Assembly (NCBI GenBank): GCA_024640845.1
Contig: JAHEEE010000038.1
Coordinates: 4,713-37,453, forward strand
From: Myxococcales bacterium
GTDB lineage: Bacteria; Myxococcota_A; Polyangia; Polyangiales; Houyiibacteriaceae
Reading direction: 5' to 3'
Length of the DNA stretch: 32,741 bases
Shown here piece by piece: positions 1 to 32,741 of this stretch. Both the position numbers and the translations under genes were made by a program. Each line of letters opens with the position of its first letter. Within the stretch, counting starts at the first letter, position 1. The notes beneath the pieces are model-generated. The model was not told the origin of the DNA. It worked only from the letters and a program-made list of their open reading frames with translations, and did no database searches.

Positions 1-15
1 CGAGAGTAAGCTGCC

Positions 16-1737
16 GTGCGAGTGGCGCAGAGCTATCATGCGATCGCCATCGATTACGATGGGACATTGACCGAGGAAGATCAGCCCCGGCTCGATGTGC
101 TCACGGCCCTCGAAGAGGTTCGTCAGGCCGGCGTCAAAGCCATCCTGGTGACCGGCCGCGTCTTTTCAGAGCTTGCTCAAGTCTTCCCTCGCGTCGACGA
201 TTGCTTCGATTTCATCGTCGCCGAGAATGGAGGCGTACTTCGGTGCGCTGGCATCTCGCGTGCAGTGACGGCGCCGGTTCCTTTCGAGCTCGACGAGCGC
301 CTGGTGAGCCGCGGAATCTCATTCAAACGAGGGCAGGTTTTGCTTGCCTGTGATGGAGAGCACGAGGTTGCCGTCCTGAAGGAGCTCAGACGAATCGGCT
401 CGGACTGCCAGCTCGTTCGAAACCGAGAGGCACTGATGGTCTTGCCCGCAGGTGTGTCGAAGGGCTCTGGCGTCTCGCAGGCACTTCGGGAGCTCGGCCT
501 CTCCTACCATAGTGCCGTGGCGATTGGAGACGCGGAAAACGATCTCGCTTTGCTCGATCGCTGCGAGCTCCGGGTGGCTGTGGCGAATGCAACGCCATCG
601 CTCCGTCAGCATGCGGACATCGTTCTCGACGCCCCCAACGGCGCTGGCATCTTGGAGCTGCTCCGCGGACCTGTGCTTTGTGGTGAAGGCACGCCACCGC
701 CGAGCCGTTGGCGAATCCCGCTTGGCACTTCGACCGACGGCGAGTTGGTCACGCTGCCCGCATCGAACGTCAATGTTCTAGTCGTTGGCGCCAGCGGAGT
801 GGGCAAGTCTTACATGGCCGGGCTTCTGGCAGAACGCCTTCTCGAGCTCGACTACTCACTTTGCATCATCGATCCGGAGGGCGACCATGCGCCGCTCGGC
901 CGTCTGCCGGGCGTGTCGACCGTCGGAGGGCGCGGTGGTCTCCCACCTCCACACGAAATCCGCGCGCTGCTGCGGAATAGTCTTGGCAGTCTCGTCATCG
1001 ACCTGACTCTGATGGGCTCACGCGATCAACCCGCGTATCTGTCCGAGCTCTTCCGGGAGCTACGCGAGGAACGCAGGCAGAGCGGTTTGCCGCATTGGTT
1101 CATCGTGGACGAGGCGCACGTGCCTTTCGGCGCGCACAGTGTTGCTTGCGGCTCCTTCCGAAATGGAGAGAAAGGCGTTTGCCTCGTTACCTATGATCCA
1201 CTGGGAATCTGCGGTTCGGCCGGCCTCGAGTTCGATCACGTGATCGCACTTGCGGGCGAAGGAGGGCTTTCGCCATCGATGCGAAGCGAGGTCGAGAGCT
1301 TGGGGACGGAGCTCATGGAGCCTCTGCCACGCCTCGAGAAGGGGCAAGCTTTGCTGCTGCGACTCGCCGAGCCTCTTGAGGCGCATGTGTTCGGCCTTGG
1401 GCCGCGCTGGGTTCGTCATGTACGGCACTGGCACAAGTATGCCGAGGCCCATCTGCCGTGGGAGAAGGCGTTTCGGTTCCGCGGCCCTTCTGGGCCGACG
1501 GGAGCCGTGGCCGACAACTTGCTGGAATTTCGAAGAGAGCTGCTCCGCTGTGATCACCTAGTGGCTTCGCATCACTTGGCGAACGCTGACTTTTCCCGTT
1601 GGATAGATGGCGTTCTCCAGGACGACAGGCTCGCCAGCATCGTGAGGGCCATCGAAGAGCGTTTCGATTCCAACCGGTCGATCGAGGGCCTGCGTCGCGA
1701 GATCATCGAGGCCGTCGAAAACCGCTATCTCGCCTAA
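16..1737 (+). CDS. HAD-superfamily phosphatase fused to HerA-like P-loop ATPase
   Basis: A 573-residue two-enzyme fusion. Residues 8-215 are a Cof/HAD-IIB-type phosphatase: DYDGT at 13-17 holds the nucleophile Asp, TGR at 46-48 is motif II, SKG near 148-150 gives the motif III Lys, and GDAEND at 171-176 is motif IV. Residues about 235-445 are a HerA/DUF87-like ATPase with Walker A GASGVGKS at 258-265, the DPEGD strand end at 286-290, and Walker B IVDEAH near 364-369. The last ~120 residues are helical, with a KAFRFRGP...DFSRWIDGVLQD pattern also found at the end of related HAD proteins. The GTG at 16 is the first usable start, since an in-frame TAA lies at 7-9; a second GTG at 22 is possible. 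The substrate is unknown. It stands alone and converges on the next gene. Confidence 0.85.
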   Translation: MRVAQSYHAIAIDYDGTLTEEDQPRLDVLTALEEVRQAGVKAILVTGRVFSELAQVFPRVDDCFDFIVAENGGVLRCAGISRAVTAPVPFELDERLVSRGISFKRGQVLLACDGEHEVAVLKELRRIGSDCQLVRNREALMVLPAGVSKGSGVSQALRELGLSYHSAVAIGDAENDLALLDRCELRVAVANATPSLRQHADIVLDAPNGAGILELLRGPVLCGEGTPPPSRWRIPLGTSTDGELVTLPASNVNVLVVGASGVGKSYMAGLLAERLLELDYSLCIIDPEGDHAPLGRLPGVSTVGGRGGLPPPHEIRALLRNSLGSLVIDLTLMGSRDQPAYLSELFRELREERRQSGLPHWFIVDEAHVPFGAHSVACGSFRNGEKGVCLVTYDPLGICGSAGLEFDHVIALAGEGGLSPSMRSEVESLGTELMEPLPRLEKGQALLLRLAEPLEAHVFGLGPRWVRHVRHWHKYAEAHLPWEKAFRFRGPSGPTGAVADNLLEFRRELLRCDHLVASHHLANADFSRWIDGVLQDDRLASIVRAIEERFDSNRSIEGLRREIIEAVENRYLA

Positions 1738-1771
1738 AGCGGTCTGGCGCGCATCCTTCGACCTGGGCCTG

Positions 1772-1811
1772 CCGAGCCCGCCACCGCTCGGAGTAGTTCG
1801 TTGCCGGCAAC
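1772..1811. terminator. Possible hairpins between convergent genes
   Basis: The 92-nt gap between two convergent genes holds an inverted repeat CCGAGC-(8 nt)-GCTCGG at 1772-1791 and a perfect palindrome GTTGCCGGCAAC at 1800-1811. Neither has a clear U-tract, so intrinsic termination is only a guess from position. Confidence 0.3.
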
Positions 1812-1829
1812 CTGGATCGGACTTTTCCG

Positions 1830-3284
1830 TCAATCCACGTCGTCGACGCAGGTCACCGCGACTGACAATTCATCGATGCAGTACGCGAAATCGTCGTCGG
1901 AGACCGCGACGCTAACCGAGTGGTCACCAACTTCGCCACAGGTGTAGGTCGTCGAGGATGCGCTCGGGTCGGCGATCGAGCCGCCGGTCCCTGTCCAGAG
2001 GTACGCGATCGGGTCGCCGTCCACATCGCTGCCCATCGCCGTGAGCTTGAGCTCGTTGCCGACGGAGGTTTGGAGCGGGGACACAATCACCTTGGTGAGC
2101 TCCGCGCAGGTGTTGATCTTGCAGTTTCCGGCGCCGTCACAGACGCCACCGCCGCTGCAAGGCGTCCCGTCGGGCTTGTTGGCACCGTCGACGCACATGC
2201 CGTCGGCGGGGTCGCATGTCCCATCCTCGACGCACTCGTTGTCGGAGGTGCAATCGACGCCTTCGCAAAGGTCGATGTCGACGCAGGTGCCTTCGAAGCA
2301 GCTTCCAGTGCCGCCGTCGCATGTGGTGCCATCCTCGACAGGCGTATTGCTACAGGAGCCATCGGCCGGGTCGCACGCATCGTCGGTGCAGTCGTTGCCG
2401 TCGTCGCAGTCGACGTCCTCGCAGAGGTCGATCGGAACGCATTCACCGCTCGAGCAAGTGCCCGCGCCGCCATCGCACCCGGTGCCATCTTCGACCGGCG
2501 CGTTGATGCAGGTTCCGTTGGCCGGATCGCAGTCGTCGTCGGTGCATTCGTTGTCGTCGTCGCAATCGACATCCTCGCAGAGGTCGCCATCGACACAGGT
2601 CACAGGGACCGTCCAGCCGTCCATGCAGTACTCGAAGTCGTCGTCCGAGACCGAGATCGCAATCGTCTGCGGGCCCGCCTCCTCACAGGTGTAGGTCGTG
2701 GAGGCCGCGGTCGCGTCGGAAATCGTGCCGCCGGTTCCCGTCCAGCGATATCGGATTACGTCGCCTTCTACGTCTTCGCCCATCGCCGAGAGGTCGATGT
2801 CGTTGCCGACCGAGGTCTGAAGTGGCGAGGCCACCGCTTTGTAGAGCTGCGCGCAGATGTTGACCTTGCCGTTCACGCGTGCGGCTCCGGTTTCCATCGG
2901 GAGCTGGCAGTTGAGCATCACCATGACATCCGTGGATACGCCGATCGCGACCTCGAACTCAGCAGAGCCCCAGCAGCTGACCTCGCCATCCGCACTCGTC
3001 GCGCTGAGCTCGACGATGTAGCCGTCCCCGGGAGGGAGCCCGTACACCTCGAGCGATGCGGTCGAGCCGGGGGCGCTCGTGTCGATCATCCCAGCCATGG
3101 GCTCCATGCCGTCGCGCCTGATCTCCCACGATACCGTATTGATCACGACGCCATCGGCGAGCACCAGGTCGAGCGACAGCGAGCCGCTGGCGTCGCCTTG
3201 TTGGGTATCGGTCGAGCAGCCGGGAGTCGCGAGGAAGCCGCACACGAGAAAGACGAGCCAGAGCAGGGATCCGGTACGGGGCAT
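1830..3284 (-). CDS. Secreted lipoprotein with Asp/Cys-rich repeats between two PKD-like domains
   Basis: 484 residues. The N-terminus is a signal peptide with a plausible lipobox ending at Cys23 (ATPGC). Residues 30-140 are a beta-rich domain. Two near-duplicate PKD/Ig-like domains lie at about 143-230 and 393-480; both contain SPLQTSVGN, TGTGG and SVSDDDF-type motifs with paired cysteines. Between them (235-390) are three ~50-residue units starting LCE-x-VDC, each with several Cys and acidic runs, of a kind common in myxobacterial surface proteins and possibly Ca2+-binding and disulfide-locked. The start is set by GAGGAGG five bases upstream of the ATG at 3284. It is probably an outer-membrane surface lipoprotein; no enzymatic motif is visible. 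The long open frame on the opposite strand is a composition artefact. Confidence 0.85.
   Translation of the reverse strand: MPRTGSLLWLVFLVCGFLATPGCSTDTQQGDASGSLSLDLVLADGVVINTVSWEIRRDGMEPMAGMIDTSAPGSTASLEVYGLPPGDGYIVELSATSADGEVSCWGSAEFEVAIGVSTDVMVMLNCQLPMETGAARVNGKVNICAQLYKAVASPLQTSVGNDIDLSAMGEDVEGDVIRYRWTGTGGTISDATAASTTYTCEEAGPQTIAISVSDDDFEYCMDGWTVPVTCVDGDLCEDVDCDDDNECTDDDCDPANGTCINAPVEDGTGCDGGAGTCSSGECVPIDLCEDVDCDDGNDCTDDACDPADGSCSNTPVEDGTTCDGGTGSCFEGTCVDIDLCEGVDCTSDNECVEDGTCDPADGMCVDGANKPDGTPCSGGGVCDGAGNCKINTCAELTKVIVSPLQTSVGNELKLTAMGSDVDGDPIAYLWTGTGGSIADPSASSTTYTCGEVGDHSVSVAVSDDDFAYCIDELSVAVTCVDDVD
2115..2582 (-). repeat. Three in-gene Asp/Cys-rich repeat units (~50 codons each)
   Basis: Tandem units beginning LCEDVDC, LCEDVDC and LCEGVDC encode residues ~235-390 of the lipoprotein. 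Units 1 and 2 (first and second in the protein) are most alike, sharing CDPA-x-G-x-C and PVEDGT; the third has diverged. This points to internal duplication. Confidence 0.8.
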
Positions 3285-3390
3285 GAATGCCTCCTCAAAA
3301 GGGGGGACGGAGCGACCAAGGGAGCCGAGGCTACCACCGTTGGAATCTGCGTTTCAAGCGCCTTTCCGACCCACGCGCCGCCCAAGGACC

Positions 3391-3830
3391 CGCGAATACG
3401 GCGTTGACACCTGGCTTATCAATCCTGGCACCTCGGAGATGCACTTCGTGGCAGCGCTCGATGACTCAAACATGGGGGAGTCCTCTGCTTATTGGAGGGG
3501 GTCGGGTCCGGGGCTGCCGATGGATACGAGCGCGAAGAACATTTCAACGTGGATCAAGACCACGCCCGAGACGAGTTAGCTCTCCGCCGATGCTGTTGCA
3601 GTGGCCAAAGGCCCCCTTCGCAGCTATCGACGCTCATCTCGCCAGCAGACGTGTCTTGGAGCGAGAGTGCAGAGCCTGCGCAAGCACAGGCGCCGCTGCA
3701 AGCGCAGCCTGCCTCGGACGCAACCGTCCAAGCGATCGCATAGGGGATCAAGAAGTCCGGAAAGAAGGTTGCGTTCCTGCTCCCTCAGTCCGTCGGCATC
3801 ACGATGAGAGCTGAATTGCGCCGAACTCGA
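3391..3830 (+). pseudogene. Decayed remnant of a thiamine-pyrophosphate enzyme (acetolactate-synthase-like)
   Basis: Fragments of one protein family appear in order on the + strand but in different frames. At 3400-3465: GVDTWLINPGTSEMHFVAAL, the N-terminal TPP-binding signature of the acetolactate synthase large-subunit-like family. At 3486-3533: CLLEGVGSGAADGYER, frame shifted. At 3532-3615: AKNISTWIKTT, stop TAG at 3577, then SADAVAVAKGP. At 3612-3743: STLISPADVSWSES and following residues. After an in-frame TAG at 3741 comes IKKSGKKVAFLL. About 60 residues of the usual family sequence are missing between DGYER and AKNIS. At least two frameshifts, two stops and a deletion make it non-functional. 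The C-terminal two thirds of the enzyme are absent. The family match is from memory of conserved motifs. Confidence 0.75.
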
Positions 3831-3845
3831 CGTAAGGTCGCGAGG
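3786..3845 (+). repeat. Dispersed ~60-bp repeat, copy A
   Basis: Hand alignment gives about 46 of 60 bases identical to copy B at 8310, including the shared block ATCACGATGAG followed by GC-GAATTG. It lies immediately after the decayed TPP gene, partly overlapping its last recognisable codons. It is also related to copy C at 29787. Confidence 0.6.
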
Positions 3846-3949
3846 TGGGGCTCGTACCTTATCTGATCGTCATTCTGCTTTCGCGTGCCGCCAACCTCGG
3901 TCGGTTACTTGCGGTCGGTTACTTGGCAGGTTTCCTTCTTTGGTCTTTT
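3846..3949. other. Rest of the 665-bp gap
   Basis: The gap 3285-3949 holds the promoter region of the lipoprotein (3285-3390, read leftward), the TPP-enzyme remnant and repeat copy A. In the final 100 bases I see no gene and no clear hairpin, only a short duplicated word GGTCGGTTACTT (GGTTACTTG around 3900-3925). Confidence 0.4.
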
Positions 3950-6900
3950 CTAGGGTGTCGTCCACATTCCTAGGGAGTACTTCGTATCCAGGTAGAGTTC
4001 GACGGACGAACGCTCGTCATCTGTGAGCGTTCGGTCATAGAGGATGATCTCGGCGAGGTCACCCTGGAGATAGCCCTCGCGCCAGTAGCTCTGGCCGATG
4101 TAGTTGACGCCACGCGGTGAGACGCTGGGGAGATCGACGGTGCTCTCGGTGATGACCACCCCGTTGTGCACGACCCGTGCGGTGGAGCCCTCGTGCTCGA
4201 TCGCGAACAGAGCAGCTAAGCCCTCCGACAGCACCGGCGCGCTATTGAACCAGGTGACTTTCCCGAACTCGTTGTTCGTAAAGTATTGAAGGCCATTCTC
4301 GCTGCCGGCGCGACCGAGAACCAGCATGTCCTGGTTTGCCCCGTTGCCGAGCGCCAAGATCTTGAAGCCCTGCTGAAGAACAGTCGGGCGCATCACCACG
4401 AAGAGCGAGACGCCCGCGGTGAAGTCCTCGAAGCCGGTCGGCAAGTTGAAATGATCGTCGACCCCGTCGAAGCGCAGCGCCGGCTGTCCGCCAATCGCAT
4501 CGGCAACGAGCACGGGAGCAGTAGCCACGCTGGACCAGGCGTCGGAGCCGTCCAGGGACTGGTCTCGCCAAGACGTCACAGGTGCTCCGAAGCCGAAGTC
4601 AGCTGCTGCGGAGCCAGCGTCGAGGAGCAGACGGAGGCCTGAGCTCGGAAGCCCCGTGGGAGGCGGGTCGGGTTCTGGATCAGGGTCGGGCGGCACAATC
4701 GCAACCGGCGTCGCGGTGGCTTGCACTGAATCAGCGGACTCTCCAACGGAGTCGAACGCAGTGACCACGTAGTAGTAAGCCTGCCCGTTCGTCAGCGGCG
4801 CATCGATGAAGCTCGTTGCCGCGCCTTCGTAGACGAGCCCGAAGGTCGAACCGTCGTTGGCACGCCACAAGCGGTAGCCACTGACACCCGTGACCGCGCT
4901 CCAGGAGAGCGTGACGACCGCATCACCCCCAACAGCGTCAAGGATAGCCGGAGCGTTCGGTGGAACCGGATCTGGCTCCGGATCGGGGCCGGGATCGGGG
5001 GGCACGGTCTGGATCAAGCCAAGCGAGTACTTGTCGTCGAGGTAGGCTTCCACCTCGGCGCGCTCGGCGTCGCTCAAGCTGCGATCGTAGAGAACGACCT
5101 CTGCAAGTTGCCCCTGGAACATTCCTTCGTTCCAGAAGCTCCGCCCAATGAGGCTGCCAGTGCGGGCAGTCACGGTGGGCACGAAGACCCTGCCGCTGCC
5201 AACGACGTCGAGATCGCGCTCGACCACCGCGGTGACTGGATCGCCAGTGCCACCGCCTCCGTGCCGGACGGAGTACAGCGCGACGTCGCCCGCTGTCAGC
5301 GCGGATCCGGTGTTAAACCAGCCAACGCTCCCGAGGTCGTCACTCGTGAAGTACTGAAGACCCAACGACCCTCCGGCGCGACCGAGTACGATCATGTCGT
5401 TGCCGGCACCATTGCCGAGGGCCAGTAGCTTGAAGCCTTGCTGAAGAACGGTCGCCCGCGCGACCACGTAGAGGGTGAGACCCGAGGTGAAGTCTTCGAG
5501 ACCGTTGGTCACACTGAAGTAGTCATCAACACCATCGAAGGAAAGAGCAGGACGACCGTTGATCGCGTTGGCAACCACCACGGGCGCTTCGCCGGGGAAC
5601 GCCTCGGCATGGGAGCCTGTACCGCTGAGGTCCTGCCAAAACCTGACCTCGGCTCCCGCACCCAAGTCAGCGACGGCCTGCTCCGCATCGAGGAGCAAGA
5701 CGAGACCCGCAGCAGGGAGCTGCCCGGGGCTGGGCGGATCCGGATTGGTGGCGACGGGCGTTGCGGTAACCGGCAACGAGTCCGCGGATTCGCTGGTCGC
5801 ATCAAAGGCGGTCACCACGTACGTATATGCCTGACCATTGACCAACCCGGTATCGGTGTGGCTGGTATCGGTGATCTCGTAAAAGCTGTTGAATGTGCTC
5901 CCGCTGCCTTCCGAGCGCCACAAACGATAGCCCGTCGCGCCAGCCACCGCGTCCCATGAGAGCGAAACGTTGGCGTCGCCGGCTGTTGCCACGAGGTTCG
6001 CCGGCGGGTCGAGTACTATCGGGTCCGGACCGGGATCCGGATCGGGCGGCGGGTTGCTCGGGTCGATTCCGAGGGCGTACTTCTGATCGAGATAGGCCTG
6101 AACGATGGCGGCCTCGGCGTCAGCGAGCTCGCGATTGTAGAGCAGAACCTCTGCCAGTTTGCCCTCGAACATGCCTTCATTCCAGAAGCTCCTGCCGATT
6201 AGATTCTCGGAGCGCTCGATGACTGGAGGCACGTACACGTTGCCACTGCCCACCGGCTCGCCATTCTTGAGTACGCTCGTCGACACGACCGCGTTCTCAA
6301 TGCCAGCGCCCTGCCGGACGGTGATGAGACCGGCTTCCCCAGGGACGAGAGCGTCGGCGCTCCCAAACCATTTCACATAGTCATTTGCGTCGCTCGTGAA
6401 GTACTGGAGGCCCGCGGTGCCTCCGTTGCGGCCGAGGACGATCATGTCGGAGCCCGCACCGTTTCCTAGCGCCACGAGCTTGAAGCCGGGTTGCAACGCC
6501 GTCGGCTGAGCAACGACGAACAGCGTCATGCCGTCCCTAAAATCTTCGAACCCGGCGGGCAGGCGAAGGTGATCGTCGATGCCGTCGAACTGAAGAGCAG
6601 CGCGGCCGTTGATGGCTGCGGGGATGACGGTGGGTGCTTCGATAGATCCCGCCGCGGCGTCGTTTGCCCACCCCGAACCGTCACGCCAGAGCGTAGCCGG
6701 GTTGCCTGCACCCGTTTCGGCTAGCGCCGTGTCGGCATCGAGCCAGAGAAGCATGCCTTCGACGGGAAATTCCGCGGGGGGATCGACGGGTGGCACGACA
6801 CCTTGCGGCAATGCAACGACCGTGGTGGCGGAGGATTCGAGTGCTCCCTGGAACGCCGTGATCGCATAGGTGTACTGCGTGCCATTCGCGACGGTCGTAT

Positions 6901-7807
6901 CCAGGTGCGTGGTGTCGGTCGTCGTGGTCAACAACGACGGGCCGGCACCATCGTCGCGGTAGACGTGATAGCCTTCCGAACCAAATACGGCGTTCCAGAT
7001 CAGCTCTACCGACCCGTCGTTTGCCAGGGCGACCAAGTTGCTCGGTGCGGGCGGCGGAAGCTCACCGAATGGCTTGTAGTCAAAGTAGGCAAATCGTGCG
7101 TCGAATCCCGGAAAAGCCGAAGGGTGGTTTCCGACGAAGAGCCCGACTTCGGTAATCGCTCCAATGTTCTCCCCGAGGCCGAAGTCTTCGAGCACCTCTT
7201 CCCGAGAGAGGTGCCAGGTCATGCCGTCAAGCGAGTACTCGAACTTCCAGACTCGCTGCGTTGGAACGTCGTCGCTGACGGTCACTCGCATGTAGTACGG
7301 ACCGGAGCTCGGGAGCGGAATCGAGGGCTGAAAGCGTCCTGGAATCGTGTGACGGTAGATCGCTCCATCGACGGATACGAAGCGTTCGATGTACCCGCGT
7401 ACACTACCGTTGCCGTACATCATGAACATCATGAAGGTGGCAGGGTCTTCGCCTTGAAAGACGATGCCAAACTGCTCGTTGCTCATGATCCCCGTGTCCA
7501 TGCGCATCTCGTAGACGCCCGCACCCAAGAACGGACGCGTGATCTGGGCGTGCTCGATCCACCATTGGTTGTGCTCGGCGCCGCCGCGGAACGACATCGA
7601 GACTTGATCGCCACTCATGGAAAGGCTGACGTGGTCCCCGGTCCTCTCAGGATAGGCGTCCGCAAAGTGATCGGTGAACGTCCATCCAGACCCGAGGCTC
7701 GAGCCTTCGAACTCGTCTCGGAACGAGTTGCCAGTCGATTGCGCGGATGCTGACGTGCTTACAATTAACGACGATCCGATGAGGGCGTGGATCAGCAATC
7801 GGTGCAT
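3950..7807 (-). CDS. Large secreted protein with three FN3-LamG units
   Basis: 1285 residues. Residues 1-23 are a Sec signal peptide (cleavage after SASAQ-like sequence). Residues ~25-245 form a concanavalin-like beta-sandwich related to DUF1349/GH16-fold domains. Three repeats of fibronectin type III plus LamG-like lectin domain follow at about 253-580, 601-930 and 950-1285. Each LamG domain contains LxFDGVDDH-type and LAE-x-x-LYDR...YLD-KY motifs. Linkers are rich in Pro and Asp (PDPDPEPDP). The protein ends directly after LamG3, with no sorting signal. An AAAGG ribosome site lies 8 nt before the ATG at 7807. It is probably extracellular and binds carbohydrate or matrix. No catalytic residues were identified. 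The gene stands alone behind an unusually AT-rich upstream region. Confidence 0.88.
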   Translation of the reverse strand: MHRLLIHALIGSSLIVSTSASAQSTGNSFRDEFEGSSLGSGWTFTDHFADAYPERTGDHVSLSMSGDQVSMSFRGGAEHNQWWIEHAQITRPFLGAGVYEMRMDTGIMSNEQFGIVFQGEDPATFMMFMMYGNGSVRGYIERFVSVDGAIYRHTIPGRFQPSIPLPSSGPYYMRVTVSDDVPTQRVWKFEYSLDGMTWHLSREEVLEDFGLGENIGAITEVGLFVGNHPSAFPGFDARFAYFDYKPFGELPPPAPSNLVALANDGSVELIWNAVFGSEGYHVYRDDGAGPSLLTTTTDTTHLDTTVANGTQYTYAITAFQGALESSATTVVALPQGVVPPVDPPAEFPVEGMLLWLDADTALAETGAGNPATLWRDGSGWANDAAAGSIEAPTVIPAAINGRAALQFDGIDDHLRLPAGFEDFRDGMTLFVVAQPTALQPGFKLVALGNGAGSDMIVLGRNGGTAGLQYFTSDANDYVKWFGSADALVPGEAGLITVRQGAGIENAVVSTSVLKNGEPVGSGNVYVPPVIERSENLIGRSFWNEGMFEGKLAEVLLYNRELADAEAAIVQAYLDQKYALGIDPSNPPPDPDPGPDPIVLDPPANLVATAGDANVSLSWDAVAGATGYRLWRSEGSGSTFNSFYEITDTSHTDTGLVNGQAYTYVVTAFDATSESADSLPVTATPVATNPDPPSPGQLPAAGLVLLLDAEQAVADLGAGAEVRFWQDLSGTGSHAEAFPGEAPVVVANAINGRPALSFDGVDDYFSVTNGLEDFTSGLTLYVVARATVLQQGFKLLALGNGAGNDMIVLGRAGGSLGLQYFTSDDLGSVGWFNTGSALTAGDVALYSVRHGGGGTGDPVTAVVERDLDVVGSGRVFVPTVTARTGSLIGRSFWNEGMFQGQLAEVVLYDRSLSDAERAEVEAYLDDKYSLGLIQTVPPDPGPDPEPDPVPPNAPAILDAVGGDAVVTLSWSAVTGVSGYRLWRANDGSTFGLVYEGAATSFIDAPLTNGQAYYYVVTAFDSVGESADSVQATATPVAIVPPDPDPEPDPPPTGLPSSGLRLLLDAGSAAADFGFGAPVTSWRDQSLDGSDAWSSVATAPVLVADAIGGQPALRFDGVDDHFNLPTGFEDFTAGVSLFVVMRPTVLQQGFKILALGNGANQDMLVLGRAGSENGLQYFTNNEFGKVTWFNSAPVLSEGLAALFAIEHEGSTARVVHNGVVITESTVDLPSVSPRGVNYIGQSYWREGYLQGDLAEIILYDRTLTDDERSSVELYLDTKYSLGMWTTP
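3953..4960 (-). repeat. FN3-LamG unit 3
   Basis: Encodes residues ~950-1285 of the large secreted protein. Shared landmarks with units 1 and 2: the ALGNGA block, GLQYFT, a NYIG/NLIG-x-S-x-W block, and the terminal LYDR/YLD-KYSLG. Confidence 0.75.
5018..6007 (-). repeat. FN3-LamG unit 2
   Basis: Encodes residues ~601-930. It is closest to unit 1, sharing IGRSFWNEGMF and FTSDD/FTSDA blocks, which suggests that units 1 and 2 duplicated most recently or are kept similar by recombination. Confidence 0.75.
6068..7051 (-). repeat. FN3-LamG unit 1
   Basis: Encodes residues ~253-580, starting with the FN3 domain after the proline-rich PPPAPSN linker and ending at the YALG motif of LamG1. Confidence 0.75.
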
Positions 7808-7980
7808 TCAAAGACCTTTAATATCCAAGGGTTTGTTGTAAACAGGGCTGAAAAAACCAAACGAATCGTTCAGAACGCATATGCGACTTATACTTCGTAT
7901 ATCAAAATGTAAGCGAATGTAAACGCAAAATCTGCGCAATCCCAAATCGATATATGTGAGATTGCCGACTTAAACCGGCA
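7808..7980 (-). promoter_or_regulatory. AT-rich promoter region with direct and inverted repeats
   Basis: This 170-bp stretch is strikingly AT-rich against its GC-rich surroundings and lies just upstream of the LamG-protein start. It contains a direct repeat AATGTAA-GCG-AATGTAA (7906-7922) and an inverted repeat TATAC-TTC-GTATA (7889-7901). On the minus strand, TTTACA and TATA-like words lie at roughly promoter spacing. These could be a promoter with an operator, but no regulator can be named. Confidence 0.5.
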
Positions 7981-8309
7981 TGTTTCCCAACCATGGCTGC
8001 GACAAGAAGAGGGTGAGTGAAGGCTCACGCCCAGTGCCAGCGCTGCAAGAAGTGCTCAGGCTCCGCGAGCTTGGGCGCTACGAAATCGGCGGTCGCTCGA
8101 AGAGCAGCCAGGCTGCGACCGCCGGTCGCTCGATCAACGCCATCCAAGCTCAGCTCAGCCACCGATCCGCACAGAGCGTGCCGCGGCGCGCGCGTACGAA
8201 TCCATTGGGTGCAAGTTCAGGCGCCATCGTCACGCCCTGAGGTCAACTAGCGCGAAAGGCCGAGACAGTCGATCTGTGCAAGGCCCTTCCAAGGAACGAA
8301 AGACTCCCT
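7981..8309. other. Gap with a possible IS21-type transposase scrap
   Basis: No intact gene. On the + strand, 8034-8160 reads VPALQEVLRLRELGRYEIGG and onward, resembling the N-terminal helix-turn-helix of IS21 IstA transposases (pattern REVLRLR-ELG...IARSL...). The resemblance is partial, and no partner IstB or terminal repeats are visible. It may be decayed mobile DNA or coincidence. Confidence 0.25.
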
Positions 8310-8369
8310 TAGCCCATCGGGATCACGATGAGCGCCGAATTGGGCGGAGCTCGATTTTATGTCGTGAGG
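8310..8369 (+). repeat. Dispersed ~60-bp repeat, copy B
   Basis: About 77% identical by hand count to copy A at 3786, and similar to copy C at 29787, in the same orientation. It lies just downstream of the sulfatase gene. The shared core reads CCATCGGGATCACGATGAG. Confidence 0.6.
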
Positions 8370-8414
8370 GACTTGAACCGGAAAGGGCGTTCATGTCGAC
8401 TATCAGCCACGGTC

Positions 8415-10829
8415 TCAGGGTGTCGGCGCTTCCTCGACCTCGATCGTGACCCTCGGGATGTGCCCCGTGAAGCGAGACTTGGCCTCCGACCCGATCCGTT
8501 CGACCACCGGTGTCGCCAAGTCGATCCCGACGTCCGCCGTTTCGTCTGCGGAAAATACCATCGGCTGGGTTCGTTCGATGCGACCCTCTCCGGCCTTTTG
8601 GTCGTTGATGAACAGCGTGCCACTGCCACCCTTGCCGAGCCCGCCGCCGTCGTATGCGAACTCGAAGCGAATGGTCGATTTGCCTGCCGGCAACCGTTTG
8701 GTGCCGGCAATCGTGGTGCGTTCGAGGCCCAGGAAGTTGTAGTCGTATGCGGGCACACCGTCTTTGACGTAAAGCGCCCAGCCGCCGAAGCGGCCGCCCT
8801 GCACCAAGATAGCACCGTTGCCGCCGCTCTTTGGCACGTCGACCTCGGCCGTGATCGTCACCGACTTGTTCTTCACGTTCAAAAAGACGTTTTCGCTCAT
8901 GCCGGTCATTCCCTCGGCTAGCGTGAGAGACGTTCGACCCGCCATCAGGTCGGGACGGCCCACGAGCTCTGCGTTGAACCTGTCGGCGACGCGATCGTCG
9001 ATCGGCAGTACCTGGTTCTTTTTTGCCTCCTTCATGAACAGCGCTTGGAGCTCGGCTAGCTTTTCGGGCTTCTCCGCGGCGAGGTCGTTGACGAGGCTGA
9101 AGTCGGTGCTCGTGTCGTAGAGCTCCCAGATGTCCTCGGCGAGCGGTCGACGCGGCTTCATTTCCCAGGGCGCACGGTGGATGGTTCGAGCGAACCAGCC
9201 GTCGTGGAAGATCGCGCGGTTGCCGAAGATCTCGAAGTATTGCGTCGCATGTCGGCCCTTCGCTTCCGAATCGTCGAAGGTGTAGACCATGCTGACGCCG
9301 TCCATCGGGTGCTGCGGGACGCCGTCGACCTTCTCCGGGAACGGCAGGCTCGCCGCCTCGAGGATGGTCGGGACGACGTCGATGACGTGGTGGAATTGCG
9401 TGCGAAGCTCGCCTTTGGGCTCGATGCCCTTCGGCCAATGAATGACGGTTCCGACTTTGGTCCCGCCGGGGTCCGACGGGACCTGCTTGGTCCAGGTGTA
9501 CGGCGTATCGAACGCGACGGCCCAGCCGGCGGCCATGTGTGGATAGGTCGTGGGACCGCCCCAATCGTCGAGATGCTTGAGCATGTCGGCGACGTGTTCC
9601 TCCACGCCATTGAAGTACGTCATCTCGCTGAACATGCCGTTACGACCGCCCTCGGCGCTCGTTCCGTTGTCGCCATAGATGAGGAAAATCAAGGTGTTGT
9701 CGAGCTCGCCCGTCTCCTCGACGGCTTTCACGACACGGCCGATCTCGTGATCGGTCATTTCCACGAAGGCTGCAAACACTTCGGCCTGCCTCGTGAACAG
9801 GCGCTTCTCGTCTGCGGAAAGGTCGTCCCAATCGGGGATCGCCTCGGGCTTCGGGGCGAGCGGTGTGCCTTCCGGAACGACGCCGTTTTCGATCTGACGC
9901 GCGAGGATTTCCTCTCGCATGCGGTCCCAACCCTGATCGAACTTGCCTTTCCACCGTGCGATCCATTCTTTGGGCACGTGATGGGGAGCGTGAGTCGCGC
10001 CCGGCGCGTAGTAGGCGAAGAAGGGCTTGTCGGGTGTCAGCGCGTCTTGGTACTTGATCCACGCGACCGTCTGGTCGGTCATGTCGGTCAAGAAGTGGTA
10101 GTTGGGATCTTCAGGCAGGTCGACGACGTGCTCCCCGTCGTAGATGAACGGCGCCCACTGATTGGTTTCGCCACCGAGAAACCCGTAGAACTTGTCGAAG
10201 CCCTGGTGGGTGGGCCAGCGGTAGAAGGGACCCGACATGCCTGCTTCCCACGCCGCCAGCTCGTGCCACTTTCCAAAGGCGGCCGTGCTGTACCCATTGA
10301 GTTGAAGCATTTCAGCCACCGGCGCCACCGTGTTCGGGATCTCGCCGGTGTTCCCGGGGAATGCTGTCCCGGTCTCGATGATCGAGCCCATGTTGTTCAC
10401 ATGATGATTCCGCCCGCTCTTCAGCGCGGCGCGAGTCGGCGAGCACAGGGCGGTGGTGTGGAAATTGTTGTAGCGCAGACCCTGGTTTGCGAGCCTTTCG
10501 AAGGTCGGCGTGTTGAAGGGCCCGCCGAACGTGCTGGTGCCAGCGAAACCGAGGTCGTCGACGAGTACAATCAAGACGTTGGGCGCGCCCTCGGGCGCAT
10601 TCACCTCGAATCGCGGCGGCGGCGTTGCGTTGCGAACGTCGAGCTCCGTATAGGTCGGAGGCTCAGGCGCGGGGATCGGAAGCTCGGTCCGATCGAAACT
10701 CTCGTCCCCAGACTCTGGGGCGTCCTGCTCGACGGCCGGTGCCGTCTCTTTCGGAGCGTCCCCTTTTTGGCATCCTGCGGTCAGTACGAGTCCGAAAGTG
10801 GCAGCAGTCCAGAGTGTTCCAAATCGCAT
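8415..10829 (-). CDS. Arylsulfatase-family lipoprotein
   Basis: 804 residues. The signal peptide carries lipobox LTAGC (Cys20), followed by an acidic/proline linker to ~65. The type I sulfatase domain starts at NVLIVLVDDLG (84-94; Asp91/Asp92 bind the metal) and carries the sulfatase signature CSPTR at 129-133, whose Cys is converted to formylglycine in this family. Downstream motifs include GKWHE, and GDNGTSAEGG. A C-terminal beta-rich domain covers ~640-800. The layout resembles bacterial AtsA-like arylsulfatases, which remove sulfate from aryl esters or sulfated glycans. The start is supported by GGGAG seven bases before the ATG. No formylglycine-generating enzyme is in the window. It is probably anchored in the outer membrane or periplasm. 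The true substrate cannot be read from sequence. Confidence 0.92.
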   Translation of the reverse strand: MRFGTLWTAATFGLVLTAGCQKGDAPKETAPAVEQDAPESGDESFDRTELPIPAPEPPTYTELDVRNATPPPRFEVNAPEGAPNVLIVLVDDLGFAGTSTFGGPFNTPTFERLANQGLRYNNFHTTALCSPTRAALKSGRNHHVNNMGSIIETGTAFPGNTGEIPNTVAPVAEMLQLNGYSTAAFGKWHELAAWEAGMSGPFYRWPTHQGFDKFYGFLGGETNQWAPFIYDGEHVVDLPEDPNYHFLTDMTDQTVAWIKYQDALTPDKPFFAYYAPGATHAPHHVPKEWIARWKGKFDQGWDRMREEILARQIENGVVPEGTPLAPKPEAIPDWDDLSADEKRLFTRQAEVFAAFVEMTDHEIGRVVKAVEETGELDNTLIFLIYGDNGTSAEGGRNGMFSEMTYFNGVEEHVADMLKHLDDWGGPTTYPHMAAGWAVAFDTPYTWTKQVPSDPGGTKVGTVIHWPKGIEPKGELRTQFHHVIDVVPTILEAASLPFPEKVDGVPQHPMDGVSMVYTFDDSEAKGRHATQYFEIFGNRAIFHDGWFARTIHRAPWEMKPRRPLAEDIWELYDTSTDFSLVNDLAAEKPEKLAELQALFMKEAKKNQVLPIDDRVADRFNAELVGRPDLMAGRTSLTLAEGMTGMSENVFLNVKNKSVTITAEVDVPKSGGNGAILVQGGRFGGWALYVKDGVPAYDYNFLGLERTTIAGTKRLPAGKSTIRFEFAYDGGGLGKGGSGTLFINDQKAGEGRIERTQPMVFSADETADVGIDLATPVVERIGSEAKSRFTGHIPRVTIEVEEAPTP

Positions 10830-11133
10830 CGCGTGATCTCCCAGAGTTGGTCTCGTTCGTCGAGCCTACGGCAGTGCCCCAAGGAGCGCGAGGATGCCAA
10901 TGGAAATGTGCGCTATTCGATATTTGATCGCGTGACTCGCAGTGCGGACCGGACCTTGCCGACGTCGCTCCCACCGGTCGCCACCAGGCATGAGCTAGGA
11001 TTCCTCTTCATGGAAAAAGCCCCCCATTTCACCAAGCATACCGGGACCCTGCAAGCGGCTCCGAATCGGCTACGGGCCCAATTCGCGTTCCGGCTAACGA
11101 GATCCATAGGTTCGGGCTAATAACTCCTTCGCG
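10830..11133. promoter_or_regulatory. Divergent intergenic region (304 bp)
   Basis: Lies between the leftward sulfatase and the rightward L,D-transpeptidase, so it must hold both promoters. An AT-rich patch around 10915-10930 could be the sulfatase -10 region. No operator or RNA gene was recognised. Confidence 0.35.
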
Positions 11134-12066
11134 GTGCATCGACTCGTTCTGTGTTCTACTTGGATTCTTGTGGCCCTCGCGGTGTCGACGGCAGCGGCTC
11201 AGCGCTTCGCTCTGCCGTCGCAGTTCGACGAGGTCGTCGGCGCCGTGATGGACGTGGCGGCCTCCCGTGAGGAAACGCTATTGGACATCGCGCGTCGGTT
11301 CGACGTCGGCCAGGAGGAGATCCTGCTCGCCAACCCGTCGGTCGACCGCTGGCTGCCGGCCGAGGGCGCGGAGGTGATTCTGCCCACTTCATACGTTCTG
11401 CCTCGCACGCCGCGCGTGGGCCTGGTGCTGAACGTCCCGGAGATGCGGCTCTACTTCTATCCTCCGCGCGAACCCGGGCAGGATGCTGTAGTGCACACGT
11501 ACCCGGTGAGCATCGGACGGATGGACTGGTCGACTCCCCTCGGTCGGGCCAGCATCGTCGAAAAGACGGAGAACCCCGCCTGGCATCCCCCGGAGTCCAT
11601 CGTCGCCGAACGCCTCAGCAACGGCGAGCCTCCGCCAACGACGATTCCTCCGGGCCCGGACAACCCGCTTGGCGGCTTCGCCCTTCGACTGAGCATTCCT
11701 GGCTATCTCATCCACAGCACCAACAAACCGTTCGGTGTCGGAATGCGTGTGACCCATGGCTGCGTGCGCATGTATCCCGAGGACATGGAGCAACTCTTCC
11801 CGCTCGTCCCGATCGGGACGCCTGTGGTCATTCTGAACGAACCGATCAAGGTCGGATGGCTCGGCAATGAGCTGTTCGTCGAAGCTCATCCTCCCCTCGA
11901 GGAGGAGCGCGCACGATGGGACGTGCGAGCGCGCGCGGCGGAGCTCGTTCAACTCGAGAATAGCAAGCGCCCGGTCGTGCTCGACAGCTCTGCCTTGGAT
12001 CAGGCCCTGACTCTGCAGAACGGTATCCCGACGCGGATCGGCCGGGCCAAGGCCGCGGGCCCCTGA
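11134..12066 (+). CDS. LysM-YkuD L,D-transpeptidase
   Basis: 310 residues. Residues 1-22 are a signal peptide ending in STAAAQ. A LysM-like peptidoglycan-binding domain lies at ~40-85 (SREETLLDIARRF, NPSVDRWLP). The YkuD catalytic domain at ~95-240 has His194 and the motif THGCVRM with Cys210, as in the ErfK/YbiS/YcfS group. Members of that group either form 3-3 crosslinks or attach Braun lipoprotein to diaminopimelate. A charged C-terminal extension (240-310) follows. The GTG at 11134 gives a good signal peptide, although no strong ribosome site is seen. It acts in the periplasm. It converges, 30 bp apart, on the Lpp-like gene, its likely substrate. Confidence 0.9.
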   Translation: MHRLVLCSTWILVALAVSTAAAQRFALPSQFDEVVGAVMDVAASREETLLDIARRFDVGQEEILLANPSVDRWLPAEGAEVILPTSYVLPRTPRVGLVLNVPEMRLYFYPPREPGQDAVVHTYPVSIGRMDWSTPLGRASIVEKTENPAWHPPESIVAERLSNGEPPPTTIPPGPDNPLGGFALRLSIPGYLIHSTNKPFGVGMRVTHGCVRMYPEDMEQLFPLVPIGTPVVILNEPIKVGWLGNELFVEAHPPLEEERARWDVRARAAELVQLENSKRPVVLDSSALDQALTLQNGIPTRIGRAKAAGP

Positions 12067-12096
12067 AGAGGAGCTCGCAGACGAGGCCCGTCGACC

Positions 12097-12402
12097 TTAC
12101 TTGGACATCGCCTTCTTGAACATCCGATCGAGCTTGGCGCCATTGGCCTCGGAGGCTGCCTTGGCATCATCGGCGGATGCCTTGGCTGCCTCTGCGGCCA
12201 CCTTCGCATCGTTGGCTGCGTCGCGCGCAGCCGCCGCGTCCTGCTTGGCCTCATCTGCTGATGCCTTGGCCTCGTCGGCCACGGCTCGCGCATCGTTGAG
12301 ATCGGAGCGCAACTGGTCGATATCGGAGGTCGCGCATCCGATGAGTGGCGCGGCCGACAACGACCCAACGACCAACAACCGGATCAGGGTCTTTCTATAC
12401 AT
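12097..12402 (-). CDS. Lpp/OprI-like alanine-zipper lipoprotein
   Basis: 101 residues. A signal peptide with lipobox LIGC gives a 79-residue mature lipoprotein starting at Cys23. The rest is one continuous Ala-rich helix with ADEAKASADEAK-type heptads, as in the trimeric coiled coil of E. coli Lpp and Pseudomonas OprI. After the anchor it reads DIDQLRSDL, and it ends LDRMFKKAMSK, matching Lpp (IDQLSSDV... LDNM...YRK). The terminal Lys is the residue that L,D-transpeptidases link to peptidoglycan in Lpp. Its neighbours are a YkuD enzyme on each side. Inferred role: a covalent outer-membrane-to-wall tether. GGAAGG lies ~10 nt before the ATG. It is somewhat longer than E. coli Lpp (58 mature residues). 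Confidence 0.85.
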   Translation of the reverse strand: MYRKTLIRLLVVGSLSAAPLIGCATSDIDQLRSDLNDARAVADEAKASADEAKQDAAAARDAANDAKVAAEAAKASADDAKAASEANGAKLDRMFKKAMSK

Positions 12403-12504
12403 GGCGGCTAATCCTTCCTGTTCGCGTTCGTAGTTGCCTCGCCGGTTAGGCGACGCGATGTCGACGGCAGTATGGGGTCAAGCAGGCTGCTGCTCAAGCC
12501 CTCG

Positions 12505-13119
12505 TCAGCGCACTTCGACGCGCATTCCAACGCGAATCAAACGTGACAACCTTCGGATTTGATCATTGCTGAGGGCGATACACCCCTGGGTCCAGTTGAG
12601 CGTTTCGTGGACGCGCGAGCTGCTCTTGCCCAAGCCGTGAATGCCGAGTTGTCCGCCCAACGGCGTATCCTGTGGTGGTGGCTCACCTTGCGCGAATGCT
12701 GCTTGGATGCGCTCGTAGTCATCCGCATCGATCCGTCCCAGGTTGAACGCTCGGCGGGCGTGCTCGGGTCTCGGAAAGTCGATCCCAAAGAAGACAAGGT
12801 ATCGGGATCTTGGTTGAATTCGGTTGATTCGGAAGGTGCCTAGCGGTGTCGTGCCGTCCCCGCGCTCCCGGTCGAGGGAAGGGCCACCGCGACCGATGGA
12901 GATGTTGCGGAAACGCTCGACGAGCTTTCCGCTGCGAAACACAGAAAGGGTCTGTGTCTCCGTGTCGACGAGGATCCAGCCCTTGGGCGAGGGGGGCGCG
13001 GCATCCGCGGCGCCTTGCCATCCTGCGAGCCCAATGCACAGCGCGAGTATCCAGGACGCCGATGCCGCAGTGCTGCCGATCCTCCGACCATGGCGCGCGC
13101 GAATCTGCCCCCACCTCAT
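12505..13119 (-). CDS. YkuD L,D-transpeptidase (second copy)
   Basis: 204 residues from the ATG at 13119. This start gives an immediate twin-Arg/basic N-terminus and a hydrophobic signal segment (ASWILALCIGLAG, cleaved near AADA). A longer frame extends to 13290 but would overlap the next gene's end and bury the signal. The YkuD domain spans ~47-204: TPLGTF, IHGLG with His161, and the catalytic TQGCIAL with Cys180. TQGCIA replaces the commoner SHGCIR, which puts it in a different YkuD subgroup from the enzyme at 11134. No LysM domain. It lies 102 bp upstream of the Lpp-like gene on the same strand and may be co-transcribed. Alternative: a carboxypeptidase-type YkuD. Confidence 0.88.
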   Translation of the reverse strand: MRWGQIRARHGRRIGSTAASASWILALCIGLAGWQGAADAAPPSPKGWILVDTETQTLSVFRSGKLVERFRNISIGRGGPSLDRERGDGTTPLGTFRINRIQPRSRYLVFFGIDFPRPEHARRAFNLGRIDADDYERIQAAFAQGEPPPQDTPLGGQLGIHGLGKSSSRVHETLNWTQGCIALSNDQIRRLSRLIRVGMRVEVR

Positions 13120-13249
13120 GATTTCAAGAAAACAATTCTCTCGGCGGAGCGCAACCCCACCGGAAACTTTTGGGTTTCTGGCCAACCTCGGTCGGATCCT
13201 GGGGTCGGATCGTTGGCTCGTTTCGAGTGCAGCAGACTGGTAACCGGCC

Positions 13250-14296
13250 CTACGGGCATTCCTCCTGTGCCTCGCAGGTCGGAGGGTCACACATGGCGCG
13301 AAGCACGTTGGACTCGTTGTCCGTGAAGCCCTCGCAGTCGGTGCTCACCGAGATCGTGCAGCTCTCCTCGGTGCTCAGGGTATAGGACACGCCGGACAAC
13401 CACCCGGAGATGTGGCTCTTCTGGATGTCAGCCCTGATATCGCCCCCTTCCTCGTAGCAGTAGAGGTCCACCCCCGCTCCACTTTGCTGGCTGCCGACGT
13501 TGCGCAGGGTCGATTCGTAGACGGTGAGCGAGGACAGAGCTCGGCCTGGCCATGGGTTCCAAGTGATTGCGTCGTTCCTGTAGGTCTCGACCGTCACGTT
13601 GCACAGGGTGACATTCTCTGGATTGACGCAACTGACCCCCCAGAACTCGCGCGCCTCGATCGTGAGGTCGCGAATGGTCGCGCTTCCGTAGGTGCTCAGG
13701 CCCACGGCACCATAGGGGTCGCCTGTCATGCTGAGCGTCGTCTCCCCCTCGCCCGAGCCGGCGAGCGTCACGTCGACCAAAAGCGCTTGGCTCGGCCACA
13801 AGCCTCCGTCATCCGGTAGCGTCCAATCATGGATCGGCGGCGCGTAGTTACCCGGCGCCAAGAGGATGACCGAACCGCCTGGGGCCGCTGTCAGCACGTC
13901 GTGGAGATCATCGTCAGCTGTCACCTGGATCACGTTTCCAGGGAGCGGCCCACATGGGCTGCTCGTACCGCCCGTGCCGGCGGTGCCGCCGGTACCACCC
14001 ACGCCAGCGCTTCCGCCTGTGCCCCCGGTGCCGCCGACGACACATGTGCACGACGCGTCGGTCGTGTCGTTGTCGCATTGACTCGAATCGCATTGCGTAT
14101 CGAGCTCACAGGAAGACCCCAGCGTTCCGTCGCCGTCGGCTTGGGGGCATCTGAGCGTGCATATGTTGCCGGAGCAGTACTCGTTGTCGGCCGTGCAATC
14201 TGCATCCGTCTTGCACATGGCGACGTTGCAGTTGCTGGCACCGAGGAACAGAGCGAGCACCGCAAAAACCAGGGGCATACACAAACGGCCAGTCAT
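13250..14296 (-). CDS. Secreted beta-helix protein with Cys-rich head and Gly/Thr linker
   Basis: 348 residues from the ATG at 14296. The start is set by a perfect AGGAGG at 14305-14310 with 8-nt spacing; an upstream GTG at 14305 would overlap it. Residues 1-25 are a signal peptide. A Cys-rich segment follows (CKTDADCTADNEYCSGNIC style), of a kind frequent in myxobacterial lipoproteins. Next is a low-complexity linker of GGTGG/GGTAG units, then from ~115 a right-handed parallel beta-helix (pectin-lyase-like) with repeated strand turns (GGSVILLAPGNY, GSATIRDLTIEAREFWG). Catalytic residues were not identified. The Cys-rich head, Gly/Thr linker and globular domain together are characteristic of Polyangia-type exported proteins. 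Probably cell-surface. Confidence 0.82.
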   Translation of the reverse strand: MTGRLCMPLVFAVLALFLGASNCNVAMCKTDADCTADNEYCSGNICTLRCPQADGDGTLGSSCELDTQCDSSQCDNDTTDASCTCVVGGTGGTGGSAGVGGTGGTAGTGGTSSPCGPLPGNVIQVTADDDLHDVLTAAPGGSVILLAPGNYAPPIHDWTLPDDGGLWPSQALLVDVTLAGSGEGETTLSMTGDPYGAVGLSTYGSATIRDLTIEAREFWGVSCVNPENVTLCNVTVETYRNDAITWNPWPGRALSSLTVYESTLRNVGSQQSGAGVDLYCYEEGGDIRADIQKSHISGWLSGVSYTLSTEESCTISVSTDCEGFTDNESNVLRAMCDPPTCEAQEECP

Positions 14297-14304
14297 GCAG
14301 ACCA

Positions 14305-14310
14305 CCTCCT
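14305..14310 (-). promoter_or_regulatory. Ribosome-binding site AGGAGG deciding the beta-helix gene start
   Basis: Consensus Shine-Dalgarno sequence 8 nt before the ATG at 14296. It excludes the GTG at 14305, which overlaps the site. Confidence 0.85.
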
Positions 14311-14487
14311 ACGGTGCTCTACGAGGCAAGCGGTATGCCAACACGCAGGCTGTGATTTACCGCGAAAAGAGCCCCAAGCGAACGCTTCCTCGCGCTCGAT
14401 GCATGCAGAGATTGCGTGCGAGGATCCTTTGGCGAATTCGCTGCGCAGCTCGCGCTGCGATTAAGCACTCCTCGAGACAGTTGCTGC

Positions 14488-15344
14488 CTATGGGCGAATC
14501 AGCTCGGAATCACACTCCGTTGGGGCCGAGATCGGGTTGCAGCGCCCGACGTACCCGCCAGGCACCTTCGCGGAGTACGTGCTGAAGTCGAGGTCCGGCA
14601 CCACGTAATCGGTGCTGACGAAATGCCCGCCGCTCGCCCAGGCCGCTTCTTGAAGCGTGTAGTCGTTGTCGCGCGACTGCTGGGTGTCCGCGTCGGCCCG
14701 GGTTCTCACCATGTAGCCGGCGCCGACCAGCGCTTCGATGCGCTCTCCGTCCGTCAACGAATTGTTCACGTTGAACCAGGCCGCTTCCGGATCCCCCTCG
14801 TCGGAGTTGGCGAACATGATCCGCCCTTCGAGCGAGGGGTGCCCGTCGATGTAGTGGTCGCGTGCTTCGCTCCGGTTCAAGAATACGAACATCACGCGCC
14901 CGCGCGCTTCGGAGAGCGTCAGCCAGCCGCCGTCGAGCACCGCTTCTTCGAGCGTCGCGGCGTCGCCCCGTACGTCGTCGGGCACGATGAGGCGCTCCTT
15001 GGGAAAGACCTGAAGGATCTCCGCATCGATGCTGTCGACCTCTTCCGGCCCGAACGGCAAGGGAATCGTGAACCCGAGATCGAGCGGATCTGAGATCTCC
15101 TCTTCTTTCGCCTCGATCATGATCGTGATCGGCAGATGGCGCCGATTCGCGTCCGACCACTCCTTCACGGTGGTGAGGCAGTCGATGAACGTCAGACAAT
15201 GCGTTTCGAAGTCGATGTCCTGAACGTGCAAAACCTTGAGACCCGGCTCCTGCAGCGATTCGGGTCCGACGTATGGCGGTGGGCCCACGACCCAAAGCCC
15301 GCGAGGGCCGACAGCAATACAGACCAAACGTTGATTCGCAGCAT
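14488..15344 (-). pseudogene. Broken paralogue of the PI-PLC-like lipoprotein (N-terminal deletion and frameshift)
   Basis: The original start is still visible: ATG at 15344 with GGAGG 7 nt upstream encodes a signal peptide (MLRINVWSVLLSALAG). That frame then runs out of register. In another frame, from about 15295 to 14488, the sequence matches the second half of the intact gene at 25381-26490: PPYVGP, then LKVLHVQDIDFET, LPFGPEEVD, EILQVFPKERL, and so on to the matching C-terminus CNPISAP. About 100 residues are missing, including the GTHNSYH and QLEFD active-site regions. There are no internal stops over ~270 codons, so the lesion looks recent, or a downstream start is still used. It could not be an active phospholipase. 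Confidence 0.8.
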
Positions 15345-15351
15345 GTCCAAA

Positions 15352-15356
15352 CCTCC
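15352..15356 (-). promoter_or_regulatory. Orphaned ribosome-binding site of the broken PLC paralogue
   Basis: GGAGG, 7 nt before the ATG at 15344. It leads into a signal peptide that no longer connects in frame with the rest of the gene. Confidence 0.75.
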
Positions 15357-15652
15357 AAAAGCTATGCCCCCGCTCTAGTCCAATTCCCTGGAATGATCTA
15401 CGGGTCCGCAACCAAGGGAGAGCTGACCGCCGTTGGCGCTAGGCCACCAAGTGAAACGGGGTAGCTGACGAGGAAGGCGCGCGCTTCGATCGATGCCTCG
15501 GCGGTCGAGAGTGGGTGCTGTGCAGTGCTTTGCTTGTCGAAGACCTCGGCGGGCCTTTGCCGCATTCGGGGCAGTCGCGGTCGGATCAGCGGCAGGATCA
15601 CCGGCGCCCCTTTTGGCTGGCAGTTCGACGGTCAGACGGCCATCCTCTCGGA
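15357..15652. other. Divergent gap upstream of the MgtC-like gene
   Basis: About 300 bp between the leftward PLC pseudogene and the rightward membrane-protein gene. Short open frames cross it, but none resembles a known protein. No repeat, hairpin with U-tract or RNA gene was recognised. Confidence 0.4.
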
Positions 15653-16891
15653 ATGGAGCCGATCTTCCTGCACCTAGCGGTGGCCTTGGGACTCGGTCTG
15701 CTGGTCGGGGTGCAGCGTGAGCGCGCCGAAGATCCGCTGGCGGGAATTCGCACCTTCCCGCTGATTACGATCTTGGGGGGACTTCTGGCGGAGCTTTCCC
15801 TCAGGCTCGATGCGACTTGGATTTTCGCGGTGGGGCTTTTGAGCCTCGCTGCGGTGCTCGCGACGGGCCACGCGATCACGGGCCAAACGGGCCGCTACAA
15901 GCTCGGACTGACCACGGAAATAGCGGCTCTCTACATGTACATCGTGGGAGCGTTCGTTGCGATGGGCGAGGTCACCATAGGCGTCGTGATGGGCGGGCTC
16001 TGCGCTTTGCTGCTGCACTTGAAGGAGCCGATGGAGGGTTTCGCCGCTCGACTGACCAAAGCCGATGTGAAATCGGTGATGCAGTTTGCCGCGATCGCTC
16101 TGGTGGTGCTCCCGGTGCTTCCCAACCGCACCTACGGCCCGTACGACGTCCTCAATCCGTTCGAGATTTGGCTGATGGTCGTATTGATCGTCGGCATCAG
16201 TTTGGCGGGTTACGTGCTGTACAAGCTGCTCGGTGCTCGAGCGGGGACGTTACTTGGGGGCGTGCTTGGAGGCCTGATCTCGAGCACCGCGGCAACTGCG
16301 AGCTACGCGAGCCGCGCCAAGCATCATCGATCTCTCGCGCCTCAGGTCGCGCTTCTGATCATGGTTGCTTCCACGGTGGCGTACCTGCGCATCTTGGTGG
16401 AGATTGCAGTGGCGGCACCCTCCGTGCTGTCCGCCGTAGCGCCGCCCCTGCTCATCATCTCCCTTGCAAACGTCGTCATCTGCGGTCTGGCGCTCGTCTT
16501 CGTACGCGGGGATGCCGGCGACCTCGCGAAGCAAGACAACCCTTCGGAGCTTCGCGTAGCGCTCGTGTTCGGTGCTTTGTACGGGTTGATCATCTTCGCC
16601 ATTGCAGCGGCCCGGGAAGCCTACGGAGATCCAGGTCTCTACGTGATCGCCACCATTTCAGGCCTCACCGACGTCGACGCGATCACGCTTTCCACCGCCA
16701 ATTTGATCGAGGCGGGTCGCCTCGATCCGGGCTCTGGTTGGCGCGCCATCGTACTCGCGAGCCTCTCCAACTTGGTCTTCAAAGGCGCGCTCGGCAGCGC
16801 GCTTGGAGGCCGAGCACTGCTGAAGTATCTCGCGCCCCTGTTCCTCACTTCGATCGCGGCGGGGATCGCAGTCCTCCTGCTCTGGCAGTGA
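15653..16891 (+). CDS. MgtC/SapB-DUF4010 integral membrane protein
   Basis: 412 residues from the ATG at 15653, which places the start at MEPIFLHLAVALGLGLLVG, the usual MgtC-type N-terminus. The upstream extension of that frame is not protein-like. Residues ~1-140 form the MgtC/SapB domain: GLLVGVQRER, GIRTFPL, TGHAITG. Residues ~170-412 form a DUF4010-type domain with many transmembrane helices (about 11-12 in total), including TLLGGVLGGLISSTAA and ISGLTDVDAITLS. This family is predicted to be an inner-membrane protein; MgtC itself is linked to Mg2+ limitation and ATP synthase control, but DUF4010 members have no firm role. Single gene, with a short gap to the next. Confidence 0.88.
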   Translation: MEPIFLHLAVALGLGLLVGVQRERAEDPLAGIRTFPLITILGGLLAELSLRLDATWIFAVGLLSLAAVLATGHAITGQTGRYKLGLTTEIAALYMYIVGAFVAMGEVTIGVVMGGLCALLLHLKEPMEGFAARLTKADVKSVMQFAAIALVVLPVLPNRTYGPYDVLNPFEIWLMVVLIVGISLAGYVLYKLLGARAGTLLGGVLGGLISSTAATASYASRAKHHRSLAPQVALLIMVASTVAYLRILVEIAVAAPSVLSAVAPPLLIISLANVVICGLALVFVRGDAGDLAKQDNPSELRVALVFGALYGLIIFAIAAAREAYGDPGLYVIATISGLTDVDAITLSTANLIEAGRLDPGSGWRAIVLASLSNLVFKGALGSALGGRALLKYLAPLFLTSIAAGIAVLLLWQ

Positions 16892-17012
16892 CGGAAGCGA
16901 TCCGCGACGAGGCCTCCCGCGTACCCATCCCCCACGCTGCTAGCCCGTGACCAGGAGGTCGCGCGTCGGCGCGAATGGACGGGCGGAAACGGACGCGATA
17001 CGGTTCCGCCTC

Positions 17013-17999
17013 ATGCGCCAGGTTGGACACACACACTACGGTGGCGCGATGAGCGTGACAGTGCGCGAGGTGGCGACTCCCGAACCTGGACGCGGCGAGG
17101 TCCGCGTCCGCGTCCATGGCTCGTCGGTCAACAAGGGCGATCGACTCGTGATGATGGGGACCCCGTATGTCATGCGACTCGCTCTCGGACTGCGCGCGCC
17201 GAAACATTTTGGGCTCGGTCAGGACGTGGCAGGCGTCGTGAGCGCCGTCGGAGACGGGGTCACGAGGTGGCAGGTGGGCGAAGCGGTGTTTGGAGAGCTC
17301 ACCTTGGGCGCGGCTTGGGCAGAGGAGGTGGTCGCGCAAGCCGATCAGCTCGCACGCGCTCCAAAGAACGTGCCCCTTGCCGAGGCAGGTTCGCTGCCCG
17401 TCGCGGCGCTGACCGCGTGGCAGGCCGTCGTCGAGGAGGGCCGCGTCGAAGCGGGCGATCGGATCGTCGTCAATGGCGGTTCGGGAAGCGTCGGGAGCTA
17501 CGTGGTGCAGCTTGCCAAAGCTCGCGGCGCGCATGTCACCGCCGTGGTGCGCGCACATCACGCCGATCGAGCGCAGGCGCTAGGTGCGGATGCGATCGTC
17601 GACGCGGAGTTGGAAGACTTCAGCGCGACTGACGCCCGCTATGATGTCTGCATCGACGTGGCTGGCAGCGTGCCCATGTCTCGCGGTCTTCGTGCGGTGA
17701 AGCAGAAGGGCACCTATGTTGTCGTCGGCGGCCCCACCGACGACCCTTGGCTGCGGCCCTTGCTACGCCCGTTGGGCTGGATGCTGCGAGGCGCGTTTTC
17801 TTCTCGGCGCGTAGCGGTGTTCGTCGCTAGACCGACGCCGGAGCGATTCGCCGAGCTCGCGGCGTGGGTGGAAGCGGGGCGCATCACGCCACTCTTCGAT
17901 AGCCGATGCACACTCGACGAGCTCCCCCAGGCGCTTGCTGAGCTCGAATCGGGGCGCCGCCGCGGCAAAGTGCTGGTCGAAGTGCATCATCGCGTGTGA
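17013..17999 (+). CDS. MDR-family NAD(P)H oxidoreductase (quinone-oxidoreductase-like)
   Basis: 328 residues from the ATG at 17013, which aligns with the normal family start (a short MRQ...YGG-type beginning). The frame is open back to a GTG at 16947, so the start is uncertain. The GroES-like domain (~1-120) contains VHGSSVNKGD and GLGQDVAGVV. The Rossmann domain carries VNGGSGSVGSYVVQLAK, the NADPH-binding motif of the zeta-crystallin/RTN4IP1-like branch. The zinc-ligand cysteines of true alcohol dehydrogenases are absent, so this is a zinc-free reductase or quinone oxidoreductase. Cytoplasmic. It ends 34 bp from the convergent gabT remnant. Confidence 0.85.
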   Translation: MRQVGHTHYGGAMSVTVREVATPEPGRGEVRVRVHGSSVNKGDRLVMMGTPYVMRLALGLRAPKHFGLGQDVAGVVSAVGDGVTRWQVGEAVFGELTLGAAWAEEVVAQADQLARAPKNVPLAEAGSLPVAALTAWQAVVEEGRVEAGDRIVVNGGSGSVGSYVVQLAKARGAHVTAVVRAHHADRAQALGADAIVDAELEDFSATDARYDVCIDVAGSVPMSRGLRAVKQKGTYVVVGGPTDDPWLRPLLRPLGWMLRGAFSSRRVAVFVARPTPERFAELAAWVEAGRITPLFDSRCTLDELPQALAELESGRRRGKVLVEVHHRV

Positions 18000-18033
18000 A
18001 GAGGCAAGAACGGTTTCAAGCCCACTCGGGCGC

Positions 18034-18450
18034 TCACTCCGCGCTCAGCGTTTCCAGGCAGCCCTCGAGGATGTCCTCTTCCTCGAAGACGTCGAGCACC
18101 GCCAGCGCCGCGGCACAACCGAGCGGACTGCCCGCATAGGTGCCGCCGAGGCCCCCTGGAGCCAATGCGTTGAGCCGCTCGGCAAGCGCGACGTAGGGCT
18201 CGCACGGCATCACTTGAAAACAAGTGTGTGTGAATCGCTCCATCTGCGCCCTGACGGCAGCCATCACCTTCGGATGCCGATGTCCGGTGTTGAGAACGCC
18301 GATACCGCCGGCGAAATCGATGTAGCGCTTGCCCTCGACGTCCCAGACCTCGGCGTTCTCGGCGTGCTGGGCGAAACGCTGATGTATGCTCGCCACTCCG
18401 CGGGCCACTGCCTGGTTTCTCCGCGAGAGAAGGTGGGAGTTTGTCGCCAT
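18034..18450 (-). pseudogene. gabT: gabT remnant: internal deletion joins N- and C-terminal pieces of GABA aminotransferase
   Basis: The 138-codon frame starts like full-length GabT (SRRNQAVARGV, VWDVEGKRYIDFAGGIGVLN, THTCFQVMPCEPYVALAERL). At LNALAPG it then jumps straight to GGLGGTYAGSPLGCAAAL, which in E. coli GabT lies about 190 residues further on. The PLP-binding Lys and most of the large domain are gone. The join falls at an APG/APGG sequence that occurs at both sites in the family, which suggests deletion between short repeats. The end is also cut after EEEDILEG, so about 80-90 C-terminal residues are missing too. The start codon and an AAGGAG site (10-nt spacing) survive. It lies 39 bp downstream of gabD on the same strand. 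A weak GCCC-GAGT-GGGC hairpin follows the stop. Confidence 0.88.
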
Positions 18451-18489
18451 CGCCGTCGGGCTCCTTCAGCTACGGAACTGTCGTTGGCT

Positions 18490-19950
18490 TCACGGGCCGA
18501 TGCCCCCGATGCATAGATACTTGATCTCGAGGTACTCCTCGATTCCGTACTTCGACCCTTCGCGGCCGATGCCGGATGCTTTCACCCCACCGAAGGGCGC
18601 GATGGCGGTCGAGATGAGTCCGGTGTTGATGCCGACCATTCCGTACGCCAGGGCCTCGGCCACGCGCCAGACACGGGAGAGTCCGCCGCCGTAAACGTAA
18701 GACGCAAGGCCGAATTCGGTGTCGTTGGCCATGCGCACCGCCTCCTCTTCGGTCTCGAATCGAAAGAGCGGAGCGACGGGGCCAAAGGTTTCCTCCTGGG
18801 CCACGACCATGGTCTCGGTGACGTCGGTGAGTACCGTCGGCTGAAAGAACGTGCCGCCGAGCTCATGTCGGGCGCCGCCGGTGGCGATCTTCGCTCCTTT
18901 GCCGACGGCGTCGGCGATCTGCGACTCGACCTTCTCCACCGCCGCCTCGTTGATCAACGGACCCTGGGTCACACCGTCCTCGAGGCCGTTGCCGACTTTG
19001 AGCTGGTCCCGAACCGCCTTGCTGAGCCTACGGGCGAACTCGTCGTAGATGCCATCCTGCACCAGAAAGCGGTTAGTGCAGACGCAGGTCTGACCGGTGT
19101 TGCGGTATTTCGACGCGATCGCGCCCTCGACGGCGGCATCCAGATCGGCGTCGTCGAAGACGAGGAAAGGCGCATTGCCGCCGAGCTCGAGTGAGACCTT
19201 CTTGACCGTGCTCGCGCACTGCTTCATCAGCAGCTTTCCAACTGACGTCGATCCGGTGAAGCTCAGCTTCCTGACGATCGGGCTCGACGTCATCTCGCCA
19301 CCGATGGCCTTTGCATCTCCGGTGACGACGCTCAGCACTCCGGGCGGGATTCCGGCGCGCTCCGCGAGCTCGCAGAGCGCGAGGGCCGAATACGGAGTCT
19401 CCAGGGCCGGCTTGACCACCATCGTGCATCCGGCGGCCAGGGCGGCGCCGGCCTTGCGCGTGATCATCGCCGCCGGGAAATTCCATGGCGTAATCGCGAC
19501 GCAGACGCCGATCGGCTGTTTGATCACCACGATTCTCTTGTCGGCCTGGTGCGTGGGAATCACATCGCCGTATGCCCGCCTTCCTTCTTCGGCGAACCAT
19601 TCGATGAACGAGGCCGCGTATGCGATCTCGCCACGCGACTCGGCGAGCGGCTTGCCCTGCTCGGTCGTCATGATCAGCGCGAGGTCGTTCTCATTCTCCA
19701 TCATCAGGTTGAACCAGGCCCGCATCCTCGCGCCGCGTTCTCTCGCTGGCAGCGCGCGCCAACCGGGAAGCGCGGCCTCGGCGGCCTGCAACGCCTTGCG
19801 CGTTTCGATCGCGCCGCAATTGGGAACGCTTCCAATGACCGCGCCATCGACAGGGTTGGTCACCGCCACGGTGCGGCCGTCCTCCGCCTCCGTCCATGCT
19901 CCATTCACAAAGCAACGCTCCCGAAAAAGCCGTTGATCACTGAGGTTCAT
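18490..19950 (-). CDS. gabD: Succinate-semialdehyde dehydrogenase (NADP+)
   Basis: 486 residues from the ATG at 19950, which aligns with E. coli GabD from its first residues (MNLSDQRLF, FVNGAW). The frame continues to 20043, but that part is unlike the family. Strong similarity throughout: HQADKRIVVIKQPIGV, ITPWNFPAAMITRKAG, VRKLSFTGSTSVGK. The catalytic Glu is in VSLELGGNAPF (~residue 253) and the catalytic Cys in GQTCVCTNR (~287). The end is YLEIKYLCIGG. It oxidises succinate semialdehyde to succinate, the last step of GABA breakdown. It would be transcribed first in a gabDT operon, but the following gabT is destroyed, so it may now serve semialdehyde from another source. Confidence 0.95.
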   Translation of the reverse strand: MNLSDQRLFRERCFVNGAWTEAEDGRTVAVTNPVDGAVIGSVPNCGAIETRKALQAAEAALPGWRALPARERGARMRAWFNLMMENENDLALIMTTEQGKPLAESRGEIAYAASFIEWFAEEGRRAYGDVIPTHQADKRIVVIKQPIGVCVAITPWNFPAAMITRKAGAALAAGCTMVVKPALETPYSALALCELAERAGIPPGVLSVVTGDAKAIGGEMTSSPIVRKLSFTGSTSVGKLLMKQCASTVKKVSLELGGNAPFLVFDDADLDAAVEGAIASKYRNTGQTCVCTNRFLVQDGIYDEFARRLSKAVRDQLKVGNGLEDGVTQGPLINEAAVEKVESQIADAVGKGAKIATGGARHELGGTFFQPTVLTDVTETMVVAQEETFGPVAPLFRFETEEEAVRMANDTEFGLASYVYGGGLSRVWRVAEALAYGMVGINTGLISTAIAPFGGVKASGIGREGSKYGIEEYLEIKYLCIGGIGP

Positions 19951-20155
19951 CACGTTTGTGGTTGCAAGGCTACCGCAACTCTTGCGCCGCGCTACCGACC
20001 GCGGGTCCCGCGTGGCCGGCCGCGCTTGACGGGCGTCGGTCACGGGTAGAGGGCGAAGGGCGCCTCGAGACCGTAGAAGCGCAGCTCCCCCGGTCCGTCG
20101 GCGGCCGTCAACTCACGACAACACTCGGGAATCCTCGAGCGTCTGCGACTGAGGC

Positions 20156-21136
20156 CTATGCTTTTGGAAGACGATGACGACGGTAGCGTCTGGGGCGCTC
20201 GTCGCGCAGGCGGTAGAGGCGCTCGGCGTAGGCGGCGTCATCCACCCACAGGCGCCGCGCCGAGCGTTCCATGAACGGACGAACGAAACCTGCGACGAGC
20301 TGGGCCATCTTGAACTGGTAGCGATCGGAGGTCGCCAGGGTCGCCTCGATGATGGCGGTGCGTCCCGGGCAGATCGGTGTAGCATGGGTTTCGACCACGG
20401 AGCCTTCGCCCTCGCCGCCGATGATCGTCATGACGATGGTGCGGGGATCCGGGCAATGGAAGGTGGCATCCACCTCGACGGCGAAGGGACCGAGTACTCT
20501 TTTCGCGACGCGCACGGTGACTGCTTCCTCCGTGAGGTCGATGACCTTGAGGCGGCCGAAGGAGTAGGGATGAAAGTGCGCCCCGTGCCAAGGGTCCAAG
20601 CGATTGGCAATCACGTCCCGCGGCTCGCACTCCGCCCATAGTTGGATGACGCCGTCGATGAACGTCTCCGGTCGAGGGGCCATGAAGGGTCGCTCGCTGA
20701 GGGCGACGCCCGGCTCTTCATCATCGAGGCGCACCCACGTGAGAACACCATCATCGAAGGTGGGCAGCGGCTTCCAGGAGCCGTGACCCTCGTCACCAAT
20801 CGTCAGACCGTGCCAAGGGCAGACGAGCCGATCGTCAAGGACCAGACCCTCCGCGAGCGAGGCGCCCATGTGTGGACACTCGTTCGGCGCAAGACGGACA
20901 CCTTGGCTGGTTCGCCAGGCGACCAAGTGTCGGTCGCAGATGCGCACGCAGCGAGGCGCCGTCGTAATGCCGCGAGAAGCCCCGACCACGAACCAACCAC
21001 CGGAAGGCAGTTCCAGCGCCCGGCCGAGGGCTCTGTCGATGCGCTTGGGGTTGGCTTGTTGCCAGTCGGGGCTGTTCTCAATGGGTTGCCCCACGGATTC
21101 ATCGAGTCTTCTGCCGAAGGTCCAAAGTGGTTTCAT
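20156..21136 (-). CDS. Rieske [2Fe-2S] protein (DUF5914-like) of the CrtU operon
   Basis: 326 residues. The Rieske domain at ~45-145 has the cluster ligands Cys87-x-His89 (CPHMG) and Cys106-x-x-His109 (CPWHG). The C-terminal domain (~150-326) begins RPETFIDGVIQLWAECEPRDVI and contains NRLDPWHGAHFHPYSF, of the type seen in Rieske proteins that accompany carotenoid-modifying genes (DUF5914, from memory). A classical mononuclear-iron oxygenase facial triad was not confirmed, although the LDPWHGAHFHPY histidines are candidates. The ATG overlaps the stop of the upstream CrtU-like gene (ATGA at 21133-21136), so translation is coupled. Inferred role: oxidation, or electron transfer, in the same pathway. 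Last gene of the operon. Confidence 0.82.
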   Translation of the reverse strand: MKPLWTFGRRLDESVGQPIENSPDWQQANPKRIDRALGRALELPSGGWFVVGASRGITTAPRCVRICDRHLVAWRTSQGVRLAPNECPHMGASLAEGLVLDDRLVCPWHGLTIGDEGHGSWKPLPTFDDGVLTWVRLDDEEPGVALSERPFMAPRPETFIDGVIQLWAECEPRDVIANRLDPWHGAHFHPYSFGRLKVIDLTEEAVTVRVAKRVLGPFAVEVDATFHCPDPRTIVMTIIGGEGEGSVVETHATPICPGRTAIIEATLATSDRYQFKMAQLVAGFVRPFMERSARRLWVDDAAYAERLYRLRDERPRRYRRHRLPKA

Positions 21137-22641
21137 CGCGCTCGATCGTGTCTTCGGGCCCGTAGAAGACCGCGCCGGGGCACGGTCGTGATCGGCTCCC
21201 GAGCGACTCCCAGGGGGGCCAACAAACAGTTGGCTGCCATCATGCCCGAAGCGGCAGCGCGTTCCATGAGCGCACTCGGAAAGGGAAGCTTGATCGAATC
21301 ACCAGCGAGACACAATCCGGGAAACGGAGTTTCGACCGTAGGTCTCGCGGCATCGGAGCCCGGAGCAAACGACGGGCAGTCTTGATGAAGCAGGAAGCGC
21401 TCTTCCACCGTCTCTGCGTCGCGGGTCTCCGGATAGAGGTCGTGGAGGCCTCGGAGCATGTGGCCCTTGATCTCGTCGGCGCCGAGCTGCGGATCTAGCG
21501 CGTAGGCGTGCAGCTCGACAACCGATCCACCGCACTTGTCCGCCCACTCCCGGCTCTCGTCCTCGAACAAATGATAGAGGGAGATGTTGTGGAGGCACTC
21601 GTACTCGGTGACGCCCACGAACGGAGCGCGCCCCTCTTCGGTTGGTTTGTTCAACCACAATCGCCAGACTGCGAAGGGATTGGTCAGCCCTAGCGAGTGG
21701 ACGCGCTGCAACCACGATTCTTCATGCAACTCCGGTGAAGCGTCCACGAGCGCCTTTAGGGCGGGCACGGTCACCGCCAAGACCGCCATGTCGGCGACGA
21801 TCTCGCCGGAGCTCGTGTCGACGACCCAACGGCCTTGCCGACGGCGCAGACCAGAAGCGACACAGCCGCATTCGACGGTCGCACCGCGCTCTTGGAGGTA
21901 TTGAGCGAAAGGTTCCCAATAGGCCGTAGAAAACGGCCTTTGGGCGACATCGAAAAGGAGTCCTTCGGGATTTCGGGTGAAGTAGAAGTGAAACATCATC
22001 AGCAGCTCAGCTGCCGACATGTTCTCCTCGGGATTGAAAAACGAATGAGCGAAGACGTCGAATAGCATCGAACGGGCTTTGTCCGGAAAGTTGAGAGAGT
22101 CGAAATAGTCGCTCGCGCTCTTGTCGTCGTATTCGGCGTAGGTCCACTCCGAATCGAAACGGAACATGTCCAGCGCGGGTTTCCTATTGACCTTGAACAG
22201 GTCTCCGAAGCTCATGTACTTCGTCCGGTGAGTGAGCTGGATGACGTTGAATGGTGACCGTCGGACCAATTTGGCAAAGGACTCCGACGTGCCGTCCGGT
22301 CCGAGGACAGGATAGTCCTCGACGGAGGCGAGGTGCGCGAGCTCGGGGTCGACCCGCCTGAGCAGGGCACGCAGATTGTAGTACTGGCGAAAGAAGGCGT
22401 GAAAGCCGCGCTCCATTTCGAAGCTCTGGCCGTCGCTCAACGTCTCGGTCCAGGCTCCCGCACGGCCGCCAAGTTGGTCCCCGCGCTCGACCAGGTGCAC
22501 CGCCACGCCTCGTTCGGCCAGCACCGTCGCCGCAGCGATTCCGGCGATCCCACCGCCGACGACGACCGCACTCGTCCCCGCGGGTACGTTCTCCTGGGGT
22601 GCGTTCGCGGGGGGCACGGGTCCGGTCGGAACTGAGCTCAC
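21133..22641 (-). CDS. crtU: CrtU-like FAD-dependent carotenoid desaturase/methyltransferase
   Basis: 502 residues. An N-terminal FAD Rossmann motif is present at ~26-62 (VVVGGGIAGIAAA, LVERGDQLGGRAG). Then comes RGFHAFFRQYYNLRALLRR, characteristic of CrtU-type enzymes that turn the beta-ring of carotene into an aromatic ring (isorenieratene or chlorobactene synthesis). The middle has SASDYFDSLNFPDKAR and FFNPEENMSAAEL. The C-terminus carries the second FAD motif GLCLAGDSIKLPFPSALMERA. The GTG start at 22641 overlaps the methyltransferase stop (GTGA, 22638-22641). Core carotenoid genes (crtE, crtB, crtI, crtY) are not in the window. A related amine-oxidase-fold desaturase acting on another isoprenoid remains possible. 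Confidence 0.75.
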   Translation of the reverse strand: MSSVPTGPVPPANAPQENVPAGTSAVVVGGGIAGIAAATVLAERGVAVHLVERGDQLGGRAGAWTETLSDGQSFEMERGFHAFFRQYYNLRALLRRVDPELAHLASVEDYPVLGPDGTSESFAKLVRRSPFNVIQLTHRTKYMSFGDLFKVNRKPALDMFRFDSEWTYAEYDDKSASDYFDSLNFPDKARSMLFDVFAHSFFNPEENMSAAELLMMFHFYFTRNPEGLLFDVAQRPFSTAYWEPFAQYLQERGATVECGCVASGLRRRQGRWVVDTSSGEIVADMAVLAVTVPALKALVDASPELHEESWLQRVHSLGLTNPFAVWRLWLNKPTEEGRAPFVGVTEYECLHNISLYHLFEDESREWADKCGGSVVELHAYALDPQLGADEIKGHMLRGLHDLYPETRDAETVEERFLLHQDCPSFAPGSDAARPTVETPFPGLCLAGDSIKLPFPSALMERAAASGMMAANCLLAPLGVAREPITTVPRRGLLRARRHDRAR

Positions 22642-23351
22642 TGAGGCCTCGCCGCCAAGAAGGTGTGAACGATGCCTCGCTGCCAGCCGTCCATGGGCTT
22701 CTCTCTAACGTCGACGAAACCAGCTGCAAGCAAACGCTCTTTGAAGGCCTCGACGCCGTCGAATTGGTTAACGCTGCGCCGCAAATAACGGAATAGCTCT
22801 GAGGAACCGGTCGTCAGAGCACCGAAGGGGATGATGATGGTGCCCGCGACGAGGTTCCAGATCGCCTTGCTGAACCGGGAATCAGCCACGGAGTACTCGT
22901 GAAAAGCGATCATGCCGCCGGGCTTCAGGAGCTCGAGAATGCGACCGAGACAGAGGTCCGGGTCGGGCATGTTGCGGATCCCATAAGCCATGAAGACTCC
23001 GTCGTAGCGCGCCGGCTCTAGTCCCGCAGACCGAGGGTGCATGGCATCTCCGCAGACGAAGCGAACGCGCTCGAGCTGTGGCTTGGTTTTCGCAAGCTCG
23101 AGCATGCCTGAGGAAGCATCGAGCCCCGTGATCCCTGCCTCGGGATAGGCATCCACCAGGGCCTCGGTCGATAGACCTGTGCCGCAGCAGAGGTCGAGGA
23201 CGTTTGCATCGCGAGCGAGCTCCATCCGCTCAGCGCTCCAGTGCAGGTGCTTGCGGTAGCCTGGGTTGAGGCGATTCAGCAGATCATAGCGGTGCGCGAT
23301 TCGATCGAATTCACCGGGAACCTGGGTCTTTCGGAGTTGGAGGTCGTTCAT
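22638..23351 (-). CDS. UbiE/MenG-type SAM methyltransferase of the CrtU operon (CrtT-like)
   Basis: 237 residues, a class I SAM-dependent methyltransferase. FDRIAHRYDLLNRL near 15-28 is the UbiE/COQ5 entry motif, VLDLCCGTGLS (51-61) is SAM motif I, and GLDASSGML, YDGVFMAYGIRNMPD and LKPGGMIAFHEYS follow. The sequence would also suit menaquinone/ubiquinone methylation. The coupled CrtU-like and Rieske genes favour a role in the same isoprenoid or carotenoid pathway, as for CrtT of actinobacterial isorenieratene clusters. First gene of the three-gene operon; its promoter lies in the ~200-bp gap shared with the divergent dehydrogenase gene. No strong ribosome site is visible at the ATG. Confidence 0.82.
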   Translation of the reverse strand: MNDLQLRKTQVPGEFDRIAHRYDLLNRLNPGYRKHLHWSAERMELARDANVLDLCCGTGLSTEALVDAYPEAGITGLDASSGMLELAKTKPQLERVRFVCGDAMHPRSAGLEPARYDGVFMAYGIRNMPDPDLCLGRILELLKPGGMIAFHEYSVADSRFSKAIWNLVAGTIIIPFGALTTGSSELFRYLRRSVNQFDGVEAFKERLLAAGFVDVREKPMDGWQRGIVHTFLAARPQ

Positions 23352-23401
23352 TTCGCGCGAGGAGGATAGGGGCAGCTGGGCCGCTTGAGAAGCAGTGTTT
23401 A

Positions 23402-23420
23402 CCCCTCGGCAAAGCCGGGG
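23402..23420. promoter_or_regulatory. Inverted repeat in the divergent crt-SDR promoter region
   Basis: CCCCTCGGC-AAA-GCCGGGG forms a strong hairpin with one bulge, within the 203-bp region between the leftward crt-type operon and the rightward dehydrogenase. It could be an operator or a leader hairpin; function unknown. Confidence 0.4.
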
Positions 23421-23554
23421 CTTGCAAAGCTCGCGGGTGGCGAGTCACGTAGAAGAAGCCCCAGCCGCGCGGACGATTCGGGCGATCACTTCGTTTTCTG
23501 CAGACGAAAAGCCGCGCTTGAAGTACCCCTCTCTCTCGTGAGGGTGACCGCTAG

Positions 23555-24352
23555 ATGACTTTCGAGGCCAAGTACGGCCCTTGGGCTCTAGTGACCGGCG
23601 CAGGACGCGCCGAAGGCCTCGGTTTCGAGTTCGCCAATCAACTCGCCGCAAAGGGCCTGGATTTGATCCTCGTCGACATTCTCTCGAACGAGGCCGAAGC
23701 ACGCGCAAGCGAGATTCGAAACGCCCACGGCGTCCACGCGATTTCGATTGGAATGGACCTCGGTCAGAAGGGTTTCATCGAAGATCTGGTTGGCGCCGTT
23801 GGCGACCGCGAGGTGGGCCTGCTGGTATGCAATCACATGTACACGCCCAAAGACACGCCCAGCGTGCTCGACATGGAGCTCGCCCAACTCGACGCGATGA
23901 TCGACATCAATGCGCGCGCCTACACCCACCTCGTCCACACCTTTGGGAACCAAATGGTGAGCCGTGGACATGGCGGAATCATCCTGGTGACCTCGGGGGC
24001 GGGGATTATCGCGACGCCTTACGCCACCTCTTATGCGGCAAACAAAGGTTATCAGCGCCTCCTGGGTGAAGGCCTCTGGTACGAGCTCAGGGACACGGGC
24101 GTGGACGTCACGGTCGTCGTCGCAGGCATGATGAACACTCAGGTGGATGGCCTGTCCGGCTATCCCCGCTACATCATCATGGAGACCGAGCCGGTCGTAC
24201 AAGAGGTGCTCGAAGCACTTGGCAAGCGGGTCCGCGTGATTCCAGGCCCGTTCAACAAATCTCTCATGTTCGTGCAGAACCGGCTCATGTCGGTGAAAGC
24301 GGTCGTGAACCAGTTGGGCGGGTTTATGGCGAAGGGCCTGGGAAAGCGGTGA
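23555..24352 (+). CDS. Short-chain dehydrogenase/reductase (first of two)
   Basis: 265 residues, SDR fold. The coenzyme-binding motif is TGAGRAEGLG (14-23). CNHM at 92-95 replaces the usual NNAG strand end. The catalytic triad is Ser147, Tyr160 (SYAANK) and Lys164. A hydrophobic C-terminal stretch (VVNQLGGFMAKGLG) resembles the tail of the 17-beta-hydroxysteroid/3-ketoacyl reductase-like branch. The substrate is unknown; lipid, steroid or polyketide-like ketones are typical of this branch. It diverges from the crt-type operon and is followed 69 bp later by a second SDR on the same strand, so the two may form an operon. Confidence 0.88.
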   Translation: MTFEAKYGPWALVTGAGRAEGLGFEFANQLAAKGLDLILVDILSNEAEARASEIRNAHGVHAISIGMDLGQKGFIEDLVGAVGDREVGLLVCNHMYTPKDTPSVLDMELAQLDAMIDINARAYTHLVHTFGNQMVSRGHGGIILVTSGAGIIATPYATSYAANKGYQRLLGEGLWYELRDTGVDVTVVVAGMMNTQVDGLSGYPRYIIMETEPVVQEVLEALGKRVRVIPGPFNKSLMFVQNRLMSVKAVVNQLGGFMAKGLGKR

Positions 24353-24421
24353 GCGGAGCCGCATGCCCAAGAACGAGGCCGCGTTAACCGTCGAGATGGC
24401 AATAGGCAGCAGGAGCAGAGG

Positions 24422-25270
24422 ATGGCATCGCTCAAAGACAAGACAGCGTTGGTGACTGGGTCGAGTCGAGGCATCGGAGCCGCGATTGCACAGCGACTGG
24501 CCGCTGAAGGCGCCGCGGTCGTCGTGACGGCATCACAGCTTGGCCCCAAATCCAATTACACCGGCAGCCTCGAAGAAACGGTGTCTCGTATCGAAGATGC
24601 CGGCGGGCGAGCGGCGGCGATCGCGTGCGACCTCAGTGATGGCGAGGCGCGTGCCGACCTCGTGCAGCGGGCCTCCGACGCCATCGGCGCGCCCATCGAC
24701 ATCCTGGTGAACAACGCCGCGGCGGCGGCGTTCATGGCTGCAAGTGTGACGAACTTGGCGCAGAGGCGTGGGACCTTCGAGGTGAATTTCCACGCACCCT
24801 TGGATTTGATCGTACAAGCCCTGCCCTCGATGCGCTTGCGAAACGCGGGCTGGATCCTGAACATCTCGAGTGCGACCTCATCCCAACCGGCAATCCCCTA
24901 CGTCGGCCCGCGGGCCATGATCGACGCGCTGACCATCTACGGCGCGAGCAAGGCCGCCCTCGAGCGCGCCACCACGGGCCTCGCTTGCGAGCTCAGCGGC
25001 TCCGGCATTCGTGTGAACGCGCTAGCGCCGACAGCAATGGTGCTCACCCAAGACGCCGCTGCGTTCGCAGGCGTGCTTGCAGAAACACATCCCGAGCAGG
25101 TCGAAAGCATGGAAACCATGGTGGAAGCCGCGGTGGCCCTGTGCCGCGGGTCTCTCACGGGCCTCACCGCGCTCTCCCGCGACCTGCTGCACTTACTTCA
25201 ACGGCCCGTGCACGGATTGGACGGACGCGAGGTGCTCTCCGATGCGTTCAGTGTAGAAGGACGCGGATAG
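24422..25270 (+). CDS. Short-chain dehydrogenase/reductase (second of two)
   Basis: 282 residues, classical SDR. TGSSRGIG at 12-19 binds NAD(P); NNAA lies at 97-100; the catalytic residues are Ser150, Tyr173 and Lys177 (YGASK). The spacing between Ser and Tyr is longer than usual because of an insert (SQPAIPYVGPRAMIDAL), which marks a distinct subfamily. A good ribosome site (GGAG, 6 nt before the ATG) supports the start. It follows the first SDR, probably in one transcript. Substrate unknown. A CTCCC-(7 nt)-GGGAG hairpin lies just after its stop. Confidence 0.88.
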   Translation: MASLKDKTALVTGSSRGIGAAIAQRLAAEGAAVVVTASQLGPKSNYTGSLEETVSRIEDAGGRAAAIACDLSDGEARADLVQRASDAIGAPIDILVNNAAAAAFMAASVTNLAQRRGTFEVNFHAPLDLIVQALPSMRLRNAGWILNISSATSSQPAIPYVGPRAMIDALTIYGASKAALERATTGLACELSGSGIRVNALAPTAMVLTQDAAAFAGVLAETHPEQVESMETMVEAAVALCRGSLTGLTALSRDLLHLLQRPVHGLDGREVLSDAFSVEGRG

Positions 25271-25380
25271 CGCCGTTCGACTCCCGCCAAAGGGGAGGGC
25301 GACCACGGAAGCTCAGGCGTGTACACCACCTCGCGCCGCCGAAAATCCGATCGAAGCTCCATGTGATAGCTACAAGGTCG

Positions 25381-26490
25381 CTATGGCTCGATGAGATCAG
25401 ACTCGCATGGTTCCGGGGCCGAGACTGGGTTGCACCGGGCCACGTAGTCCCCCGGTATGGCGGTATGGTATTCGGTGCCGAAATCCGGATTGGGCACCAC
25501 GTAGTCGGTCACGACCGATTGAGCTCCACTCTCGAACGCTGCCACTTGGAGGGTGTAGTCGTCGTCGCGCGCCTGTTGGGTCTCCTCGTCCGAGCGGGTG
25601 CGTACCATGTACCCGGCCTGGACCAGCTCGCGGATTCGCTCCCCGTCCTCGAGCGCGTTGTCGACCTTGAACCACGACGCCTCCGGCTCTCCTTGCTCCG
25701 AGTTGGTGAACATCATGCGACCCTCGAGAGACGGATGACCGTCGACGTAGTGATCGCGAGCATCGCCCTCGTCGAGAAACACGAACATGAATCGCCCGCG
25801 TGCCTTTTCGAGCGTTGGCCAACCGCCATTCAGCACCGACTCTTCGAGCGTGGCGAAATCGGCACGTACGTCATCTGGAACGACTAGGCGTTCTCTCGGG
25901 AACACCTGAAGGATCTCCTCGTCGATGTCATCCACTTCGTCCGGCCCGAACGGCACCGGGATGGCGGCGTTGGGGAGGGGAATCGGGTCGTCTTTGGCCC
26001 CGATCATGACCGTGATGGGAAGATGCCTCGGATGTTCGTCCGACCACCCTTTGATCTGGTCGAGGCAGATCTGCAATGTCAGGCAACGCGTTTCGAAGTC
26101 GATGTCCTGAATGTGAAGCACCTTCATCCCGGGCTCGTCCAGCTCGGGGAGCCCCGAGTCGGGATCCTCGCCGATGTACCTCAATCCTTCCCGGCTTGCA
26201 TAGAGTCCGCCTTCGGGATCCGCGAAAATATCGAACTCGAGCTGGCGAACGCCGCGGTCGAGCTGCTCTCTCAATGGCAGCGCGGTGTACTCGAGACTAT
26301 CCGCGAGCTCCTGCGATTCGATAGCCGCAAGGACCTGGAGAATCTCGTCGCGCGGCTGAACATGATAACTGTTGTGCGTTCCGAGAACCTGGATCTCGTT
26401 CATGCGAAGCCCCTGTTCTACTTCCGAATCGTTGCAAGCGAGCACCACAACGCTGCAAGCAAAGCCCAGTAATATTACCAAGAATTTCAT
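25381..26490 (-). CDS. Phosphatidylinositol-phospholipase-C-like lipoprotein (Ca2+-dependent PLC1-like)
   Basis: 369 residues from the ATG at 26490. GGAGG at 26498-26502 lies 7 nt before it; the ATG at 26496 is too close to the site and upstream codons are not signal-like. The signal peptide has lipobox VVLAC, so this is a lipoprotein. The PLC-type TIM barrel begins MNEIQVLGTHNSYH (catalytic His in THNSYH), then LREQLDRGVRQLEFDIF (metal-binding Glu/Asp) and KVLHIQDID (second active-site His). The C-terminal part repeats features of the broken paralogue at 14488-15344. This family cleaves phosphoinositides or related phosphodiesters; the substrate of bacterial PLC1-like members is largely untested. 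Outer-membrane or periplasmic. Confidence 0.88.
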   Translation of the reverse strand: MKFLVILLGFACSVVVLACNDSEVEQGLRMNEIQVLGTHNSYHVQPRDEILQVLAAIESQELADSLEYTALPLREQLDRGVRQLEFDIFADPEGGLYASREGLRYIGEDPDSGLPELDEPGMKVLHIQDIDFETRCLTLQICLDQIKGWSDEHPRHLPITVMIGAKDDPIPLPNAAIPVPFGPDEVDDIDEEILQVFPRERLVVPDDVRADFATLEESVLNGGWPTLEKARGRFMFVFLDEGDARDHYVDGHPSLEGRMMFTNSEQGEPEASWFKVDNALEDGERIRELVQAGYMVRTRSDEETQQARDDDYTLQVAAFESGAQSVVTDYVVPNPDFGTEYHTAIPGDYVARCNPVSAPEPCESDLIEP

Positions 26491-26497
26491 TTTCATC

Positions 26498-26502
26498 CCT
26501 CC
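26498..26502 (-). promoter_or_regulatory. Ribosome-binding site deciding the PLC gene start
   Basis: GGAGG is 7 nt from the ATG at 26490 and 1 nt from the ATG at 26496, so the second, internal ATG is the functional start. Confidence 0.75.
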
Positions 26503-26783
26503 GTGGGCGATCGGCATCCCAAGCGAACCGCATCGAGCCGCGCGAGCTCCTTTCGCCTCATTGTCGCAGTGGGCTGCATCAGGCGTGCCAACGAGGCGCA
26601 GCGCTTTCCCCACGGGTTCTCACCCCTCTGCTGCTCCAAAATCGAAAGTTCTGCGTCCCGACGATCGGTGGTGCACAAGCTGCGCGAATGACCGCGCGCG
26701 GGGCTGAACGAGCAAACGACAAAGAAGCAGAGGAACAACGATCGGTTGTAGGGGATGCCCTCGAGCGTCACACCGCCTCCCGC

Positions 26784-28142
26784 TCACGGCACCGAGATTG
26801 TCGCCCGAAAGAACTCGCGCGCGCGGATATAGCGCCCCTCGAGCTGATGGTACTCGAACGCCTCCTCGTACATCCGCGCCTTCGTTGCGACGATCTCGAC
26901 CTCTCCGCCGGACGGAACGGGCACGATCAAAACCCGTCTTTGGCCGGGCGGGATACGGGTGTCGGCGAGCAGGGTGACCTCGGGCCACCAAGCGTAGCGG
27001 GAGCCGATCCTCGTCCACGTGCGTCCGACGACCTTGCTGCCTCGTCGTACCACGACTTCTACATCGACATGGCGCTCGGGATCACCACTCGGCATGTAGT
27101 GCCCGGCGCGGTCGTTTGCGATGACGACGGCGAGCTCGCTCTTGCAGTACCGGCAGTGGAGGGTCTTCTCTTCTGCCAGGGCCCGGTCCTGCTTCGCGAG
27201 TGCCGGCGCCTCTTCGGCGAGGGCGCGAATCTCTGCGGTGACGGCCTGCGTCGTGATGCTTAGGCCGTTCCCGTAGATCTCCCGTAGCGGCGCGATCTCG
27301 GCTTCGTACTCGGGCTTCTTGGGGATGAGCGATCCCCCAAACCAGTGCCGCCGCGTTTTGCGGACGGGGGTATCGAAGGCCGAGGCCAGCTTTCGTTCGA
27401 CCTCGGGCATGTGGCAGCTCTGACAGGTTTGACCGGGTTCCGAGTAGCTCGACGCGGCCCACTCGCGTCCGGTGCTGAAGAAGCATCCCAGGTTTTCCGA
27501 GATGTAGAGGCGTTCTGCCTGATGGCACCGCGTGCAGACATCGACCTTCAACAGGCTCTCGTCCTTGGCCGTGGGGTGGGGTGCTTGGGTGTCTCCATAC
27601 GGGCCGTACACGATGCCGTCCCGGACGTGGCAGGTCGCACAGGTGACGGCGTCGCGTTGCAAGGCCTCGTTGAAGGTCGGATTCGTCTCGTATTGGGGTC
27701 GATCGATCCGTCCGTCGGTCAAGCCGACGACGAGCTTCTCCTGCTGTGCGACCACGGGCGTATGGCAGTTCACACACAACCAGCTCACATCGCCACGCGT
27801 GGGGTCTTCCGCGCCGCGCGACTTCTCGAGCTCTTTTTGAAACTGCGCGTCATCGAGCCACGCGCGTCGATGCGTACTCACCGACCACTCCTGGTAGATC
27901 TCCTCGTGGCAGGCGCCGCAGGTTTCGGCGCGCAAGTCGACCAGGCCCTTCGGGACTGCCGTCGCGACGACTGGCCGCTCGTAGTAGGCGCGCGTCTCGT
28001 AAAACGACATCGCGCGATCGACGACGCCGTCACGCGGCGCCTCCGTGTGCTGCTCCGCGGGCTTCGAAGGACAGCCCCCCATCAGAAGGGCTGCGACGAG
28101 CGCGGTGTGGGTCAGGCCTGAGTCAGTCCAAGAACGCCCCAT
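26784..28142 (-). CDS. Lipid-anchored multiheme c-type cytochrome (five CxxCH)
   Basis: 452 residues from the ATG at 28142, which starts directly before a signal peptide with lipobox LMGGC. The longer frame to 28262 would overlap the neighbouring divergent gene. Five heme c motifs: CGACH (75-79), CVNCH (123-127), CATCH (168-172), CTRCH (203-207), CQSCH (240-244). A further CRYCK at 330-334 has Lys in place of His. C-terminal to the hemes is a beta-sandwich with AGHYMPSGDPERH, typical of cytochrome c554-related multiheme proteins. Probably a periplasmic or outer-membrane electron carrier or oxidoreductase; the partner is unknown. It diverges from the lipoprotein gene at 28220 with a 77-bp gap. 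Confidence 0.88.
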   Translation of the reverse strand: MGRSWTDSGLTHTALVAALLMGGCPSKPAEQHTEAPRDGVVDRAMSFYETRAYYERPVVATAVPKGLVDLRAETCGACHEEIYQEWSVSTHRRAWLDDAQFQKELEKSRGAEDPTRGDVSWLCVNCHTPVVAQQEKLVVGLTDGRIDRPQYETNPTFNEALQRDAVTCATCHVRDGIVYGPYGDTQAPHPTAKDESLLKVDVCTRCHQAERLYISENLGCFFSTGREWAASSYSEPGQTCQSCHMPEVERKLASAFDTPVRKTRRHWFGGSLIPKKPEYEAEIAPLREIYGNGLSITTQAVTAEIRALAEEAPALAKQDRALAEEKTLHCRYCKSELAVVIANDRAGHYMPSGDPERHVDVEVVVRRGSKVVGRTWTRIGSRYAWWPEVTLLADTRIPPGQRRVLIVPVPSGGEVEIVATKARMYEEAFEYHQLEGRYIRAREFFRATISVP

Positions 28143-28219
28143 CAACACCCGGTAGCATGGATGGCAGGTAGACTGGATTGCGCGGGAATGGAAAACTCGA
28201 AGGTGGTGTTCTTCCAGGC

Positions 28220-28765
28220 ATGAGAGGTGCAAGAAGACCGAGCTCCGCCTGGCTGCTTTCATGGACGTTCGTCGTCTGGATCGCGTGGACTGGGTGCACC
28301 AAGGCAGAAACAGAGAGGCCCCCAGCGCTGGAAGCCACGCTGAAGGAGCTTCTCGGCGACCAGCGGGGGCCCATGCACTATTTCTCCGCGAAGGCGGACC
28401 TCGACGACGACCAGGTCTCCGAGTGGATCGTCCACCTCGCCGGGCCGAGCGTGTGTGGGACCGGCGGTTGCAACACCTTAGTCTTCACTGAAGTCGACGG
28501 GGGGCTCAGACTGGTGACGCGAATCTCGGTGACCCGACCGCCGATTGCGATCGCAGAGACCAGGACAAGCGGCTGGCGAGATCTCATCGTTCACGTTGCT
28601 GGCGGCGGGACCCTCCCTGGTCATGACGCCCGGCTCCGGTACGATGGCAGCACTTATCCAAGCAACCCGAGCGTAGAACCCGCCGAGCCTATGAGCGAGA
28701 GAGGGAAAGGCGTGGTCGTGATCCCGGCATTCCAGTCGTTCGCAGAGGGCACGAGACTGAGGTAG
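28220..28765 (+). CDS. Conserved hypothetical lipoprotein
   Basis: 181 residues from the ATG at 28220. This start gives basic residues, a hydrophobic segment (AWLLSWTFVVWIAW) and lipobox WTGC with Cys26. The mature domain has DLDDDQVSEWIVHLAGPSVC, TGGCNTLVF, a hydrophobic-arginine strand and SGWRDLIVHVAGGG. This layout recurs in uncharacterised proteobacterial lipoproteins, where a D-x-D-x-D segment and a GxGGC pair are conserved. Two Cys probably form a disulfide. Function unknown. It shares a short divergent promoter region with the cytochrome gene. Confidence 0.75.
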   Translation: MRGARRPSSAWLLSWTFVVWIAWTGCTKAETERPPALEATLKELLGDQRGPMHYFSAKADLDDDQVSEWIVHLAGPSVCGTGGCNTLVFTEVDGGLRLVTRISVTRPPIAIAETRTSGWRDLIVHVAGGGTLPGHDARLRYDGSTYPSNPSVEPAEPMSERGKGVVVIPAFQSFAEGTRLR

Positions 28766-28982
28766 CAAGGACACCGCCTTCCTCGGGATCCCGTGGTGTG
28801 TCGCGCCGGGCACAGCCTGCGTTCGCCGAGCCTCCGGGTAGAGCTGCGCGGCGGGGCGGGGTTCACACCAAAGCAAGCTTCGGGTAGAAGCCATGACTGA
28901 GCCCTCCGCCGTTTTACTTTCGAGCTCGGCCGCATGCGGCGTTGTATTGCTGGCCCGCCGACAACAGAGAGAGGATGATTCG

Positions 28983-29153
28983 ATGGGAACAGACAGTGAC
29001 AGAAGCACGTGGGTGATCGGTGGCACGACACTCGTCGGTCTCGGCGTCGGTCTCATTTTCGTGCGAACGTCGGTATTGGTGTTCGTGGCCTCTATTCTGA
29101 TTGGAATCGGCGCAGGTCTCGTCATCACACCGCTCATTTCAAGACGTCAGTAG
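28983..29153 (+). CDS. Small two-helix membrane protein
   Basis: 56 residues from the ATG at 28983, supported by GAGAGAGG at 28967-28974 (8-nt spacing). The frame is open further upstream to 28893, but that part is not protein-like. Two hydrophobic helices are predicted: WVIGGTTLVGLGVGLIFV and VLVFVASILIGIGAGLVI, with Gly-zipper spacing, followed by a short basic tail (SRRQ). It resembles other short Gly-rich membrane proteins of unknown function. A strong terminator-like hairpin follows 45 bp after the stop, which supports a real transcript end here. Confidence 0.65.
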   Translation: MGTDSDRSTWVIGGTTLVGLGVGLIFVRTSVLVFVASILIGIGAGLVITPLISRRQ

Positions 29154-29198
29154 CGCCCGCCCAGTCCTCGGCGTCGCGTGGTGCGGCCAACCATCCGA

Positions 29199-29231
29199 GA
29201 AAAAAGCCCCAGCAAAAACCGAGGCTTTTTA
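29199..29231. terminator. Bidirectional intrinsic terminator
   Basis: AAAAAGCC at 29201-29208 pairs with GGCTTTTT at 29223-29230 across a 14-nt loop. The A-tract and T-tract allow termination in both directions. It sits between the small membrane protein (+) and the Cys-rich protein (-), where both transcripts should stop. Confidence 0.75.
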
Positions 29232-29258
29232 GTCAGGATATATTTTTGTAAAAAAAGG

Positions 29259-29654
29259 CTACATGCAGAGCGTTGGGCAGATCCCGAGCGCGAGTGCCGA
29301 GGGGCAGAGGCCGCAGGTGTCGAGCGCGCCGCAGACCACGAACTGAATGTTCTTTGCACCGCCAGCGTCCGGCCCGCTCGGTTGTACTGATGCCGGGCCC
29401 GCGATGCCTTTGACCTCGCCCGACTGGAACTCTTCGAGACAACCGGGTGTCGCGACGAACTCGACGAACGCGTTCGTGACGTCGAGACACTGGTTGTCTT
29501 CGCAGCTCATTTCCGAGCATGCCTGCGCGCTACCGAGCGCGGTGGCGATGATCGAGTTGCACGTGCCCTTCGAGTTGTCGGCGTCGACCTCCGATACGAA
29601 AAGTGCGACCGCCGCAAGCGCGACAATGGTGATTGGAAATAGCTTTTTCATCAT
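29259..29654 (-). CDS. Small secreted protein with ten cysteines
   Basis: 131 residues from the ATG at 29654, preceded by GGAGG at 5-nt spacing; an ATG three bases later is equally possible. The signal peptide MMKKLFPITIVALAAVALF is cleaved near EVDA. The mature ~105 residues contain ten Cys, with a cluster at the C-terminus (VVCGALDTCGLCPSALALGI then CPTLC). Ten is enough for five disulfides, so it is probably a compact periplasmic or extracellular domain. No family recognised. The stop lies 28 bp from the shared terminator. The upstream gap carries repeat copy C. Confidence 0.72.
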   Translation of the reverse strand: MMKKLFPITIVALAAVALFVSEVDADNSKGTCNSIIATALGSAQACSEMSCEDNQCLDVTNAFVEFVATPGCLEEFQSGEVKGIAGPASVQPSGPDAGGAKNIQFVVCGALDTCGLCPSALALGICPTLCM

Positions 29655-29786
29655 GATGTCCTCCAAAACCCGTTCTCGAGGCGCGACACGACATGCGCCG
29701 CCAGCCTCTTGGACCACCGAGGCTCTCGCCAATCGTCATCGTGGTCCATACGTAATTCGTGCATCGCGGCAGACGCATGGGCCTTT

Positions 29787-29846
29787 TAGGCCATTGGGCT
29801 CATGCTGAGAGCCGAATCGCGCGGCCTCGTCGCGTTTGATGTCGCT
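29787..29846 (+). repeat. Dispersed ~60-bp repeat, copy C
   Basis: Core CCATTGGGCTCATGCTGAG, then AGCCGAATCGCGCGG. It aligns with copies A (3786) and B (8310) in the same orientation, with a short gap in its right half. It lies in the gap between the Cys-rich secreted protein and threonine ammonia-lyase. Confidence 0.5.
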
Positions 29847-29895
29847 CCGCAGGAACTGAGTCAGCTCGCTGGCATGGGTTCCGCTGCTCCGGCAC

Positions 29896-31107
29896 TCAAT
29901 CGAGCAGTCGTGCGTCGAAACCACGCTTGCGCAGAGCGCCAAGCACTTGATCCGCGCCTTCCTCGCCCCGAAGCTGGAGGACCATGTCCACGATCGCGGA
30001 GCGCGCCGACGAGCCACCGAAGGCACGTTGGTGGGAGATCTCCATGATGTTGCTGTCGAGCTCACCGATGAGCTGGGCGACCTGCCCGAGCGCCCCGGGT
30101 ATGTCCGGCACCTCGACCCGAACTCTGACGAGGCGGTGGCTTCGCACCATGCCGCGTTGCAAAACCGAGGAGAGCGTCATCATGTCGATGTTGCCACCAC
30201 ATAGAACCGTCCCGACGTTTTGGTCCTGAAAACGCTCCCGATGTGCGAGCACCGCCGCCACCCCCGCAGCCCCGGCGCCCTCGACCACCGTCTTTTCGAT
30301 CTCCGCGAGAAGAAAGATCGCCTGTTCGATGTGCTCTTCGCGCACGAGGACCATGTCATCGACGTAACGCCGAATCAGGTCCATCGTCAGCGAGCCGGGT
30401 GATTTCACGGCAATGCCATCGGCGACGGTGTCGCGGTCTGGCGCGTTGTCCGCGTTCAAACCATGGAATGCGTGGTGCGCCGCAGGATATCGCTCGCTCT
30501 GCACCCCCACTACGCGGATGCTCGGAAGAAGCGCTTTAGCCGCGAGCGCAATACCGGAGATGAGCCCACCCCCGCCTACCGGAACTACCAAGGTGTCGAT
30601 GCGGTATCCGATCTCGAGCATCTCGAGGGCGAGCGTCCCTTGGCCCGCGATGACTGCGGGATCGTCGTACGGGTGTACCAGCGTGAGGCCGCGCTCGCGT
30701 GCCATGTCTTTGGTGAAGATGCGCGTCTCATCGAAACGGCTGCCGTGCAGGATCACCTCGGAGTGATGTGCGCGAGTCTGCTCGACTTTCGCATTCGGCG
30801 TGGTTCGTGGCATTACGATGGTGGTCGGAATCCCGAGGCGCCTGCCATGGTAGCTGACCGCCTGTGCGTGGTTGCCCGCCGACATCGCAATGACCCCTTT
30901 GCGACGCTCCTCTTCGGAGAGATCGAGGAGGCGGTTGAGCGCGCCGCGCTCCTTGAACGATGCGGTGAACTGCTGGTTCTCGTGCTTCAGGTAGAGCTGC
31001 GCTCCCGTGTGTGCAGACAGCGTTCTCGAAAGCTCGAACGGCGTTCGCACGATACTCGACATGATGCGCCCATGCGCATGCTCGACGTCTTCGAGGGAAA
31101 CGCTCAT
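29896..31107 (-). CDS. Threonine ammonia-lyase (threonine dehydratase) with ACT domain
   Basis: 403 residues. The fold-type II PLP enzyme domain covers ~1-320: PLP Lys52 in ASFKERGA, the phosphate-binding loop VGGGGLISG near 176-184, and CGGNIDM near the end of the domain. A C-terminal ACT-like domain (~328-403, VRVEVPDIPGALGQVAQLIG) suggests allosteric regulation. It converts threonine to 2-oxobutyrate and ammonia. At ~400 residues with one ACT domain it matches the TdcB/short-IlvA type widespread in bacteria rather than the ~510-residue IlvA. The gene stands alone; no ilv genes are nearby, so a catabolic or isoleucine-precursor role cannot be separated. It diverges from the META lipoprotein gene. 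Confidence 0.93.
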   Translation of the reverse strand: MSVSLEDVEHAHGRIMSSIVRTPFELSRTLSAHTGAQLYLKHENQQFTASFKERGALNRLLDLSEEERRKGVIAMSAGNHAQAVSYHGRRLGIPTTIVMPRTTPNAKVEQTRAHHSEVILHGSRFDETRIFTKDMARERGLTLVHPYDDPAVIAGQGTLALEMLEIGYRIDTLVVPVGGGGLISGIALAAKALLPSIRVVGVQSERYPAAHHAFHGLNADNAPDRDTVADGIAVKSPGSLTMDLIRRYVDDMVLVREEHIEQAIFLLAEIEKTVVEGAGAAGVAAVLAHRERFQDQNVGTVLCGGNIDMMTLSSVLQRGMVRSHRLVRVRVEVPDIPGALGQVAQLIGELDSNIMEISHQRAFGGSSARSAIVDMVLQLRGEEGADQVLGALRKRGFDARLLD

Positions 31108-31334
31108 GGTCCGGAGTCTAGCGCCTTGCAGCGCGGGAAGGGATCCGGAAGACCTGCACCGAAGGAACGAAAGCTTGTGAGCGTGGGAGATCGGGCCGAT
31201 GTTGGCGCGAACTCATCTCACGACAACACAACAAAATCGCCGAACCCCTGCGTCTTCAGTGACAACGTCGGTAGGATTTCTGGTTTTTGCAAGGCACTTG
31301 CACTGCCCGTTCGAGAGCCGCATGTCTACGAGCC

Positions 31335-31340
31335 GGAGGG
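31335..31340 (+). promoter_or_regulatory. Ribosome-binding site deciding the META lipoprotein start
   Basis: GGAGGG with 7-nt spacing to the ATG at 31348. It rejects the much longer open frame upstream, which runs into the antisense of threonine ammonia-lyase. Confidence 0.85.
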
Positions 31341-31347
31341 CTTTCAG

Positions 31348-32175
31348 ATGCCACGATCGACGACCGCAGGCGCGATGATGCTCCTTGCTAGCTTTGGATG
31401 TCAAAGCGGTGAGGCGACGGAGACGACGAGCGACGATGTGTCCTCATCCCGAGAGACGAACTCCGTGGGAGAGCTCCACGTCGAGGTGTTTTACAGGGAG
31501 AGGATGCTGCTTCCGCCAACCGCAATCCTCGAGGTGGTGTTGGAGGACGGCGCGAAGATGGACGTCGCAGCTGAGTTGATTACGAAGAAGACGATGCCTC
31601 TCAACACAGCACCTCCTTACCGCGTTACGCTCGAGTACGCTCCGTCCAAGCTCCAAGATCGAGGTCGCTACGGTGTCCGAGCCCGCATCGAAAACGACGG
31701 TCAGCTGATGTTCACCAGCACCCAGTTCAACCCCGCATTCGGCGCCGACGGCTCGCGCGATTCGCCACCCAATGACCCCGTCCAGGTGTTGGTGCGCCGG
31801 GTCGCCGGGAGAAGCGAGACCCGCGCGTCGTCGATCACCGGCACGCGCTGGGTGCTTCAGAAGCTTCGCGGAGAGCCGGCCGGATTGGGTGCTGGCGGCC
31901 AAGCCCCAAATATCACGCTCCAAGCGGCGGAGCTGCGCGTGTCTGGATTTGCAGGCTGCAATCAGATCTCGGGCGGCTATACCCTCGATGGAGAACAGTT
32001 ATCGTTCGGCCAGATGGCGATGACGATGCGAGCATGCCCGGAAGGGATGGACCTCGAACGCGATTTCGCCAAAGCGCTCGAGGAAACCAAGCGCTACGAG
32101 GTTTCGGACGACGTACTTCGGCTCCGCGACGAGCATGGGACCGTCGTCGCCGAGCTCAAGGCTGGGTCGTCGTAG
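31348..32175 (+). CDS. YbaY-META two-domain lipoprotein
   Basis: 275 residues from the ATG at 31348. A short signal peptide has a lipobox ending at Cys18 (LLASFGC). Residues ~40-135 look like the YbaY/YscW-type domain (ELHVEVFYRERMLLPPTAIL, VTLEYAPSKL, YGVRARIENDG). Residues ~165-270 form a META/HslJ domain (ITGTRWVLQKL, SGFAGCNQISGGY, MTMRACPEGMDLERDF), including the conserved GCNQ-x-x-G turn and AC near its end. HslJ-type proteins are associated with heat shock and novobiocin resistance; a mechanism is not established. Predicted periplasmic and outer-membrane anchored. Single gene. The combination of both domains in one lipoprotein occurs in other bacteria. Confidence 0.85.
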   Translation: MPRSTTAGAMMLLASFGCQSGEATETTSDDVSSSRETNSVGELHVEVFYRERMLLPPTAILEVVLEDGAKMDVAAELITKKTMPLNTAPPYRVTLEYAPSKLQDRGRYGVRARIENDGQLMFTSTQFNPAFGADGSRDSPPNDPVQVLVRRVAGRSETRASSITGTRWVLQKLRGEPAGLGAGGQAPNITLQAAELRVSGFAGCNQISGGYTLDGEQLSFGQMAMTMRACPEGMDLERDFAKALEETKRYEVSDDVLRLRDEHGTVVAELKAGSS

Positions 32176-32241
32176 GCCACGCTGGGTCCAACACCCTTTT
32201 CGCGCCAATGTAAGCGCCTAGGCCGATGGTACAGCGCTCTG

Positions 32242-32741
32242 ATGAAAGCCCCGAGTCGCTGACCCCGGCTCCGCCTCGAGCGTGCTTACGGCGCCTTTGC
32301 TGCGGGCGACTGGGAAACGGCCGCGATCTATTTCGACAAGGCACGCCGCGTGACCGACTCACTCGCGGGTCACGTCGGCTGGATCGAGACCCAGCTCCGC
32401 ATCGGCTCCCCGGAGCGCGCTCCGCTCCGTGGTTGAGGGCAACGCGTGGCTCGAAGCGGCAGACCCGCTTCGCCCTGACGACGTCGACCGTCGCCTTCGC
32501 ATCGCCGACGTCGCCAAGCTGCAGGGCAAGCTCGAAGAAACGAGGCAGTACCTCGAAGAAGGCCTTGGGTATGCAGAGCAGCACGCCACGTTGAGCGGGA
32601 GCGAGGTGAGCGAGGTGGGGTTCCATCTGCTCCGGGCCTACGCGCTCCTCCACTTCGATGGCGGCGTCGACCTCGCCTCCTATCAGCGCGACTTGGAGCA
32701 AGACCTGCTCCGCTACTACCTCTTCCTCTGCGAGGTGCGAA
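32242..32741 (+). pseudogene. Broken TPR-like gene, cut by the window end
   Basis: The ATG at 32242 encodes six residues before TGA at 32260. The same frame then continues protein-like to 32434 (ERAYGAFAAGDWETAAIYFD then KARRVTDSLAG), a helix-turn-helix pattern like a tetratricopeptide repeat. At ~32420 the good frame shifts by one: SALRSVVEGNAWLEAADPLR, DVDRRLRIADVAKLQGKLEE, and so on, open to the last base. Two lesions in 200 bp suggest a pseudogene, though one base error in the assembly cannot be excluded for the frameshift. The helical, Leu/Ala-rich content fits a TPR-type protein; the partner or function is unknown. Confidence 0.55.

Follow-up and report, generated by a model that had tools for sequence, protein, structure and literature searches.

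Does an uncultured myxobacterium encode a covalent tether between its outer membrane and its peptidoglycan, and if so, where did it come from? Published surveys confine Lpp, the Braun-type lipoprotein, to a subset of Gammaproteobacteria or Pseudomonadota (PMC8263019; PMC10260701, citing Witwinowski 2022). The survey in PMC8263019 counted Lpp proteins of family PF04728, and the Myxococcota lipoproteins that we describe here are of the OprI type. The question is raised by three open reading frames, ldt1, lpp and ldt2, at positions 11134-13119 (coordinates confirmed) of a 32,741-nucleotide stretch of a Myxococcales genome, which we refer to as the window. We consider it probable that this cassette is a compact covalent outer-membrane tether module that was acquired whole, with Ldt1 attaching the lipoprotein and Ldt2 most likely opposing it.

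An alanine-zipper lipoprotein gene lies between two YkuD-family genes

The gene ldt1 (11134-12066, forward strand) encodes a 310-residue L,D-transpeptidase of the LdtA/B/C/E type with the motif THGCVRM, the predicted lipoprotein-attaching enzyme. It is convergent to lpp (12097-12402, reverse strand), which specifies a 101-residue lipoprotein of the Lpp/OprI family, and to ldt2 (12505-13119, also reverse strand), which is situated upstream of lpp and specifies a 204-residue YkuD-family protein of the GCxA subgroup (TQGCIAL), a predicted periplasmic hydrolase and possibly a detaching amidase. The initial annotation had described an Ldt-Lpp-Ldt cluster; the adjacency and the order stand, whereas reading the three genes as a single operon is ruled out by their opposite strands. 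The window genome and "Myxococcales bacterium SG8_38" are members of one genus, and SG8_38 is the nearest other carrier of the cassette, so the earlier description of the genome as myxobacterium-like was correct. All three genes are under purifying selection when compared with the SG8_38 copy, with dN/dS of about 0.14-0.20, values that are approximate only (dS 1.3-1.8).

Judging from its profile matches, lipobox, alanine heptads and C-terminal lysine, Lpp is very likely an alanine-zipper lipoprotein of the Lpp/OprI family. It passed the cut-offs of both NCBIfam NF040598 (Lpp/OprI; 51.4 bits, cut-off 43) and PF11839 (42.5 bits, cut-off 23.1), and its sequence reads LIGC at the lipobox and ends in ...MFKKAMSK. 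The mature protein of 79 residues is one long heptad repeat with alanine at the core: 20 of the 23 a and d core positions are alanine or hydrophobic, with a period of 3.5 whose power was reached in 77 of 5000 shuffles. No chance alanine-rich reading frame would account for the above-cut-off profile match, the purifying selection and the conserved end, which together rule out that explanation. Open reading frames, profiles and motifs thus bear out a lysine-terminated alanine-zipper lipoprotein between two YkuD enzymes, as first proposed. The peptide expected on lipoprotein-linked muropeptides has to be amended, since trypsin would leave AMSK rather than MSK.

The C-terminal lysine, whose retention in homologues bears on the same proposal, is present in 79 of the 82 readable lipoproteins that adjoin Ldt1 in the loci we inspected (a count that leaves out L131, a copy broken by a run of N). 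The exceptions that end in arginine are two Myxococcota copies, L111 (4983-5375, ending ...TKSGR) and L114 (5964-6380, ending ...SKGGR). Their genomes each hold a second, lysine-terminated copy (L129 and L109, respectively), and the arginine-ending lipoproteins are possibly an untethered paralogue. At one gammaproteobacterial locus, L160, the lipoprotein ends in MQKG, with glycine after the lysine; its Ldt1 neighbour lies at 2117-3343 and the cluster is otherwise typical.

Within the window genome lpp is the sole copy of the Lpp/OprI family, and the genome encodes seven YkuD domains in total, five of them in proteins other than Ldt1 and Ldt2. Non-covalent tethers are probably present too, because seven OmpA/Pal-type domains scored above cut-off.

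Ldt1 is likely the enzyme that attaches Lpp

Ldt1 comprises a signal peptide, a weak LysM-like N-terminus, a YkuD domain (Pfam, E 1.3e-22) and a weak Ldt_C tail; the LysM match (12.7 bits, cut-off 20.9) and the Ldt_C match (17.8 bits, cut-off 26.8) fall in the expected places and below cut-off. Its THGCVRM motif fits the pattern [ST]xGC[IV]R, and the arginine two residues past the catalytic cysteine recurs in the Ldt1 proteins of Myxococcota clusters. By NCBIfam models, PDB matches (9tyw, 7.8e-78; 4lzh, 3.5e-47) and tree, Ldt1 groups with the E. coli enzymes of the LdtA/B/C/E type. NCBIfam models of the LdtE/ErfK/YcfS type scored 170-193 bits, all below their equivalog cut-offs; the best of them, LdtE (NF047955), reached 192.9 bits against a cut-off of 480, marking Ldt1 as a relative and not an LdtE equivalog.

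Members of this group differ in what they do. LdtA, LdtB and LdtC attach Lpp and LdtE probably makes 3-3 crosslinks (PMC8263019), while LdtPae2 of Pseudomonas aeruginosa, from the same LdtA/B/C/E lineage, is the sole OprI-anchoring enzyme in that species; lineage does not separate attachment from crosslinking (PMC10434034). Because LdtE falls in the same group and Ldt1 scores below the equivalog cut-offs, the two activities are indistinguishable for Ldt1 from sequence alone. By homology to the OprI-LdtPae2 and Lpp-LdtA/B/C systems, however, Ldt1 likely attaches Lpp, because its lineage includes LdtPae2, a relative of it is convergent with oprI, and Ldt1 and Lpp co-occur tightly. Among 361 Myxococcota genomes, Ldt1 was found in all 19 with an above-cut-off Lpp as compared to 4 of the remaining 342 (Fisher p 4e-28, relatedness ignored). 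The adjacency of an Lpp-type substrate and its probable attaching enzyme, singled out at the start, proved to be conserved across dozens of genomes.

It is improbable that Ldt1 is instead a 3-3 crosslinking enzyme of the E. coli LdtE kind, with Lpp being attached by a different YkuD enzyme or not at all. LdtE is the top NCBIfam model of Ldt1 and adjoins lpp in E. coli, the lineage argument of PMC10434034 leaves room for a crosslinker, and any of the five other YkuD proteins of the genome could attach Lpp; against this, LdtPae2 anchors OprI as a member of the Ldt1 lineage, and Ldt1 co-occurs strictly with Lpp and adjoins it in most loci.

Ldt2 probably belongs to the hydrolase-like side of the YkuD family

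Alanine or asparagine two residues past the catalytic cysteine marks DpaA-like hydrolases, whereas transpeptidases have arginine there (PMC8263019). Ldt2 (YkuD in Pfam, E 1.8e-21) has alanine, and alanine or glycine occupies this position in all 39 cluster Ldt2 sequences that we aligned; with E. coli DpaA included, the 40 sequences divide into 37 with alanine and 3 with glycine. The assignment of the two YkuD enzymes to different subgroups therefore holds well beyond the window, as the GCxR/GCxA split is conserved across dozens of genomes. In hhalign comparisons the Ldt2 profile matched DpaA over 112 columns with 95.7% probability and LdtB over 43 columns with 56.7%.

Other features set the window protein apart from DpaA. 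Loss of Lys83 abolishes DpaA activity (PMC10653827); in our alignment the Lys83 column holds aspartate in the window Ldt2, with arginine one residue later, and the Tyr131 column holds glutamine. The Lys83 equivalent is retained in most Ldt2 proteins of other Myxococcota clusters. The DpaA model NF040599 did not match the window Ldt2. It did match, at E 5e-13 to 1e-7 and below the equivalog cut-off, four Ldt2 proteins from clusters with the order Lpp>Ldt2>Ldt1, in which the third-gene slot is filled by a protein that resembles the DpaA model weakly and retains the lysine. Our reading is that the Ldt2 slot usually holds a GCxA hydrolase predicted to act on the tether, and that the window carries a divergent type. 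We put the chance that Ldt2 itself detaches Lpp from peptidoglycan at about one half.

An AF2 model of Ldt2 (pLDDT 89.9) contains a long helical insert, and its nearest folds are YkuD, Pgp2, Bd1075, Csd6 and DpaA. The top Z values were tied, and we dropped any decisive structural label for that reason; in Foldseek the DpaA structure 8ikr (1.6e-5) ranked below YkuD and the carboxypeptidases. This neighbourhood bears on two other activities. Ldt2 might act as an L,D-carboxypeptidase, shortening stem tetrapeptides to tripeptides and so setting the number of acyl donors left for Ldt1, and not as an Lpp-cutting amidase. Its model shares its fold with the L,D-carboxypeptidases Csd6, Pgp2 and Bd1075 on the hydrolase side of the family, lying near them as well as DpaA in Foldseek; VIA-align placed 119-129 residues on the Pgp2/Bd1075/Csd6/DpaA group versus about 109 on transpeptidases, and the carboxypeptidase model ElsL gave a weak match to one gammaproteobacterial Ldt2. 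However, Ldt2 does not conserve the lysine common to Csd6-type carboxypeptidases and DpaA (PMC10653827), nor an aromatic residue in the D-Ala pocket (the column of DpaA Met133 and Csd6 Trp158, mapped through Met133, is glycine), and the repeated linkage of ldt2 to lpp favours an Lpp-related role. We regard a carboxypeptidase as unlikely, albeit the most serious competitor to a detaching enzyme.

A transpeptidase, making 3-3 crosslinks or serving as a second lipoprotein-attaching enzyme, is less plausible still. B. subtilis YkuD is among the best structural matches (Z 16.4), Ldt2 has the YkuD fold, and the loss of Lys83 would fit such an activity. Opposed to it are the alanine in place of the transpeptidase arginine, with alanine or glycine in 39 of 39 aligned cluster relatives, the closer profile match to DpaA than to LdtB, and the long helical insert, of a kind known from hydrolases (PMC10653827). 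For Ldt2, predicted 3-3 crosslinking is thus the less likely function and hydrolysis the preferred one.

The deep branches of a first Ldt2 tree are not relied on, as long misaligned YkuD rows and the long DpaA branch distort it. Ldt2 alone as query against the genome contigs returned no match, and neither did E. coli DpaA against the window genome and 13 others, a search that had no positive control and from which we draw no inference.

The cassette is rare in its genus, and related clusters occur elsewhere in Myxococcota

Only 2 of 19 members of the genus, the window genome and SG8_38, carry the cassette; neither Ldt1 nor an above-cut-off Lpp was found in the other 17 or in any of the 39 genomes sampled to represent the family and order outside the genus. 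The SG8_38 copy (G001, contig LJTN01000002.1) is identical in order, orientation and the last eight Lpp residues, MFKKAMSK, and its proteins share 62-68% identity with those of the window. Across the 18 kb compared, the three cassette genes are all that the two genomes have in common, and the flanks differ. Immediately to the left of the window cassette lies a sulfatase-family gene (PF00884; 8415-10829, reverse strand) with a lipoprotein-like signal, which was not found beside the SG8_38 copy.

In Myxococcota as a whole, about 20 genomes from about eight families combine OprI-type lipoproteins with their transpeptidase; outside the genus the genes are arranged as Lpp>Ldt2>Ldt1> on one strand or as Ldt2<Ldt1>Lpp<. 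The three-gene order that the initial annotation had suggested seeking in Myxococcota was therefore recovered in the two genus members, whereas other families are arranged differently and the order is mostly gammaproteobacterial. In some of the Myxococcota clusters (L104-L110 and L129) lpp, a gene for a DpaA-like YkuD protein and ldt1 are co-directional, apparently as an operon.

Ldt2-type proteins (E 1e-10) were detected in 13 of 23 genomes with Ldt1 versus 46 of 338 others; the divergent Ldt2 proteins of the operon arrangement miss this threshold and were recognised by reading the loci. Their occurrence is thus associated with that of Lpp without the family being reserved for it, because those 46 Myxococcota genomes have Ldt2-type genes and no Ldt1.

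The cassette was probably acquired from a gammaproteobacterium

To find relatives outside the genus, named genomes were scanned with the Ldt1 alignment, so that loci were picked by Ldt1 similarity and not by their neighbours. This yielded 80 loci, SG8_38 and 79 others titled Gammaproteobacteria, Betaproteobacteria, Acidithiobacillus or unclassified Proteobacteria, for all of which we use "gammaproteobacterial" as shorthand. An Lpp-type lipoprotein adjoins Ldt1 in 57 of the 79, and 17 show the exact order and orientation Ldt1> Lpp< Ldt2<. The window Ldt1 is up to 56% identical to proteins of these loci versus at most 49% to those of other Myxococcota. In the Ldt1 tree the two SG8_38-genus proteins are nested in a set with 13 gammaproteobacterial loci (support 100/99), and AU tests rejected a forced grouping with other Myxococcota (p 0.0003 and 0.001). 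From this pattern we infer that the whole cassette was probably acquired from a gammaproteobacterium by the SG8_38 genus before the two species split; the tree bears on Ldt1, and the shared order on Lpp and Ldt2.

The affinity of Ldt1, along with the lack of anything in common between the window and the G001 stretch beyond the three cassette genes, might also suggest a gammaproteobacterial contig misbinned into a myxobacterial genome. This we judge very improbable: the cassette is present in two genus members that were assembled separately, on contigs of 37 kb and 80 kb and with 62-68% protein identity, and its three genes have the GC and GC3 seen in adjacent genes and on further contigs of the genome. 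Since cassette composition equals that of the host, the transfer would also not be recent. A binning control based on a window gene for a carotenoid-type oxidoreductase was uninformative either way, its genus relatives being only 33-37% identical.

A proposed tether and its relation to known systems

In the mechanism that we propose, Lpp would be lipidated at its N-terminal cysteine, sorted to the outer membrane, and assemble through its alanine zipper into a coiled coil of about 12 nm, its localisation, oligomeric state and length being predicted. Through its catalytic cysteine, Ldt1 would capture the L-centre of mDAP in a stem tetrapeptide and transfer it to the side-chain amine of the C-terminal lysine, fixing the outer membrane to peptidoglycan; this step is deduced from the enzyme family, the neighbouring gene and the conserved lysine. 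With less assurance, Ldt2 would most likely be a hydrolase working in the opposite direction, releasing Lpp or trimming acceptor stems.

Systems of this kind, comprising Lpp or OprI, L,D-transpeptidases and DpaA, are already known, as is lpp-ldt adjacency in E. coli and Pseudomonas. Like the cassette, E. coli combines a lysine-terminated heptad-helix lipoprotein with GCxR attaching enzymes (LdtA, LdtB, LdtC) and a GCxA detaching enzyme (DpaA, or YafK), and its lpp and ldtE are convergent neighbours. In contrast to the window, its attaching and detaching genes are scattered, its mature Lpp is shorter (58 residues versus 79), and DpaA has Lys83 and lacks the long insert. Pseudomonas likewise has an alanine-zipper lipoprotein gene convergent with an Ldt1-type gene (locus L193), and LdtPae2 and LdtPae3 have been proposed as attaching and putative detaching YkuD enzymes (PMC10434034). 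However, no Ldt2-type gene was found beside oprI in L193 or elsewhere in that genome, and LdtPae3, unlike the window Ldt2, has been described as a near relative of YafK. The closest counterparts, in Thiohalobacter, Ectothiorhodospiraceae, Methylomonas, Halomonas and others, have the same genes, order and orientation, with Ldt1 up to 56% identical, and differ in host phylum.

We found no published description of the ldt1-lpp-ldt2 locus in the openly accessible literature, and on the evidence of that literature the occurrence of such a system in Myxococcota, the linkage of a third gene and the probable transfer are new; because our search covered open papers only, absence of a prior report is no proof of novelty. 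The cassette would widen the range of a tether regarded as all but confined to gammaproteobacteria, and covalent outer-membrane tethering would reach further than has been recognised if the Myxococcota lipoproteins are indeed linked covalently. Because a putative attaching GCxR enzyme and a GCxA enzyme are repeatedly paired beside the lipoprotein, such loci also offer a direct route to finding and testing detaching enzymes beyond E. coli DpaA. A bolder reading, which we advance tentatively and think somewhat more doubtful than not, is that Myxococcota use Lpp-type tethers, that a complete substrate-attach-detach cassette moves between phyla as a unit, and that Ldt2 represents a second, previously unassigned class of enzymes that hydrolyse the lipoprotein-peptidoglycan link, separate from DpaA.

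Elsewhere in the window, two genes on the reverse strand (14488-15411 and 25381-26613) encode Ca2+-dependent phosphoinositide phospholipase C. The PF16670 profile was matched by the first, over profile positions 88-329 only, such that its 5' part is perhaps missing or degraded; the second reads as its close relative.
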